Part shown: in pieces, positions 1 to 56,661 of the stretch
How the letters are laid out: the number at the start of each line of letters is the position of its first letter
Numbering within the stretch: position 1 is the stretch's first letter
From: a virus
Strand: one strand, 5' to 3'
Length of the DNA stretch: 56,661 bases
IMG/VR virus record: IMGVR_UViG_3300043395_002017
Coordinates: 1 to 56,661 of that record
Made by a program: the position numbers and the translations under genes
The notes under the pieces: model-generated
Seen by the model: only the letters and a program-made list of their open reading frames with translations
Database searches by the model: none
Told to the model about the DNA's origin: nothing

Positions 1-510
1 AGATGGGAACACAGGCACTCAAGCATCTGCTCCGCGTATTGGCGCAAATGCAAACGATCTGCTGTTCTATACGAACACTAGCGGCAACAACTCCACCGAA
101 CGCGCACGGATTACGTCGGCAGGTGAATTTCTTGTTGGCAGTACCGTAGTCAACGGAAACGAGAAACTGGGCGTTTATGGCGATCAAAACTCCTCGCTCA
201 ACATTCGTGTTCGCAACATCAACGCCGGTTCTTCTGCATCTTCCGCTATTGTATTGAACGCATCTGGCAATGCTTGGGGTATTGAGTGCGGTTCTTCTGC
301 TAAGAACAGTAATGCTTTAACGTTCCAGTTGGATTACCTCGGGACAAACTCAGAAAAAGCCCGCATCACCTCGGCAGGTGAATTTCTGATTGGCAAGACT
401 TCAACGAGCAACGCAGTACAAGGGTTGGCTCTTTACCCAGATGGTCAAATGCGAATGACCACAGATGGGACTGCCTCTAACACAATTATTGGGTTTTTTA
501 GAAATTCATC
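1..510. repeat. Left copy of 510-bp terminal direct repeat
   Basis: Bases 1-510 are identical to 56152-56661, and both copies read the tail-fibre gene in the same frame. This shows the sequence closes on itself. Because the repeat lies inside a coding region with no regulatory content, an assembly overlap of a circular or circularly permuted genome is more likely than a physical terminal repeat of T7 type, but a real redundancy cannot be excluded from sequence alone. Confidence 0.97.
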
Positions 511-847
511 CGCAACTTTAGTTGGTTCAATTACAACCACAAGTACTGCAACAGCTTACAACACCTCTTCCGACTATCGCCTCAAAGACAACCCACAGCC
601 TCTGACGGGTAGCGGCGCATTCATCGACGCGCTTAAGCCTAAGACTTGGGTGTGGAAGGCTGACGGCAGCAAGGGTGTGGGCTTCATTGCTCACGAGGTG
701 CAGGAAATAAGCCCCGGCAGCGTCACAGGCGAGAAAGACGGTGAGCAGATGCAGGCAATGGAGTACGGCTCGGCAGAGTTCATCGCCAACATCGTCGCTG
801 AACTGCAATCCCTCCGCGCCCGTGTGGCGCAACTTGAAGCCAAGTAA
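2..847 (+). CDS. Tail fibre, C-terminal part with S74 intramolecular chaperone (5' partial)
   Basis: This is the 3' part of the tail-fibre gene that starts at 52766; the reading frame is open from base 2 and continues across the genome junction. The last ~90 residues form a peptidase S74 / endosialidase-type chaperone: the motif SSDYRLKDN (bases 566-592; Ser at codon 1319 of the joined protein, Lys five residues on) is the Ser-Lys self-cleavage site, followed by GFIAHEVQE and a terminal coiled coil (NIVAELQSLRARVAQLEAK). In this family the domain trimerises the fibre and then cuts itself off. Upstream are repeats of the type 'ARITSAGEFLIG' that occur in many fibres ending in this domain. The fibre probably binds the host receptor. 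Confidence 0.93.
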   Translation, partial: DGNTGTQASAPRIGANANDLLFYTNTSGNNSTERARITSAGEFLVGSTVVNGNEKLGVYGDQNSSLNIRVRNINAGSSASSAIVLNASGNAWGIECGSSAKNSNALTFQLDYLGTNSEKARITSAGEFLIGKTSTSNAVQGLALYPDGQMRMTTDGTASNTIIGFFRNSSATLVGSITTTSTATAYNTSSDYRLKDNPQPLTGSGAFIDALKPKTWVWKADGSKGVGFIAHEVQEISPGSVTGEKDGEQMQAMEYGSAEFIANIVAELQSLRARVAQLEAK

Positions 848-859
848 GAAAGGAAACCC

Positions 860-1150
860 ATGAACATCATCATCAACACCCTTGAACGAAATGCCACCGA
901 CGGCTTCGTAACCATCGTACATTGGAGCGTTACCAAAACGCAAGGTGAGCACACCGCTTCCCAATATGGCACCGAATCCTTCACTCACGAAGGCACCTTC
1001 AAACCTTTTGCAGAGCTTACCGAAGCTGATGTAACCGGTTGGCTTACAGAGCGTTGGGGTGAGGAAGGCGTTGCCGCTAAAGAAGCAGCATTGGATGCTC
1101 AATTGGCATCTCTTGCAAATCCGCCTGTGCTTTCTGGAGTTCCGTGGTAA
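860..1150 (+). CDS. Conserved small phage protein after tail fibre (DUF7936-like)
   Basis: 96 residues, starting 12 nt after the fibre stop behind a good ribosome site (AAAGGAAACCC before ATG). The pattern 'DGFVTIVHWSVTKT...SYGT...LTEADVTGWL...' ending in 'SGVPW' matches, from memory, a small phage family found beside tail fibres (DUF7936). No enzyme motif is visible. It could be a tail-fibre accessory or assembly protein, which is inferred only from position. The family assignment is from recall and unverified. Confidence 0.7.
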   Translation: MNIIINTLERNATDGFVTIVHWSVTKTQGEHTASQYGTESFTHEGTFKPFAELTEADVTGWLTERWGEEGVAAKEAALDAQLASLANPPVLSGVPW

Positions 1151-1185
1151 CATGTTATAGGCGCTAACAACGCCTGTTCATGTTA
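1148..1185 (+). other. Two-tier RNA hairpin between 96-aa and 55-aa genes
   Basis: TAACATG (1148-1154, containing the stop codon) pairs with CATGTTA (1179-1185), and AGGCG (1159-1163) pairs with CGCCT (1171-1175). There is no T-run after it, so it does not look like a terminator; it may be an mRNA processing or stability element ahead of the lysis genes. Confidence 0.5.
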
Positions 1186-1199
1186 ACGAAAGGACTTTT

Positions 1200-1367
1200 A
1201 TGAACGACACTAAAATTGCATTGACGCTGCCCCTTGTGAACGCTGTGCTTCAATATTTGGCAACACGCCCCTATCAGGAAGTGTTTCAAATTGTTCAAGC
1301 TATTCAGGAGCAAGCAACCCCGCAGTTGCCAATGCCTGAAATTAAACCCGAAGAACAAGCGCAGTAA
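1200..1367 (+). CDS. Small hypothetical protein, 55 aa
   Basis: The open frame starts with ATG at 1200 behind AACGAAAGGACTTTT, a clear ribosome site, and stops at 1365-1367, where TAATG overlaps the next start by one base. The sequence is 'MNDTKIALTLPLVNAVLQYL...' followed by a Gln/Pro/Glu-rich tail; the first half could form one amphipathic or membrane-edge helix. Short proteins of this sort are common in this position in related podophages. Function unknown. Confidence 0.75.
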   Translation: MNDTKIALTLPLVNAVLQYLATRPYQEVFQIVQAIQEQATPQLPMPEIKPEEQAQ

Positions 1368-1861
1368 TGGAGCCAATAAGCGGCATCCTCGCAGCAGTAT
1401 CGGCAGCGAATGCCGCTTTTGGCGCTGTTAAGAAGCTTGTTGCTGCCGGTAGAGAAGTGCAGGATGTTGCCGGTCAGATTGGCAAGTGGTATGGAGCCTT
1501 TGGTGACTTCAACCGACTTGCCAACGAGAAAGCCAACAAAAAGCCGTCAGTCTTCAAACGCCTATTGCATGACGGGTCTGTAGAGCAAGAAGCCTTGCAG
1601 ATTACCATGCATAAGCAGGCGCTTGTGAAGCAGGAGTATGAGCTAAAGATACTCATCATCGCTCATTACGGTGAGAATGTTTACAACGAGATGATCATGG
1701 AGCGCATCCGGCTGAAGAAGGAGCGCGAGAAAAGAGAGCGCGAGCATTATTTGCGTCAGCAGGCATTTATGCTTAATGTCAAATACGGCACAGGCATTGC
1801 ATTTTTATTGACTGCTTTGTCTGGAATAGTTTATTATATTATAGTTTCTGTCCAAAAATGA
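1367..1861 (+). CDS. Hypothetical protein with C-terminal membrane anchor
   Basis: 164 residues. The N-terminus is rich in Ala/Gly (ISGILAAVSAANAAFGAVKK), the middle is a long charged helical stretch (LKKEREKREREHYLRQQAF) likely to be a coiled coil, and the last ~22 residues (GIAFLLTALSGIVYYIIVSV) form one transmembrane helix. It sits in a chain of overlapping membrane-protein genes just ahead of the holin and endolysin and overlaps the next gene by 4 nt (ATGA), so a role near the membrane in lysis or DNA entry is plausible but unproved. Confidence 0.75.
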   Translation: MEPISGILAAVSAANAAFGAVKKLVAAGREVQDVAGQIGKWYGAFGDFNRLANEKANKKPSVFKRLLHDGSVEQEALQITMHKQALVKQEYELKILIIAHYGENVYNEMIMERIRLKKEREKREREHYLRQQAFMLNVKYGTGIAFLLTALSGIVYYIIVSVQK

Positions 1862-2361
1862 GTCTAAAAAAACCTGCACCAACTGCCACTCGCTCGGAGA
1901 AAGAGGCGTATGTCAAAGCTCTTGCTGCGATTTCTATTAGCGTGTTTGCTCTACTCCTTGCTGTTACAAATTACTTTGCCGGGAGAAATTCCTCTGCTGT
2001 TTTGAATGGCACTATTAGCGCTAACAATTTGTGGACATGGTATGGTACCAAAAATGTTCGTGCGTCAATGTATCACATTGCTGCTGAACAGGGTGGTAAA
2101 AACGCAGACACATTTGATAAGCAAGCAATTCGTCTGCGTGCCGACATGGAAGAAATAGAGGCTAAGGCACGTGCTGCCGAAGCCACCAGAGACGCTGCCA
2201 AAACAAAGTCTCCGTGGTATTCGTATTCGGCAATGGCCCTACAACTTGCCATTGTGTTGTCGTCTGCTGCCATTTTGGCTGTGACGTTGTCTTTGTTTTA
2301 TGTGTCATTGGGCGTTGGTGCCATTGGCACGGCTTTGTTCTTTATTGCTTTAGGAGCTTAA
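1858..2361 (+). CDS. Membrane protein, DUF4337-like
   Basis: 167 residues with a TM helix near 24-42 (ALAAISISVFALLLAVTNYFA), a soluble part with 'NNLWTWYGTKNVRASMYHIA', a charged helix (~85-110), and two C-terminal TM helices (ALQLAIVLSSAAILAVTLSL and a following hydrophobic run). This order (TM, W-x(2)-YxxKxxR region, helix, two TMs) is that of DUF4337 membrane proteins as I recall them. It overlaps the upstream gene by ATGA. Function unknown; it lies in the lysis neighbourhood. Confidence 0.65.
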   Translation: MSLKKPAPTATRSEKEAYVKALAAISISVFALLLAVTNYFAGRNSSAVLNGTISANNLWTWYGTKNVRASMYHIAAEQGGKNADTFDKQAIRLRADMEEIEAKARAAEATRDAAKTKSPWYSYSAMALQLAIVLSSAAILAVTLSLFYVSLGVGAIGTALFFIALGA

Positions 2362-2362
2362 T

Positions 2363-2848
2363 ATGTTTGAGTTGTTGGGCGGTGGTGTATTGGGTAGCCT
2401 CTTCGGTGGCTTGTTTCGACTTGCTCCCGAAGTATTGAAGTTTCTGGACAAGGGCAACGAGCGCAAACATGAGCTTTCCATGTTCACGTTGCAAACCGAT
2501 CTGGAGAAGATGCGTGGTCAGTTTAAGATGGAAGAGCGCTATGTTGACTATTCCGTCACGCAGCTTGAAACCATCAAGGAAGCCTTTAAAGAGCAGTCTA
2601 AGACCGCCAAAGAAGCCGGATGGTTTGTTTCCGCTGTGTCGGCTCTGGTTCGTCCCGGCATCACGTGGGCGTTGTTCTTCATGTATGCGGCTGTCAAGAT
2701 TGCTGCCATCACTTTGGCAATGCAGACCGGTGGACATTGGGCTGAGATTTTGCGTCAGTCGTGGGACGTTGATGACTTTGCCATGCTCAATATGTGCCTA
2801 ACGTTCTGGTTCGTTGGTCGCTCCATCGAAAAATATAACAAGCAATGA
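2363..2848 (+). CDS. Putative three-TM phage holin
   Basis: 161 residues. A glycine-rich hydrophobic N-terminus (GGGVLGSLFGGLFRLAPEV) is followed by a charged helix (KGNERKHELSMFTLQTDLEK), then two hydrophobic segments (about 96-118, VRPGITWALFFMYAAVKIA, and 137-153, FAMLNMCLTFWFVG). This layout and the 'RPG(I/V)TW' signature match the Holin_3TM family. It overlaps the endolysin start by ATGA, as expected for a lysis cassette. The protein would permeabilise the inner membrane at the end of infection; other membrane proteins nearby make the exact holin uncertain. Confidence 0.72.
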   Translation: MFELLGGGVLGSLFGGLFRLAPEVLKFLDKGNERKHELSMFTLQTDLEKMRGQFKMEERYVDYSVTQLETIKEAFKEQSKTAKEAGWFVSAVSALVRPGITWALFFMYAAVKIAAITLAMQTGGHWAEILRQSWDVDDFAMLNMCLTFWFVGRSIEKYNKQ

Positions 2849-3312
2849 AAGAGGCTATTCAGATTGCCGGGGACGTTTTGGTGAAGCCCTTCGAGGGCTA
2901 TGCCAAGCGTCTTCCCAATGGCGACTGTACAGCCTATCCAGACCCCGGTACAAACGGTGATCCTTGGACGATTGGATGGGGCTGTACTGGTCCCGACATC
3001 AAACCCGGCACCGTCTGGACTGTCGAGAAAGCACAAGCAGAACTTGACAATCATTTAATGCATTTTTGTCACGGAGTATTGAAACTATCACCCGGATTGG
3101 CTGCTGAGCCTCCGAGACGCCTTGCCGCTGTGATATCTTTCGCTTATAACTGTGGACTAGGTAACTATCGGATAAGCACGTTCAAGAAGCGCGTTGATGC
3201 CAAAGATTGGCAAGGCGCGTATGAAGAAATCTTGAAGTGGAACAAAGCAGCAGGTCGCGTCCTACGAGGGTTAACATTGCGACGAGAAGCTGAAGGAAAA
3301 CTCTTACTTTAA
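2845..3312 (+). CDS. Endolysin, GH24 lysozyme (muramidase)
   Basis: 155 residues with the GH24 catalytic layout: Glu17 in KPFEGY, Asp33 in AYPDPG and Thr42 in WTIGWG. Later motifs 'AVISFAYNCGLG' and 'GLTLRREAE' are also typical of phage lysozymes. It hydrolyses the glycan strand of peptidoglycan. There is no signal peptide, so it needs the holin to reach the wall. The start overlaps the holin stop (ATGA), giving translational coupling. Length is normal for the family. Confidence 0.93.
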   Translation: MKEAIQIAGDVLVKPFEGYAKRLPNGDCTAYPDPGTNGDPWTIGWGCTGPDIKPGTVWTVEKAQAELDNHLMHFCHGVLKLSPGLAAEPPRRLAAVISFAYNCGLGNYRISTFKKRVDAKDWQGAYEEILKWNKAAGRVLRGLTLRREAEGKLLL

Positions 3313-3314
3313 TT

Positions 3315-3506
3315 ATGGAAACCGCTCAACAAGTAACCGAATCCGCATCTGCTGTCGTTGCCAAAGTGGCACCGCCCGTTACAGTGTCGCTTGCCACTGT
3401 TGCGGGCTTCTCTGTTTCAGAAATATTGGTGTGGGCTACGTTGCTCTACACCGTCATTATGATTGGTCACAAGCTGTACCAAATCTATAAAGAAGTAAAG
3501 AAATAG
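3315..3506 (+). CDS. Small membrane protein, possible second holin
   Basis: 63 residues with one clear transmembrane helix (VSEILVWATLLYTVIMIGHKLY, about 35-56) and a positive C-terminus (YKEVKK). Directly downstream of the lysozyme. Size, single TM and position fit small class II/III holins or antiholins of T7-like phages, but no diagnostic motif distinguishes these, so the role is inferred. Confidence 0.65.
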   Translation: METAQQVTESASAVVAKVAPPVTVSLATVAGFSVSEILVWATLLYTVIMIGHKLYQIYKEVKK

Positions 3507-3507
3507 C

Positions 3508-3819
3508 ATGATTGCACCCACTTCGCTCCGCATCATTGGTAGAGAGTTTGAGGTGAAAATGCTTGACGAATATGAAGGTCAAGTTGGCGGTGTAGACTTC
3601 CCATCGTGTACAATAAACATCAAGAGTGGTCAGCAAAGACTCTTAGAGGCTGATACAATATTGCACGAGTCGTTGCATGTGTTAGACGAAATCTTTCAAC
3701 TTGGTCTAACAGAGCGTCATGTGTATTGTTTAACTGGCGGCATCATTGCCTTGTTGCGTGATAATCCAACACTGATGAACTATCTACGAGACGCAATCGA
3801 CAACCCGAGAACTGTATGA
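3508..3819 (+). CDS. Small HExxH metallopeptidase-like protein
   Basis: 103 residues carrying HESLH at 53-57 in 'ILHESLHVLDEIF', the zinc-binding HExxH helix of gluzincin-type peptidases (ImmA/IrrE or SprT-like minimal folds). The preceding strand region 'CTINIKSG...EADTILHE' is the usual upstream strand of ImmA-like domains. A third zinc ligand could be Glu after the helix but is not certain. It overlaps the next gene (ATGA). It could process virion proteins or act on host proteins; the substrate is unknown. Confidence 0.7.
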   Translation: MIAPTSLRIIGREFEVKMLDEYEGQVGGVDFPSCTINIKSGQQRLLEADTILHESLHVLDEIFQLGLTERHVYCLTGGIIALLRDNPTLMNYLRDAIDNPRTV

Positions 3820-6527
3820 AAAACTTCACTGCAAAGCAAAAAGAAATCATTGCTCGAAAGCTTGGCTACGACGGCCCGATGCAAGGCTTTGACGAATTCG
3901 TTCAAAGCTCGCCTGCGCTTGCCATGAAATATGAGATGATTAATGACAAATACACCGAGCGTATGAATAAAGGCGGTGCAGTGATGCGTTATCAAGCTGG
4001 TGGTTCTGTTGAACAGCTTCGCAGCACTTTCGACACCTCAATCTTTAGCAAGACGCCACAAGAAAAAGCGACATATTACAACTCGCTTTTGGATACCGGA
4101 TATGATGACGAAACTATTCGTGCTGCTATTGGTGCTCCGTTAGATCAAAACTGGAGTGCTTTGACGAGCATGGCAAGCCAACAGCGAGCGGCAGCGCCTA
4201 CACCTGCGCCAGCGCCTACACCGACGCCTTCGCCTTCTCCAGCACCTGCTCTGGCTGCTACTCTTGCTACTGAACCAGCACCTGCGCCTGCTGCCGAGAG
4301 CGTTGTTCAAAATCAAACCCCAGTAGAACAATTACGATCATCATTTGATCAATCTGTCTTCAGCAAAACACCACAAGAAAAAGCCGCATATTACAACTCG
4401 TTGCTTGATGCGGGGTATGATGACGCAACCATTCGCGCAGCAATTAATGCCCCTGAAGATCAGAATTGGGCACAACTGCGAGACATCGCTCAGAATTTGC
4501 GAACTGGTGCGGGCGCTGGCGGTGGTGGCGGTGGCACACCCGCTACACAATCTGCTGTAGATCGTTTGCGTGCGTCATTCGATCAATCAATTTTCAGCAA
4601 GACGCCAACTGAAAAAGCTGCATATTATAATTCATTGCTTGCTGCGGGATATGATGATGCCACTATCCGTGAAGCTATTAATGCGCCTTTAGATGCAAAT
4701 TGGGCAGAGCTACAACGAATTGCTACAGGGCTGCGTACACCCGCACCAACGCCTGCACCTACGCCTGCACCAACGCCTGCACCAACGCCTGCACCTGCGT
4801 CGAGACTAAGCGCAGCAGATGTAACCAAACTCATTAGCACCACCGAAGCAGGTACAAATCCGGCAACGCAATATGATGAAACTGGCAAGCCTTTGATGGG
4901 TACAACAGCGACTGTTACCCCGTCTCAGACAGCTATTACCAGCGAGATGAAGCTTGATGCTTCTAAATATGCCGCAGCAGCGCAAGCACCAGAGGCGAAA
5001 CAAACGCTTGCTGTCGGTGCTGCTGATGTAACAAAACCCACTGCTGTTGCAGGACAATCTGTTACTGCTGCTACAGCAAAATCTGGTGTTGAACAAGCAA
5101 TGTTGGGCGTTGTTCCCGCCACCGGGACGGCACAGGCTATTCAGGCTGCTCAGCTTACCGAAGAACAAAAGCGAGCCGGCATGGCTCAGGCTCAACAGCT
5201 TGACAAAGCGCAACAGGCTCAATTGGCAACTCGCACTTTGCAAGAAGGTGAACTTGTTTCTGGCACTGCCGTGGAAATGCGTCGTGCCGAAGAAGCCATT
5301 GCCAAAACTCAAGCTGCACAGGGTGTTGTCACTGAAGACATGACGGTGCAGGGACAGCTTACAAAGCTTACGGCTAACTTTGACGCTAGCAATCCGCCGC
5401 CTTGGGCTGCGGGCGCTATCCGCTCTGTTACTGCACAACTTGCTGCTCGCGGTTTAGGTGCCTCTAGCATGGCTGGACAGGCTATTGTGCAGGCTGCGCT
5501 TGAGATGGCTACCCCGATTGCCTCTGCTGACGCTGCTACATATCAACAGATGGCAGCACAAAATCTGTCGAACCGGCAGCAAGTTGCCATTCTGTCAGCG
5601 CAACAACGTGCTCAGTTTCTGGGACAAGAGTTTGATCAGACGTTCCAGACTCGTGTATTGAATGCAGCAAAGGTTGCTGACATTGCAAACATGAACTTCA
5701 CCGCTCAGCAGCAGGTGTATTTGGAAAATGCACGGCTTGCTCAGTCGGTTGATTTGGCAAATCTGAACAATCGTCAAGCCACCACCATTGCAAATGCGGC
5801 AACGCTTGCTGGCATGGAAATGGCAAACTTGAACGCTCGTCAACAAACTGCTGTTGCCAATGCTCAAAACTTCCTGCAAATGGAAATGGCGAACATGTCC
5901 AACACGCAGCAAGCGGCGTTGTTCAAGGCACAGACATTGGCGCAAGCTGCGTTGTCAGACACTGCCGCTGAGAATACTGCTCGTCAGTTTAATGCCACGA
6001 ACAAACAGCAAGCTGATCAGTTTAACGCGAGTCTGTCAACGCAAGTTGCTCAGTTTAACACTGCTCAATATAATGCCATCCAGCAGTTTAATGCCGGACA
6101 AGCAAATGCGGTGTCGCAATTCAATGCGCAGATGCAGGGGCAACGTCAGGAATTTAACGCTCGTAACCGCATCATCATTGACCAAGCCAATGCTCAACTG
6201 ATTGCTCAGATTAGTACCGCTAACACTGCTGCCACCAATGCTGCCAACTTCCAAAACGCTCAAGCAATGAACAACATGACGCTTGCGCAATATAATAACG
6301 AAGTGCAGCTTTATCGCGATCAGGTCAAAATGGTGTTCGACAGCTATGAGCGTGCTGAAGATAGAGCAGCATCGATGGCAACGGCGGTGTTGCAAGCTGA
6401 CATTGCTCGTGAAAAGATTAGCGCCGAAACCAGTGCTGCATATGGTAAGCTGCTCGGCTCTGTCGTTGGAACCAAAGTTGGCGAGAAGGTGCTAGATGGA
6501 GTATGGAACTTCCTGTTTGGGCCTTAA
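3816..6527 (+). CDS. Large virion protein with three 55-aa repeats and QFNA-rich helix
   Basis: 903 residues. The N-terminus carries the tag 'NKGGAVMRYQAGG'. Three copies of a ~55-residue module follow (residues about 66-120, 171-225, 249-303) with core 'FSKTPQEKAAYYNSLL' then 'GYDDATIRAAI' and a closing 'NW'. They are separated by Pro/Ala/Thr linkers (APTP-type). The C-terminal half is Ala/Gln-rich helix with recurring QFNA units (about 725-790). No catalytic motif. Position, size and composition fit a DNA-ejection or internal virion protein of podophages; this is inference from context. Confidence 0.75.
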   Translation: MKNFTAKQKEIIARKLGYDGPMQGFDEFVQSSPALAMKYEMINDKYTERMNKGGAVMRYQAGGSVEQLRSTFDTSIFSKTPQEKATYYNSLLDTGYDDETIRAAIGAPLDQNWSALTSMASQQRAAAPTPAPAPTPTPSPSPAPALAATLATEPAPAPAAESVVQNQTPVEQLRSSFDQSVFSKTPQEKAAYYNSLLDAGYDDATIRAAINAPEDQNWAQLRDIAQNLRTGAGAGGGGGGTPATQSAVDRLRASFDQSIFSKTPTEKAAYYNSLLAAGYDDATIREAINAPLDANWAELQRIATGLRTPAPTPAPTPAPTPAPTPAPASRLSAADVTKLISTTEAGTNPATQYDETGKPLMGTTATVTPSQTAITSEMKLDASKYAAAAQAPEAKQTLAVGAADVTKPTAVAGQSVTAATAKSGVEQAMLGVVPATGTAQAIQAAQLTEEQKRAGMAQAQQLDKAQQAQLATRTLQEGELVSGTAVEMRRAEEAIAKTQAAQGVVTEDMTVQGQLTKLTANFDASNPPPWAAGAIRSVTAQLAARGLGASSMAGQAIVQAALEMATPIASADAATYQQMAAQNLSNRQQVAILSAQQRAQFLGQEFDQTFQTRVLNAAKVADIANMNFTAQQQVYLENARLAQSVDLANLNNRQATTIANAATLAGMEMANLNARQQTAVANAQNFLQMEMANMSNTQQAALFKAQTLAQAALSDTAAENTARQFNATNKQQADQFNASLSTQVAQFNTAQYNAIQQFNAGQANAVSQFNAQMQGQRQEFNARNRIIIDQANAQLIAQISTANTAATNAANFQNAQAMNNMTLAQYNNEVQLYRDQVKMVFDSYERAEDRAASMATAVLQADIAREKISAETSAAYGKLLGSVVGTKVGEKVLDGVWNFLFGP

Positions 6528-6546
6528 TTAAATCGAAGGATAGTTT

Positions 6547-6750
6547 ATGCAAAACTATAAAAAGTTTATGGCTCAAGTTAATGAGCGCATCGAAAAATCT
6601 GGTAAAAAGCCAACCAAGTCTGAAGGCGGCATCATGGCTCGTAAAGAGCGTGACATGAAAGCTGCTGACGACTACGTTGACACCATTGCGTCTTATGTCG
6701 CAGCCATCCGCAAAACAGCACAGAAAGTGAAGGCGAAGAATGCAGCCTGA
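6547..6750 (+). CDS. Small basic virion-operon protein, 67 aa
   Basis: Starts behind GAAGGATAGTTT, ends overlapping the next gene by 11 nt. Lys-rich helical protein with the tag-like motif 'SEGGIMARKER' at 27-37, shared in form with neighbouring virion proteins. No recognisable domain. Probably a minor virion component or assembly factor, judged only from the operon. Confidence 0.7.
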   Translation: MQNYKKFMAQVNERIEKSGKKPTKSEGGIMARKERDMKAADDYVDTIASYVAAIRKTAQKVKAKNAA

Positions 6751-7198
6751 TTTCCTCCACCAGCCCATCCCCGGTATCTCGTTGACCGGTGAACTTGGCA
6801 ATGCCCCGTGGGAACAACCTCCGAAATATACGACGATTGATGAAGTCGTTGATTTCTATTCCGATAAAATCATAGAGCCTGATGTCACTAAAGACATGCT
6901 TGATGCTATTAAAGGCAACATTCCGTTGCTTACCATTGCAGACGGCATGTTGAAGATGGGTGTGATGGAAGGACTGCACAGCATCGATGCTGCTATGCTT
7001 GCTAAGCCGATTCTCGTTGAGTTGATGATTGCGATGGCTGAGATTTATGATGTTGGATATGTTATTGAAGCTGATGATTTGATTCGTCAGCGATTTATGC
7101 CATCTGATGTTGTTGAAAAAGTTGTTGAAGAAACAACGCAGAAAATTGCTGAAGGCAAAGAAGAATCCGGTGGTCTTATTGCTCGGAGGAAAAAATAA
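6740..7198 (+). CDS. Hypothetical virion-operon protein, 152 aa
   Basis: Mostly helical, with hydrophobic stretches 'LLTIADGMLKMGVMEGL' and 'KPILVELMIAMAEIYDVGYV'. The C-terminus ends in the recurring tag 'SGGLIARRKK'. It overlaps both neighbours (11 nt before, TAATG after), so it is translationally coupled within the ejection-protein cluster. I recognise no family with certainty; a minor structural protein is the best guess. Confidence 0.72.
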   Translation: MQPDFLHQPIPGISLTGELGNAPWEQPPKYTTIDEVVDFYSDKIIEPDVTKDMLDAIKGNIPLLTIADGMLKMGVMEGLHSIDAAMLAKPILVELMIAMAEIYDVGYVIEADDLIRQRFMPSDVVEKVVEETTQKIAEGKEESGGLIARRKK

Positions 7199-8631
7199 TG
7201 GCTTTTAGTCTTGTTGGATTTGGTGCCGGTCTTGCTGAAAGCTTGACTGAGCGCATCGAAGAAGAGCGTAAGTTTTCCAATCTTGCGTTGCAGGGTCGCA
7301 TTGAGCGTGCGTCCGTGTTGAAAATGCAGCAAGAAAAAGAAGCAAAAGCTATTGAAGAAGACCTCAAGGGCAGGCTTAATACGCTGAAAGAATTCGGTGT
7401 AAACGATCCTGAATTGCAGAAAGCATATTTGTCTGCCCCTACAGCGCTCGAAGCCTTGCAAAAGGCAAAGCTGTCTGGTCTTGAGGTTGATCCAAAAGCG
7501 CTTATCACCGTCAATAAAGACAAGCTCTTCGCGGGCACTCCGGAGGAAATGATTAGGGCAGCAACACGTCCGACAGGTACAGTGAAGGCTGCAACGATTA
7601 CGCCAACAGAAGGCGGCAGCATGTTTGCTCCGTCTGCTGGTATGCAACAACAGCGTTTCCAACAAATCGCTAGCATGCGCGGATTGACGCCGGAAGATGT
7701 TGGTCGTGCTGAAGCAGGATTTACTCCGCAGCGTCCTGAAGTGGCTGCGTCGATTAACTTCGAAGCGTTGAAGAAAGAAGACAAAGCAACGTGGAAACAA
7801 AAGCTTGAGCGCTACGAAACCAATTACGCTGACACGGTTCAGCGTTTTGGTGCCGACAGCCCAGAAGCAATCAAAGCAAAGGCTGCGGTAGATAGCTATC
7901 GGGTTACTACCAATAATTTGACGGAAGAGCAATTCGATCACGCTAAAAAGCTGTCTCGTGCTAATGCCATCATGTTCGATAAGACCATGACCAATGTAAC
8001 TGATCAAGATCGGGCATGGGCAAAAAGCTATTTGGACAGCTATAACGCATACAAGCGCCAACAAGAAGCTTTGGGTAAGCCTGACGAAAAGATTCCTGCA
8101 CCGGGATCACTCGTTAGCATTGCCCGCACCGCAGGCGCTAATGCTGTTCGCAACACCTACGGCACAGGTGTTACTCGTGCGCAACTTGCTTTCGTTACCA
8201 ATCAAGACGGCAGCACCTCTGTTCAATACTCTGGTGATGATCCTGAGATGCAAAAGCGCATTGTTCGTCGCGAACAAGAAGGCGTCGTTGCTTCGTTGCG
8301 GATGTACATGACGCAGGATGGTCGAGTGACGGATAAGAAAGTAGAGCAGGCGCTGTCTGCATTCGGTATCACACTTGATGAGAATCAAAAGCCGGTTCTC
8401 ATTGAAGCTGCTCCGATGCCTCCTGCTCGTGAGCGTCCTGCTGTTCCTCCGCGCACTCCGGCTGCGGCAGCTTCAGCGCCTTCGACACCGGCTCCAAAGC
8501 CTGCTACAACACCTGAAGGATTTCCTCCCGGTAGCAAAATTGCTCGCAATGAATTCGTTGCCGGTAAAGGATTCAAGGTTTATAATGCCGAAGGTAAGCT
8601 AATCGGCTACGCTCAATACAATCAAGAATAA
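7198..8631 (+). CDS. Putative internal/ejection virion protein, 477 aa
   Basis: The N-terminus (1-60) is a charged helix (FGAGLAESLTERIEEERKF...) likely to be a coiled coil, the middle is Ala/Lys/Asp-rich helix, and residues ~400-445 are a Pro/Ala linker (APMPPARERPAVPPRTPAA) before a short compact C-terminus 'GFKVYNAEGKLIGYAQYNQE'. No enzyme motifs. It lies between two other large virion proteins and has the size and composition of podophage ejection proteins such as T7 gp15 or P22 gp20. Function inferred from position. Confidence 0.72.
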   Translation: MAFSLVGFGAGLAESLTERIEEERKFSNLALQGRIERASVLKMQQEKEAKAIEEDLKGRLNTLKEFGVNDPELQKAYLSAPTALEALQKAKLSGLEVDPKALITVNKDKLFAGTPEEMIRAATRPTGTVKAATITPTEGGSMFAPSAGMQQQRFQQIASMRGLTPEDVGRAEAGFTPQRPEVAASINFEALKKEDKATWKQKLERYETNYADTVQRFGADSPEAIKAKAAVDSYRVTTNNLTEEQFDHAKKLSRANAIMFDKTMTNVTDQDRAWAKSYLDSYNAYKRQQEALGKPDEKIPAPGSLVSIARTAGANAVRNTYGTGVTRAQLAFVTNQDGSTSVQYSGDDPEMQKRIVRREQEGVVASLRMYMTQDGRVTDKKVEQALSAFGITLDENQKPVLIEAAPMPPARERPAVPPRTPAAAASAPSTPAPKPATTPEGFPPGSKIARNEFVAGKGFKVYNAEGKLIGYAQYNQE

Positions 8632-8640
8632 AGGATTGAC

Positions 8641-11600
8641 ATGCGTTTCGTACCTCTGAGCGAGGCAGAAACAACTACGGAACAACAACAAGCGCAGCCT
8701 AAACCCCTGCGCTTTGTTCCGCTAGACACTGCTGAAATAGCTCCCGCACCAAAGGCAAAGTTTGTGCCTGTAAGCGAGGCGCTTACGCCTGATGATATTC
8801 GCAAACAGGCAGAAGAAGATCGTAAACGCTATCGTGAACAAACCGGCCTAGCTCCTTCGACAACGGCTCCGGTTGAGGGCACTGGTGGTGCCGCCTTTGG
8901 TGTATTTGCTGTTCAAGGCAAACAGCGTCGTGAAAACATCGAAGCTCGAAAGGCTGCACAAGAGCCTAAGATTTCGATGGATGAACTCACCAATCGTGAC
9001 GATTATTTCTCCATTGCCAATCAATATATGAAGGCTGTCGGACAGCCAATGTTCGATGAGAAGAAAGAAAGCCGTAGAGACTTCATTGAACGCTTTTACA
9101 GCGAGCGGCGCTTTGCTGATTTCAATACCGTTCTCGGTACCATTCCTGAACTGGCAGCGCTAAAGAATTCCAATTTGGACACTCAAGAAGCCATTGCCCT
9201 TGGTCGAAGAATGTATGAGCAAGCAGAAAGTGCCGGTGCTCCGGGTGGACCGTCAGCACTTCGCGCCACATGGGACATTGTTAAGTCTGTTGCTACTGAC
9301 CCGTCAACCTATCTTGGTCTTGGTGCCGGTAAGGCGGTCTCTACAGGCGTTGTTCGCACTGGTGCAAAGAAGTTGTCTGAAGATGTTGCTACTCGTACTT
9401 TGGAAAAGCAGGCGTTGTCAAAGACAGCAAAGCGTGCAGAAGTTGGCGCATCTGCATTGACAGAAACAGCAGTGGCTGGTGCTGCTGACATCACTGCTCA
9501 GCGTGCAGAACGTGCTACAGCCGAAATTATGGGCGAGGAAGTGCCTGAGTATAGCGCCACTCGCACCGCAATCGTTTCTATACTGGGCGGCACACTCAGC
9601 GCTGCTGCATCTGCCAAAGCTACAAAGGCTCCGACGATTCGTGAGCGTGGTGAAATCATTTCCGACGAAATCACTCGTCGCAACATCACCCCCGCAAATC
9701 CGACAGCACCGCTAACAGAAGCTGAACAGCAAATTTCCAAGGCTTTGACGACAGACTTTGATGACGTGCATTCGCAGTATGTCAAAGCTTATGGCAAAGC
9801 GCTGTTGAATCAGCTTGACCCTGCAACGGCTGTCACCGACGCAAAGGTGCAGGAGCCGTATAGCCGCACGGCTGTCCGCGTTGCTTTGCAACTGATCAAA
9901 GACAATCCGACGCAATACGGCTTCAACCCTGCTAAAGAGCAAATCAGCGATGCCGTCTATCGCACGCTGTCGCAAGTCGATACCATTGACGATGTTGCCC
10001 TCGAAGCTGCTGTAAACAAGGCTGGTTTGCGTCCTGATCAGTTTGCGGCAATGATGAAGACGACGGTGTCTGAAGCTGCTAAGACGATGCAGGCATATTC
10101 TGCTGCGTCTCGTGTTGTCAATCGCATGCGTCAGATTGATTCGACATTCGATCAGCGCATGAAGGAGTTGTACAGCGTCGATAACGACGGTGTCAGCGCT
10201 TTGACAAAAGTCGGTGAAGGCATTCAGCGAGTCGAGCGCGAAAGTAAGGCACTCATCACTTCGGGTATTGACACGCTTGCTCGTAATTTGATTGGTAACA
10301 ACATTGCGTTGACCATCAAGACCGGTGTGCAAATGCTCGAAGGCTTGCGCTACAGCGTCGGCACTGCGCTTAGTGCAGCCGACGGCACTCGTGTTGCTAC
10401 ATTGAAGACCACGATGGGTGATGCGTTTAGCGATGCGTTGGGCACTTTCTATTATTTGCGCAATCGTGGGTTGGCAGAAGATGTCACGGAGAAAGTGCTT
10501 GAGAACAATCCTTCGTTGCTCAGTCGCATTAGCACCGCAACGCAAGATACTGAGATGGAGAATGTTAGTAGGCTTGCTAAATGGTCACAAACGCTCAACA
10601 ACGCAATGGACGGTATGTATCGGCGTGCATCGTTTGCATCTTCATTGGAGCGCGAACTGCGCCGTGTTGGCGTCGATTTGTACAAAGATGTGCTGGCACA
10701 GAACAAAGAGATTCCGGCGTCTGTGTTGAAGCGGTCAATGGACGAAGCGTTTAAGGACACCTTCTCGTATACACCTCAAATGTACGCAAAGTCGTTCTCG
10801 GCATTTGAAGATAGCTTTGAAAGAGTTGGAGCACAATTTGTTCGCATGGCGGAAGCGCCCGGTGCATCACTGGTGATTCCGTTCCCGCGCTTCGTTACCA
10901 ACGCCATTGCGTTCCAATACAAATACAGCCCGTTGGGCTTCATTGGTGCCACCGAATACGTCACGCAAGCGGCAAAGCTTCGTGCCGCCGGTCAGCTTGA
11001 TAAGGCCGAGATGGTGGCTCGTGAAGGTGCTACCAAAGCCATTCAAGCCACCGTCGGATTGGGAATGCTTGCTGCTGCCTACGACTATCGCGTGAACAAC
11101 CCTGACAAGCCGTGGTATCAATTGGGCGATGTTGACGTTCGTGCCATCTTCCCACTGTCGCCCTATCTCGGACTGGCAGATTGGCTTGCTCGCGATGTTG
11201 CCGGTGGTACAGGCAATGCTCCGACAAAGGAGATTGCTGAAAACATCATGGGCTTTAAGATGCCTGCCGGTAGTCAGAACAGTTTCCTCACCACCATTCA
11301 AGAGATGGCTGGTAGCGAAGAGAAGTGGGACAAAGTCGTTGAAGGGCTTGGTAAAGTTGCAGGCGACTTCATGGGTCGCTTCACGCAGCCGTTTGTTACC
11401 AAGCAAATTTTCGACCTAATCGATTTGATTCGTGGTGACGAAGCTGTAATGGCTCGCGACCCGAATGTGCTAACTGCTGAAACAGCCGGTGGAAAAGCTG
11501 TCGAGGCTGCTGCACAACGGGTACAAGCAAAACTTCCGGTTGTTAAAGAAGAGTTGCCACCCGCCATTGTTCGTTTCAAAGAACAAGAAACCCCGTCGAA

Positions 11601-12120
11601 GGAAGGTGAATTCTTCAATCGTATTGTTGGTTTCCGCACCATCCCGAATCCGACAGACGCCGAGAAAGAAATCAATAAGCACAGCACCGATCTGTTCAAG
11701 GTGTATGGTCGTCCCAGTGGCGATAAAGATTTTGACCGGGCATATATCAGCAACGTCAATGATTTTGCAATTAGCTTCGTAAACAGCGCCATTCGTCGTC
11801 CTGATTACAAAGAAGGCACTAGCGAAGAAAAGAAGATGATCATTGACAATGCTATCCGTGCTGCAACAGAGCGTGCTAAAGTAAAAACAGAAGGTCAATT
11901 CGCACAGGATTTCCCCGATAAAATTGATCGGATTCGTTATCTGCGCCTGTCGTCTGAAGAAAAGAAAATCGTTAATCAACGCTATGCAAAAGACAACAAC
12001 GGCAGGACGATGGAGGAAGACAAAGCCTATAAGCAGTTGCCGCTGTATTCAGACTTTGGTAACGTAAAATTTGCGATGGGCGGTGTGGTACAACAGATGC
12101 AACATTTGTTCGGAAGATAA
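8641..12120 (+). CDS. Very large internal/ejection virion protein, 1159 aa
   Basis: Largest protein read on one side of the junction. The N-terminus has three spaced copies of an (R/K)FVP(L/V) motif (residues about 2-6, 24-28, 40-44) separated by Gln/Pro/Ala linkers, like short docking motifs. The body is helical. A hydrophobic or amphipathic region near 740-830 contains 'SLVIPFPRFVTNAIAFQYKY' and 'ATVGLGMLAAAYDYRV', fitting a protein that inserts into the host envelope. It ends in 'MGGVVQQMQHLFGR'. Size and place match T7 gp16-type ejection proteins, but I see no lytic transglycosylase signature. Confidence 0.75.
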   Translation: MRFVPLSEAETTTEQQQAQPKPLRFVPLDTAEIAPAPKAKFVPVSEALTPDDIRKQAEEDRKRYREQTGLAPSTTAPVEGTGGAAFGVFAVQGKQRRENIEARKAAQEPKISMDELTNRDDYFSIANQYMKAVGQPMFDEKKESRRDFIERFYSERRFADFNTVLGTIPELAALKNSNLDTQEAIALGRRMYEQAESAGAPGGPSALRATWDIVKSVATDPSTYLGLGAGKAVSTGVVRTGAKKLSEDVATRTLEKQALSKTAKRAEVGASALTETAVAGAADITAQRAERATAEIMGEEVPEYSATRTAIVSILGGTLSAAASAKATKAPTIRERGEIISDEITRRNITPANPTAPLTEAEQQISKALTTDFDDVHSQYVKAYGKALLNQLDPATAVTDAKVQEPYSRTAVRVALQLIKDNPTQYGFNPAKEQISDAVYRTLSQVDTIDDVALEAAVNKAGLRPDQFAAMMKTTVSEAAKTMQAYSAASRVVNRMRQIDSTFDQRMKELYSVDNDGVSALTKVGEGIQRVERESKALITSGIDTLARNLIGNNIALTIKTGVQMLEGLRYSVGTALSAADGTRVATLKTTMGDAFSDALGTFYYLRNRGLAEDVTEKVLENNPSLLSRISTATQDTEMENVSRLAKWSQTLNNAMDGMYRRASFASSLERELRRVGVDLYKDVLAQNKEIPASVLKRSMDEAFKDTFSYTPQMYAKSFSAFEDSFERVGAQFVRMAEAPGASLVIPFPRFVTNAIAFQYKYSPLGFIGATEYVTQAAKLRAAGQLDKAEMVAREGATKAIQATVGLGMLAAAYDYRVNNPDKPWYQLGDVDVRAIFPLSPYLGLADWLARDVAGGTGNAPTKEIAENIMGFKMPAGSQNSFLTTIQEMAGSEEKWDKVVEGLGKVAGDFMGRFTQPFVTKQIFDLIDLIRGDEAVMARDPNVLTAETAGGKAVEAAAQRVQAKLPVVKEELPPAIVRFKEQETPSKEGEFFNRIVGFRTIPNPTDAEKEINKHSTDLFKVYGRPSGDKDFDRAYISNVNDFAISFVNSAIRRPDYKEGTSEEKKMIIDNAIRAATERAKVKTEGQFAQDFPDKIDRIRYLRLSSEEKKIVNQRYAKDNNGRTMEEDKAYKQLPLYSDFGNVKFAMGGVVQQMQHLFGR

Positions 12121-12122
12121 TC

Positions 12123-13874
12123 ATGGGACTTCTTTCAAAGGGCGCAAGTACACTTGCAAGTAAAACCACCGGCCTTGCCATTCGCAAGGCAACACCTCTT
12201 GTTGAAGAGGCGGCAGAGGGTGTTGTTGAAAAGACGCCTCTGGTGGCTCCTAAACGGGCGCTGAAGGCGACAAAAGCCACCGAGCCTACTCCGACCCCTG
12301 CTCAGGCTGTTGAAGCGCCTGAAGGCGAGCTTACGCTTTCCAATGCTGAAATGTTTGCCAAGCAACAAAGCGTTGCCAAACAAACCGAAGAAGCTCTACC
12401 TGCGCCCGCAAGCGAGTCTTGGTCACCCTACAGCTTTCCTAATAAAGTATTCACCGACGACCAATACTTTGCTGCTGAGATGGCGCTGGAGAATAGCTTT
12501 GCGATGGAAAGTTTGTACACGAAGCTGAAGGGCAACAAAGAAAAGTTTGCCAATGAGCTTCAGAAACAAGCGCAAAAGATGTTTGGCAAGAAAGGCGAAT
12601 CTGCCCCTGTTCCCTATGACATTCAGTCAAAGGCTAAGACGGTTGATGAAGCCATTGCCGAAGTAGAGGCTACAAAGGCTCAGAAGCCTGCTGCTGATAT
12701 CACCGGTGAAGAAGATGTTCTGCCGACTTCCACCATTGATCGGAAGAAAAGTATTTTCTCTGGAAAGCTTGGTACTAGCACTGGTCCTGATAGCAATAAA
12801 GTGTTGGAAGAGATTCGTCAACTACGCGAAGAAAACTATAAAATCTTGACGAATATGCCACAGGCTCAAAAGTTTGATGAGCCGGTGTTAGATGTGGCAC
12901 TTGGTGAATTTAGAAATAAGTACGGATATGAGTTTGATCCGGCAATTCGTCGAGATAGTAAACGCATTATCGGGCTAATGGAAGAAAAGCAGCAGGAATA
13001 TAATAGGCTGAAAAAGAAATATGCTGATACCCCTGACATTTCCATTTATCATGGTGGCAGCGACTTGAAAATTGCTTCAATCGAAGCGGAAGGATTCCGT
13101 CGTCCTTCACTTTCTAAGCGTACAGCGCAACAAGAACTTCGTACTGGATCAACGTCGCTGACGCGAGACATTGCTTTGAACTTCAATCCGGCAACGGGCT
13201 TTGGTGGTAAGGCAGAAAATGTTCTTGAAAAGAAGATTCCGTATGCTGAGTATGCGTTCACTCGCGTGAATATGTCGCCCACCGAATATCGCAACAAAGA
13301 CTTAGACGCCACTGCTCGCACCATCACTGGTTCACCAACGGGCGCTCGCGCTCTTCAGCTTCCTCGTACTTCTGGTTTCTTTGAAACTGAGTCGGCCTAT
13401 ATCGAATCCGATAAGCTGAAGATGGCAAGAAATCCTGAAGAACTTTCAAAGAAGAAAGACATTATCGATGAGTTTACGGAAAGAAAGCGTAAGCTTCAGG
13501 ACGAGCTAACAGACCTTGCGGCAAAGAATGTTTACACAAAAACTCTTTCGAAAAAAGAGGTGATGACGGGATATAAACTCATTAAAGAATATATTGATAA
13601 CGCAGGTAAACTGGCAAAAGTATCAAATGTTCGAAGCGGCATTGGTGAATCATATGAAAACGCAATGGCGTCATTGTTTTATCGACAAGACTATTTAAAA
13701 CTGTTGAGGGATTCACTAACACAATATGATCTACCGGAAAAAGCTGGTAATATTTCACAGCTAATTAATATATCAGAACGTGGTTTAAATCTTGGTAGCG
13801 ATACCAAGATCGGTAGTGACATGTTAAAGCTAGCCGACAAATTCAAAGACGGTGGTCTAGTCCGACGCAAATGA
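12123..13874 (+). CDS. Virion protein with ADP-ribosyltransferase-like motifs
   Basis: 583 residues, last gene of the structural block, starting two bases after the 1159-aa gene. Residues 1-110 are a low-complexity linker. Residues 307-425 resemble an ADP-ribosyltransferase core: Y309-H310-G-G, then S343-T344-S345 in 'STSLTRDIALNF', then E421-T-E423 in 'FFETESAYIE'. These match in order the first-strand H/R, STS and ExE positions of ART folds. The remainder is helical and ends in 'DGGLVRRK'. T4 Alt is the known precedent for an ART carried in the virion. The similarity is motif-level only and could be coincidental; structure prediction is needed. Confidence 0.6.
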   Translation: MGLLSKGASTLASKTTGLAIRKATPLVEEAAEGVVEKTPLVAPKRALKATKATEPTPTPAQAVEAPEGELTLSNAEMFAKQQSVAKQTEEALPAPASESWSPYSFPNKVFTDDQYFAAEMALENSFAMESLYTKLKGNKEKFANELQKQAQKMFGKKGESAPVPYDIQSKAKTVDEAIAEVEATKAQKPAADITGEEDVLPTSTIDRKKSIFSGKLGTSTGPDSNKVLEEIRQLREENYKILTNMPQAQKFDEPVLDVALGEFRNKYGYEFDPAIRRDSKRIIGLMEEKQQEYNRLKKKYADTPDISIYHGGSDLKIASIEAEGFRRPSLSKRTAQQELRTGSTSLTRDIALNFNPATGFGGKAENVLEKKIPYAEYAFTRVNMSPTEYRNKDLDATARTITGSPTGARALQLPRTSGFFETESAYIESDKLKMARNPEELSKKKDIIDEFTERKRKLQDELTDLAAKNVYTKTLSKKEVMTGYKLIKEYIDNAGKLAKVSNVRSGIGESYENAMASLFYRQDYLKLLRDSLTQYDLPEKAGNISQLINISERGLNLGSDTKIGSDMLKLADKFKDGGLVRRK

Positions 13875-13876
13875 AA

Positions 13877-13896
13877 AAGCCCCCGAAAGGGGGCTT
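13877..13896. terminator. Terminator between convergent blocks
   Basis: AAGCCCCC, loop GAAA, GGGGGCTT: an 8-bp GC-rich stem three bases after the last plus-strand stop. Read on the minus strand it is followed by a T-run (GGGGGCTTTTTC), so it ends the tRNA/replication transcript efficiently. On the plus strand the following TTGTTGTT is a weaker U-tract. It sits exactly where the two transcription blocks converge. Confidence 0.85.
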
Positions 13897-13901
13897 GTTG
13901 T

Positions 13902-13975
13902 TGGTGCCTCGTGACAGAATTGAACTGCCGACCTCGGACTACAAAACCGATGTTATACCGTTTAACTAACGAGGC
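13902..13975 (-). tRNA. tRNA-Thr (anticodon UGU), CCA encoded
   Basis: On the minus strand: 7-bp acceptor (GCCTCGT with ACGAGGC), D-stem GTT/AAC, anticodon stem TCGG/CCGA with loop TTTGTAG (anticodon TGT at 13941-13943; the fifth stem pair is a T-T mismatch), T-arm GGCAG/CTGTC with loop TTCAATT, discriminator A and an encoded CCA (13902-13904). It reads ACA threonine codons. It lies at the end of the minus-strand block and overlaps the stop codon of the 65-aa gene by one base, so it is likely cut out of that transcript. Confidence 0.9.
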
Positions 13976-14172
13976 TATTGAAGCAGTCCTGCACTGAACT
14001 CACCGTTCGGTATCTCTTCATCGTCATCGATGTCAAGATCGTCAACCGCATGCAAAGTCTCAATAAGAAGCTGCATTGTCTGTTCTTTTGTAAGCCCGCT
14101 GCTCACCTTTAAATCAAGCGAGTCAGCGGTGGCACTGATGACAATGGTGCCGGTGATATCATCGTTCTCCAC
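13975..14172 (-). CDS. Small acidic hypothetical protein, 65 aa
   Basis: Acidic protein (MENDDITGTIVISATADSL ... DDLDIDDDEEIP) with a short beta-rich first half and a helix 'LTKEQTMQLLIETLHAV'. It overlaps the upstream gene by 14 nt, and its stop shares one base with the tRNA. No family recognised. Confidence 0.65.
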   Translation of the reverse strand: MENDDITGTIVISATADSLDLKVSSGLTKEQTMQLLIETLHAVDDLDIDDDEEIPNGEFSAGLLQ

Positions 14173-14344
14173 TTTGCTTCTTTCGGTCTAGGTTGTCGAA
14201 ATAGGCGCGATCAAAACCTCGCTGCCACTCTTTGCCCTTGAGGCTGTCGGTGTTGTACTTCGACACAATCCATCCACGAGAGAAGGCATAGTAGCCTTCC
14301 TTGAAGGCGAAGGCGGATTCCTTAGAAATGAACTCTTTGTTCAT
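14159..14344 (-). CDS. Small hypothetical protein, weakly RMF-like
   Basis: 61 residues with 'EGYYAFSRGWIVSKYN' followed by 'KGKEWQRGFDRAYFD'. The spacing of G-x-x-A-x-x-x-G, N, W-x-x-G-F-x-x-A resembles small ribosome modulation factor/CrpP-like proteins, but the NPY signature is only partly present (KYNTDS). ATGA overlap with the upstream nuclease gene. Function open. Confidence 0.6.
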   Translation of the reverse strand: MNKEFISKESAFAFKEGYYAFSRGWIVSKYNTDSLKGKEWQRGFDRAYFDNLDRKKQSGER

Positions 14345-14829
14345 AGCATTTCTTTCAGTTGCGAAATAGGAAGATTGTAACAGTCTGCTTTGACAACATA
14401 CTTGTTGTCAGCATCCAATTGTCCTTTCTTCATAAACACAGCGTCTTTAAAGAACTGACTCTTTGAGTATACGCCACACCACCACCCCACTGTCAAGTCT
14501 TTCTTGATGCGAATAAACACATAATAGTCGCATTGCTGCTTCGTGTTGAAGTTGGCAACGCTGTTGCTGTAGTGTGGTAGCGGAGCAACAGAGGTTGACT
14601 TCGTTTTTACATCTACTTTGATGCCATCTACGACAAGATCGTAGTCGTATGTGTTTTCCTCGACAACCTTCTTTCCGGAATTACGCAGCACGTGTGCAGC
14701 CACTTCCTCGCCAATGAAGCCAACAAGGTTGCCCATGCCGCCTGTGATGCTGTTGTTGAGCCTGCCCATCTCCTTTGCCTTTTTACGGGCGCGATTGATC
14801 ATGCTGTCTGTAATATCTACTTCAATCAT
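14341..14829 (-). CDS. PD-(D/E)XK nuclease-like protein
   Basis: 162 residues from the ATG at 14829, chosen because GGGAG lies 7 nt ahead; an upstream start would add 11 residues. The core reads E41 in 'GFIGEEVAAHVL', D64 in 'YDYDLVVDG' and D73-V-K75, the D-x(n)-D-x-K arrangement of restriction-endonuclease-like folds. 'KTKSTS' and aromatic 'DYYVFIRI' strands follow as in this fold. It could act in DNA repair, recombination or degradation of host DNA. Two short genes follow it towards the tRNA. Confidence 0.7.
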   Translation of the reverse strand: MIEVDITDSMINRARKKAKEMGRLNNSITGGMGNLVGFIGEEVAAHVLRNSGKKVVEENTYDYDLVVDGIKVDVKTKSTSVAPLPHYSNSVANFNTKQQCDYYVFIRIKKDLTVGWWCGVYSKSQFFKDAVFMKKGQLDADNKYVVKADCYNLPISQLKEML

Positions 14830-15025
14830 CTGCCATCTCCCGACGATCCATAAATTCACCAATGTGAATCGTCAGGAAAGGCACCTTAATCAGCAAGCCA
14901 ACAAAGCATAGCAATATCTCTTCTTCCCTTCCCTTGTCATCAATTGCTCCGGCACGGTAACAAATCTCTTCGTTGTGTTCAATGTCGAGTCCTATACCAA
15001 GGCGAGGACGAACCAAGATTTCCAT
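14822..15025 (-). CDS. Small hypothetical protein, 67 aa
   Basis: The start at 15025 is supported by CTAGGAGCAACAG just ahead of ATG. The protein begins 'MEILVRPRLGIGLDIEHNEE' and has a hydrophobic stretch 'EEILLCFVGLLIKVPFL', then 'DRREMADD'. Overlaps the nuclease gene by 8 nt. Not recognised. Confidence 0.65.
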   Translation of the reverse strand: MEILVRPRLGIGLDIEHNEEICYRAGAIDDKGREEEILLCFVGLLIKVPFLTIHIGEFMDRREMADD

Positions 15026-15039
15026 TCTGTTGCTCCTAG

Positions 15040-15072
15040 AAAAAAGCCGCTGAAGGTTTCCCAACAGCGGCT
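15040..15072 (-). terminator. Intrinsic terminator after the RNR gene
   Basis: On the minus strand AGCCGCTG (15072-15065) pairs with CAGCGGCT (15052-15045), 12-nt loop, followed by TTTTTT (15045-15040). It lies 10 nt past the RNR stop codon. A TGATATACT extended -10 element sits just upstream (about 15075-15085) and could restart transcription for the following genes. Confidence 0.85.
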
Positions 15073-15081
15073 GTGAGTATA

Positions 15082-16995
15082 TCAGCGAATGGGACAAGCG
15101 CCAGTTGCGCAATCATCCTCTAAACCGATATTGGCTTCATCGACAGCAGTGATGAGTCGAGTGTTTGCTACCAATTCGTTGTATTGCTCTTCGGTGATTT
15201 CTTCGAGCGGAGCCTGCTTAAAACCGTGTTCGGAATGCAACAGGAACGACAAACTCTTGTGAGAATTCTTGTAATACTTCTTCAAGTATTTCCGAATCTC
15301 AGGAAGCTCTTCCTTACGATAGTAGACGGTGCAGCTAACGCTGTTGTCGCTCCAATTCTCTTGCAGCCATTTAATCGTCTCAAGCTGATCGATGGCAGTC
15401 ATGTCCTTCGCCAACACCGCGTGGTCGGGATGACGGAAGGGGAACGACACCACCACGGTGCTGTGGTCTTCGCTACCGTCGAAGTTCTGCTGATACTCGA
15501 CGTGGTAGCCGTGGTCACGACACACCTGCACAAGCGGGTGGTTGCTGCTGATACGGATACGCCGAATCATGAAGCGAGCGTAGGCAGGATGGCATCCCGG
15601 CGTAACACCCGGCAACAACGACAGCGTGCCCGAGGGCTTCACCGTGGTCAGCTTCACCGACTCGGGGAAGTTGTGCTCAGCGCTGTACTCCTTGTCGAAG
15701 GCACGAAGCTCTTCATACGCCCGACGCAGCCAACTCTTCTGCTCTTCCGTTGCCTGCAACACGCCCGTGACGCCAATGCCCATGCGCATGTTGGCATGCA
15801 CAATAGCTTCCGTTTCCTTCAGGTGGCACGGCAGCGCAAGCGAATGCTTGTTGATGCGATAGAGCAACGTTGCCACGTCGATGAATTCTTCGTAGCTCGT
15901 GATGTTGGGCAGGAAAATTTCTGCAAGGCAGCAGGTTTCCTTGTCAGCAAGGCTTTGCTCAGCACAGGGGTTGTAGCCCTGCACCTTTGGGTCGGGATAG
16001 CGGGTGTCGCCGAGCAGTCCAATCTTGCGCGACAGCTTCAGGTTGATGAGTCCATACGGCTCGCCCTTGCCCTCGTAGCCGTCCCAAAAGAAGTCGTGAA
16101 GGTCGGTCACGTCGTGGCACACCACGCTGTTGTTCGACATTGCACGCCACGACGGGATGTTGCCCATATCCCAACGCTTTGCCAATAGGTATTCGACGTC
16201 GTCAGGATCACCAATAGCGATCTGTGCCGAGCGACGAACGTTGCCTGCAACCACGACAGCGCCGATGATGTTCATCATATCAAGCGCGTCGATGGGCCGG
16301 ATTTTCTTACCGGCACGCTTTTCCAGCACCTTGCCAATCTCGGTGATGCCCCACACCAAATCTTCAGGACCGGATGCGGTGCCGCCAAAGCCTTTAATCG
16401 GAGCGCCCTTAGAGCGGATGAGTTGCGTCGAGTAGGTGAAAGTTTGCTTGCCGCTCTTATGCGCAAGGAAAGCAGCCTTGAGCGTCTTGCCGAGCAGCGC
16501 CACCCATCCCTCACGGCTGTCAGGGACGATGAAATCAGCGTCAGGTAGGTCAGTGCGCACCGGCACCTTGAAATCAACATTGACCGGGGGAAGCTTATCG
16601 ATGTTATCTTTTTGGATGTTGTAGCCAACGCCGCTTCCCAACATCAGCAAGTCCATTGCCCACGTGAACGGCTCAACCGGCTTGTCAACGACGGTGAAGG
16701 CGCAGTTTTGCAGCGACGACAAACCCAGACGTCCGACAGTGTCGGTGCCAAGTTGCCAAAGGAATCGTCCTGCAACAGTGCCCTTCAGTTCGAGCATATA
16801 GCGCTTCAGGCGCGTTTTTTCGTCGTAGGTGAAGCCACACCCTAGCTGCTCGTTAGAAGCGTTCAAAACGCGATCTACGGTGTCTTCAAATTCTTCGGTA
16901 GCGCTAGTAACATCTTGTTCGTTAAGACGGCGAGAGTAAGTGCGCTTGTAGGTGAGGTAGCCAACAGATGACCACGGGGTGTTGATTTTTTCCAT
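15082..16995 (-). CDS. nrdJ: Adenosylcobalamin-dependent class II ribonucleotide reductase (monomeric)
   Basis: 637 residues. Active-site features of the RTPR type: C98 in 'QNCAF', 'LGSGVGYNIQ' in the barrel, N-P-C-A-E near residue 343 (Cys is the thiyl radical site) with the partner 'CC' shortly after, 'KPSGTLSLLPG', and the C-terminal shuttle C629-ATGA-C634 near the end. It reduces ribonucleotides to deoxyribonucleotides using B12, independent of oxygen. Shorter than the Lactobacillus enzyme (about 740 aa) as is usual in phages. It has its own promoter candidate and terminator, flanked by mazG and thyX, so this is a dNTP-supply cluster. No intein seen. Confidence 0.95.
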   Translation of the reverse strand: MEKINTPWSSVGYLTYKRTYSRRLNEQDVTSATEEFEDTVDRVLNASNEQLGCGFTYDEKTRLKRYMLELKGTVAGRFLWQLGTDTVGRLGLSSLQNCAFTVVDKPVEPFTWAMDLLMLGSGVGYNIQKDNIDKLPPVNVDFKVPVRTDLPDADFIVPDSREGWVALLGKTLKAAFLAHKSGKQTFTYSTQLIRSKGAPIKGFGGTASGPEDLVWGITEIGKVLEKRAGKKIRPIDALDMMNIIGAVVVAGNVRRSAQIAIGDPDDVEYLLAKRWDMGNIPSWRAMSNNSVVCHDVTDLHDFFWDGYEGKGEPYGLINLKLSRKIGLLGDTRYPDPKVQGYNPCAEQSLADKETCCLAEIFLPNITSYEEFIDVATLLYRINKHSLALPCHLKETEAIVHANMRMGIGVTGVLQATEEQKSWLRRAYEELRAFDKEYSAEHNFPESVKLTTVKPSGTLSLLPGVTPGCHPAYARFMIRRIRISSNHPLVQVCRDHGYHVEYQQNFDGSEDHSTVVVSFPFRHPDHAVLAKDMTAIDQLETIKWLQENWSDNSVSCTVYYRKEELPEIRKYLKKYYKNSHKSLSFLLHSEHGFKQAPLEEITEEQYNELVANTRLITAVDEANIGLEDDCATGACPIR

Positions 16996-17016
16996 ATTTT
17001 CCTTTGGTTAGAGACG

Positions 17017-17040
17017 AAAACGCCGACGTGATGTCGGCGT
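17017..17040 (-). terminator. Terminator after mazG
   Basis: Minus-strand stem ACGCCGAC (17040-17033) with GTCGGCGT (17027-17020), loop ATCAC, followed by TTTT (17020-17017). It separates the mazG-thyX transcript from the RNR gene and lies between the RNR promoter candidate and its start codon, so it may also act as a leader attenuator for RNR. Confidence 0.75.
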
Positions 17041-17051
17041 CGGGGGTGGAT

Positions 17052-17060
17052 GTTATAGCA
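17052..17060 (-). promoter_or_regulatory. Extended -10 promoter candidate for RNR
   Basis: TGCTATAAC on the minus strand is an extended -10 (TGn + TATAAC). No good -35 is visible. It lies about 55 bp ahead of the RNR start, just past the mazG stop. Confidence 0.4.
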
Positions 17061-17064
17061 AAAG

Positions 17065-17385
17065 CTACCGATTGTCGCCGCTGCCCCCAATAACGCCACG
17101 GTCTTTTCGACTTTGCAGCTTAGCAAGATTCGCGCCAGCTACGTCCTGTAGGCTAAATCCGTTATAAAAAGCAATGGTGGCGACAAACCAAAGAATGTCA
17201 CCAAGCTCTTTACGGATGGCAATGGGATCACTGTTCTTTCCATCACGCACCTGCTTTGCAAACAAGCTCAGAAGCTCACCAACTTCACCGGCAAGACCCG
17301 GTAGCAGGTAGGCATTGGTCTTTGCAGACGGCAGCGCTAGCTTCCACGCCTCTTCTTGATAGGTGTCGAAGTTAAACTCCATCAT
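17065..17385 (-). CDS. mazG: MazG-like nucleotide pyrophosphohydrolase
   Basis: About 106 residues; two adjacent ATGs (17385 and 17382) follow GGAG, and the second has the better spacing. The metal-binding motif is ExxE (EVGE in 'LAGEVGELL') and ExxD (ELGD in 'RKELGDILWF'), the four acidic residues of MazG folds. It hydrolyses nucleoside triphosphates to monophosphates; in phages it is proposed to clean damaged dNTPs or lower alarmone levels. Overlaps thyX by about 14 nt. Confidence 0.9.
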   Translation of the reverse strand: MMEFNFDTYQEEAWKLALPSAKTNAYLLPGLAGEVGELLSLFAKQVRDGKNSDPIAIRKELGDILWFVATIAFYNGFSLQDVAGANLAKLQSRKDRGVIGGSGDNR

Positions 17386-18004
17386 AGGCTCCAAAGATGT
17401 TAGGGATGTGGTCAGCCAAAACTGCTTTGCATTGCTGTGCAATTTCACGGTGTTCCTTTTGCGTTGACGGATCAGTACGCACTTCGATGAAATGCAACCA
17501 ACTGCGGATGGTGCCGCTCATGTACATGCGACTTGTCGTCAGCCCTTCAGGCAACACCTTGCGAGCCACTTCTTTGGCAATACCAACGTTCAAAGCGTTC
17601 TCATATGCCTTCTTAGCGGCACGGATGACGTCTTGTTGTTGTTCTTGCCAAAAGCGGTGTAGCTCTCGGTCTTGCACTTCAATGCTGTTCTGACGGTTTT
17701 TCTCGTCTTGTAGTCGAACTTCAGAAAATTCATAACCATTTGCCACTGCGTAGCGTTGACTGAATTCTTGGAAGCTGAAACTGCGGTGACGAAGTATCTG
17801 ACGGGCAATGTCACGGGTCGTCTCAATCTCAAGACAGGCTGACGCCATCTCAAACGGACTCCAATGCTTATGCTTCATGAGATATTTCAGCAGCTTTGGA
17901 GCCGTCGCCTCGTTGTTTTGATTCGCCGGGTTACTGACGCGAGCGCAATAGGCAATGGCTCGTTCGGCATCCGGCGTAATCCACACAAGCTTGACGCTGC
18001 TCAT
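17372..18004 (-). CDS. thyX: Flavin-dependent thymidylate synthase
   Basis: 210 residues with the ThyX signature RHRSFSFQEFSQR at 72-84 (RHRxxSxxxxSxR) and the later 'LPEGLTTSRMYMSGTIRSWLHFIEVR' region that binds dUMP/FAD. It makes dTMP from dUMP using methylene-THF and FADH2. Clustered with mazG and class II RNR. ATGA-type overlap with the 91-aa gene upstream. Full length. Confidence 0.96.
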   Translation of the reverse strand: MSSVKLVWITPDAERAIAYCARVSNPANQNNEATAPKLLKYLMKHKHWSPFEMASACLEIETTRDIARQILRHRSFSFQEFSQRYAVANGYEFSEVRLQDEKNRQNSIEVQDRELHRFWQEQQQDVIRAAKKAYENALNVGIAKEVARKVLPEGLTTSRMYMSGTIRSWLHFIEVRTDPSTQKEHREIAQQCKAVLADHIPNIFGAYDGV

Positions 18005-18276
18005 TCGTCGTTACCACCGTAGCTTTCTTTTTCGGTGTCGTATTCTTCCATGATAAATTCGCGAACAGATTTTGTAGTAACTTCGTCACGAATGTCATAT
18101 CCGAAAACAGATGACAGGAAGTTTAGAAACCGAGAATGAATCTCTGTCCAAAACATAGTGTCATCATCGTGTCGAGCATTGAATCGATATTCAATGTGTC
18201 GTCCGTCTTCAGGATTTACATAGATGAATGTGTACGTTCCGTTTGCGTTGTCATCAAAAAAAGGATTACGGCTCAT
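18001..18276 (-). CDS. Hypothetical protein, 91 aa
   Basis: Start at 18276 (MSRNPFFDDN) is supported by GAAGGAG nine bases ahead; a longer TTG-initiated frame is unlikely. Beta-rich first half ('NGTYTFIYVNPEDGRHIEYRF') and an acidic helical tail ending 'YGGNDE'. Overlaps thyX by 4 nt. No family recognised. Confidence 0.7.
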   Translation of the reverse strand: MSRNPFFDDNANGTYTFIYVNPEDGRHIEYRFNARHDDDTMFWTEIHSRFLNFLSSVFGYDIRDEVTTKSVREFIMEEYDTEKESYGGNDE

Positions 18277-18484
18277 TTTTGTTTTCTCCTTCAAACAAAT
18301 CTGTTTGTGTGTCGTCTTGCGGCATCACTTCACCCTTCACCGCAAGCTTCTTTCCTTCTTCAATGCCGCGCTTCAAGCTTTCAATAATTGCAAATCGCAT
18401 CAGCGCTTGACGCTCTTCGTCAGTCATGTCAAAGGTGTAGTCAGCGCTACCATCTTCATTTTCACGAATCAGTTTAACGTCCAT
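18266..18484 (-). CDS. Conserved small phage protein, 72 aa
   Basis: ATG at 18484 follows AAAGGAG with 7-nt spacing. 'DGSADYTFDMTDEERQALMR' then a helix 'ALMRFAIIESLKRGIEEGKK' is a pattern seen in many phage early regions. Acidic C-terminus. Overlaps both neighbours. Function unknown. Confidence 0.75.
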   Translation of the reverse strand: MDVKLIRENEDGSADYTFDMTDEERQALMRFAIIESLKRGIEEGKKLAVKGEVMPQDDTQTDLFEGENKNEP

Positions 18485-18710
18485 CTTCAAACTCCTTTAC
18501 TTGGTTTAGAAATTCATCACGTTGTGTTTGAGTGCTGTAGTACAACGTCAACAAAGTATACAGCGCATCCTTAACTGGGCGCATCCATTTTTCATCTTCC
18601 GGGTGTGGTGCGTCATTGAGGTCGCCACTCACCATAAAATAATGATCGATAAGTTGTGATCGAAACAACTCATCAAACATGTCGTCATTGACATCAATTT
18701 CTACTTTCAT
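18474..18710 (-). CDS. Hypothetical protein, 78 aa
   Basis: 'MKVEIDVNDDMFDELFRSQL' then two helices including 'PVKDALYTLLTLYYSTQTQR'. Overlaps the HNH gene upstream by 4 nt and the next gene by 11 nt, so part of the same tightly packed operon. Not recognised, but the N-terminal half recalls small conserved proteins in T7-like and cyanophage replication modules. Confidence 0.7.
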   Translation of the reverse strand: MKVEIDVNDDMFDELFRSQLIDHYFMVSGDLNDAPHPEDEKWMRPVKDALYTLLTLYYSTQTQRDEFLNQVKEFEDGR

Positions 18711-19102
18711 TTCTTACGCTCCTTGCGCTCTCGTGCTGTCTTATCAGAATGACAGGGCTTGCACAGCACTTGCAGCCCGTCAGCTTCACAAAACATCCGT
18801 TCGACATAAGTGTTCCAGTCAACGAATCCAACCATTGTATCCACAACCGGATCGATATGGTCAACAACCACATTGGCAGCAGGGAAATTTGCCTTACATT
18901 TCGCACACTTGTAATGCTGCGCAAGCTTTCCTGTTTCTTTATTTGTTGTCTTGCCAACAAGCGCATCCTTCATCACTGCCCATTTGACAGGCCACCGACG
19001 GGACGCCGCACGTAGTGCGCTGACAACAAACGAACGAAACCGTGCCTCTGTCCATTCACCACCATTGCGTGTTTTAGAAGGGGTATTGCTCTTCTTCTTC
19101 AA
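18707..19102 (-). CDS. HNH endonuclease
   Basis: 131 residues. Zinc/HNH pattern C66-x2-C69, D81-H82-I-D-P, then C114-x2-C117-H118-S-D-K. The N-terminus is basic (GGEWTEARFRSFVVSALRAASRRW). This small HNH type is frequent in phage replication regions. It may nick DNA in replication/packaging or be a homing endonuclease; being translationally coupled to both neighbours favours an integrated phage function. Confidence 0.85.
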   Translation of the reverse strand: MKKKSNTPSKTRNGGEWTEARFRSFVVSALRAASRRWPVKWAVMKDALVGKTTNKETGKLAQHYKCAKCKANFPAANVVVDHIDPVVDTMVGFVDWNTYVERMFCEADGLQVLCKPCHSDKTARERKERKK

Positions 19103-19439
19103 GATCGGTTTGCAAGATGAACATCAGGCTGCACATCGCATGAGCGAGATGTGGCAGACCTGATTCGGGGTCGTTAATTTCCCCGCTACGGTATGCCCAA
19201 ATGTGGCGCTGTGCTGCGTCAAAATAACGTTCGTGCAAATCAGGAACATATTTCCAATTGTCAACGCTATATTTGTTTGCACCATATGTCAAAACCTCTA
19301 CCACCTTCTCAAGAGACTGCGTCTTCAGGAGTCCGTATCGGGGTTTGTTGGAGTCGTATTTGCGCCCGACTTCTTTCGGCTGCGTGATGCCTTTTTCGAT
19401 GAAGAGGTCGGCAAGTGTCTTTTGTTCGGTGGAAGCCAT
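19074..19439 (-). CDS. dATP/dGTP diphosphohydrolase N-domain-like protein (DUF5664)
   Basis: 121 residues with 'GRKYDSNKPRYGLL', 'VLTYGANKYSVDNWKYVPD', 'AAQRHIWAYRSGEINDPESG' and 'LPHLAHAMCSLMFIL', the diagnostic motifs of the DUF5664 family, all-alpha NTP-pyrophosphatase-like. Members are linked to dNTP hydrolysis in 2-aminoadenine (Z) phages but are also widespread in ordinary phages. No PurZ is present here. Its first 115 nt overlap the 3' end of the exonuclease gene in another frame, with AAAGGA ahead of ATG. Confidence 0.85.
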   Translation of the reverse strand: MASTEQKTLADLFIEKGITQPKEVGRKYDSNKPRYGLLKTQSLEKVVEVLTYGANKYSVDNWKYVPDLHERYFDAAQRHIWAYRSGEINDPESGLPHLAHAMCSLMFILQTDLEEEEQYPF

Positions 19440-20107
19440 AGTTCGTTTTCCTTTCTTCGAAGATAGAGAAGCCTAGCGTTTTCGATGACGCGCTCTTCAT
19501 TACCATCATAAGCTTCGATGCATGCATTGTACATATCAATCTCTTCAGTGTAGTCTTTGAGCAACGCTTCAGCACGCTTTGGACCGATACCAGAGATGCC
19601 AATGATATTATCGGCAGTGTCACCCATCAAGATTTGCATGTACAGAAATCGCAATCCATTCTCGGGAGTGACATAGAAATGTTCACGCTTGACGAAGTTA
19701 TAATGATGACCCGGCACTTGTCGAAAGTCTTTATCAATGCTGATGATGATGCATGCGTTGCCATGCTTTGTCGCCTCAGTGGCAATGGTGTCGTCTGCTT
19801 CTTGACCATCAACAATGATTGCACCCCAACGATCTACCAAGTGTTTTCTAACGCCCGGTAGATGCTCAGGTTTCGGTGCTGTTCGATTCCCTTTGTATGG
19901 CGCAGTCGTTGCAACTTGTTTGCGGAAGTTGTTAGAGCCGGTTAGGAACAGCTTCCACTTGTCGTAGAACACGTCGTCGTGATCACAATGAAGAAGAGCG
20001 TCAACTACGATGCTGTCCACAGTGAACAGCGCAGCAGTGACGCTCTCTTCTTTACAAGCTGCTGCGGCCCGATATGCCATAACATCCGAGTCCAGCAACG
20101 CTATCAT
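19325..20107 (-). CDS. 5'-3' exonuclease (FEN/PIN-type)
   Basis: 260 residues. Acidic metal-site motifs of the Pol I 5'-nuclease/T5 D15 family: 'LLDSDVMAYRAA' at the N-terminus, 'GQEADDTIA', 'ISIDKDFRQVPG', and the H3TH 'GDTADNIIGISGIGPKRAEALL'. It removes RNA primers and flaps or resects ends for recombination. It sits between SSB and nucleotide genes. The basic, low-complexity C-terminus (SSSKKASRSRKKSG) is encoded by the overlap with the next gene. Confidence 0.93.
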   Translation of the reverse strand: MIALLDSDVMAYRAAAACKEESVTAALFTVDSIVVDALLHCDHDDVFYDKWKLFLTGSNNFRKQVATTAPYKGNRTAPKPEHLPGVRKHLVDRWGAIIVDGQEADDTIATEATKHGNACIIISIDKDFRQVPGHHYNFVKREHFYVTPENGLRFLYMQILMGDTADNIIGISGIGPKRAEALLKDYTEEIDMYNACIEAYDGNEERVIENARLLYLRRKENELWLPPNKRHLPTSSSKKASRSRKKSGANTTPTNPDTDS

Positions 20108-20514
20108 TACAGCACTTCTTCGTCGTCCAAGTTACCTGCACCGGAGCTTTCGTACACCACCAAATCGGTGACAACAAGCTTCTTCAGGGACGGAGACACG
20201 CCCTTCTTGTTCTTGTACTTCCACTCGTAGCCGTTAACGATGGCTTTGGCCTTGCTGCCGTTGCCAATCTTTTCGGTGATGACGTCACCATCCGCATCAA
20301 AAGCCTTGATGGGGTTGGCAGACTTGCAGGTGATGAAGCGACCTTGTCCTTCTTTTTCACCAACGGTGATGCCCATCTCTTCGAGGGCAGTGACAGCCGC
20401 CTCAGACAGATTGCACAGGTTCACCTGATATTTACCCGACATTTCATTTACTTTGTCGAGTTGTGCCCACATGATGTCAGCCTTGAGCTTGACGACGGTT
20501 TGAGTATCAGCCAT
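20107..20514 (-). CDS. Single-stranded DNA-binding protein (putative)
   Basis: 135 residues from the ATG at 20514 (GAAAGGAACTGAA ahead). Beta-rich with the end 'EWKYKNKKGVSPSLKKLVV' then 'TDLVVYE' and an acidic tail 'NLDDEEVL', the hallmark of SSBs that recruit partners through the C-terminus. It lies between polymerase and exonuclease, the usual place for a phage SSB. The OB-fold assignment is from motif and context. Stop overlaps the exonuclease start by one base. Confidence 0.8.
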   Translation of the reverse strand: MADTQTVVKLKADIMWAQLDKVNEMSGKYQVNLCNLSEAAVTALEEMGITVGEKEGQGRFITCKSANPIKAFDADGDVITEKIGNGSKAKAIVNGYEWKYKNKKGVSPSLKKLVVTDLVVYESSGAGNLDDEEVL

Positions 20515-20573
20515 TTCAGTTCCTTTCGGGTTTACGACACAATTCAGCACGGTGTCGCTTCGTGTAGTCGGCA

Positions 20574-22673
20574 TTATAGAGCCGCCATTTCTTCAATGTC
20601 AACACTGTTGTTAATTAGCAACTTCTGTGCTGCATCCACATAATATTGATAATCGATGTCGTTGCCGAAGTCAGCCATGTTGTTGCATGTCTTCAGCAGG
20701 TAGTCGGTGTCGATGCCGATGCGTCTTGGCTCTGCGTCAGGCATCAGCGGCGGCATTATCTTGATGAGTTTGCCTCCGTTGATGCTTGCGTAGTAGCGGC
20801 AGATGTTTTGCTGCTGTATCTCGGTGCCATCTTCCTGCACCAACACCAGACGGCTGCTGCGCGGCACCTTCGTTCGCATCATGAAGTCGTAAATGTTTTC
20901 ATGATTGCGGATGAAGGTTTCGATATCGACACCGTCAAGCATGTGCGCCTCGGCTGCACGGGGGATGATGAGTCCACCCTGATCCTGATGCCACCCGAGT
21001 CCTTCATACTGATAGGCACCCTTGCGCTTCACCTTGCCATTGGTGTAGACGGCAATGTAGTTGTTGACGTCACGCAGATACATCGCTGAATACTCTGCAA
21101 ACTCAAGCTGCAAGCCAACTTGCTGCTGCCAATGCTTGCACGTCATGTTGTACCAATGACGATATTTACGCGGCAGCTTCACCGTGATGCCGTCGGTGTT
21201 CACCTGAATCAACGACAGCCCCTTGATACGCAATAGCTGTTCAGCCAACAGGCACAGGCTAAGTTGCCCGTTGATGGTGATCGACATCGTATATTGCGGG
21301 TCGTAGAACGGGCTGTACTGGTTGTTGCTGTCCCCGTAGACGCCATTCAACGCGAGCTTGAGCATGGCGTTCTCAGCCGTGCCTTTTGCGTAGCTCTTGC
21401 GCTGATTGTAGACGTCCTCGTAAATGTCGCAGAACTTCTCCGACAAGTGTTCGGGATAGACGCGGTTGGCAATGGCAATGTTCGGATACATAGACGCCAC
21501 GTCAGCGTCGATGATGATGTGTGTGTCATCTTCGCGAACGATGGTGTTTTCTAAACTGCCGTGAATGCCACCGGTTCCGAAGTCGAAGCGAAAGTCGTCA
21601 ACGATGACGTTGAGGTTGTCGGCTTCTTTCCAACACATCCAATGGCTGTGCTGTGTTTCGCCTTTCTTCTTCGCCTTCAACTCTATCTGCTCGGTCCATC
21701 CCAAAGGATGCTGCTGCTTGAAGTCGTCAATGTCCTCAAACGATGGCGTGCGTGGAAACTTCTTGCGCTTGGTGTACATCTGCGCATATTGCGCAACGTC
21801 GCCTAGATCAGCTTCATCAATCTCGCTGAAGACACCTTTGGTTTCGCTAATCTTCTGACGGCTAAACCATTCCTGCACCGCAATGAATTCAGGACGGTTG
21901 AAGTCGTAGTAGTCAAACAGACAGTCGGCAATTTTGATTTGCTTGCGCTTAGTCTGATTGATGGTGCGCCTACCTTTGTTGTCGTACTTGTAGCAGCTAC
22001 CCGGCAACTCTTCTTCGAGTCGCATGATGAAGTAGTCCTTACCAATCTTCGTGTCGTTGTGGTTGAGGAAGTTACGTCCGTACTTCTGCGTCAACTCTTC
22101 ACGAAACTTGATGAGGTCTTTGCTTGCGTTGTAGAAATCGAGTGTGCGCAGGACGTCGTGCAGATTATATTTCAACAGCACATCAATCTGCTCGTCAGTC
22201 AACGCAATGCCAACATCGAACGGCAAGTCTTCGATGGTGTCGCTCTTCATATTAAACTGAAGCATCTTCAGCGAAGTGGCGCGAGCTTTGTTGTCGAAGT
22301 GATGTATCTTGTACAGGTCAAGTTGCGGCACATGCTCATCAGCAGTGCGTATGATATGCTCAAACTTCTCTTCGCTGCGAATGAGTTCCATTGCCTTCTT
22401 GTAGGCACGCACAGCAACGGCTTTGCCGCTGACGGTGGGAGCCTTTTCTCTTACAGATAAGAGATCATGGACAACAGGATAATCGAACCCAATGTTATTG
22501 AAGCCCACCATGCGGTGTTGTTCAGTACGCAAACGATCCAAGAATGCGAACACATCAGCGATTTGATTCTTTCTAGTAGAGCATTCATAAACCACCGTTT
22601 CTGATTTGTCGGCTGCGATAGCGGTGAAGCTGAAGCAGGTTGGATATGTTTCAATGTCGTATATAAAATCCAT
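20574..22673 (-). CDS. Family B-like DNA polymerase with 3'-5' exonuclease
   Basis: 699 residues. Exonuclease: DIE in 'YDIETYP' (ExoI), 'GFNNIGFDYPVV' (ExoII), 'YNLHDVLRTLDFY' (ExoIII). Polymerase: motif A 'DADVASMYPNIA' near residue 388, motif B 'KLALNGVYGDS' near 437, motif C 'QVNTDGITV' near 491. Motif C carries Asn where family B normally has the first Asp of DTD; the second Asp is kept. No protein-priming insertions are obvious. It is the replicative polymerase, beside primase-helicase and SSB. Confidence 0.9.
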   Translation of the reverse strand: MDFIYDIETYPTCFSFTAIAADKSETVVYECSTRKNQIADVFAFLDRLRTEQHRMVGFNNIGFDYPVVHDLLSVREKAPTVSGKAVAVRAYKKAMELIRSEEKFEHIIRTADEHVPQLDLYKIHHFDNKARATSLKMLQFNMKSDTIEDLPFDVGIALTDEQIDVLLKYNLHDVLRTLDFYNASKDLIKFREELTQKYGRNFLNHNDTKIGKDYFIMRLEEELPGSCYKYDNKGRRTINQTKRKQIKIADCLFDYYDFNRPEFIAVQEWFSRQKISETKGVFSEIDEADLGDVAQYAQMYTKRKKFPRTPSFEDIDDFKQQHPLGWTEQIELKAKKKGETQHSHWMCWKEADNLNVIVDDFRFDFGTGGIHGSLENTIVREDDTHIIIDADVASMYPNIAIANRVYPEHLSEKFCDIYEDVYNQRKSYAKGTAENAMLKLALNGVYGDSNNQYSPFYDPQYTMSITINGQLSLCLLAEQLLRIKGLSLIQVNTDGITVKLPRKYRHWYNMTCKHWQQQVGLQLEFAEYSAMYLRDVNNYIAVYTNGKVKRKGAYQYEGLGWHQDQGGLIIPRAAEAHMLDGVDIETFIRNHENIYDFMMRTKVPRSSRLVLVQEDGTEIQQQNICRYYASINGGKLIKIMPPLMPDAEPRRIGIDTDYLLKTCNNMADFGNDIDYQYYVDAAQKLLINNSVDIEEMAAL

Positions 22674-22691
22674 TAACGCATCCTGAAGATG

Positions 22692-22889
22692 TCAAAGATT
22701 GTTAGAAGGAAATTGAGAATGTCTGTCAATATCTCTAGCATCTAGCTGCTCCATGATGTTTTGTCGTTCAGTTTCAGTCATGTATGCCCATAGCGTTATC
22801 TCTTCGACAGTGCGCCGACACCCGACGCACATGCCTTGCACAAGCTTACAGACTTTGGTGCATGGTGTCAACTCAGAGAACGTCGTCAT
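22692..22889 (-). CDS. DUF1289 small cysteine protein
   Basis: 65 residues from ATG 22889; a TTG 10 codons upstream is possible. Four cysteines (C10, C14, C21, C24) in 'TPCTKVCKLVQGMCVGCRR' followed by 'TVEEITLWAYMTETERQNIM', the DUF1289 pattern (CxxxC...CxGCxRTxxEIxxW). Probably binds zinc or an iron-sulphur centre. It overlaps the primase-helicase end by 17 nt. Role in phages unknown. Confidence 0.85.
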   Translation of the reverse strand: MTTFSELTPCTKVCKLVQGMCVGCRRTVEEITLWAYMTETERQNIMEQLDARDIDRHSQFPSNNL

Positions 22890-24492
22890 CGTCGTCGTCA
22901 GGTGGTGGCGTGTACTCAAGCATACGCCCCGTCTCTTTGGTGTACAACAGCGAACAAGCAGGCCCGGTCATGCCGCTGTAGCGATTCTTGAGCACACGCA
23001 GATAGGTGGTGTTACGCTTGACCGGGTCTTCGTCTTGCCCGTTACGTTCAGCACCCAACACCATGTCGCTAAGCTGCGCAATGGAGCCGCTGCCTCGAAG
23101 CTGAGCAAGCGACGTTGCAGCCCCTTCCTCGTGTCCTCGACCATCCGGACGCTTGAGGTGCGAGACAACGAACAACGCAATGTTAGTTTCCTGCACAAGC
23201 ATACGAAGCTTGGTCATGATTTCATCGATGGCTTTGCGCTCGTCGCCGTTCTCCTGAGCCGAGACGATGATTGAAATGTGATCGACGACGATGTACTTGC
23301 AGTTGAGAGCCTTCGCCATGTAGCGCACGCGGTTGACAATGTTGTCTGTGCTCGTGCTGCCAAAATGGTCGAACAAGAATAGCCTACCTGTGCCGAGTGT
23401 GCGCTCGAATGCGTCTTTGCGTTCTTCTTCGTTCGCCACCGTGTCAGGCAAGTGCAACGGCTTATTTGCAGCAAGCGACATGACAGACAAGCCCGTCTTG
23501 CGAATGCCTTCTTCGAGGAACATCAGGCCGATGTTATCTTCGGTGTTCTGAAGCAGGTGCCAAACAATTTCGCGAAGTATCTGCGACTTGCCCAGTCCGC
23601 TACCGGCTGTGATGGTGACAAGCTCGCCGTGTCGAATGCCGTAGGTTAAGGCATTGAGTCCATCCCACGGGTACATGCACTGGGCAGGGGCAGGTGGCAT
23701 TGACACCAAATCCCACAGGTTTGTACCGGCAACGATGCCGTCGGGGATGAAGGCTTCAGCAGCCCACCAACGTTGTACAAAGGTGGCTTCTTTATTTGCG
23801 GCAACGTAGTCGCAAGCATCCTTCATTTCAGGATCGTGCTTGAATATCTTTGCCTTGTTGCCAAACAACTCGGCAACTTCCTTTGCTGCCTTCTTGCCCG
23901 GTTCGTCGTTGTCAAAACAGATGACAATGTTCTCGAAGCTGTTGAGCCATTCGTATGCGGCACGACAATCCTTCAGCGCACCCGTTGCACCATTGCGGAT
24001 GCTGACGCAGGGCCATTTGCTGCCGGTTGCCTGAAACACAGCGAGCGAATCAAACTCACCTTCGGTGATGGTGATGTACTTGCCGCCACTGCTGAAAATA
24101 TTTTGACCAAACAGCGTTGACTTTGTCCATTCACCTTCGGTGCTGAACTTCTTCTCCGCCTTGGCTCTCACCTTAGCAGCGACAAGCGTGCCGTTGGCGT
24201 CGTAGTATGGGAAATAATAATTGTGAGCGTCCGACGTCACCCCGAAGCGTTCAGACGTAGCTCGTGTCAGTCGTCGAGCACTCACTGCGGGAGCGTCGTT
24301 GTCTGTGAAATGTCGCTGAAAATTCATGTTCACCTTTTTGGTTACGGGTTTGGAATATTCGATGACGACATCGTCATCCGGTGGTGTGTAGTTGGTGCAG
24401 GAAAAGCAGTAGCTGCTGCCGTCAGCATTGATGCTTCGGGCGTCGCTGCTACCGCATTCATCACATGCAACGTGGGTGCGAAGAAATGCCAT
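22873..24492 (-). CDS. Primase-helicase (T7 gp4-like)
   Basis: 539 residues. N-terminal zinc ribbon C10-x2-C13...C29-x2-C32 for template reading, TOPRIM acid 'ITEGEFDSLAVF' near 142 and 'IVICFDNDEPGKKAA', then a RecA/DnaB-type helicase with Walker A 'GSGLGKSQ' near 296 and 'YIVVDHISIIVSA' Walker B. It unwinds the fork and makes primers. Ends with an unusual acidic tail of Asp residues (PPPDDDDDDVL), a possible interaction tail like that of T7 gp4. Confidence 0.95.
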   Translation of the reverse strand: MAFLRTHVACDECGSSDARSINADGSSYCFSCTNYTPPDDDVVIEYSKPVTKKVNMNFQRHFTDNDAPAVSARRLTRATSERFGVTSDAHNYYFPYYDANGTLVAAKVRAKAEKKFSTEGEWTKSTLFGQNIFSSGGKYITITEGEFDSLAVFQATGSKWPCVSIRNGATGALKDCRAAYEWLNSFENIVICFDNDEPGKKAAKEVAELFGNKAKIFKHDPEMKDACDYVAANKEATFVQRWWAAEAFIPDGIVAGTNLWDLVSMPPAPAQCMYPWDGLNALTYGIRHGELVTITAGSGLGKSQILREIVWHLLQNTEDNIGLMFLEEGIRKTGLSVMSLAANKPLHLPDTVANEEERKDAFERTLGTGRLFLFDHFGSTSTDNIVNRVRYMAKALNCKYIVVDHISIIVSAQENGDERKAIDEIMTKLRMLVQETNIALFVVSHLKRPDGRGHEEGAATSLAQLRGSGSIAQLSDMVLGAERNGQDEDPVKRNTTYLRVLKNRYSGMTGPACSLLYTKETGRMLEYTPPPDDDDDDVL

Positions 24493-24668
24493 CAGTCGCG
24501 GACAACAAGTTCACAGTCAGTCTTGAGAATGAAATTGAGACAATGATATTCGTCAAGTTCTCTCACCCAAAAACGATCAATGTCGGTTGATATCACAATA
24601 AATTCTTTACCGACATGCTGCGTGTACCAAAACAGGGCATCACTGCTCTTCTTGACTCTGACTCGCAT
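24492..24668 (-). CDS. Small conserved phage protein, 58 aa
   Basis: ATG at 24668 preceded by CAGGTTATACG. 'MRVRVKKSSDALFWYTQHVG' then 'EFIV...DIDRFWVREL' and 'LKTDCELV' is an SH3-like small beta protein pattern common in phage early regions. Overlaps the primase start by one base and the preceding gene by 29 nt. Confidence 0.72.
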   Translation of the reverse strand: MRVRVKKSSDALFWYTQHVGKEFIVISTDIDRFWVRELDEYHCLNFILKTDCELVVRD

Positions 24669-24897
24669 CGTATAACCTGAGTAGTGGACGTTGTTGGAAC
24701 TGCTCTCCGTTGCGGCATTCATTGGTAGCGGTGCAGCTACCTTTCTTGCCCAAGAATACACAGTTGTTGCAATCGATCTGATCATGCTCATTTAAAGCTT
24801 CCTTCAACGCGTCAATGTGAAAAACACGGTCGTGTCTGCGACCACCAAATTCGAGAAAGTCAAGTGCCGCTAGTGCGGCGTTACGAAGATTGTTCAT
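24640..24897 (-). CDS. Small cysteine-containing hypothetical protein, 85 aa
   Basis: N-terminal helix 'RNAALAALDFLEFGGRRHD', then a small knuckle C-NN-C-x6-C-x5-C in 'CNNCVFLGKKGSC' that may bind zinc, then a Gln/Arg-rich tail. ATGA-type overlap with the 47-aa membrane protein. Function unknown. Confidence 0.7.
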   Translation of the reverse strand: MNNLRNAALAALDFLEFGGRRHDRVFHIDALKEALNEHDQIDCNNCVFLGKKGSCTATNECRNGEQFQQRPLLRLYDASQSQEEQ

Positions 24898-25037
24898 GAT
24901 GCAAGTTTATAAAGGCCGATGTTGGCAAATGCGTAGCCAAGATAACAGATGAACATTGGCACGTTGCCTTTGTAAAGCTGTTCAATGGCTACCCCGAGGT
25001 AAATAATACCGGTTACAGCAATGAGCCATGCGCTCAT
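24894..25037 (-). CDS. Small two-TM membrane protein, 47 aa
   Basis: Reads 'MSAWLIAVTGIIYLGVAIEQ', then 'LYKGNVPMFICYLGYAFANI' and ends 'GLYKLAS'. Two hydrophobic helices separated by KGN. Starts and stops overlap both neighbours by 4 nt, which supports it being a real coupled gene. Similar tiny proteins with a 'YLGYAFANIGL' end recur in phages; function unknown. Confidence 0.75.
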   Translation of the reverse strand: MSAWLIAVTGIIYLGVAIEQLYKGNVPMFICYLGYAFANIGLYKLAS

Positions 25038-25285
25038 GATGATTCCTCAATCATGCGGGCAATGAATCCGTAATAGTTATGGCGCTCTTCTTGCTTGTGA
25101 CGTTCGCGCAGCATGGCACAGATGCGCTGACGTTCATGCGCGGCGACAAGAGCAGCGAAGCGTTCAAGGTCAGGCAGGCAGTCTTCCTCTGCATCAAGGG
25201 AGCCATACTCGCTTGAATACCCCTCAAGCATTTCCCACAAACCTACCTCTCGCGCCAGTCGGAGAATGGTGTCACGAAAACTCAT
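25034..25285 (-). CDS. 'ERFAALVAAHERE' family small protein (copy 1)
   Basis: 83 residues from ATG 25285. N-terminal 'RDTILRLAREVGLW', central 'LERFAALVAAHERQRICAM' and a His/Arg/Glu-rich end. It belongs to a family of coupled paralogues in this window (26658-26876, 27052-27279, part of 27276-27575). No catalytic motif; helical, probably an adaptor or regulator. Confidence 0.75.
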   Translation of the reverse strand: MSFRDTILRLAREVGLWEMLEGYSSEYGSLDAEEDCLPDLERFAALVAAHERQRICAMLRERHKQEERHNYYGFIARMIEESS

Positions 25286-25404
25286 CTCACTACCCACACA
25301 TAAAGACCCATCAACACAACAAACACGGCAGCGACTCGCATTAATATTTCAATCAAGTCCCGCAACATGTCGTATTCCATTTCGCGATAGTCGTCTTCGT
25401 TCAT
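25282..25404 (-). CDS. Single-TM micro-protein, 40 aa
   Basis: ATG at 25404 with GGAAGG six bases ahead. 'MNEDDYREMEYDMLRDLIEI' then a hydrophobic helix 'LMRVAAVFVVLMGLYVWVVR'. Its stop overlaps the next start (ATGA), and its 5' end overlaps the 62-aa gene by 56 nt in another frame. The clean ribosome site and coupling support translation. Confidence 0.6.
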   Translation of the reverse strand: MNEDDYREMEYDMLRDLIEILMRVAAVFVVLMGLYVWVVR

Positions 25405-25537
25405 GTTCATCCTTCCATTTTTTTAGCTGAATGATTCCAATAATTGCGTTAGCAATTTCGTCTTCTGTTGGCGGTGTTTCAGCATCACACACTGCAAAAA
25501 GCAATAGCTCAAGCGCACCATCAACAGCATCCATCAT
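25349..25537 (-). CDS. Small hypothetical protein after integrase, 62 aa
   Basis: Begins MMDAVDGALELLLFAV and contains 'TPPTEDEIANAIIGIIQLKK'. Starts on the integrase stop (ATGA overlap). Helical, with no known family. Because its 3' end is shared with a micro-ORF, either its tail or that ORF may be under dual coding. Confidence 0.65.
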   Translation of the reverse strand: MMDAVDGALELLLFAVCDAETPPTEDEIANAIIGIIQLKKWKDEHERRRLSRNGIRHVAGLD

Positions 25538-26661
25538 GCACTCCTTTGCATAAGCTGCACATCTTCAACAAGCTGTGTCGGGAACTGTCTTATCTCCTGT
25601 GCCTTCGCTGCGCCTCGTCGAGTGTGAACGAAGTACGGCATCACAGACGACACATCCTGATGCCCGCTCATCTGCATCACGGTGATGAGGTCACCACCAT
25701 TCTCAATAGTTTCGGTGATGGCTGTGCGACGAAGGTCACGAAGCTGAAGCTCTCGACCAAGCTTTGCCGCTTCACAAATGTCGAGATAATATTTGTTGAT
25801 GGTGCTGACGGGATAGGGAATGAACTTGCCCTGTCGTCTCACCATCTGCGGGGCAACATAGTCGGACAAGAAGAAGTCCTTCTGCTGTTGCTTGAGCATT
25901 TTAGCAAGCCCTTCAGAGATTGGCAACTGCACTTTCGCATCACGTTTGCTCTGACGGATGGTGACGGTGTTGGTTTCGAAGTTGATATTTTCCCACTTCA
26001 GGTTGAGGATGTCGCTGACGCGCTGACCCCACTCGTACAGCATGTAAAACACAAGCCCTGCGTTGCGCCATTGCCAACGCGAGAATGCTGTGTTGAGAAA
26101 TGCTCGGACGTCTTCGCGTCGCCACATCACCTTGCGGTGTTTCAATTGCTTACATTTTATTTTCTCGAACGGATTGTGTCGAGTGTAGCCACAGCGGATG
26201 GCATAGTTAAGTAGCAGCTTATATATGGTGAGATGGGTGTTGGCAACACGCGGTGTTGTCTGACGCACCTGCTCGTCATACATGCGCTGTATCATGGGCG
26301 TTTCCAACGTTGACAGCTTCGCGTGCTGCAACGCAACACCGGCAACCTTGACGTTGCGCCATGCCTCGATTGAGAGTCGATATTGTTTCTTCGTTACTTC
26401 GGCAAGCGAAGTGAAGTTGACGCTATGCAGGTAGGCATAGATGACGTCTTTGATTTTGCCGTCCTTGCGCAGGTCGGCAATGTGTTTCATTGCGCTGCGC
26501 CATTCTTCCATACGGGCGTTGCTTTCGACGGCATAGGCTTCGGCGTCTTCGCGCTTGTCGAGCGGGAAAGACTTACGCTTGACGACGCCTGCATCGATTG
26601 CATTCTGTGGAGGATTGTAATAAATGTCAGAGACTCGAAAGCGTAAGTTTTGTGGTGTCAT
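25534..26661 (-). CDS. int: Tyrosine recombinase / integrase
   Basis: 375 residues from the ATG at 26661, which overlaps the upstream stop (ATGA). Catalytic set: R214 in 'EWGQRVSDILNL', K239 in 'RQSKRDAK', R311 in 'LRDLRRTAITE' (the usual box-II His is Arg308), H334 in 'MSGHQD' and the nucleophile Y343 in 'MPYFVHT'. N-terminal SAM-like core-binding domain at ~85-165. It could integrate the genome or resolve multimers. No repressor or attP is recognisable nearby. Confidence 0.93.
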   Translation of the reverse strand: MTPQNLRFRVSDIYYNPPQNAIDAGVVKRKSFPLDKREDAEAYAVESNARMEEWRSAMKHIADLRKDGKIKDVIYAYLHSVNFTSLAEVTKKQYRLSIEAWRNVKVAGVALQHAKLSTLETPMIQRMYDEQVRQTTPRVANTHLTIYKLLLNYAIRCGYTRHNPFEKIKCKQLKHRKVMWRREDVRAFLNTAFSRWQWRNAGLVFYMLYEWGQRVSDILNLKWENINFETNTVTIRQSKRDAKVQLPISEGLAKMLKQQQKDFFLSDYVAPQMVRRQGKFIPYPVSTINKYYLDICEAAKLGRELQLRDLRRTAITETIENGGDLITVMQMSGHQDVSSVMPYFVHTRRGAAKAQEIRQFPTQLVEDVQLMQRSA

Positions 26662-26876
26662 GTCCTGCTCCTGATGCATCTTGCCTGCTCCCGCAACACA
26701 GTCTGAACTGGACCGGGTGCGCAAATGTTGGAGCTATCGTCAATGGCTTTTGCGCATTCCTCACGCTCATGCGCGGCGACAAGTTCGGCGAAGCGTTCAA
26801 ACGCATCGGTGTGGTTCCATAGCCGAGGCTCAAGCCCTGCTTCTTCTGCCAGTCGGATGATGGTGTCACGATCCAT
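26658..26876 (-). CDS. 'ERFAALVAAHERE' family small protein (copy 2)
   Basis: 72 residues: 'MDRDTIIRLAEEAGLEPRLW', 'AFERFAELVAAHEREECAKA' and a divergent tail with 'CAPGPVQTVLREQARC'. Coupled to the integrase by ATGA and abutting the next gene. Paralogue of 25034-25285 and 27052-27279. Confidence 0.75.
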   Translation of the reverse strand: MDRDTIIRLAEEAGLEPRLWNHTDAFERFAELVAAHEREECAKAIDDSSNICAPGPVQTVLREQARCIRSRT

Positions 26877-27055
26877 TATTTCCCCCAGAACATTGCAAAC
26901 GGAAAGTCTTTTTCGGTGTAGTCACGCTTCTCCAGACTGGGTGCGTACTCCCAAGCGTGGAAGTCAGGCATACGGAGGCCTTTCTCAGAAGGCAGATACA
27001 GAACGCGCCGAAAACCGATCATGTTCATAAAGTGCCACCAGAGCCAGTTAATCAT
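26876..27055 (-). CDS. Hypothetical aromatic-rich protein, 59 aa
   Basis: Begins MINWLWWHFMNMIGFRRVLYL, then 'HAWEYAPSLEKRDYTEKDFP'. ATG at 27055 overlaps the upstream stop (ATGA). Rich in Trp/Phe/Tyr; a short amphipathic N-terminus may lie on the membrane. Not recognised. Confidence 0.65.
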   Translation of the reverse strand: MINWLWWHFMNMIGFRRVLYLPSEKGLRMPDFHAWEYAPSLEKRDYTEKDFPFAMFWGK

Positions 27056-27279
27056 TCCTGCCCCCTTGCTCTGATGGCGGTGGCTATCTGTTCGTTTACC
27101 CAATCTGGCAGCGTCATATCGTCAGCCACCTTCGCACAAGCCTCACGCTCGGCAGCGGCAACCAAGGCAGCGAAGCGTTCAATGGCCTCCATGCCCACAA
27201 GAGATTCTGCGTGGAAGGTGTCTGTTTCAAAGCCGGGATCAGCCTCCCGCGCCATGCGGATGATGTCGTCGCGGGTCAT
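27052..27279 (-). CDS. 'ERFAALVAAHERE' family small protein (copy 3)
   Basis: 75 residues: 'MTRDDIIRMAREADPGFETD', 'AIERFAALVAAAEREACAKV' and 'IATAIRARGQE'. Best-preserved copy; the end 'AIRARGQ' is typical of this family in Burkholderiales phages as far as I recall. Couples by ATGA at both ends. Confidence 0.78.
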   Translation of the reverse strand: MTRDDIIRMAREADPGFETDTFHAESLVGMEAIERFAALVAAAEREACAKVADDMTLPDWVNEQIATAIRARGQE

Positions 27280-27575
27280 GTCTTCTCTCCTAGTCGTTCG
27301 CGCAGGGCGGTAAGGGCATCTCGAACATTCCCATCGATGGCATTGGGCGGGTGCTCATCCACCGTGCTGGCGTAGCAGATCAGACTGTCGGTGTAGGGAT
27401 AGACAGACTCCAACGCCTCCAACGCCTGCCGCAGCAGGGCGGTGTCGCGCTCGGCAACAAGTGAGACGAAGTGCTCTATCTGCTCTAGGGTTGTTAATCT
27501 GAAGTCCAAGGGATTACGATTTGAATCAGTAATAATGACTTCTTGAACCATCGAAACAATGTCATCGCGGGTCAT
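27276..27575 (-). CDS. Mosaic of ERFAALVAA module and 'LRQALEALE' module, 99 aa
   Basis: N-terminal half 'MTRDDIVSMVQEV...LEQIEHFVSLVAERD' is the paralogue module of copy 3. The C-terminal half 'TALLRQALEALE ... ALTALRERLGEKT' is shared with the 82-aa protein at 27757-28005, including a 39-nt stretch of identical DNA. This looks like a fusion produced by recombination between neighbours. Function unknown. Confidence 0.75.
   Translation of the reverse strand: MTRDDIVSMVQEVIITDSNRNPLDFRLTTLEQIEHFVSLVAERDTALLRQALEALESVYPYTDSLICYASTVDEHPPNAIDGNVRDALTALRERLGEKT
27409..27447 (-). repeat. Gene-module duplication, copy 1 (39 bp)
   Basis: Identical to 27842-27880, within the LRQALEALE module of 27276-27575. 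A second shared block of 28 bp lies at 27283-27310 and 27764-27791. Confidence 0.9.
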
Positions 27576-27760
27576 GTATTTTCTCCGTCAATCCACTCCC
27601 AACCTAACAGCACGCGCATCATCACGCGGTGCAGCCATATAGGTTTCTTTTCAAAGTTGATTTGCAACCCGATTGGGCCACCGATGCGATATCCGCCAAC
27701 GTACTTTCGGTGAAGGTATGCAAAACTGCCCTGTGCTACATACACGGTTTCGTCTTTCAT
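27572..27760 (-). CDS. Small hypothetical protein, 62 aa
   Basis: Begins 'MKDETVYVAQGSFAYLHRKY' then 'GGYRIGGPIGLQINF' and a basic end 'IWLHRVMMRVLLGWEWIDG'. ATG at 27760 overlaps the upstream stop by 4 nt, which decides the start over a longer frame. Beta-rich; not recognised. Confidence 0.65.
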   Translation of the reverse strand: MKDETVYVAQGSFAYLHRKYVGGYRIGGPIGLQINFEKKPIWLHRVMMRVLLGWEWIDGENT

Positions 27761-28005
27761 ATTTTCTCTCCTAGTCGTTCGCGCAGGGCGGCTGTGAGTC
27801 CTTCTAAGTCTTGGCCCCAAGCGCCACGCTCAATGTGCCATTCCAACGCCTCCAACGCCTGCCGCAGCAGGGCGGTGTCGTCGGGGGGGTGGGTGTAGAG
27901 GGGCGTCCCGTCACCATGTTGATTGAACACAATGCGTCCACTCCAAAGGCCGTCATCGTCAACGAAGTTTTCAGTCTTTACCCACGCCACAGGCTCATTG
28001 CTCAT
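27757..28005 (-). CDS. Conserved phage protein, 'MSNEPVAWV...PLYTHPP' plus 'LRQALEALE' module
   Basis: 82 residues. The first 45 match a common phage module ('PVAWV', then 'DGTPLYTHPP'), the rest is the 'TALLRQALEALEW...ALRERLGEK' helix shared with 27276-27575. Both module boundaries fall at DDTALL. ATGA coupling at both ends. Widespread in phages and prophages without known function. Confidence 0.78.
   Translation of the reverse strand: MSNEPVAWVKTENFVDDDGLWSGRIVFNQHGDGTPLYTHPPDDTALLRQALEALEWHIERGAWGQDLEGLTAALRERLGEKI
27842..27880 (-). repeat. Gene-module duplication, copy 2 (39 bp)
   Basis: Identical to 27409-27447, within the LRQALEALE module of 27757-28005. Confidence 0.9.
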
Positions 28006-28358
28006 GCTTCACCTCCAATCCCGTGTGCGCGTTCGATAAGGCGCACTATGTCGCGCACTGTTGCCGTACCGCTTGGTGGCAGCGGGAGCGCGTCAATCTC
28101 CTCATCCGTCAGCGGCTTGCGCTGCGGTGGGTGGGTGTAGAGGGCCATTCCTGTAGTCAGAACAAGTGCAGGGTTAGTCGGAACAACAGTGAAGTGCCCC
28201 GCATATGAGCCGCTCACATACGCCATCGGCTCCTGCTCAGGCTCCGCAAGCGCGGTGCGGAGGGCGGCTCTCGCTGCGTTCACCTGCTCCCACGAATATG
28301 CGTCCAACGCCTCAAGCGCCTGCTGCGCGGCTTGTCGTAAAGTTATTTCAGCTTGCAT
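28002..28358 (-). CDS. Hypothetical mosaic protein with PLYTHPP-like module, 118 aa
   Basis: N-terminal helix 'LRQAAQQALEALDAYSWEQV', central 'EPMAYVSG...GMALYTHPPQR' like the neighbouring module, then 'KPLTDEEIDALPLP' and 'VRDIVRLIERAHGIG'. The last motif is found in many Burkholderiales prophage proteins. Its start overlaps the 51-aa gene by 16 nt. Function unknown. Confidence 0.75.
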   Translation of the reverse strand: MQAEITLRQAAQQALEALDAYSWEQVNAARAALRTALAEPEQEPMAYVSGSYAGHFTVVPTNPALVLTTGMALYTHPPQRKPLTDEEIDALPLPPSGTATVRDIVRLIERAHGIGGEA

Positions 28359-28498
28359 TCGTACACCTTGCTGTCAATATAAAATGAAGAAAGCTTGTCG
28401 CAGTCTCTTTGAATACGTGACATTCCAATGATGCCACCGAGTGCAAATGATGCTGCGACAACAATGGCAAATATCACAAGCTCTACACTGTCTTTCAT
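28343..28498 (-). CDS. Single-TM micro-protein, 51 aa
   Basis: Reads 'MKDSVELVIFAIVVAASFAL' then 'GGIIGMSRIQRDCDKLSSFY' and 'IDSKVYECKLK'. One N-terminal membrane helix with a short exported or periplasmic-type tail bearing two cysteines that could pair. GGAGAAAAGAA precedes ATG. Overlaps both neighbours (4 and 16 nt). Confidence 0.72.
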   Translation of the reverse strand: MKDSVELVIFAIVVAASFALGGIIGMSRIQRDCDKLSSFYIDSKVYECKLK

Positions 28499-29328
28499 TT
28501 CTTTTCTCCTTGCTCAAACAAAGCGTTAGCAACTTCAAAGATGCGCTTTTTATTTTGAAGCGCGTTGATGTATTCTTGCGGAAAGCAGTCGATACCATTC
28601 ACTGAACCAATCCACATGCCTGCAACGCAAGCATTGGTGTCGGTGTCCCATCCATAGGATACGGCATGACGCAACGTAGCGCCACCATCACCCCTGCCGT
28701 AATGCACAGCATGTCGTGCAGCGTTGAAGGTGTACATGATGGAGCCTTTCTTGACGCGAGTAGCCGTCGGATTGAAATACAACGAATGGAACTGGGGCTG
28801 CACCGGCCCCATCAACTCAGCAACGAACGCGGCGGTGTAGTTGATAATATCGGCGTTGCCGTGTGTCATCAAGCTTGCAGCAACAGCGTCGGCAAGCGCT
28901 TGTGTGCTGTTGTTGTGGTTGGCAGCAAGGCAGGCAGCGATGCGCATGATGCTGCCGTTGCCGCTGTCGTGTGTGTCGCCTGTCGAAGCAAAGGGTCGGT
29001 CATGCTCCATGCGATCAATGGCAGCAGCGGTGGTGCGTCCAATGTCAAAGACATATCCACGGGTGCCATAGTTGCCCGTCTTGCGCCAGTCCTTGAAGCG
29101 ACGTGCTGCATCCTGCGGATCGAACTTACCACGGGCAACGTAGCTCTCGCCCAATGCCAACGTCAATGCGCCATCGTCGGTGTACTCACCGAGACTAACA
29201 TCGTGTGCGCCACCAGTTGTCAGCTTAACATCATCCGGGTTCATTGGTTCACCAAACTCATAAGGTGCGCCAAGCATATCGCCTAGAAACGCACCGACAA
29301 ACATGCCGACAACTTGATCACGGGTCAT
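28495..29328 (-). CDS. ADP-ribosylglycohydrolase (DraG/ARH fold)
   Basis: 277 residues. Metal-site motifs of the family: T50-D51-D52 in 'GEYTDDGALTLAL', 'GNGSIMRIA' near 124-131, and D228-T-D230-T-N in 'GWDTDTNACVAG'. N-terminal 'GAFLGDMLGAPYE' is also typical. It removes ADP-ribose from proteins or nucleic acids with bound Mg2+. In the early region, so it could reverse host ADP-ribosylation used as defence, or control the phage's own modification. Full length. Confidence 0.94.
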   Translation of the reverse strand: MTRDQVVGMFVGAFLGDMLGAPYEFGEPMNPDDVKLTTGGAHDVSLGEYTDDGALTLALGESYVARGKFDPQDAARRFKDWRKTGNYGTRGYVFDIGRTTAAAIDRMEHDRPFASTGDTHDSGNGSIMRIAACLAANHNNSTQALADAVAASLMTHGNADIINYTAAFVAELMGPVQPQFHSLYFNPTATRVKKGSIMYTFNAARHAVHYGRGDGGATLRHAVSYGWDTDTNACVAGMWIGSVNGIDCFPQEYINALQNKKRIFEVANALFEQGEKK

Positions 29329-29552
29329 TGTGTATCCTTTTCTTTCGGAGGTTTTCGAAGCGGCGTTACTTGCGCCGCAGCAGGAATGTGGAAAATATTT
29401 CCGGTCATGTCGAGGCAGTAACTGAACATGCCGTCGAGATGATCGAAGAAGAAATAATTATCGCACCACTTCACGTAGTTCCGTTTCGGAACGCTGTATA
29501 GTGGTGTAGGTTGCAGGTGTATCCAATCACGCAGGTCTACTTCGCTGATCAT
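29325..29552 (-). CDS. Conserved small phage protein, 75 aa
   Basis: 'TPLYSVPKRNYVKWCDNYFF' then 'FDHLDGMFSYCLDMTGNIFH' and 'IPAAAQVTPL'. The 'YFFFDHLDGMFSYC' core recurs in podophage early genes. ATGA coupling to the ADP-ribosylglycohydrolase. Beta-rich; function unknown. Confidence 0.75.
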   Translation of the reverse strand: MISEVDLRDWIHLQPTPLYSVPKRNYVKWCDNYFFFDHLDGMFSYCLDMTGNIFHIPAAAQVTPLRKPPKEKDTQ

Positions 29553-29704
29553 GATGTTCCTTTCGACAACACCTGCTTCGGTGTCTTGCGTTGAACACGA
29601 TTGCTCGGATGACAGAGATATTTTTCACCAAGCTTTAGAATGGCTTGCTTGGCACGTTCGAAGTTTCGTTGCTGAATCTCTTGCAATTGCTGTTCGATGG
29701 TCAT
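29549..29704 (-). CDS. Small helical protein, 51 aa
   Basis: Begins MTIEQQLQEIQQRNFERAKQ and ends with a basic tail 'QRKTPKQVLSKGTS'. Start at 29704 chosen for GAGG eight bases ahead and the ATGA overlap with the 25-aa peptide gene; the longer in-frame extension is Arg-rich, atypical sequence. Not recognised. Confidence 0.65.
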   Translation of the reverse strand: MTIEQQLQEIQQRNFERAKQAILKLGEKYLCHPSNRVQRKTPKQVLSKGTS

Positions 29705-29778
29705 ATTAATAGCCTCAAGAAAAATGGTAGCGTCAGAATGACGACGATGAGTATCAGTCCGTCGTCGTCGTCTATCAC
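29701..29778 (-). CDS. Tiny membrane peptide, 25 aa (GTG start)
   Basis: GTG at 29778 overlaps the upstream stop (GTGTGA), and its own stop overlaps the next ATG (ATGA). Four Asp residues near the N-terminus are followed by a hydrophobic run 'GLILIVVILTLPFFLRLLI'. Coupling at both ends is the main support. The size makes it easy to miss. Confidence 0.5.
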   Translation of the reverse strand: MIDDDDGLILIVVILTLPFFLRLLI

Positions 29779-30041
29779 ACGCTATACCGTTCGTAGTTGC
29801 GGATGCGGCTCTGCTTGTCTGTGTGCTTCTCGACGAAGCGCAACGCTGTGCCGTGGTCACGCAGGGCTTGCATCAACAGGGACAGGTCGCAGTCCTCTTC
29901 GAGGAACGCATAGTCTCCACGTTGATACGAATACGATGATACCTTGTCGGCAATGCCGAGGTTGGTGAGCACACTCTTACGTACCTTGGCCCATGCATGA
30001 CCGGGGTCACTGTAGACAGTGACGGTGAATTGTTTGCGCAT
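29775..30041 (-). CDS. Conserved phage protein, 88 aa
   Basis: 'FTVTVYSDPGHAWAKVRKSV', 'GIADKVSSYSYQRGDYAFLEEDCDL' and 'ALRDHGTALRFVEKHTDK'. The 'YSDPGHAW ... SYSYQ ... LEEDCD' pattern is a recurring phage early-protein family of unknown role. Full length with its own start behind GGAGTAAACAAA. Confidence 0.78.
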   Translation of the reverse strand: MRKQFTVTVYSDPGHAWAKVRKSVLTNLGIADKVSSYSYQRGDYAFLEEDCDLSLLMQALRDHGTALRFVEKHTDKQSRIRNYERYSV

Positions 30042-30046
30042 TTTGT

Positions 30047-30262
30047 TTACTCCTTGATGTAGTCGTCCATGTTCTCTGCTTCGACAGCAACGTAGAACGT
30101 GTTGAGGGTTTCGAAGCTTCCGTCTTCGCCGATGAGCGTCACCATCTGTGACGTGATGATGCGCTCATACCCCAATCGTGGGTGGTCGAGGGCAAGGACA
30201 GTGACCTGCTTATCGTTGAGACGATGTAAGCTATCGCGGACATAATGTACAGTGGGTTTCAT
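30047..30262 (-). CDS. Hypothetical protein, 71 aa
   Basis: 'KPTVHYVRDSLHRLNDKQVT', 'YERIITSQMVTLIGEDGSFE' and acidic end 'AENMDDYIKE'. Beta-rich. ATGA overlap with the 54-aa gene. Not recognised. Confidence 0.65.
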   Translation of the reverse strand: MKPTVHYVRDSLHRLNDKQVTVLALDHPRLGYERIITSQMVTLIGEDGSFETLNTFYVAVEAENMDDYIKE

Positions 30263-30423
30263 AGCATAGCCTCCGGCATGTTGGCGAGCGCTTGCTTACT
30301 TTGTTCGCGCTGTCGCTGTTTCAAAAAAGAACGCTGCCGTTGTCGTTGTGACTCAGGCAGCGCCTTACCTTTGTAGGTATTAAAGGGCCACACCAACGGT
30401 AGCCCTTCGTTGTTGCGTTGCAT
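30259..30423 (-). CDS. Basic small protein, 54 aa
   Basis: Begins MQRNNEGLPLVWPFNTYKGK, then an Arg/Gln-rich helix 'SQRQRQRSFLKQRQREQSKQ'. It overlaps DUF932-like gene's stop by one base (TAATG) and the next start by ATGA. The charge suggests nucleic-acid binding. Not recognised. Confidence 0.65.
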   Translation of the reverse strand: MQRNNEGLPLVWPFNTYKGKALPESQRQRQRSFLKQRQREQSKQALANMPEAML

Positions 30424-31277
30424 TATGCAGGCAGCAGGTCGAACAACTCGCGGTTGATACGAACGTGCTCAGCCACTGCGGTGACAGGGCGAGCCTTACG
30501 CATGCCGACGTTGTTGTCGGTGATAGACTTGATCATCACGTTACCACGCAGCACATTCTCCTGAATGCGATTCCACACAGTGAAGGCATCGCTCAGGTTG
30601 TCCTCGCTACGCTGCACGCCGAGTGCATCACGGATGGTCTTGTCAACAGCGTAGCTGCCCTTGATGGGGCGACCATCGACGTCGACAATGCTGTCGTCCC
30701 ATGCACCCCAACGCTTCATCACGGCTTGCTTGGCAAGCTCATACTGCTGCATGCCATCAAGGTTGATGTTACGGGCAACCTCGAACTGCTGCAACACCGA
30801 AGGCAAAGCCTCAATGACAGAGCGCAGGGATTGCTCGAATCCTGCAATCGACTTCGTCGTGTGGTAGATACGCTGCTGCATACCTTCCCCGGCAACGATG
30901 CCGTTGGAGCAGATGAAGCGGTATGCTCCGGCAAACAAACGCAGGGCAGAGCTACCATCGTGGCTGTTGTAGACGATGATCTCACCACGGGTTTGACCGT
31001 CGCCTTGGTCGCCTCCCTTGCTGAAAGCAACCATGTGGGTCTTGTGCTCAGCCTTGGTCGGGCTGTTCTTCGTGGGACGCTTCTGTGCAGCTTGCACAGG
31101 GAAGTAGTCGTAGTCTGCCATGATGGGCAACAGATCCGCAGTGCGGAAGGCTGCATAGCGATCCGTCAGACGCTCCGCCTTAGTGTCCGAGAACATAGCG
31201 GGAGCACGCTGCTGCATGTCTTCGACAGTGAGCACGCCATTGTCGTTGCGGCGGGAGAAGATGAGTGATTGACGCAT
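30423..31277 (-). CDS. DUF932 family protein
   Basis: 284 residues with 'RYAAFRTADLLPIMADYDYF', 'AGAYRFICSNGIVAG' and 'ITDNNVGMRKARPVTAV', the pattern of the DUF932 phage/plasmid family. Function is unknown in the family. It has its own promoter and leader hairpin (31299-31356) and a CCCGAAAGG element over the ribosome site. One of the strongly expressed early genes by promoter strength. Confidence 0.88.
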   Translation of the reverse strand: MRQSLIFSRRNDNGVLTVEDMQQRAPAMFSDTKAERLTDRYAAFRTADLLPIMADYDYFPVQAAQKRPTKNSPTKAEHKTHMVAFSKGGDQGDGQTRGEIIVYNSHDGSSALRLFAGAYRFICSNGIVAGEGMQQRIYHTTKSIAGFEQSLRSVIEALPSVLQQFEVARNINLDGMQQYELAKQAVMKRWGAWDDSIVDVDGRPIKGSYAVDKTIRDALGVQRSEDNLSDAFTVWNRIQENVLRGNVMIKSITDNNVGMRKARPVTAVAEHVRINRELFDLLPA

Positions 31278-31298
31278 GGTGTTTCCTTTCGGGGTTGT

Positions 31299-31316
31299 GA
31301 CGGCGACAGTGCCGTC
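31299..31316 (-). other. 5'-leader hairpin of the DUF932 gene
   Basis: Minus strand GACGGC, loop ACTGTC, GCCGTC, preceded by CCCATC just after the promoter. It belongs to a set of leaders whose stems differ in sequence but keep pairing (see 32635-32653, 35190-35206, 35462-35482). Confidence 0.65.
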
Positions 31317-31326
31317 GATGGGATCA

Positions 31327-31356
31327 ATTGTACAGCGAAATAAATAGTCGAGTCAA
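31327..31356 (-). promoter_or_regulatory. Sigma70-type promoter of the DUF932 gene
   Basis: Minus strand TTGACT (31356-31351), 18-bp spacer, TACAAT (31332-31327). Transcription would begin near 31320, just before the leader hairpin. Confidence 0.75.
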
Positions 31357-31364
31357 GTATGGGG

Positions 31365-31583
31365 TCATTCGTCCTTGGGTCGGATGTCAACCCATGACAG
31401 CGTGTCACTGCACCACATCATAGGTGACAGGGGCAAGCGCCACTGTATGACAACCTCAAGCGCTTCCGTCATCGTAGACTTCGTTGCACACAAGGGCATG
31501 CCTGCCCTAGCGTCGATGACAGCATAGCCCTGCGACTCGCTACCGGAAATATAAAATTGATGTTCAAGCATAGCTTGCCTCAT
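31365..31583 (-). CDS. Hypothetical protein, 72 aa
   Basis: 'EHQFYISGSESQGYAVIDAR' and 'MPLCATKSTMTEALEVVIQW' then 'DTLSWVDIRPKDE'. Two possible starts: ATG 31583 (ATGA overlap with the upstream stop) or ATG 31571 with GAGG ahead. Beta-rich; not recognised. Confidence 0.65.
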   Translation of the reverse strand: MRQAMLEHQFYISGSESQGYAVIDARAGMPLCATKSTMTEALEVVIQWRLPLSPMMWCSDTLSWVDIRPKDE

Positions 31584-31939
31584 AGAAGATCTTCGGGAAT
31601 GTCAACGTCATCACCGAACACCGACGATACATAAGCACGCATCGCTGCGATGAGCGGTGTTGCACCATACTCCTCAGCACCACTTCGTGTCGTAGCTATC
31701 CAAGGTCTGCCTTCGTTGGGGTTGAGCGGGTTGTAGTCGAGGGTGATGAGTTCACGTTCGATGATGGCTCCGGCTTGCGACCAATTCGTTGATGGTTGCC
31801 ACACTAGGCGATACGCATTGCTGAGAATAACTTTCCACGAAACAACTTCGTTGTCGTCGAGTTCTGCCTTGTGTCCTTCGGCGGTTGCCACTGCCCAGTC
31901 AAGGGCAACACCGTTGAGAATGCTTGTCTTTACTTTCAT
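31580..31939 (-). CDS. DUF2591 family protein
   Basis: 119 residues from ATG 31939, preceded by a ribosome site inside a small hairpin (31943-31957). 'MKVKTSILNGVALDWAVATA', 'YRLVWQPSTNWSQAGAIIER' and 'TPLIAAMRAYVSSVFGDDV...IPEDLL' are the DUF2591 signature of phage and prophage proteins. Function unknown. Confidence 0.9.
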   Translation of the reverse strand: MKVKTSILNGVALDWAVATAEGHKAELDDNEVVSWKVILSNAYRLVWQPSTNWSQAGAIIERELITLDYNPLNPNEGRPWIATTRSGAEEYGATPLIAAMRAYVSSVFGDDVDIPEDLL

Positions 31940-31942
31940 AAG

Positions 31943-31957
31943 TTTCCTTTCAGGAAA
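31943..31957 (-). promoter_or_regulatory. SD-sequestering hairpin ahead of DUF2591 gene
   Basis: Minus strand TTTCCT, loop GAA, AGGAAA. The Shine-Dalgarno AAGGA lies in the loop-proximal 3' arm, seven bases before ATG. Member of the GAA-loop set described in the findings. Confidence 0.6.
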
Positions 31958-32423
31958 AGCTGTATACACCAATGACACGGGTACGGGGTCGGGTTGGGAA
32001 CGTATCGATGATACGTCCGTTGATGAGTGCAAACACATGTCCACGCACCGACACAATGTGTCGTCCCGTGGGATAGCGTGATGCAATGTTGGCAACTGTG
32101 CAGCCTTTGCTGTCGACATCGTCAGCACCGCATTGGTACAGCGACATCAGCCTGTCGCGCTTCTTGCCCGTCTCACCCAGTGTGGTGAAGGTAGCGCCAA
32201 ATATCTTCGCCACTTCGTGGGTTGTCGTCACCTTCGTACCACGGAATTGCTTGCGTCCCTTGCGGAAGAACAGGTCACGCAGGTTGGGGTAGGTATCGAC
32301 GCCAACGTTAGCGAATGCTCGAATGACGCAGTCATTTTTATCTTCGAGTCCGAAGTCCGCCGCCATGTATCCGGGTTCGGCAGGGTGATGGGGCAGATGG
32401 GTGATGAAGATTGTTCGCATGTT
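31950..32423 (-). CDS. Putative papain-like (C/H/D) phage protein, 157 aa
   Basis: Start at ATG 32423; the open frame runs further upstream but that part is low-complexity and crosses another gene. 'KNDCVIRAFANVGVDTYPNL' with C31, 'VSVRGHVFALINGRIIDTF' with H129 and D140: a Cys-His-Asp order like papain-like or bacteriocin-type peptidases. Similar 'NDCVVRA...GHA' proteins occur in many phages. Enzyme activity is inferred only. Confidence 0.72.
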   Translation of the reverse strand, partial: NMRTIFITHLPHHPAEPGYMAADFGLEDKNDCVIRAFANVGVDTYPNLRDLFFRKGRKQFRGTKVTTTHEVAKIFGATFTTLGETGKKRDRLMSLYQCGADDVDSKGCTVANIASRYPTGRHIVSVRGHVFALINGRIIDTFPTRPRTRVIGVYSFS

Positions 32424-32433
32424 GCTGAGCCTT

Positions 32434-32613
32434 TCAGTAAAAGCTGACGATGACAGCCGAAGCTTCGGCAGGGTATGCAGCAGCCCATTCGTCAGCGCTG
32501 TTGCGCTTGATGGTGTAGTGCATGAACGTTGCGTTGCCCCATACGACGACGACAACGTGTCGTGCAAAGGTACGGATGAAGCTGCGGCGGATGGCGCTGA
32601 TGATGTCACGCAT
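32434..32613 (-). CDS. Small hypothetical protein, 59 aa
   Basis: 'MRDIISAIRRSFIRTFARHV' then 'VVVWGNATFMHYTIKRNSAD' and 'EWAAAYPAEASAVIVSFY'. Start behind AAAGGA seven bases ahead, in a hairpin (32621-32631) after its own promoter (32663-32692). A basic N-terminal helix; function unknown. Confidence 0.72.
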   Translation of the reverse strand: MRDIISAIRRSFIRTFARHVVVVVWGNATFMHYTIKRNSADEWAAAYPAEASAVIVSFY

Positions 32614-32620
32614 TGCTGTG

Positions 32621-32653
32621 TCCTTTCAGGAATTCGACAGCGGGATGCCGTCG
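32621..32653 (-). other. Leader hairpins of the 59-aa gene
   Basis: Two minus-strand hairpins: CGACGGC...GCTGTCG (32653-32635, including a G-U pair) after the promoter, and TCCT-GAA-AGGA (32631-32621) over the ribosome site. Confidence 0.55.
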
Positions 32654-32662
32654 ATGGGTTGA

Positions 32663-32692
32663 AGTATATGGGATAAATAATCTCCGAGTCAA
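32663..32692 (-). promoter_or_regulatory. Sigma70-type promoter for 59-aa and downstream genes
   Basis: Minus strand TTGACT (32692-32687), 18-bp spacer, TATACT (32668-32663). The -35 overlaps the stop of the upstream gene. Downstream lie the 59-aa, papain-like and DUF2591 genes. Confidence 0.78.
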
Positions 32693-33093
32693 GCGGAGGG
32701 GTTTTGTCGGCATTCCTGACCGAAGATTGCGCCTCTGCCGTTACGTGATGCAACGACAACGTGTCGCGCCGTTGTCACGGGAAGCTCGCTCACGGCAGTG
32801 ACGAAGCTGTCGAACTTGTACGGATTGTATTTGATGGGGGTGAACAGCGCTTCGATGCGGTTGATGAAGCTGTCGCTCACGTTGGTGTTGATCATCTCAC
32901 CGACGACACCGGCATGTACGTTCTTGCGTTGCTCACGGATGACACGCTGACGTCCGGCTTCGGACACCTTGAACGTGGCGTTTGCAAGCAATACAGAGTC
33001 AGCATGGGCAATGACACGCCCTTTGCGCTCACCTTCGAGTGCCTTCACGCTCAGGCATTTACGATTCAAGTTGAAGTAGACCATCACACGCAT
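32689..33093 (-). CDS. Conserved phage protein, 134 aa
   Basis: Start at 33093 (MRVMVYFNLNRKCLSVKALE) behind AAGGAGAG. 'KGRVIAHADSVLLANATFKV' then 'SEAGRQRVIREQRKNVHAGV', ending 'FGQECRQNPSA'. The motif 'KVSEAGRQRVxREQRKNVHAGVxG' is highly conserved in a widespread phage family of unknown function. Confidence 0.82.
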   Translation of the reverse strand: MRVMVYFNLNRKCLSVKALEGERKGRVIAHADSVLLANATFKVSEAGRQRVIREQRKNVHAGVVGEMINTNVSDSFINRIEALFTPIKYNPYKFDSFVTAVSELPVTTARHVVVASRNGRGAIFGQECRQNPSA

Positions 33094-33514
33094 TTGTTCT
33101 CTCCTTGAGATAGTCGATTGCACATTGCAATCGGTTGATGTCATCTTTCATATGTCCAATTGCAACATTGCAACAATGACAGATGATGCCGCGAACCTTA
33201 CCCGTTGCATGACAATGATCTACCACCGCCTGATTAGGCGGTCGAGAATCATTTCTTTTGATTGGTTCCACATGTAACTCTACGCTACATACTGCACATT
33301 TTCCATCTTGCGTGGCAACCATTGCCTCCCATTGTTGTCGAGTCAACCCGTAACGATGCTTCATTTGTTTCCATCTCTGGATACTTGGATCAGCCCGTTG
33401 TCTTTCAATGAGCGCTTTGTTGTGGCAAGATTTACAGGTAAATCTATGTCCCGTTGGCGTTTTGTAGAATTCTGTCAGTTGCTTTTCAACTGAACATGTT
33501 TTGCATTTGAACAT
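33059..33514 (-). CDS. Endonuclease VII-like HNH nuclease (free-standing, probably mobile)
   Basis: 151 residues. Two zinc ribbons: C4-x2-C7...C27-x2-C30 and C73-x2-C76...C112/C115 with the active-site D99-H100-C-H102 in 'VVDHCHATGKVRG'. Same family as 49573-50019. These recombination endonuclease VII-like genes often behave as homing endonucleases. Its start is behind a hairpin whose 3' arm is the Shine-Dalgarno (33520-33535), as in T4 homing genes. It overlaps the next gene by 35 nt. Confidence 0.88.
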   Translation of the reverse strand: MFKCKTCSVEKQLTEFYKTPTGHRFTCKSCHNKALIERQRADPSIQRWKQMKHRYGLTRQQWEAMVATQDGKCAVCSVELHVEPIKRNDSRPPNQAVVDHCHATGKVRGIICHCCNVAIGHMKDDINRLQCAIDYLKERTNACDGLLQLES

Positions 33515-33518
33515 TGTT

Positions 33519-33536
33519 TCCTCACTAATGTGAGGA
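33519..33536 (-). promoter_or_regulatory. Hairpin sequestering the ribosome site of the HNH gene
   Basis: Minus strand TCCTCAC, loop ATTA, GTGAGGA: a 7-bp perfect stem. The Shine-Dalgarno GAGGA is the 3' arm, with AAACA then ATG. Confidence 0.75.
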
Positions 33537-33579
33537 TTGTTGTATCACAATGTGCAGGTTAACGCCAGTAATACCTACA

Positions 33580-33651
33580 TCAGAATGCGTCGCGTTCAAT
33601 CAATACGAACACGATGATGAGTGCTACGATGATGGCAAGGAAATAGTACAT
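33580..33651 (-). CDS. Tiny membrane peptide, 23 aa
   Basis: ATG 33651, one base after the previous stop, with AAAGGA seven bases ahead. Sequence begins MYYFLAIIVALIIVFVLIER and ends with DAF: essentially one transmembrane helix. A clean ribosome site for so short a frame makes it likely real. Confidence 0.6.
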   Translation of the reverse strand: MYYFLAIIVALIIVFVLIERDAF

Positions 33652-33652
33652 G

Positions 33653-33808
33653 TCAGAATCCTTTCAAAAGGATTTTCATGAGGAACGGAACAGCAAGTCC
33701 CGTCAGATTAGATAACTCTTTTAGAGTTAAGTTGGGATTGTTGTCGTATATCCTACGGATATCATCGTAGGTTAATCCGTGGAGCGAACGCTTCATTGTG
33801 TATGCCAT
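33653..33808 (-). CDS. Small HTH-like protein, 51 aa, first gene after the boxA leader
   Basis: Begins MAYTMKRSLHGLTYDDIRRI, continues 'YDNNPNLTLKELSNLTGLAV' and ends 'PFLMKILLKGF'. 'LTYDDIRRIYDNNPNLTLKELSNLTGL' has the spacing of a helix-turn-helix (helix, turn, then LTLKELSNLTG recognition helix). The ribosome site is inside a hairpin (33814-33828). Its place as first gene of the boxA-led transcript fits an early regulator. Confidence 0.7.
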   Translation of the reverse strand: MAYTMKRSLHGLTYDDIRRIYDNNPNLTLKELSNLTGLAVPFLMKILLKGF

Positions 33809-33813
33809 GTCAC

Positions 33814-33828
33814 AAACCTTTCAGGTTT
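33814..33828 (-). promoter_or_regulatory. SD-sequestering hairpin ahead of HTH-like gene
   Basis: Minus strand AAACCT, loop GAA, AGGTTT. The flanks differ from the TTTCCT/AGGAAA version at 31943 and 35174, but pairing is kept. Confidence 0.65.
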
Positions 33829-33857
33829 TGTTGAACGCTCACCATTGAACGCTCAAG

Positions 33858-33896
33858 AAAACCCCCTATCGCAAGAGCACCCACTCTCACTTGGGG
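33858..33896 (-). terminator. Terminator-like hairpin in early leader
   Basis: Minus strand CCCC (33896-33893) pairs with GGGG (in 33866-33862), with an inner AGAG/CTCT stem, and the 3' arm is followed by TTTT (33861-33858). It lies about 110 nt after boxA and before the first gene, so it could be the target of boxA-dependent antitermination. Confidence 0.5.
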
Positions 33897-34004
33897 ACAG
33901 ATGGTATAGATGCCGCACTCTATCCAATGCATGATGCCTTAACGTATGCATCATTCACGCCAGCCCATAGTGCATCTGTCACATGCACCGACACTGGTAA
34001 CGGG

Positions 34005-34032
34005 TTGTTAAAGAGCGGGAAGCTTTCGCTTC
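34005..34032 (-). promoter_or_regulatory. rRNA-type boxB-boxA antitermination element
   Basis: Minus strand GAAGC-GAAA-GCTTC hairpin (34032-34019), two bases, then GCTCTTTAACAA (34016-34005), which matches the rrn boxA core (TGCTCTTTAACA) at all but the first base. The order hairpin then boxA, starting a few bases after the transcription start, is that of ribosomal RNA leaders rather than of lambda nut sites. Confidence 0.75.
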
Positions 34033-34044
34033 GTGTTGCTTTCT

Positions 34045-34074
34045 ATTATAAGGGCGTCGCATTTCCCTTGTCAA
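34045..34074 (-). promoter_or_regulatory. Strong early promoter (P2)
   Basis: Minus strand consensus TTGACA (34074-34069), 18-bp spacer, consensus TATAAT (34050-34045). The start point would be near 34038, immediately before the boxB hairpin. Drives the early minus-strand block. Confidence 0.85.
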
Positions 34075-34224
34075 CTGTATGGGCTTTCACCCCGTCGTCA
34101 ACGGTTCGCATAGCGTCGTCTGTAACATACAGGCTAAGCTACGCTTCGATACTACGCTTGTGTCGTAACCCGGCATCACCCGGCTAGCTTCTCACCGACT
34201 CGGCGTCGTCTCGCATTGGCTTCT

Positions 34225-34254
34225 ATTATTACCGCCAACGAAAAACCCTGTCAA
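34225..34254 (-). promoter_or_regulatory. Second early promoter upstream in tandem (P1)
   Basis: Minus strand TTGACA (34254-34249), 18-bp spacer, AATAAT (34230-34225); with a 17-bp spacer TAATAA. Its surroundings (ACAGTTGACA ahead, ATAGAAGC after) resemble P2, so the two look like a duplicated unit, as with tandem rrn promoters. Between P1 and P2 I see no gene, only a CTGTA-TGT-TACAG hairpin (34120-34132) and repeats of AAGCGTAG. Confidence 0.65.
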
Positions 34255-34299
34255 CTGTAGGGGCTTTCGTTGACGTCCCCCGAAGGGGATCGTCGCATG

Positions 34300-35169
34300 T
34301 TAGTGCACAGCGATTGCAATCACCTTGCCCTTGAACACGTCGCTACCGCAAGCATGCCCCACGTTGGTGCATGTGCCGCACTTGCCGGGGCAGGGAAACA
34401 CTTTGCTATCAAAGATAGCACGAATGGCATCGTTCACCGGCTTCGTGCCATAATCGGCAGCTTTGATCTTGCGACCAATGCTGACAGCGACGAAGTCGCC
34501 ACGGGTAAACGCTTGCTGACGGATGAAACCTACGGTGGAGTCGTCCGCATTGTGACCCGAGGAAATATTCAACTTATAGTTGACCGGCACCACGCCGCCA
34601 GCTTCGACGAAGCTCTTCAGCAGAGCGAAGCTCTTGCTGTAGCCGTAGGCTTTCACCTTCGGCAGGACCGACAGCAGGCCCATCCAAAATTCAATGTCAG
34701 AGACATTGGAAAAATCGCCGTCCACATAGAGACGGAAATCAAAACCCTTCGGGTTTGCGTCATTAACGGCATTCAATGCATCAATAATCGCAAAGCGATT
34801 GAAGCGCATCAAGTATGCATTCTGAGCCTGACGGAAGAACGCCGACGGATAACGCCATGCCCTGAAGCTGTAGCAGAATGCTAAGCATTCTCCAGCACCG
34901 GGACAAGTGACGCCGGGCAGAGTAGAAAACGCATAGAACGGCAGCTTGCTGTTGCCTTCGGCAAACACGCTGAACGGCACAGCGTTATCGAAGATAACGG
35001 ACGAAAACTTCGTCATGGCAGCTTGCCAACCCTTCGAAGCGAACAAAGGCAGAGCCTTTAGGGCAACGAATGCGTTGACGATATCAGCTTCGCTGCCGGT
35101 TTGGACGACGACGGCAAAGCGCTGAAGTTCTTCGAACTTCGGGGCGTTGGTGAATGAACGTGTTTGCAT
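34300..35169 (-). CDS. Early cysteine-rich phage protein (GP88-like)
   Basis: 289 residues. 'STLPGVTCPGAGECLAFCYS' gives C89-x5-C95-x3-C99, followed by 'FRAWRYPSAFFRQAQNAYLM' and 'DFRLYVDGDFSNVSDIEFW', and a C-terminal cluster 'CPGKCGTCTNVGHACG'. The N-terminal cysteine motif and 'LYxDGD' region recall the GP88 superfamily of phage/plasmid proteins; a metal or iron-sulphur site is likely. It has its own consensus promoter and leader. Early expression suggests host takeover; function unknown. Confidence 0.72.
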   Translation of the reverse strand: MQTRSFTNAPKFEELQRFAVVVQTGSEADIVNAFVALKALPLFASKGWQAAMTKFSSVIFDNAVPFSVFAEGNSKLPFYAFSTLPGVTCPGAGECLAFCYSFRAWRYPSAFFRQAQNAYLMRFNRFAIIDALNAVNDANPKGFDFRLYVDGDFSNVSDIEFWMGLLSVLPKVKAYGYSKSFALLKSFVEAGGVVPVNYKLNISSGHNADDSTVGFIRQQAFTRGDFVAVSIGRKIKAADYGTKPVNDAIRAIFDSKVFPCPGKCGTCTNVGHACGSDVFKGKVIAIAVH

Positions 35170-35173
35170 GGTG

Positions 35174-35206
35174 TTTCCTTTCAGGAAAGCGACGGAATCG
35201 CCGTCG
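35174..35206 (-). other. Leader hairpins of the GP88-like gene
   Basis: Minus strand GACGG-CGATT-CCGTC (with one extra pair, 35206-35190) after the promoter, then TTTCCT-GAA-AGGAAA (35188-35174) over the Shine-Dalgarno. Confidence 0.65.
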
Positions 35207-35218
35207 TCGATGGGGTCA

Positions 35219-35248
35219 ATTGTAGGGGCCGATGAAAGCCCCTGTCAA
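35219..35248 (-). promoter_or_regulatory. Sigma70-type promoter of the GP88-like gene
   Basis: Minus strand consensus TTGACA (35248-35243), 18-bp spacer that is itself an inverted repeat (GGGGC...GCCCC), TACAAT (35224-35219). Confidence 0.82.
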
Positions 35249-35256
35249 CTGTGGGG

Positions 35257-35439
35257 TTATTCGCCAACTGTCCAGATTTTAACAACGTAGTTGTTAGGGT
35301 TGATGCACTCTACACGGGCTACGTTGATGCCATCATCGTAAACGATGACGTTGTTTTTCCATGCGGTAACGGCAGTGAATCCTTCGGATTCGAGCCATTC
35401 GGCGGGATCAGCGAAAAAATGCTTCATCGTGACGTTCAT
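35257..35439 (-). CDS. Small early protein, 60 aa
   Basis: Start at ATG 35439 behind the hairpin-embedded AAAGGA; a longer frame would read through the promoter leader. 'MNVTMKHFFADPAEWLESEG' then 'FTAVTAWKNNVIVYDDGINV' and 'YVVKIWTVGE'. Beta-rich. First minus-strand gene after the divergent region, so probably the earliest expressed. Function unknown. Confidence 0.72.
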   Translation of the reverse strand: MNVTMKHFFADPAEWLESEGFTAVTAWKNNVIVYDDGINVARVECINPNNYVVKIWTVGE

Positions 35440-35446
35440 GCTATGT

Positions 35447-35482
35447 ATCCTTTCAGGATTGCGACGCCGGGAATCGGCATCG
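35447..35482 (-). other. Leader hairpins of the 60-aa gene
   Basis: Minus strand CGATGCCG/CGGCGTCG (35482-35462, one G-U pair) then ATCCT-GAA-AGGAT (35459-35447) over the ribosome site. Confidence 0.65.
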
Positions 35483-35492
35483 ATGGGAACGG

Positions 35493-35521
35493 ACTGTAGC
35501 GACAAACAATACCTGAGTCAA
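35493..35521 (-). promoter_or_regulatory. Sigma70-type promoter of the 60-aa gene
   Basis: Minus strand TTGACT (35521-35516), 17-bp spacer, TACAGT (35498-35493). Rightmost minus-strand promoter. Confidence 0.75.
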
Positions 35522-35737
35522 GCGAAGGGTTTTTCGACGTCGGCTTTGGCAGCGAAGCTGCTGCGCGTGTGCGCGTGCTACGTCACGTGTAGCGCGATGC
35601 GGTGCGTGATGCGCGGATGACGTGCGACGTCGTGCGTTAGCGGGTGGGGTAGTTCGATGCGAAGCTTTGCTTCGGTCGACGTCGAGCGGGGTAGTTCGAT
35701 GTTGTACATCGAAAGAGGGGGTATGCTCTACCGCTAA

Positions 35738-35753
35738 GTTAGTGGTCACTAAC
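35738..35753. promoter_or_regulatory. Operator-like inverted repeat, copy 1
   Basis: GTTAGTG-GT-CACTAAC, 7-bp arms with a 2-bp centre. An exact second copy lies 253 bp away. Confidence 0.6.
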
Positions 35754-35990
35754 ATAGGGATTTTATCGCTCTGACGACAAAAGCACTTATTCCTACGGAA
35801 TAGACCTAAGCTGTTGATTTGCAAAGCAAATGACGTAGCGCGAGATCGTGCGCTAGAGCGCATTATGCGCGATCACACACACGCATCATGTGCGCGGATG
35901 ACGTGAGCATGACGTGGGCGGGCGTGGGCCACCCGGGGGTGCTAGCGCTATTGTATATAGCCTAGCACACAGATCAGGATTTTTAACTTT

Positions 35991-36006
35991 GTTAGTGGTC
36001 ACTAAC
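35991..36006. promoter_or_regulatory. Operator-like inverted repeat, copy 2
   Basis: Exact copy of the 16-bp site at 35738-35753. Two identical 7-2-7 sites in the divergent region fit a dimeric regulator; the HTH-like 51-aa protein is one possible binder. Confidence 0.6.
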
Positions 36007-36198
36007 TTAGCATGCCAATAAAAACAACGACCTATCCCGATCTTGTGCATCCTGCCGCACACACCATCACCTACATCACCCAACACCACACGACACCATC
36101 CGGCACCAAACGACACCATCCTGCACTACAATGACAGCAAAAACATAGCTTTGTCGCATTGACGACGCGGGGTCAGCAACAACACCATGCTATGGTGA

Positions 36199-36213
36199 TG
36201 AGAATCATTCGCA
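36199..36213. promoter_or_regulatory. Fur-box-like sequence
   Basis: TGAGAAT-C-ATTCGCA fits the 7-1-7 Fur consensus (TGATAATnATTATCA) at 11 of 14 arm positions. It lies about 50 bp upstream of the -35 of the RNA at 36296, which is not the usual overlap with a promoter. Directly before it is a CACCAT-GCT-ATGGTG hairpin (36183-36197). Confidence 0.3.
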
Positions 36214-36260
36214 TTTACATAGAATAAATGGGGACAGAGACACAACAGAGTTGCTTTTGC

Positions 36261-36289
36261 TTGACAAAGACACGCAAGCTATGTAAAAC
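36261..36289 (+). promoter_or_regulatory. Promoter of the putative ncRNA
   Basis: Consensus TTGACA (36261-36266), 17-bp spacer, TAAAAC (36284-36289). First plus-strand promoter of the divergent region. Confidence 0.6.
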
Positions 36290-36295
36290 TGGGGC

Positions 36296-36731
36296 TGTCG
36301 ATTGGACGGGTAACGGTGGCAATCGGCAACGACTGTAAAGTCGTCATAGCGCTACCACGGGAGAGACATTGAAACAGCGCAAATGGATGGCGAAGATAGC
36401 GTCCTAATGTCGAAAGGCTGTCGTAAGAGCTAACAAGCTCTAAAGGCTCCCCACAGGAGTCTTAGTGTATCTATAGAGTGTTAATGAACAATAATAACAT
36501 TTTGATGCATGCTTCTAGTTGGTTTCATCTTTATACCTTGTTAACAATTTAAACACGCCAGTATCAGCACTCTAATAAATAAACATTGTTTTTAATCTAA
36601 CAAACATTGTTACTTCTAACATTGCTAATGTTAGAAACATAAAATAACAAAGATGTTGTTCTAAGTCGCTAATGTAACCGATAACAACCTATATAGTCTA
36701 CATAAGGGAATTCTAACGAGTTCCCTTTTTT
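36296..36731 (+). ncRNA. Putative structured non-coding RNA, about 435 nt
   Basis: Bounded by a promoter (36261-36289) and an intrinsic terminator (36704-36731), with no convincing open frame. The 5' half is densely paired: GGTGGC/GCTACC (36315-36320 with 36351-36356) enclosing ACGACT-GTAA-AGTCGT (36329-36344); GACATT/AATGTC (36365-36370 with 36406-36411) enclosing GGATG/CGTCC; AGAGCT-AACA-AGCTCT (36426-36441); an 8-bp AAGGCTCC/GGAGTCTT stem (36443-36463). The AT-rich 3' half has a perfect 10-bp hairpin with a GCT loop (36614-36636). The octamer GGCTGTCG occurs twice (36293, 36416), and ACAGC (36374) can pair with either. I could not match it to a known class. Confidence 0.6.
36704..36731 (+). 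terminator. Intrinsic terminator of the ncRNA
   Basis: AAGGGAA/TTCCCTT stem extended by TTC/GAG around a TAAC loop, followed by a run of T to 36731. Strong and correctly oriented for the plus strand. Confidence 0.85.
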
Positions 36732-36753
36732 GTTAACTAAAAGCAGGGTGTTG

Positions 36754-36782
36754 TTGACACACAACGTATTTTGGTTTACATT
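36754..36782 (+). promoter_or_regulatory. Promoter opening the plus-strand gene block
   Basis: TTGACA (36754-36759), 17-bp spacer, TACATT (36777-36782), ending 22 bp before the GTG start at 36805. Confidence 0.75.
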
Positions 36783-36804
36783 GTTACCCCGAAAGGAATG
36801 TGTT

Positions 36805-37059
36805 GTGGCCCGCTTCAAAACACGAAAAGAACTCGGAGCACTTGTTAATAGTCCGCCGCACAGCTATTATGCTGTTGCCATGAAACAGGTGTTCAAAGAC
36901 AAAGAAGAGGTGAAGACGATTGGATATCACTCTGATGTCTATTACGTCAGAGCAGCGTTAGAAAGGCATACAGGCTTGTTAATTCCGCTTCCGGCTGTTG
37001 ACAAAGCAATGCGTGACGAAGGCTGGTATGAAGGCGTTGTCAATAGACGTCGCTATTAA
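36805..37059 (+). CDS. Conserved small phage protein, 84 aa (GTG start)
   Basis: GTG at 36805 with AAAGGA seven bases ahead. Starts VARFKTRKELGALVNSPPHS, then 'VKTIGYHSDVYYVRAALERH' and 'VDKAMRDEGWYEGV'. The pattern occurs at the head of late blocks in freshwater and cyanophage-like podophages. Possibly DNA-binding (basic N-terminus), unproved. Confidence 0.75.
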   Translation: MARFKTRKELGALVNSPPHSYYAVAMKQVFKDKEEVKTIGYHSDVYYVRAALERHTGLLIPLPAVDKAMRDEGWYEGVVNRRRY

Positions 37060-37082
37060 TTTCTGTTACAACGCGGAGTAAT

Positions 37083-37358
37083 ATGACCATCAAACGAGGC
37101 AACGAAACTTTCAGTGGCTACAACAAGCCTAAGCGTACTCCTTCTCATCCGAAGAAGAGCCATGCTGTTTTGGCTAAAGAGGGCGACAAAGTGAAGCTCA
37201 TTCGTTTTGGTCAACAAGGCGTTAGTGGTTCTCCAAAGAAAGAAAACGAAAGCGAAGCCTATCGCAAACGTCGTGAAAGCTTCAAAGCTCGACACGCCAG
37301 TAATATAGCTAAAGGCAAAATGTCTGCTGCGTATTGGGCTGACAAGGAGAAGTGGTAA
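37083..37358 (+). CDS. Basic phage protein, DUF6321-like, 91 aa
   Basis: 'KRTPSHPKKSHAVLAKEGDK', 'VKLIRFGQQGVSGSPKKENE', 'RRESFKARHASNIAKGKMSA' and 'AYWADKEKW'. The 'KLIRFGQQGV...FKARHxxNIxKGKMSAAYWA' signature is widespread in podophages beside packaging genes. Strongly basic; may bind DNA in the head. Stop overlaps the next ATG (TAATG). Confidence 0.82.
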   Translation: MTIKRGNETFSGYNKPKRTPSHPKKSHAVLAKEGDKVKLIRFGQQGVSGSPKKENESEAYRKRRESFKARHASNIAKGKMSAAYWADKEKW

Positions 37359-37624
37359 TGCCGTTTCAGTCGAATGGAAAACGACAATATAGTCGTGAGC
37401 TTCAATGGGAAAAAGACAGCAAGCCGCAGCGTGTTAAACAGCGTGCTCAACGCAATGCTGCCAGAGCTAAGCTGATGGACGAAGGCGCAGTTAAGCCGGG
37501 TCATGATGTTGACCATAAGCGTCCTCTGTCAAAGGGTGGTAGCAATACACGTAGCAATTTGCGTTCTGTTCCGGCGTCAAAGAACAGAAGCGTTAAGCGT
37601 AAAGCTGATGGAAGTTTGCGATAA
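37358..37624 (+). CDS. Small HNH nuclease-like protein, 88 aa
   Basis: Start at 37358 (AGGAG eight bases ahead). 'GHDVDHKRPLSKGGSNTRSN' gives the D52-H53 and N63/N67 of a minimal HNH fold with 'LRSVPASKNRS' after it. Its site near the terminase is typical of HNH proteins that assist terminase in phage packaging. Basic. Confidence 0.8.
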   Translation: MPFQSNGKRQYSRELQWEKDSKPQRVKQRAQRNAARAKLMDEGAVKPGHDVDHKRPLSKGGSNTRSNLRSVPASKNRSVKRKADGSLR

Positions 37625-37998
37625 TGGGACGCACCAACGAAAAGCTGTGGGAAGCTGCCAAGGCGCAAGCGAAGGCAAAGATGGGTGGTAAACATTCTGC
37701 CCGAGCTATGCAGCTTGCTGGTAAAATATATAAAGATAAAGGCGGCGGCTACACTGGCGAAAAGACAGAAGCGCAGAAGTCCATGACGAAATGGACGAAG
37801 CAGGAATGGACAACGTCTAGCGGCAAGCCCTCTGAAGGCAAACGTCGTTATCTGCCGAAGGCTGCATGGGGTGCGTTGTCTGAGTCTGAGAAGAAGGCAA
37901 CGAATGCCGCAAAAGCTGCGGGTAATAAAGCGGGTAAGCAATTTGTTGCCCAACCGAAGGCTGTCGCAGAAAAGACAGCGAAATATCGAAAGAAATAA
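37624..37998 (+). CDS. DUF5872-like basic protein, 124 aa
   Basis: 'TKWTKQEWTTSSGKPSEGKR' then 'RYLPKAAWGALSESEKKATN' matches the small DUF5872-type domain found in phages and large viruses. Lys-rich throughout, probably a DNA-associated virion protein. One-base overlap with the HNH gene. Confidence 0.78.
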   Translation: MGRTNEKLWEAAKAQAKAKMGGKHSARAMQLAGKIYKDKGGGYTGEKTEAQKSMTKWTKQEWTTSSGKPSEGKRRYLPKAAWGALSESEKKATNAAKAAGNKAGKQFVAQPKAVAEKTAKYRKK

Positions 37999-38000
37999 AG

Positions 38001-38837
38001 ATGGCTCTTTCTAAACTATTTGGTCGTGGCGTCGGTGCTGCCACTCGTCGTGGTGCTCCTACAGCGGGTAAAAATCGCTTGATGGCTGATCTTAGCGACG
38101 ACGTCGTTAGCGAAACCAAGAGCGACCTTGCTCAAATGCGCAAGGCGTTGTCTGCCCGTGCTGCTGAAGCTGAAGACGACAAGCCCGGTGCTGCCCTGCG
38201 TCGTATAAGCGTGCAAGAAGCCGGTGGTAGGGCTGCGTTGCGTACCGGTAGTCGTGCAGGTGCTGTTGGCGCTGCCGGTGCTGGCGGTGTAGCTTTGGGC
38301 ACGGCTGCTAGCGAGCGTGCTAACGAAACCCGTCGTCGTATGATGGAGGACGAAGAAGACAAGACGCCTAAGCGCGTTGCTGTTGCCTCTCGGACGATGG
38401 ATGATGACGAGATGGACACCATCAAGAAGCGTCTTGATGAAGAAAAGAGCAAGCGTGAAGACAAGAAGGAGATGTCCTTCAAAGAAGCCTTTGCTGCTGC
38501 GCGTAAGGACGACAAAGCCACCTTCACGTGGCAGGGCAAGCGTTATACGACGGAGCTTGCCAAAGAAGGCCCGAAGCCGTCTGTGCGTGAAGGCAAGAAT
38601 GAGAACATTGACGACGAAACCCGTGGTCGCGCTGAGATGAACAAGGGTGGTGTCGTGAAGAAGAAATATAGCATGGGTGGTGCTGCCATTCCTGTTGTGT
38701 ATGCAGGTGCTAAGAAGCCGGTGAAGAGCATGCCCAATCCTGCTCTGGCTGCAAAGCGTCTGAATAAGCCTAAGCCTCCTGTTGTTGCAAAGACAAAGAT
38801 GGCTAAGGGTGGTGCTGTTAAAGGAAAGAAGAAATGA
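38001..38837 (+). CDS. Basic virion-associated protein with GG tags, 278 aa
   Basis: Arg/Ala-rich N-terminus with a glycine-alanine hydrophobic stretch (VGAAGAGGVALGTAASE), acidic centre, the conserved 'MSFKEAFAAARKDDKATFTW' module and C-terminal tags 'NKGGVVKKKYSMGGA' and 'AKGGAVKGKKK'. The 'SFKEAFAAARK...FTWxGKxYTTE' module recurs in phage virion-associated proteins. Role unclear. Confidence 0.75.
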   Translation: MALSKLFGRGVGAATRRGAPTAGKNRLMADLSDDVVSETKSDLAQMRKALSARAAEAEDDKPGAALRRISVQEAGGRAALRTGSRAGAVGAAGAGGVALGTAASERANETRRRMMEDEEDKTPKRVAVASRTMDDDEMDTIKKRLDEEKSKREDKKEMSFKEAFAAARKDDKATFTWQGKRYTTELAKEGPKPSVREGKNENIDDETRGRAEMNKGGVVKKKYSMGGAAIPVVYAGAKKPVKSMPNPALAAKRLNKPKPPVVAKTKMAKGGAVKGKKK

Positions 38838-39061
38838 AAGCTTGTGCTGGATGTCCCAACCCCGCTGCCTGTGCCAAAGCAGGTAAGTGCATGATGGCAG
38901 GTAAGAAGATGAACTATGGTGGTGCTGTCAAGCCTATGATGGCTAAGGGTGGCGCTGTTAAAAAGAAGCCTGCGGCGCTAGCTATCATGATTGCTATGCC
39001 TGCTAAGGGCAAGGGCAAGACGAAGATGGCTATGGGCGGTTGTGCCACTAAGAAGAAGTAA
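38834..39061 (+). CDS. Cysteine- and lysine-rich small protein, 75 aa
   Basis: 'MKACAGCPNPAACAKAGKCM' is a four-cysteine cluster that may bind zinc, followed by 'NYGGAVKPMMAKGGAVKKK' and a final 'MGGCATKKK'. ATGA coupling with the previous gene. Composition suggests a nucleic-acid or virion-associated role; not recognised. Confidence 0.7.
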   Translation: MKACAGCPNPAACAKAGKCMMAGKKMNYGGAVKPMMAKGGAVKKKPAALAIMIAMPAKGKGKTKMAMGGCATKKK

Positions 39062-39062
39062 A

Positions 39063-39467
39063 ATGGCTCTCATCAGCAAGCGTTCATGCCCCATTGCGAC
39101 TCAGGATGTTCATGTCAACCTGAAAAATCGCAATGAGGCTTTCAAGGAGTACGGATACGGACCTCCTGATCCCAACGCTGTAAACAAAGAGTTTTGGGAT
39201 AAGAAGGCTAAGATGTACAACGCGCCTGTTTCTGAAATCAAGAACATGCGTTGTGGCAATTGTGCAGCCTTCATTCAAACGCCTTCGATGATGAAATGCA
39301 TCATCGGTGGATTGGAGAAAGATGAAAATGAAGGTGAATTGTCATATGATGAAGCCTTTGTTGAAGCTGCCGATTTGGGCTATTGCGACTTGTTTCAATT
39401 CACCTGTGCCGCTGCTCGTACATGCGACGCATGGAAGTCTGGTGGTCCGATAAAGAAGGATAAATGA
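39063..39467 (+). CDS. Six-cysteine phage protein, 134 aa
   Basis: Start at ATG 39063, directly after the previous stop. Cysteines at 64, 67, 79, 108, 115 and 121 in 'MRCGNCAAF ... MKC ... GYCDLF ... FTCAAARTCDAWKSGGP'. This cysteine spacing with the final 'SGGP' is a recurring phage family, resembling small metal- or Fe-S-binding proteins. Function unknown. Confidence 0.78.
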   Translation: MALISKRSCPIATQDVHVNLKNRNEAFKEYGYGPPDPNAVNKEFWDKKAKMYNAPVSEIKNMRCGNCAAFIQTPSMMKCIIGGLEKDENEGELSYDEAFVEAADLGYCDLFQFTCAAARTCDAWKSGGPIKKDK

Positions 39468-39637
39468 TGGCTACGAAAATGACGCCTAAGCAACAGGCTA
39501 AAGTTGGTAAAGTGATGGATGAGTTTAAAATGGGAACTCTTCATCAAGGAGCAGGTAAGAAGGCTCCGGTGGTAAAGAGTCAAAAGCAGGCAGTGGCTAT
39601 TGCGCTGTCTCAGGCTCGTGGAATGAAGAAGAAGTAA
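39467..39637 (+). CDS. DUF6496-like small protein, 56 aa
   Basis: Start at ATG 39467 with AAGGA six bases ahead (a second ATG lies one codon before). Starts MATKMTPKQQAKVGKVMDEF, then 'KMGTLHQGAGKKAPVVKSQK' and 'QAVAIALSQARGMKKK'. The 'KQAxAIALSQAR' end is the DUF6496 signature. Basic; widespread in phage late regions. Function unknown. Confidence 0.8.
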   Translation: MATKMTPKQQAKVGKVMDEFKMGTLHQGAGKKAPVVKSQKQAVAIALSQARGMKKK

Positions 39638-40876
39638 GTGTCAATAACGCACTATCCTGAACTTGTTCGCATTGCTCCCGACGGTAACACAATTACTATC
39701 GGGGGCACTTCTGTTGACGCATTTGGTCGAGCAAGAACTTCAGCGCCCTTCACACTGTTTGACAGTCAAAATCGCTATGCAAAGAATGACATGTTTAGCG
39801 AGTCAACAGCAACCGGTGGCGCTGTCTCTTATTTAGCAAACGAAAGTACGGTGGAGATGACGACAACAACGTCGTCAGGCTCTGAAGTAGTTCGTGAAAG
39901 CAAACGTGTGTTTCCTTATCAACCCGGCAAGTCGTTGTTGGTGTTGAACACGTTTGTCATGAGCGCTGCGCAAACAAACTTGCGTTGTCGCGTTGGTTAT
40001 TTTTCTACACAAAACGGTGTCTTCTTTGAACGAAACAACTCCACGCTTAACATTGTCCGTCGCTCTTATGTTACGGGCAGCGTCGTTGATACGGCTGTTG
40101 CTCAAAGCAGTTGGAATGGTGATAAGCTCGACGGTACAGGCGCAAGCGGATATACGCTCGACACGACAAAAGCACAAATCTTTTGGATGGACTTCGAATG
40201 GCTAGGCGTCGGTAGCGTTCGCTGCGGCTTTGTCATCAACGGGCAATTTATTGTTGCTCATACATTCAATCACGCAAACTCGCTGTCCACCGTCTACATG
40301 ACGACAGCCATCTTGCCCGTTCGCTATGAGATTACGAACACGGGAGCTACAGCGTCTGCTGGCAGCTTCAAGCAAATCTGCTCCACTGTCATTTCTGAAG
40401 GCGGCTATGAGCGTAAGGTGGCTGTACAGACGGCGTCAATGACAGCATTAAATACGAACATTAGCACAAGCTGGATGCCGCTTGTTTCCATTCGACTTGA
40501 TCCAACTCGACTCGACAGCGTCATCATCCCCGATGGATATAGCGTGCTGCCAACGTCGGCAAGTAGCGCTGTCTTTGAAGTGGCAATGTTTAAGAATGCT
40601 ACGCTAACGTCTCCGTCATGGACGCAGACTACGAGCGACAATGTTGAATTTGATATTTCTGCCACCGCGCTCACTGGCGGTCATCTAATCTATCACAACT
40701 TCACCATTGCATCAACTCAAACAGCCGGTACCACCAACAACGGTGGTGAATACAACTTTGACTTGCAACTGGGCAGAACTTTAGCAGGTGTTAGTGACAT
40801 CTACACCATTGCGGTTAAAACGTTGTCGGGCACTCACAATGCCATTGGATCAATGTCTTTCTGGGATTTGACATGA
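39638..40876 (+). CDS. Virion structural protein, beta-rich, 412 aa (GTG start)
   Basis: GTG at 39638 directly after the previous stop. Beta-sandwich-like composition; motifs 'SVDAFGRARTSAPFTLFDSQ' near the N-terminus and 'GGYERKVAVQTAS' mid-protein are conserved in phage structural proteins from aquatic phages. Probably a head decoration, head fibre or tail-side adhesion protein. Coupled by ATGA with the following 113-aa gene. Confidence 0.72.
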   Translation: MSITHYPELVRIAPDGNTITIGGTSVDAFGRARTSAPFTLFDSQNRYAKNDMFSESTATGGAVSYLANESTVEMTTTTSSGSEVVRESKRVFPYQPGKSLLVLNTFVMSAAQTNLRCRVGYFSTQNGVFFERNNSTLNIVRRSYVTGSVVDTAVAQSSWNGDKLDGTGASGYTLDTTKAQIFWMDFEWLGVGSVRCGFVINGQFIVAHTFNHANSLSTVYMTTAILPVRYEITNTGATASAGSFKQICSTVISEGGYERKVAVQTASMTALNTNISTSWMPLVSIRLDPTRLDSVIIPDGYSVLPTSASSAVFEVAMFKNATLTSPSWTQTTSDNVEFDISATALTGGHLIYHNFTIASTQTAGTTNNGGEYNFDLQLGRTLAGVSDIYTIAVKTLSGTHNAIGSMSFWDLT

Positions 40877-41214
40877 CGACAAACAAGACACGCTCTGTAG
40901 CATTGGTGTTGACAACAAGTCCGCAGGACATTTATGTTGTTCCTGCTGCGTTTAAGTCAGAAGTTGACAGCATCCTTGTTTCCAACGGCAGCGACTCTAA
41001 TGTTCGTGTCACGCTGCAATGGTATAGCGCTGTTAACACGACGTCATACGACATCATGGATGCTGTGGAACTAAAGCCGCGCAGCATTCTCCAAATCACC
41101 AACCCGTTGTTCCTTGACAGGAACGATAAGATAACGGGCTTTGCCACTGTCGGCAGCAGCGCTATTACGGTGACGGTGAGGACGCAAGAAAACTTTGGTA
41201 ATTACACATCATGA
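40873..41214 (+). CDS. Hypothetical structural protein, 113 aa
   Basis: Beta-rich: 'TRSVALVLTTSPQDIYVVPA', 'VDSILVSNGSDSNVRVTLQW' and 'LDRNDKITGFATVGSSAITV'. The motif 'IYxxPxxxxSxVxSILVSN' is found in small phage head decoration-type proteins. ATGA overlap on both sides. Confidence 0.7.
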   Translation: MTTNKTRSVALVLTTSPQDIYVVPAAFKSEVDSILVSNGSDSNVRVTLQWYSAVNTTSYDIMDAVELKPRSILQITNPLFLDRNDKITGFATVGSSAITVTVRTQENFGNYTS

Positions 41215-41579
41215 AAAAAGAACTTAACGAACAGCAACGCAAATTCATCGAAGCTTTGTTGGGCGAAGCCAATGGTAGCCCCGTTCGCGCCAAAGAAATG
41301 GCAGGCTATAGCAAGAACTATCCGACCAAGGAGTTGATGTCTACGCTGAAAGAGCACATCATCGAAGCTACGCAGCTATACATTGCCATGCATGCGCCGA
41401 AAGCGGCAATGGCTGTTATCGGTGGCATTGACGATCCGACGGAGTTGGGCATCAAAGAAAAGCTTGCGGCTGCGAAAGATTTGCTTGATCGGGCCGGTGT
41501 TGTCAAAACCGAAAAGCTTGAGGTACAATCTAGCGGTGGCATTATGATATTGCCTCCGAAAGAAGCTTCAGCGGAGTAA
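41211..41579 (+). CDS. terS: Terminase small subunit (putative)
   Basis: 122 residues: N-terminal 'LNEQQRKFIEALLGEANGSP' and 'VRAKEMAGYSKNYPTKELMS' form a helix-turn-helix DNA-recognition domain; helical middle for oligomerisation; 'KEKLAAAKDLLDRAGVVKTE' near the end is common to small terminases. It would pick the packaging site and feed the large subunit 0.3 kb downstream. Confidence 0.82.
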   Translation: MKKELNEQQRKFIEALLGEANGSPVRAKEMAGYSKNYPTKELMSTLKEHIIEATQLYIAMHAPKAAMAVIGGIDDPTELGIKEKLAAAKDLLDRAGVVKTEKLEVQSSGGIMILPPKEASAE

Positions 41580-42035
41580 ATGAGAGAACATTTGGGCAGT
41601 TGGCTGCTTCCGCAGCCTGTTCGCACTAAAGAATATGTAAGGGTGCCGAAGCTCAATCCATACGGCAGGGTTCCTTTCGGCTATAAAATTGACCCAGATG
41701 ATCCAGATTGGTACGTTCCTATTCCTCATGAGCTTGATGCGCTTAAACTGGCAACAAAGTATTGCGCACGATATAGCTTCAGACAGGTTGCCGCATGGCT
41801 TACAAAGCAAACCGGCAGACCTATATCGCCTGATGGACTTAGAAAGCGCATAAGGGATGACAGACGACGTAAAAATCGCAGAAATTTCTATCTCGCCCTT
41901 GCAGCCAGATACAAAGACGCGCTCGAAAAGGCGAAGTCCTACGAAGAAACGCTCGGCAGGCAAGAGCGCACCGTCTTCTTCGACGAAGAACCCTACATCA
42001 GTCTCTACGAGCGACATCCAATACCCGACCGTTGA
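41580..42035 (+). CDS. Terminase-adjacent HTH protein, 151 aa
   Basis: 'KLNPYGRVPFGYKIDPDDPD', then 'YSFRQVAAWLTKQTGRPISP' and 'DGLRKRIRDDRRRKNRRNFY', a recombinase-like helix-turn-helix with a basic tail, then a helical end. Its last 179 nt overlap the terminase large subunit gene in another frame. Possibly a packaging accessory; unknown. Confidence 0.75.
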   Translation: MREHLGSWLLPQPVRTKEYVRVPKLNPYGRVPFGYKIDPDDPDWYVPIPHELDALKLATKYCARYSFRQVAAWLTKQTGRPISPDGLRKRIRDDRRRKNRRNFYLALAARYKDALEKAKSYEETLGRQERTVFFDEEPYISLYERHPIPDR

Positions 42036-43434
42036 GATTGAAAATGTAATTTTTAAGCCTAACGTCGGCCCTCAGACAGCGTTTTTGGCTGCTGCTGAGC
42101 GCGAAGTGCTGTACGGTGGTGCTGCTGGAGGTGGTAAAAGCTACGCTATGCTGGCTGATCCGCTTCGCTACATCACCCATCCGCAGTTTTCAGGACTACT
42201 TTTGCGTCACACCACCGAAGAACTTCGTGAACTGGTATGGAAGTCGCAGGAGATATACCCCAAAATCATCCCCGGCATCAAATGGAGCGAGCGAAAGTTC
42301 CAATGGGAGGTGCCGGGTGGTGGCAGATTATGGATGTCCTACCTTGATCGGGACGAAGACGTACTGCGCTATCAGGGTTTGTCGTTTAGCTGGATTGGTT
42401 TTGACGAATTGACGCAGTGGGCTACCCCGTTTGCGTGGAACTACATGCGTTCTCGTCTGCGTACAGCCGCCCCAGACCTGCCGGTGTACATGAGAGCGTC
42501 TACAAACCCCGGAAATAAGGGGCATGCGTGGGTGAAGAAGATGTTTATCGATCCCGCCCCACCCGGAGATGCGTTCTGGGCCACCGATATTGAGACGGGT
42601 GAGACGATGACCTACCCCGAAGGTCATAGTAAGCAGGGGCAACCTCTTTTCAAGCGTCGTTTCATCCCTGCTCGACTCGCTGACAACCCATATCTGACCA
42701 AATCGGGTGATTATGAGACAATGCTGCTTTCGTTGCCGGAGCATCAGCGCCGACAACTGCTAGAAGGAGACTGGGATGTCGCTGAAGGTGCCGCTTTCTC
42801 GGAATTTAAGCGTTCAATTCACGTTGTTGAGCCTTATTCTATTCCCTCTGACTGGGCTAGGTTTCGTGCTTGTGACTATGGCTATGGGAGTTTCACTGCT
42901 GTTCTGTGGTTTGCTGTGGCACCTGACGAGTCTCTTGTCGTTTATCGCGAACTTTATGTTACAAAGGTGCTTGCCGAAGATTTGGCAGACATGATTTTGA
43001 ATATTGAGTCGGGTGAGCGTATTCGATATGGTGTTTTGGATAGTTCATGCTGGCACCGGCGCGGGGATACCGGTCCATCTATTGCCGAGCGAATGATTGT
43101 TAAAGGGTGCAAGTGGCGGCCATCGGATCGAAGCGCTGGTAGTCGTATTGCCGGTAAGAATGAGATACATCGTCGTCTACAAATTGACCCGTATACCAAT
43201 CATCCGCGCATGACCATCTTCGAAAACTGCACACAACTCATTGCAGATTTGCCAACTATTCCGTTGGATAAGAGCAATCCTGAAGATATTGATACTAAGG
43301 TGAAAAATGACCATACCTATGACGCCCTGCGTTATGGTGTAATGAGTCGCCCGCGAAGCGCTAGTATCTTTGATTTTGACCCATCTAAGCAATCGCGTGG
43401 TATAACCGCAGTTGATCAAGTTTTCGGCTATTAA
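41857..43434 (+). CDS. terL: Terminase large subunit
   Basis: 525 residues. Walker A GGAAGGGKS at 87-95, Walker B 'WIGFDEL' at 179-185, coupling/C motif 'RASTNPGN', and an RNase H-like nuclease domain starting 'FRACDYGYGSFTAV' with later 'YGVLDSSCW' and 'DHTYDALRYG'. ATP-driven DNA packaging motor with endonuclease. The first ~60 residues are a basic Ser/Lys/Thr-rich extension encoded in the overlap with the previous gene; no later ATG precedes the ATPase core, supporting this start. Confidence 0.96.
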   Translation: MTDDVKIAEISISPLQPDTKTRSKRRSPTKKRSAGKSAPSSSTKNPTSVSTSDIQYPTVEIENVIFKPNVGPQTAFLAAAEREVLYGGAAGGGKSYAMLADPLRYITHPQFSGLLLRHTTEELRELVWKSQEIYPKIIPGIKWSERKFQWEVPGGGRLWMSYLDRDEDVLRYQGLSFSWIGFDELTQWATPFAWNYMRSRLRTAAPDLPVYMRASTNPGNKGHAWVKKMFIDPAPPGDAFWATDIETGETMTYPEGHSKQGQPLFKRRFIPARLADNPYLTKSGDYETMLLSLPEHQRRQLLEGDWDVAEGAAFSEFKRSIHVVEPYSIPSDWARFRACDYGYGSFTAVLWFAVAPDESLVVYRELYVTKVLAEDLADMILNIESGERIRYGVLDSSCWHRRGDTGPSIAERMIVKGCKWRPSDRSAGSRIAGKNEIHRRLQIDPYTNHPRMTIFENCTQLIADLPTIPLDKSNPEDIDTKVKNDHTYDALRYGVMSRPRSASIFDFDPSKQSRGITAVDQVFGY

Positions 43435-43446
43435 TAAGGAAACAAT

Positions 43447-45525
43447 ATGGCTATTCGTGACGATAAAAATTTCATCGATGACAAAGCCGTCGCCCTACCG
43501 GACGATAGCGGCGAAAACACCTTTGCCGGTGGCGGGCTTATCGACTTCGTAAAAGAACGATATAGCCGTTCTAAGCAGGCTCGTCGCTATGACGAAGAGC
43601 GTTGGTTGCGTGCCTATCGCAACTATCGTGGCATCTACGGTCCCGATATGAAGTTCACCGAGACTGAGAAGTCTCGCGTCTTCATCAAGGTGACCAAGAC
43701 GAAAGTGCTTGCCGCATACGGTCAAATCATTGACGTCTTGTTCTCTGGTAACAAGTTTCCGCTGTCTGTCGATCCGACGCCACAGCCCATCGGTGTAGCC
43801 GAACACGTTCACATCGACGTTGCCGAAGAACAAAAGAAGACGGCTGGACAGCCCTCATCTCCTTCATTCGAACCCGGTAAGGCATTGCCTCCGGGCACGC
43901 GCATTAGCGATCTGTTGGGGTCGATGAAGAATGCGTTCAAGGGATTGAACGTCAAAGAAGGCGCAGGCAAGTTGCCGACGCAAATCACCTTCTCGCCTGC
44001 TCAGGTTTCTGCGCGGAAGATGGACAAGAAGATTCGCGATCAGCTTGATGAGAGCCGCGCCACCACGCATCTGCGTTCCACCGCGTTCGAATGTGCCCTC
44101 TTCGGCACGGGTGTGATGAAGGGACCATTTGCAATTGACAAAGAATATCCCCGTTGGGAAGACGGCAAGTATAAGCCAATTATGAAGACGATGCCAAAGG
44201 CTGAGCATGTCAGCGTTTGGAATAGCTATGTTGACCCTGACGCAAACAACATTGAAGAGTCATCTTATTTCATTGAGCGTCACAAGCTTAGCAAGACTAA
44301 GCTGCTCGAACTCAAGCGTCGTCCGATGTTTCGCAAGAGCGTCATTGATGCGCTCATTCAAGATGGGCCAAACTACACCAAAGAGTATTGGGAAGACGAC
44401 CTGAGCGACTACGAACCCAACATGGGCGTCGAGCGTTGGGAAGTGTTGGAATATTGGGGTGCTGTTGATATCAAGATGTTGCAAGACAACGACATCGACA
44501 TCCCCAAAGAGTTTGAGGACAGCGTTGAATTGCAGGCAAACATTTGGTTCAGCGGTGGCAAGATCATACGACTTGTCCTCAATCCTTTTAAGCCTGCTCG
44601 CATTCCGTACTACGTGGTGCCGTATGAGCTAAATCCGTATTCGATGTTTGGCGTTGGCGTTGCCGAGAATATGGACGACACCCAAACGTTGATGAACGGC
44701 TTCATGCGACTCGCTGTAGACAATGCCATTCTGTCGGGCAATCTCGTCTTTGAAATCGATGAAACCAATCTCGTTCCGGGTCAGGACATGAATGTCTACC
44801 CCGGCAAGGTGTTCCGTCGTCAAGGTGGTGCTCCGGGTCAGGCTCTGTTTGGAACGTCGTTCCCCAATGTCGCACAGAGCAATCTGCAACTGTTCGATAA
44901 AGCTCGTGTACTTGCTGATGAATCCACCGGCATGCCGTCATTTGCTCACGGACAGACTGGTGTAAGCGGCGTTGGTCGCACCTCATCCGGCATCTCAATG
45001 CTGATGAATGCTGCGTCTATCAACATTAAAACCGTCGTCAAGAATATGGACGACTATTTGTTGCGCCCACTGGGAGAAGCATTCTTTAGCTTTAATATGC
45101 AATTCGATCCTGATCCCGACATCGTTGGCGATTTGGAAGTGAATGCTCGCGGCACTGAGTCTTTGATGGCTAACGAAGTGCGCAGTCAGCGTCTGTTGCA
45201 ATTCTTGCAGGTGGTGCAGAATCCGGTGTTGGCTCCGTTTGCTAAGCTGCCTTATATTGTTAAGGAAATTGCCAAGTCAATGGATTTGGACCCCGAACTT
45301 GTTTCTAATGATATGGAAGAGGCGGCTAAGCAAGCCATCTTGTTGCAGCGTATGCAGCCGCCTGCTCCGGCTATGCCGGGTGCTGCGCCGGGTGGTGAAC
45401 AGCCTTTGCCGGTGTCTGACACAAGCGGTGGTGGTGGTGGTAACATTGGCGTTGGCAGCGCTCCTGTTCCGGGTGAGCAAGGCTTTAGCGCTGCGCCCCC
45501 GCAACAACGACCCCCGATGCAATGA
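43447..45525 (+). CDS. Portal protein
   Basis: 692 residues. 'VKERYSRSKQARRYDEERWL', 'YRNYRGIYGPDMKFTETEKS', 'RVFIKVTKTKVLAAYGQIID', 'YVVPYELNPYSMFGVGVAEN' and 'GRTSSGISMLMNAASINIKT' are portal features of podophages. C-terminal Gly/Pro-rich tail. Forms the dodecameric head-tail ring through which DNA passes. Starts 12 nt after TerL with AAGGAAACAAT ahead. Confidence 0.92.
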   Translation: MAIRDDKNFIDDKAVALPDDSGENTFAGGGLIDFVKERYSRSKQARRYDEERWLRAYRNYRGIYGPDMKFTETEKSRVFIKVTKTKVLAAYGQIIDVLFSGNKFPLSVDPTPQPIGVAEHVHIDVAEEQKKTAGQPSSPSFEPGKALPPGTRISDLLGSMKNAFKGLNVKEGAGKLPTQITFSPAQVSARKMDKKIRDQLDESRATTHLRSTAFECALFGTGVMKGPFAIDKEYPRWEDGKYKPIMKTMPKAEHVSVWNSYVDPDANNIEESSYFIERHKLSKTKLLELKRRPMFRKSVIDALIQDGPNYTKEYWEDDLSDYEPNMGVERWEVLEYWGAVDIKMLQDNDIDIPKEFEDSVELQANIWFSGGKIIRLVLNPFKPARIPYYVVPYELNPYSMFGVGVAENMDDTQTLMNGFMRLAVDNAILSGNLVFEIDETNLVPGQDMNVYPGKVFRRQGGAPGQALFGTSFPNVAQSNLQLFDKARVLADESTGMPSFAHGQTGVSGVGRTSSGISMLMNAASINIKTVVKNMDDYLLRPLGEAFFSFNMQFDPDPDIVGDLEVNARGTESLMANEVRSQRLLQFLQVVQNPVLAPFAKLPYIVKEIAKSMDLDPELVSNDMEEAAKQAILLQRMQPPAPAMPGAAPGGEQPLPVSDTSGGGGGNIGVGSAPVPGEQGFSAAPPQQRPPMQ

Positions 45526-45746
45526 AAGAAAAGCAATATCTCGCCAAACTCGGTACTCTGACGCAATACCATCAATGGGAAGCGTTTATGGAAATGCTCA
45601 ATGCTCATATGGATAATCATCAGCGAAAACTTGAGCAGGCGTCAGAGGTGACAGAGCTATATAGAGCACAAGGTGCCATCATGGCGCTAAAAGCGCTCAC
45701 AAAACTGAAGGACGAAATCAATGGGCTTCGGAAAGAAACGCAGTAG
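45522..45746 (+). CDS. Small coiled-coil protein after portal, 74 aa
   Basis: 'YLAKLGTLTQYHQWEAFMEM', 'HMDNHQRKLEQASEVTELYR' and 'ALKALTKLKDEINGLRKE': a helical hairpin. ATGA overlap with portal and 26-nt overlap with the next gene. Similar small helical proteins follow portals in podophages; probably an assembly factor. Confidence 0.72.
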   Translation: MKEKQYLAKLGTLTQYHQWEAFMEMLNAHMDNHQRKLEQASEVTELYRAQGAIMALKALTKLKDEINGLRKETQ

Positions 45747-47286
45747 CAAGGTTGGCGTTGGTGCCATCACTACGAGCAAAAAGAAGTTGTTTGCCGAAGG
45801 CGGCATGATGGATGACGGCAAAGACGTCGATCCTGTCAGTGGTAATAAGGTGCCTGTTGGTAGCCTTGCTGAAGAGGTGAGGGACGACGTTGACGCTAAG
45901 TTGTCACCGGGCGAATTCGTCTTTCCCGCTGACGTCGTTCGCTTCATTGGACTTGAACGTCTGATGCAGTTGCGTGATCAAGCTAAGAAAGGCTTGTCGC
46001 GCATGAATGACATTGGTCAAATGGGCAACGCCGAAGACGTTGGCGAAGACGCTAATGACACCTATGAAAACGAAGATGAATTCGAAAGTGAAATCGATGA
46101 CATCATGAAAGAGGTTGATCGTGAAGAAATGGACGATCAAACTAGGGCTGCGTTTTCTACTGGTGGCTTTGTAAACGATGCTTATTACGATTTGTCAAAA
46201 GCTCCAAAAAATCCAGCCCTTGACATTCGTTATTTCACTGACGCTGAAGGCAAAACCTTTTACATGCCATTTATTAATGGTAAGCCCATGCGCCCATTAC
46301 CCAATGGTGCGCTTCAAACTGGTACGCCTACAAAAACGATTCCAACTACACCAACTGATAAAGAAACAACCACTGGCGGAATAACTACAGGTGTTGGTGT
46401 TGGTGGTGCTTCTCTGTTTAGCGGAACAGGTACATCCGCAACTGCTGGCACTAGTGGAACAACTGCTGGTGCAGGCACTAGCGTCAGTGTTGCCGGTACG
46501 TACACTGGAAGCAACATTGCTGACTTTGGTCGTTCTGACTTGATTTATAACCCCGGCGGAACCGGTAAGGCGGGTGAAATTGTCACCGAAGACTTGTATA
46601 GTGGCATCACCCGTGGACAAGCTCAATTGGGCAATGCGGCTGTCACTACTCTTGCTGCTGTTTCCGGCGTTCCCGGCATCATAACACAAGGTGTTCGTTG
46701 GGCAATCAAGACGTATGGACAAGATGCTGTCAATCAATTCATGGGCAAGCTCAATCAAGAAATGGTTGGCAGAGCCGGTGGCGTTGATGTAACAAGCTCA
46801 ACTGGTCTTGCGTCTGCAATGGCTCAAATTGATCAAATTCGTGATAGGAATGACGCCACTGCTGCTGCATCTGCCGGTGCGTTAGGTACTGGCGGGCGTG
46901 CTGCTGATGTTGGTAAGTATGTTTACGAACAACTTAAAGATACTGGTTTGACAGATTCTGAAATTGCTGCTGCTTCACAAAACGCAGTAGATGCTGTTAT
47001 TCGTGGTAAGTCTATGTCAGATGCGATTAGTGAATCAATTAAAGCCGCTAAGCCTGACTTCGGTGTTCGACTGTCTGATATGGATGCTTTCAAAACAAAC
47101 GAAGGCAGCATGTATGGCGGAGATCAATCCTTTGGTGTGCTGATGTCTGATATGGACTTTGCTGATGTAATTAAATTCTCAAAAGATATTGGTTTTGATT
47201 ATGGTACAATGGGTGACTTTGGGTCTGTTAGCGGTGGCAGCGGACTAAAGGGATTCGGCAACAATGACATGATTGTTTCCGATTGA
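45721..47286 (+). CDS. Virion structural protein between portal and scaffold, 521 aa
   Basis: 'KKLFAEGGMMDDGKDVDPVS' carries a GG tag, followed by the conserved 'AKLSPGEFVFPADVVRFIGL' then 'ERLMQLRDQAKKGLSRM'. Central Thr/Gly-rich low-complexity linker (about 205-265), helical C-terminus. The 'LSPGEFV(F/I)PADVVR(F/Y)IG' block is found in aquatic podophage virion proteins. Role unknown. Confidence 0.78.
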   Translation: MGFGKKRSSKVGVGAITTSKKKLFAEGGMMDDGKDVDPVSGNKVPVGSLAEEVRDDVDAKLSPGEFVFPADVVRFIGLERLMQLRDQAKKGLSRMNDIGQMGNAEDVGEDANDTYENEDEFESEIDDIMKEVDREEMDDQTRAAFSTGGFVNDAYYDLSKAPKNPALDIRYFTDAEGKTFYMPFINGKPMRPLPNGALQTGTPTKTIPTTPTDKETTTGGITTGVGVGGASLFSGTGTSATAGTSGTTAGAGTSVSVAGTYTGSNIADFGRSDLIYNPGGTGKAGEIVTEDLYSGITRGQAQLGNAAVTTLAAVSGVPGIITQGVRWAIKTYGQDAVNQFMGKLNQEMVGRAGGVDVTSSTGLASAMAQIDQIRDRNDATAAASAGALGTGGRAADVGKYVYEQLKDTGLTDSEIAAASQNAVDAVIRGKSMSDAISESIKAAKPDFGVRLSDMDAFKTNEGSMYGGDQSFGVLMSDMDFADVIKFSKDIGFDYGTMGDFGSVSGGSGLKGFGNNDMIVSD

Positions 47287-47311
47287 TAAAGGAGAAAAGA
47301 TCGACTATACT
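47283..47311 (+). promoter_or_regulatory. Promoter for scaffold and capsid genes
   Basis: TTGATA (47283-47288), 17-bp spacer, TATACT (47306-47311). The -35 overlaps the stop codon of the 521-aa gene. An AAACGG-CAAC-CCGTTT hairpin follows at 47321-47336. Confidence 0.72.
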
Positions 47312-47386
47312 TAACACATAAACGGCAACCCGTTTCCCCGCACTAGCGGCTACAAATGGCCCCATAACTTTAGAAAGGAGTTAATT

Positions 47387-48268
47387 ATGGCTGATCCTAT
47401 TGCTGTACCTACACAAACTCGCGTTGCACCATTTTCCATGCGTCGCAATGCAAACGATGACCGCATCAAGAAAGAAGAAGAAGAACTCGAAAAGCTGAAA
47501 GCTGCACAGGCGCAGTCAGCAGAAACGCAGGAGACAAAAAATGAAGAGGAAACTTCTGAAGAAAATCTTAATGCTGAAGAGAAAACTTTCAAGAAGCGTT
47601 ATGGCGATTTGCGACGCCATTCGCAAAAAGTGGAAACTGATCTTCGAAAAGAAATCGACGACCTAAAGAAGTTGGTTGAGCAATCCACCGAGAAGCAGAT
47701 GAAGCTTCCGGCACGCGACGAAGACATCGATGCGTGGGCAAAACAATATCCCGATGTCTATCGTATTGTAGAATCTATTGCGCTAAAGAAAGCTAAGGAA
47801 ACGCAGAAGACTCTTGAAGAGCGAATGAAGCAGGTCGATGAAACTGAGCGTGAAACTGCTCGGCAAAAGGCCCGAGTCGAGCTTTTGAAGATTCATCCTG
47901 ATTTTGATAAGATTGAAGATGATGACGATTTCCATGACTGGGCAGAAGAGCAGCCAAAATGGGTGCAAGATGCCCTCTATGAAAACGACGCCGACTATCG
48001 CTCGGCTGCTCGCGCCATCGATCTTTACAAAGCAGACAAGGGATTGTCAGGAAAAAAGCAAAAAGAAGACGATAGCCGCGCTGCTGCGCAAGCCGTAAAC
48101 ACCAAAGGACGATCTGCGCCAAGTGCTACGGCAGACCAAGAAGGTGTTTTCTATGAGAGCCAAGTGCAGAAAATGTCCATGCAGGAATACGAGGCCAAAC
48201 AAGAAGATATTGTAAAAGCAATGCGTTCGGGCAAGTTTGTTTATGATATTAGCGGAAATGCTCGCTAA
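47387..48268 (+). CDS. Scaffolding protein
   Basis: 293 residues, highly charged and helical: 'RIKKEEEELEKLKAAQAQSA', 'KVETDLRKEIDDLKKLVEQS' (coiled coil), 'TLEERMKQVDETERETARQK', and an acidic centre 'EDDDDFHDWAEEQPKWVQDA'. Directly upstream of the capsid gene behind AAAGGAGTTAATT. Composition, length and place are those of podophage scaffolds that shape the prohead. Confidence 0.88.
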   Translation: MADPIAVPTQTRVAPFSMRRNANDDRIKKEEEELEKLKAAQAQSAETQETKNEEETSEENLNAEEKTFKKRYGDLRRHSQKVETDLRKEIDDLKKLVEQSTEKQMKLPARDEDIDAWAKQYPDVYRIVESIALKKAKETQKTLEERMKQVDETERETARQKARVELLKIHPDFDKIEDDDDFHDWAEEQPKWVQDALYENDADYRSAARAIDLYKADKGLSGKKQKEDDSRAAAQAVNTKGRSAPSATADQEGVFYESQVQKMSMQEYEAKQEDIVKAMRSGKFVYDISGNAR

Positions 48269-48271
48269 CGC

Positions 48272-48300
48272 TTGACAAACACAAAGAAGTCTGTTCTAAC
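48272..48300 (+). promoter_or_regulatory. Possible promoter after scaffold gene
   Basis: TTGACA (48272-48277), 17-bp spacer, TCTAAC (48295-48300). The -10 is poor and a terminator follows within 5 bp, so it is doubtful. Confidence 0.25.
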
Positions 48301-48302
48301 GG

Positions 48303-48335
48303 GGGCGTTGTCAGAAATGGCAACGTCCTTTTTTT
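48303..48335 (+). terminator. Terminator between scaffold and capsid genes
   Basis: GGGCGTTGTC, loop AGAAAT, GGCAACGTCC, then seven T. A strong intrinsic terminator directly upstream of the major capsid gene, so capsid needs read-through or its own promoter. Confidence 0.88.
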
Positions 48336-48377
48336 GTTCCTGTCAATAAGTTTTGTCGAATACCCAAGCGGGTAGCC

Positions 48378-48415
48378 GTCAATCCTAATCGAACTCTAGA
48401 GCGATTAGCATTGAC
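48378..48415 (+). other. Long hairpin in capsid leader
   Basis: GTCAAT (48378-48383) with ATTGAC (48410-48415), a C-C mismatch, CTAATCG (48385-48391) with CGATTAG (48402-48408), and a loop containing CTC-TA-GAG. The flanking GGGTAG and CTATCCC can extend it. It lies about 65 nt before the capsid start and may stabilise or process that mRNA. Confidence 0.7.
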
Positions 48416-48484
48416 CACCTATCCCTAGCGAGGCCCGAATAAGACGCAGACAGATAGTAAATGCTAATATAGGAGAATACTCAA

Positions 48485-49555
48485 ATGGCATTCGCTTCTG
48501 CTCCCGGTTGGGGCAACCTTCCTAACGGTAACTGGTCCCCGGTTATCTATTCCAAGCAAGTTCAGCTTGCTTTCCGTAAGTCGTCTGTGGTTGAAGCTAT
48601 CACCAACAACGACTATTTTGGTGAAATCGCCAACGTTGGTGACTCTGTTAAGATCATCAAGGAACCCGAAATCGCCGTCAAGAACTACGCTCGTGGCACG
48701 CAAGTTACGGCCCAAGACCTCGACGACAGCGACTTCACTCTGGTGGTTGACAAGTCGGCTTACTTCGCTTTCAAGGTGGACGACATCGAATCTTCGCAGT
48801 CGCATGTGAACTGGATGTCTCTGGCTTCTGATCGTGCTGCCTATCGCCTGAAGGACAACTACGACCAAGACGTGCTTGGCTACATGACTGGCTTCCAACA
48901 AGCCGCTCTGGGTGCCAACGCCACCGTGGCTCGTACCACCGCTTCTGGTACCAAGGCTGTTTCGACTGCTGACAGCGATGAACTGCTGGCTTCGATGAAG
49001 CTGAAGAAAGGCTCGTTCGCCAACATCACCACGGCTTCTGCCGGTGAGCATTCGATTCCGGTGACCCCGCGTCTGCCGGGTACGACCTCGCTGCCGACGG
49101 ATCGTGTGTCCCCCTTGATGATCATCTCTCGCATGGCTCGTCTGTTGGATCAACAGAATGTGGACACGCAAGGTCGCTTCCTCGTGGTTGACCCGATTTT
49201 CGTGGAAATGCTGAAGGACGAAGACAGCCGCTTGCTGAACAGCGACTTCGGCGGTGCTGGTCTGCAAAATGGTTTGGTGCTGAGCAATCTGCACGGCTTC
49301 AAGGTATTCGTGTCGAACAACCTGCCCGCTATCGGTACCGGCCCCGGCACCGCTGGCACTGCCAACCAGAACGACAACTATGGTATCATCGTTGCCGGTC
49401 ATGAGGCTGCTGTGGCTACGGCTGAGACGATCACGAAGACCGAAACCTATCGTGACCCCGACAGCTTCGCTGACATCGTGCGTGGCATGCATGTCTACGG
49501 CCGTAAGCTACTGAAACCCGAGGCTATTGTCAGGGCCAAGTATAACGTAGCGTAG
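48485..49555 (+). CDS. Major capsid protein (HK97-like fold)
   Basis: 356 residues. 'WSPVIYSKQVQLAFRKSSVV', 'EAITNNDYFGEIANVGDSVK', 'NYARGTQVTAQDLDDSDFTL' and 'GRFLVVDPIFVEMLKDEDSR' are typical of HK97-type coats of podophages. The C-terminal strand region contains 'HGFKVFVSNNLPAIG' and 'AVATAETITKTETYRDPDSF'. Ribosome site TAGGAG. Codons look strongly biased, as for a highly expressed gene. Confidence 0.92.
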   Translation: MAFASAPGWGNLPNGNWSPVIYSKQVQLAFRKSSVVEAITNNDYFGEIANVGDSVKIIKEPEIAVKNYARGTQVTAQDLDDSDFTLVVDKSAYFAFKVDDIESSQSHVNWMSLASDRAAYRLKDNYDQDVLGYMTGFQQAALGANATVARTTASGTKAVSTADSDELLASMKLKKGSFANITTASAGEHSIPVTPRLPGTTSLPTDRVSPLMIISRMARLLDQQNVDTQGRFLVVDPIFVEMLKDEDSRLLNSDFGGAGLQNGLVLSNLHGFKVFVSNNLPAIGTGPGTAGTANQNDNYGIIVAGHEAAVATAETITKTETYRDPDSFADIVRGMHVYGRKLLKPEAIVRAKYNVA

Positions 49556-49557
49556 TG

Positions 49558-49570
49558 TGCTAAAATAGCA
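49558..49570 (+). promoter_or_regulatory. Hairpin at the start of the second HNH gene
   Basis: TGCTA-AAA-TAGCA ends two bases before the ATG, covering the only purine-rich bases available for ribosome binding. Confidence 0.5.
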
Positions 49571-49572
49571 GA

Positions 49573-50019
49573 ATGAAGATACCACTTACGCTCCGCGATG
49601 ACCACCCGTATAAAGATGGTAGAGAGTGTAGTGTTTGTGGTATCTTTAAGTTAGCATCAGAGTTTCAGTTAGAACGAGACGAAAAAGCAAGGGGTGGAGT
49701 TTCTTTGCGGGGTCAATGTAAACCCTGTAGAGAACATATCAAGTGGAAGACATTTATTGTTCGAACTTACGGAATTACTCCCGAACAATATTATCAATTG
49801 CTTGATGAACAAGAAGGAAAGTGTGCAATTTGCAAATCCGAGTCTCCAAATTCTGAAAGAATTGGAAGCGGAAAATTGTTTATTGACCATTGCCACGACA
49901 CTAAAAAAGTTCGCGGTCTTCTTTGTGCTAAATGTAATCTCGGTATCGGCTACTTGAACGACGATGTTGACCTTCTGCAATCGGCAATAGAATATATTAA
50001 CTCTTCAAAGGAAAAATAA
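49573..50019 (+). CDS. Endonuclease VII-like HNH nuclease inserted after capsid gene
   Basis: 148 residues: C19/C22 and C49/C52 (first zinc ribbon), C84/C87 and C118/C121 (second), active-site D105-H106-C-H108 in 'LFIDHCHDTKKVRG'. Paralogue of 33059-33514. It is visibly more AT-rich than the capsid genes around it and sits between two structural genes, a normal site for a free-standing homing endonuclease. No ordinary Shine-Dalgarno; a hairpin covers the start. Confidence 0.9.
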   Translation: MKIPLTLRDDHPYKDGRECSVCGIFKLASEFQLERDEKARGGVSLRGQCKPCREHIKWKTFIVRTYGITPEQYYQLLDEQEGKCAICKSESPNSERIGSGKLFIDHCHDTKKVRGLLCAKCNLGIGYLNDDVDLLQSAIEYINSSKEK

Positions 50020-50426
50020 TGGCTGCTGTTCAATCTCTTCGAAATAAAGCCTACGTTGTGGAAAAGGATGTGACGCTCGCCGCCACTTCCGGTACCGCTG
50101 TAGGTATTCCTGTGGGCGCTGGCACTCTGGTGTTGGCTGTCGGTTTTCAAAACTATACGACGGTGCCTGATGTCACCACGTATACGATGAACATTACCGA
50201 TGGTACTACCACCTTCGCTAGTGCTCTGAACTTCGACAACACCGCTGCTAACACCATTCGTGTTGGCACCACCGCCGGTCTGGTGGCTGCGGCTGACACC
50301 ATCGACGTCGTGACGACGATCTCCGGTTCTCCCGGCACGATCCGTGGTCGCGTGTTCGCTGTGGTGGTCGATGTCAATGCTGACTGGGCTACTCCGGGCA
50401 CTGTTGACAATGACACGCTTGCCTAA
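50019..50426 (+). CDS. Head decoration / minor capsid protein, 135 aa
   Basis: Beta-rich: 'AYVVEKDVTLAATSGTAVGI', 'PVGAGTLVLAVGFQNYTTVP', 'TIRVGTTAGLVAAADTIDVV' and 'DADWATPGTVDNDTLA' (near the end). Codon use matches the capsid gene. Follows the capsid gene apart from the HNH insertion, so a decoration protein is likely. Confidence 0.72.
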   Translation: MAAVQSLRNKAYVVEKDVTLAATSGTAVGIPVGAGTLVLAVGFQNYTTVPDVTTYTMNITDGTTTFASALNFDNTAANTIRVGTTAGLVAAADTIDVVTTISGSPGTIRGRVFAVVVDVNADWATPGTVDNDTLA

Positions 50427-50451
50427 GTCTGGGAAGACGTAAGCAAAATGG

Positions 50452-50474
50452 AAAAGGCTCTACGGAGCCTTTTT
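50452..50474 (+). terminator. Terminator after decoration gene
   Basis: AAAAGGCTC, loop TACG, GAGCCTTTT: a stem with built-in U-tract. Ends the capsid transcript 24 bp before the adaptor gene. Confidence 0.88.
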
Positions 50475-50497
50475 CTGTTGTATAACTAGGAATACTT

Positions 50498-51214
50498 ATG
50501 GCAACCTTTCTCTCACTCACTAACGAGCTTTTGCGCCGTCTCAACGAAGTGGAGATGGACTCAAACAATTTCAGCGGTGCGCGAAATATTCAAGCTCTGG
50601 CAAAGGATGCCATCAATGCCTCTGTCCGTGAAATCTTGCATGTTGCGCAAGAATGGCCTTTTACGCTTGCCACTGGAACTACAACCACCGTTGCAGGCAC
50701 TGCTGAATATAGTTTTCCCGCTGACTTGTCTAGTGTAGACTGGGACAGCTTTTATGTCCGTCAGCATGGTGATCAAACGAATATTCCACAAAAACTAGAG
50801 CCGTTGCCATATGTAGAGTTTCTACGACACTATCGTAGTCGTGATGAAACAGGTGGCACCGCTGCTCGTGAAGCGCCTCGTCGCGTTTACATGACGCAGG
50901 AAAGCAAGTTTGGCTTAACTCCGCCGCCTGACAAAGACTATGTTATTGAATATAAATATTGGACGTTTCCGACAGAAATGTCTTTGTATAGCGATACCTG
51001 CATTGTTCCTGATAGATTTAAGGGCGTCATCATTGATGGTGGAATGATGTTTCTAATGATATTCCGCAGCAACGAACAAAGTGCTGCTATCCATCGTGAA
51101 AAGTTTGATAACGGCATCCGCACCATGCGGCGCATTCTCATTGACGATCCGGTATCTATGACATCGACAATGATTTTGAAGCCTGCGGTATCTGCACGAG
51201 TATTAAATGGCTGA
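50498..51214 (+). CDS. Head-to-tail adaptor (T7 gp11/P22 gp4-like)
   Basis: 238 residues. 'FLSLTNELLRRLNEVEMDSN', 'VREILHVAQEWPFTLATGTT', 'TVAGTAEYSFPADLSSVDWD' and 'RFKGVIIDGGMMFLMIFRSN' are features of tail tubular protein A / adaptor families. It docks under the portal and starts the tail tube. Ribosome site CTAGGAATACTT. Confidence 0.85.
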   Translation: MATFLSLTNELLRRLNEVEMDSNNFSGARNIQALAKDAINASVREILHVAQEWPFTLATGTTTTVAGTAEYSFPADLSSVDWDSFYVRQHGDQTNIPQKLEPLPYVEFLRHYRSRDETGGTAAREAPRRVYMTQESKFGLTPPPDKDYVIEYKYWTFPTEMSLYSDTCIVPDRFKGVIIDGGMMFLMIFRSNEQSAAIHREKFDNGIRTMRRILIDDPVSMTSTMILKPAVSARVLNG

Positions 51215-52763
51215 TCGTATTCAAGCGCTAAAAGTTAGCTGTCTTGGTGGGCTTGATACCAACAAAGACTTGCTAACGCAAGCTGAGCGCTATCCCGGTA
51301 GCGCTTTACAGCTTATCAACTATGAGCCGTCCACATCGGGTGGATATAGGCGCATTAGTGGATATGCAAACAGCTACGGCACTCTTGCGGGTGAAGGTGG
51401 TGTCTTAGGCATCAACATCTTTGATGGTGTTAATAACGGCATCTTTGCTTGCCGTAAGCCTTCTGCTGGCACCAACTACTTCTACCGCTGGAATACCAGC
51501 ACTAGCGCATGGGTGGCTGTTACGACTCCCGGCACCGTCACTATGGTTGGTGTCAAAAAGGTGAGATTTGAAAACCTCACATGGGGCGTAAATAAGATGG
51601 TGCTGGTTGATGGCGTCAACCCCGCTGCTGTCTATGACGGCACCACCTACACTCAGATCACAGCATCTACAGCACCTGCTGCTCCGAAATATGTAACGCA
51701 GTTTGCCAATCACTTGTTCTTAGCAGGCGACAGCAGCGCCCCTTACAATCTCTATTTTTCTGCACCAACCGCTGAAACCAACTTTACCCCTGCCGCTGGC
51801 GCGGGCGTCATCAACGTTGGCTTCCCCATTGTACAGATTAAGTCGTTCCGCGACGTGCTCTATATCTTTGGCAAGAACGCAATTAAGCGACTTGTTGGCA
51901 CAAGCATTGCTGACTTCAATGTGCAAGAGGTGACGAACAACCTCGGCTGTATTGTTCCCGATAGCGTTGTTGAATTTGCCGGTAATCTGGTGTTCTTGAG
52001 CTATGACGGTTTCCGTCCCATTGCCGGTACAGCTCGAATCGGTGACGTTGAACTTGAGAATTTGTCTAAGCAAATTCAGACAACAGTGAACACTTTCATT
52101 GATGAAATTGTTCAGTCAAACCTTGATGTAGAAAAGTTTACAAGCGTTGTCTATAATAAGAAGTCTCAGTTTAGATTTTTGTCTACCACCGACGGACTCT
52201 TCGGCATCTTAGCCGGTTTGCGTCGCATGGATCAAGGCATTGCAATGGAGTTTGGTCAGCTTTTCGACATAACCGCAACCTCTGCTGCTAGTGGTTTGAT
52301 TGGCACTGAAGAAATTCTTTTGCACGGAGACGCTACTGGTAAAGTGTATAAACAAGAGACAGGAAGCGATTTCGATGGTCGTCCTATTCTTAGCATTTAT
52401 CAGACCCCGTATTATTACTTTGAAGACCCAACGATTCGTAAAAATCTTTACAACGTCACCACGTTCTTACGAGCTGAAGGCTCTGTGAACATTGCGTTCG
52501 CAGTGTCTTATGACTTCGATGATAGCGTAAATGTTTTTAATCCGACAGACTATGATATAACGACGCAATATGCTGCTGCTTACTACAGTAGCGCAGTTTA
52601 TGACAGCGCTGCCGTCTATGATGGCAATCCATCCCCGGTTGTTAAAACAAACATCTCCGGCTCTGGATTCTCTGTCTCGTTTACATATGTCACCAATGAC
52701 ACAAATCTAAGTCACAATATTCAGGGCTTAGTGATGAACTTCTCATACAACGATAGGAGATAA
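51207..52763 (+). CDS. Tail stabilisation protein (P22 gp10-like beta-propeller)
   Basis: 518 residues. 'VSCLGGLDTNKDLLTQAERY', 'ALQLINYEPSTSGGYRRISG', 'FANHLFLAGDSSAPYNLYFS' and 'PIVQIKSFRDVLYIFGKNAI' are repeated beta-blade features of phage packaged-DNA stabilisation proteins. It forms the tail plug or tube end and probably anchors the fibre encoded next. Overlaps the adaptor by 8 nt. Confidence 0.85.
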   Translation: MADRIQALKVSCLGGLDTNKDLLTQAERYPGSALQLINYEPSTSGGYRRISGYANSYGTLAGEGGVLGINIFDGVNNGIFACRKPSAGTNYFYRWNTSTSAWVAVTTPGTVTMVGVKKVRFENLTWGVNKMVLVDGVNPAAVYDGTTYTQITASTAPAAPKYVTQFANHLFLAGDSSAPYNLYFSAPTAETNFTPAAGAGVINVGFPIVQIKSFRDVLYIFGKNAIKRLVGTSIADFNVQEVTNNLGCIVPDSVVEFAGNLVFLSYDGFRPIAGTARIGDVELENLSKQIQTTVNTFIDEIVQSNLDVEKFTSVVYNKKSQFRFLSTTDGLFGILAGLRRMDQGIAMEFGQLFDITATSAASGLIGTEEILLHGDATGKVYKQETGSDFDGRPILSIYQTPYYYFEDPTIRKNLYNVTTFLRAEGSVNIAFAVSYDFDDSVNVFNPTDYDITTQYAAAYYSSAVYDSAAVYDGNPSPVVKTNISGSGFSVSFTYVTNDTNLSHNIQGLVMNFSYNDRR

Positions 52764-52765
52764 TT

Positions 52766-55700
52766 GTGGCAGGATATTCCCGTCAATCGGCAGCGAGCAT
52801 TGTTCCGACAGCAGTTGTTCGTGCTACCCCTCTGAACGATGAGTTTAACGCTCTTCGTGACGCCTTTGTCGTTGCCACTGGACATAAGCACGACGGCACT
52901 TCCACCGAAGGCGCGTACATTCCGCTAGTCTCCGATACCAACGCTCGCAACAAGGTTGTTGTAGATAGCACGAACAATCGGATTAGTCTCTTCATCAATG
53001 TTAGCAGTGCAGCAGTAGAACAACTTCGTCTTATCGACGGAGCTATTCTGCCTGTCACTGACAACGACATCGACCTCGGCAGCAGCACGTTCGAGTTTAA
53101 AGACCTTTTCATTGACGGCACCGCCAACATCGACAGCCTTGTTGCTGACACTGCTGCCATCTCTGGCGGCACTATCAACAGCACTGTCATCGGTGGCACC
53201 ACCCCCGCTGCCGGTACGTTTACGACGGTTAGCGCCACTGTAAGCGCAACGATTCCGACTGCTACCATTTCTGGTGGCACCATTAACAACACCATCATTG
53301 GCGCAACGACGCCTGCCGCAGGCACCTTCACCAATCTGACGGTGAACACTGCGGCAACAATTGCGTCTGCTGCTATCAGCGCTGGCACCATCAATAACAC
53401 CGTTATCGGTGGCACCACGCCTCAAGCTGTCACCGGCACCACCATCACCGCTAACACCGGTTTTGTTGGCGCACTCACCGGCAACGTCACCGGAAACGTA
53501 ACAGCTTCTAGTGGCACTTCGACGTTCAATAACGCCACCGTCAACGGCACATTGTCGGCTACGTTGACAGGCAACGTTAATGCCTCTAGTGGCACGTCAA
53601 CGTTCAACAACGTCACCATCAGCGGCACGTTGAATATGGATGGCGCAACTGCTGCGACCATCACCAATCTGTCGTCGCCAGTTAATAATAGTGATGCAGC
53701 TACAAAGCTGTATGTTGACACGTCGATTTCCAATCTTGTTAATTCTGCGCCGGGAACGCTGGATACGCTGAATGAACTGGCTGCGGCACTGGGCAACGAT
53801 CCCAGTTTTGCCACGACAGTGACCAACTCCATTGCAACGAAGTTGTCGTTGAGCGGCGGCACCATGACGGGTGCTATTGCGATGGGGACGAACAAGATCA
53901 CCGGCATGGGTGATCCTACTTCTGCTCAGGATGCTGCTACCAAGACCTATGTAGATACGCAGCGCGACACACGTCTTGCGTTGAGCGGTGGCACCATGAG
54001 CGGTGCTATTGCGATGGGGACGAACAAGATTACAGGTCTTGGTGATCCGACATCGAATCAAGACGCCGCAACAAAGATTTATGTTGACGGCATTTTAGGC
54101 TCGGCAACGTCGGCTGCGGCATCTGCGGCAGCAGCGGCAACGAGTGCTAGCAATGCTGCAACGAGTGCTAGCAATGCGTCTACAAGCGCTACAAATGCTG
54201 CATCAAGCGCCAGTGCTGCGGCAGCGTCTGCGGCAGCAGCAGCAGCAAGCTACGACAGTTTTGATGATCGTTATCTCGGCGTTAAGACCAGCGATCCGAC
54301 TCTGGACAATGACGGTAATGCGCTAATTACCGGCGCTATCTATTTCAATAGCAGTGCTGGTGAAATGCGTGTTTGGACGGGATCGGCATGGGCGTCTACG
54401 CTTTTGACCACCGGGGCACAGACATTTATTGGCGTCAAGACATTCGCCAGCAACCCGATCCTATCCGCAGGAACCGCCAATGGCGTGGCCTACCTCAACG
54501 GCAGCAAGGTGCTGACCACGGGGAGTGCGCTGACGTTTAACGGAACTCGTTTTAGCACTTACGTCACCAGCGACACGAATACAAACATTGCTCGGTTTGG
54601 TGTCGTTAACAGTGCTGTCACCGATGACGCTGTTTTGGACATCAGCGCAGATGCCGCCAACAACCTGATTACGCTGAACTCTACTGGCAACAACGCAGGT
54701 TCGTTTGCGTTTCAGACTGGCAACACCGAACAAATGCGCCTGACCTCTACCGGGTTGGGCATTGGGACGAGTTCGCCTGCTTATAAGTTGGATGTATCAA
54801 GTGCATCTACGCCAGTTGCAAGATTTACAGGCTCGGCCAACGCTTATGTAGATTTCTCTGACGGCACGGTAACTTCAAGGCTGCAAAACAGTGGTGCGTT
54901 GCTATTTGGCACTACATCAAACCACTCCTTATTGCTGAGAACTAACTCGACAACACAAGCAACGCTAGATACCTCCGGCAACCTCGGTTTGGGGGTGACG
55001 CCGAGTGCTTGGATTAGCAGTTATCGGGCTTTGAACATTGGTGATTCGGGCCTTGTATCTTCTCGTACAGGCGCATCAATCAACAACATTGAAATCGGCG
55101 TTAATTGGTTTAGAGATAGTGGGGCCGCCTTCCGTTACAAAGCCAATGGTTTTGGCACGAATTATCAACAATTTGATGGGGCACATTACTGGTACACCGC
55201 AGCCTCCGGCACCGCAGGAAACGCCATCAGTTTCACGCAGGCGATGACGCTGGATGCGTCGGGTAACTTGGGGGTGGGTACTACATCGCCCGGTTCAAGA
55301 CTAGATGTTGTTGGCACCGGCACATTTAGCGGCTCTCTCGGGCGCGTCATCATCAGTTCGACGGTACAAAACAGTTATGCACTGCAAGTATCTTCGACCA
55401 ATGGCACGTCGGCTCAAGGCGTGGACATTGATAGCCGCTCTCCGACTGGAGTGGCCGGGAACCAAACCGCACTGCGCGTTCGCAATAACACCGACGTATG
55501 GATGCAAATTGATGCCTTTAATGGCAATGTCGGCATTGGGACGAGTTCGCCTGCTACGAAACTGCAAGTCGTTGGTACGGCAACTTTTGGCGATGGGACA
55601 AACGGGCAGATACGTTTGACTTCCAACTCGTCAATCAACTATTTGGATTCGCTTAACAACGCCGCAACTGGTTGGCAAAACATTGTCAGCAGGGCGACTA

Positions 55701-56661
55701 GTTTTGATTGGTACACCGCGCCGTCTGGGTTGCCTTCAACGGGCATGACCCTCAACTCCTCCGGCAACCTCGGTCTGGGGGTGACGCCGAGTGCGTGGGG
55801 TCTCAGTGGCGCAAAAGCTGCTCAGGTAATGAACGCTTCGTTTTGGGGCTACCTGAACAACGCCTACGTAAGCGCAAACAACTACAACGACGGCACGGGC
55901 AATAAGTACATCGCAACGGGCTTTGCAAGCCGCTACGAACAATCATCTGGCGCTCATGTATGGCAAACCGCCCCCTCCGGCACAGCAGGAAACGCCATCA
56001 GTTTCACGCAGGCGATGACGCTGGATGCGTCGGGTAACTTGGGAGTGGGTCAAACCTCCCCGGGATATAGGCTTGATGCGCGTACATCCGGCACCAACGA
56101 TATTGCATTTTTTGCAACCTCAGCAGGTGGCGGGTCGCGCATTTTGTTCTCAGATGGGAACACAGGCACTCAAGCATCTGCTCCGCGTATTGGCGCAAAT
56201 GCAAACGATCTGCTGTTCTATACGAACACTAGCGGCAACAACTCCACCGAACGCGCACGGATTACGTCGGCAGGTGAATTTCTTGTTGGCAGTACCGTAG
56301 TCAACGGAAACGAGAAACTGGGCGTTTATGGCGATCAAAACTCCTCGCTCAACATTCGTGTTCGCAACATCAACGCCGGTTCTTCTGCATCTTCCGCTAT
56401 TGTATTGAACGCATCTGGCAATGCTTGGGGTATTGAGTGCGGTTCTTCTGCTAAGAACAGTAATGCTTTAACGTTCCAGTTGGATTACCTCGGGACAAAC
56501 TCAGAAAAAGCCCGCATCACCTCGGCAGGTGAATTTCTGATTGGCAAGACTTCAACGAGCAACGCAGTACAAGGGTTGGCTCTTTACCCAGATGGTCAAA
56601 TGCGAATGACCACAGATGGGACTGCCTCTAACACAATTATTGGGTTTTTTAGAAATTCATC
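52766..56661 (+). CDS. Tail fibre, N-terminal and shaft part (3' partial; continues at base 2)
   Basis: Starts at GTG 52766, five bases after AGGAGA; frame agrees with 2-847, giving about 1410 residues in all. N-terminus VAGYSRQSAASIVPTAVVRA attaches to the tail. The shaft has repeated collagen-like or beta-helix units such as 'SGGTMTGAIAMGTNKITG' and 'DPTSAQDAATKTYVD', an Ala/Ser-rich coil, then many receptor-side repeats 'LDASGNLGVGTTSPG'. The last part is the self-cleaving chaperone at 2-847. Internal DNA repeats (55214-55272 and 55985-56043) allow domain shuffling. Confidence 0.93.
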   Translation, partial: MAGYSRQSAASIVPTAVVRATPLNDEFNALRDAFVVATGHKHDGTSTEGAYIPLVSDTNARNKVVVDSTNNRISLFINVSSAAVEQLRLIDGAILPVTDNDIDLGSSTFEFKDLFIDGTANIDSLVADTAAISGGTINSTVIGGTTPAAGTFTTVSATVSATIPTATISGGTINNTIIGATTPAAGTFTNLTVNTAATIASAAISAGTINNTVIGGTTPQAVTGTTITANTGFVGALTGNVTGNVTASSGTSTFNNATVNGTLSATLTGNVNASSGTSTFNNVTISGTLNMDGATAATITNLSSPVNNSDAATKLYVDTSISNLVNSAPGTLDTLNELAAALGNDPSFATTVTNSIATKLSLSGGTMTGAIAMGTNKITGMGDPTSAQDAATKTYVDTQRDTRLALSGGTMSGAIAMGTNKITGLGDPTSNQDAATKIYVDGILGSATSAAASAAAAATSASNAATSASNASTSATNAASSASAAAASAAAAAASYDSFDDRYLGVKTSDPTLDNDGNALITGAIYFNSSAGEMRVWTGSAWASTLLTTGAQTFIGVKTFASNPILSAGTANGVAYLNGSKVLTTGSALTFNGTRFSTYVTSDTNTNIARFGVVNSAVTDDAVLDISADAANNLITLNSTGNNAGSFAFQTGNTEQMRLTSTGLGIGTSSPAYKLDVSSASTPVARFTGSANAYVDFSDGTVTSRLQNSGALLFGTTSNHSLLLRTNSTTQATLDTSGNLGLGVTPSAWISSYRALNIGDSGLVSSRTGASINNIEIGVNWFRDSGAAFRYKANGFGTNYQQFDGAHYWYTAASGTAGNAISFTQAMTLDASGNLGVGTTSPGSRLDVVGTGTFSGSLGRVIISSTVQNSYALQVSSTNGTSAQGVDIDSRSPTGVAGNQTALRVRNNTDVWMQIDAFNGNVGIGTSSPATKLQVVGTATFGDGTNGQIRLTSNSSINYLDSLNNAATGWQNIVSRATSFDWYTAPSGLPSTGMTLNSSGNLGLGVTPSAWGLSGAKAAQVMNASFWGYLNNAYVSANNYNDGTGNKYIATGFASRYEQSSGAHVWQTAPSGTAGNAISFTQAMTLDASGNLGVGQTSPGYRLDARTSGTNDIAFFATSAGGGSRILFSDGNTGTQASAPRIGANANDLLFYTNTSGNNSTERARITSAGEFLVGSTVVNGNEKLGVYGDQNSSLNIRVRNINAGSSASSAIVLNASGNAWGIECGSSAKNSNALTFQLDYLGTNSEKARITSAGEFLIGKTSTSNAVQGLALYPDGQMRMTTDGTASNTIIGFFRNS
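55214..55272 (+). repeat. Direct repeat within tail fibre, copy 1 (59 bp)
   Basis: Identical to 55985-56043. Encodes the 'AGNAISFTQAMTLDASGNLG' unit. Confidence 0.9.
55985..56043 (+). repeat. Direct repeat within tail fibre, copy 2 (59 bp)
   Basis: Identical to 55214-55272; shorter shared blocks with GGCATTGGGACGAGTTCGCC also occur twice (near 54757 and 55532). Confidence 0.9.
56152..56661. repeat. Right copy of 510-bp terminal direct repeat
   Basis: Identical to bases 1-510; the unit genome is therefore 1-56151. Confidence 0.97.

Follow-up and report, generated by a model that had tools for sequence, protein, structure and literature searches.

What occupies the gene-free stretch between the divergent operons of this phage, and what might it do? 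The window (the whole 56,661-nucleotide stretch analysed, IMG/VR record IMGVR_UViG_3300043395_002017) begins and ends with an exact 510-bp direct terminal repeat (1-510 and 56152-56661), which makes it very likely that the contig is a whole phage genome. A preliminary description had read the stretch as a stand-alone structured RNA gene and as a candidate for a kind of RNA not described before. We find that it is a single-copy, stand-alone RNA gene of Rfam family RF02932 that has a promoter and a terminator of its own and three pseudoknots in its compact core.

All elements of the unit lie on the plus strand. We identified a sigma-70-type promoter, TTGACA-N17-TAAAAC, at 36261-36289 (TTGACA at 36261-36266 and a weak -10 element, TAAAAC, at 36284-36289). 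In the six aligned genomes (the window, L088, L008, L030, L271 and L270), TTGACA, its spacing and TGTAAAACTGG are kept; TGTAAAACTGG is absent from those large terminase (TerL) relatives without the RNA that were checked. No open reading frame of at least 40 amino acids was identified on either strand from 36135 to 36668. The unit ends in a strong intrinsic terminator (hairpin 36704-36727 plus a T run, together 36704-36733), which is kept in L088 and L008 and replaced in L030 by a different hairpin and T run. The promoter, the gene-free stretch and the terminator of the preliminary description are thus all present and, together with the covariation described below, bear out its stand-alone structured RNA gene. 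The predicted transcript comprises a conserved pseudoknotted RNA at 36293-36475, delimited by the Rfam match and by our own covariance model, and an AT-rich trailer at 36476-36703 that is poorly conserved in the alignment of close relatives. In a shuffle test, folding is somewhat better than for shuffled sequence in the 5' part (z -1.89) and no better in the AT-rich half (z -0.56). A perfect 10-bp hairpin had been noted in that half; it is present (near 36615-36637) but is absent from L008, L030, L270 and L271, and a functional second half is unsupported.

Two other features were seen close to the unit. Identical copies of an operator-like inverted repeat, GTTAGTGGTCACTAAC, lie at 35738-35753 and 35991-36006, both upstream of the RNA within the divergent region. 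A second promoter-like site (TTGACA-N17-TACATT, 36754-36782) is located just past the terminator, ahead of a gene for an 83-aa protein of unassigned family; of the relatives checked, only carriers of the RNA show the motif of this site.

The identity of the RNA is almost certain. Positions 36295-36426 match RF02932 (Betaproteobacteria-1 RNA) over the full length of the 120-position Rfam model (positions 1-120) with 67.1 bits, well over the gathering score of 49.4. Because the curated threshold of a known family is exceeded, this is not an undescribed RNA, and the earlier view that no class fits it falls. RF02932 also scores above threshold in each of 20 relatives searched with Rfam, a set made up of viral contigs, two GenBank phages and, close to the window, L270 and L271. 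A covariance model of our own, built without the window, recovers 36294-36483 (66 bits, E 5e-18), and the consensus helices of the family are retained with compensatory changes. Searches for other classes were negative: neither ARAGORN nor Rfam recognised a tmRNA or tRNA-like element, the Rfam family of phi29-type packaging RNA stayed below threshold in the window, no Rfam match to GOLLD or ROOL reached threshold, and no ribozyme family in Rfam matched. Open-access literature searches returned no paper discussing the RF02932 RNA.

The structure was derived from a structural alignment of 46 relatives from which the window was left out. The conserved RNA is about 190-200 nt long and has seven helices (P1-P7), among which P2, P4 and P6 cross others and are pseudoknots. 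Proposed partners can pair in 87.8% of cells, compared with 72.2% after shuffling and 35-43% when partners are slid, and double changes occur in 278 cells versus 83 when shuffled. Covariation is seen in P1-P4, P6 and P7 by the shuffle and slide controls, and the functional strand follows from G-U pairs in P2 and P6. In the window, P1 (36299-36304 with 36320-36325) differs in sequence from that of L008, L030, L271 and L270 and pairs fully in each. It is followed by a genus-specific insert hairpin, P1.1 (36329-36333 with 36340-36344), which is compensated in L008, L271 and L270. P2 (36314-36319 with 36355-36360) joins the P1 loop to the P3 loop, with GU/GC/AU/CG and CG/UA exchanges across the 46 relatives. 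P3 (36349-36353 with 36376-36380) and P4 (36365-36370 with 36406-36411) covary. P5 (36385-36387 with 36402-36404) is mostly GGG/CCC but reads GGA/UCC in the window and GGC/GCC in L038 and L068. P6 (36395-36400 with 36417-36422) is paired in 46 of 46 relatives, and one of its pairs occurs as CG, UA, AU, GC and UG. By sequence comparison, P7 (36426-36441) has a short loop in the window, and a hairpin, P8, follows at 36445-36461; P8 is visible in the sequences read and was left out of the covariation count because its register varies. Identity and fold are both well supported.

These results also bear on what the preliminary description said of the structure. It saw nested stems in the first ~170 nt; the helices are not simply nested, three of them being pseudoknots. 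The octamer GGCTGTCG is indeed present at 36293 and 36416, as is ACAGC at 36374, but the repeat is not conserved: the first copy varies (L008 reads GCATCGTA), the second forms the 3' strand of P6, and ACAGC overlaps the 3' strand of P3. Thus, the proposed switch between two folds is unsupported.

The real RNA is larger than its Rfam model. The model and the window RNA have in common the core sequence and its helices P1, P3 and P6, whereas P2, P4 and P5 are missing from the model and the conserved RNA continues for about 70 nt past its end, through P7, X, P8 and X'. In relatives, this 3' domain comprises P7 with the loop GyGGCUCCR-X, then P8, then GyYCACCA-X'. A variable sequence of ~9 nt is therefore present twice in most relatives, in the P7 loop (X) and at the 3' end (X'); the two copies are near-identical within one phage and different among phages. 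Among 22 non-redundant X types the longest stretch common to X and X' averages 7.0 nt, compared with 3.3 nt when permuted (0 of 5000 permutations); the rows were hand-curated and the uncurated version gives 6.8 versus 5.0, so the exact means depend on the choice of rows. The y base is the same in both contexts in 32 of 35 cases. No complement of X was identified in the RNA or in cis, nor did eight phage records contain a third copy. Targeting of mRNA was considered for eight phages, X being absent from the window form: there was no preferred start-region site and none specific to a phage's own X, and a base-pairing sRNA with such a start-codon target was rejected for these phages.

The window genus (the window, L046, L088, L008, L030, L271 and L270) departs from the rest of the family in having the extra P1.1 hairpin and in lacking both X and X': its P7 loop is short, and P8 is followed by no X'. 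It keeps the promoter, the core and the helices, and P1 and P1.1 are rewritten in sequence yet still paired. Exceptions are the P1.1 strands tried in L030, which misfit, one mismatch in P6 of L271, a bulge in P6 of L270, and the P7 strands tried in L270, which pair partly.

The family is carried mostly by many unrelated phages, and is rare and sporadic in bacterial genomes. A scan with a strict pattern, adopted for the counts because a first, looser pattern also gave chance matches, identified the RNA in 94 viral stretches. One carrier that is a laboratory phage is Acidovorax phage AP1 (OM049504, record positions 11855-12056). In samples of bacterial genomes that included genomes already known as carriers, 5 of 300 Burkholderiales genomes were above the cut-off, as were 4 of 399 Pseudomonadota genomes (own model) and, in the class of an Azonexus strain, 1 of 274, which is that strain itself. 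All 22 records considered have one RNA copy per record; the Caballeronia temeraria genome (L374) has two (6608 and 19633), 13 kb apart and with the same X. Among the TerL relatives of the window that were retrieved, the RNA is confined to the two closest, which show 91 and 85% identity, indicating recent gain or loss within that group. Weak matches in L267 and L268 were set aside as apparent coding sequence, and core-like matches in L297 and L298 as chance.

Genomic context varies by lineage. The RNA lies between divergent operons in the window, after genes for ParB-like, helicase and TOPRIM primase proteins in the largest lineage, and ahead of a T7-like primase-helicase in another; in one lineage other than that of the window, terminator-like sites (identified by reading) flank it on both sides. 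Arrays of tRNA genes adjoin it on the same strand in L253 (6 genes, 7207-7782) and L107 (8 genes, about 200-1030 nt downstream of the core). In L253 (MW202545.1), the RNA locus (7794-8251) is annotated as two hypothetical proteins, probably a mis-annotation. One chromosomal copy is in a likely prophage (L376); others lie close to LigD/Ku or metal genes (Caballeronia and Paraburkholderia) or to defence genes. The copies in L377, L379, L381 and L386 adjoin the latter (HmaABC with type IIG RM; PDC-S06 with Hhe; GmrSD with HNH; Avs2). Overall, no significant genomic neighbourhood was found for the RNA.

This variability bears on function. No protein family is common to nine RNA-bearing phages (the best is present in 4 of 9), which, together with the changing neighbours, counts against a cis role or a single dedicated phage protein. 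Likewise, no constant downstream gene or regulon of the kind expected for a riboswitch or mRNA leader was identified. A cis-acting leader that alters the elongating polymerase, as in put-like antitermination, and allows read-through of the terminator into the late operon is unlikely. The RNA and the following operon are on the same strand in the window, with the terminator and then the late genes, and many relatives have the RNA upstream of plus-strand genes. However, the late operon has a promoter-like site to itself past the terminator, the downstream genes are unrelated among lineages and some are on the opposite strand, and chromosomal copies lie away from operon starts. Also unlikely is a role in phage-host conflict (anti-defence or competition), with capture by chromosomal defence islands as well. 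Such a role would fit the proximity of some chromosomal copies to the HmaABC and type IIG RM, PDC-S06, Avs2 and GmrSD/HNH genes, but defence genes are near about 4-5 of ~11 independent chromosomal loci versus roughly 2-4 of 19 control loci, counts that are approximate and a difference that is not significant.

A ribozyme or self-processing RNA seems improbable: the multi-pseudoknot fold and long invariant single-stranded stretches are consistent with it, but there is no match to an Rfam ribozyme family and no conserved cleavage junction was seen outside the core. The primase genes that adjoin the RNA in the largest lineage might point to a packaging or replication-origin RNA, which we consider very improbable given the negative packaging-RNA search, the position that differs by lineage, the distance of 5.4 kb to the large terminase gene in the window, and the presence of the RNA in bacterial chromosomes. 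Even so, a ribozyme or a cis element would be expected to give much of this sequence evidence too.

The reading we prefer is that the window encodes an RF02932-family RNA that serves as a stable, trans-acting scaffold, its core engaging a host factor. We give this whole statement a probability of about 0.4, judging from sequence comparisons; the mechanism by itself is more tentative. Once the phage infects, the near-invariant core would bind a host component that is itself conserved. Most members would also display a phage-specific sequence in two matched copies, X in the P7 loop and X' at the 3' end, for a partner peculiar to that phage; the window genus, having lost both copies, would retain the core function alone. 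The family match, the covarying fold, the unit's own promoter, the single copy per record and the changing gene neighbours count in favour of this reading, as do the identity of X and X' and their joint loss in the window genus; the negative searches for a cis complement, a third copy and a start-region target of X count against it. It is rather doubtful, although conceivable, that the RNA is a programmable module moving between unrelated phages, the core serving a host machine and X/X' directing it to a nucleic acid or protein specific to the phage; in that case the window genus would be an unaimed form.

Two known systems offer comparisons. GOLLD and ROOL RNAs are associated with tRNAs, and like them the RF02932 RNA is an intricate, stable, phage-borne RNA gene, placed beside a tRNA array in L107 and L253; it is, however, much smaller, differs in sequence and fold, and does not match their Rfam families. 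The put RNAs of phage HK022 are RNA structures near the start of an operon. The RF02932 RNA is likewise an RNA structure in a phage near an operon start, but it is far larger and more conserved, has variable downstream genes and ends in its own terminator.

An orphan Rfam family named for bacteria is thus mainly phage-borne, larger than modelled, and contains three pseudoknots that covary and a segment whose two copies co-evolve. The phage setting, the pseudoknots and the X/X' pair provide concrete handles for working out what this widespread structured RNA of phages does.
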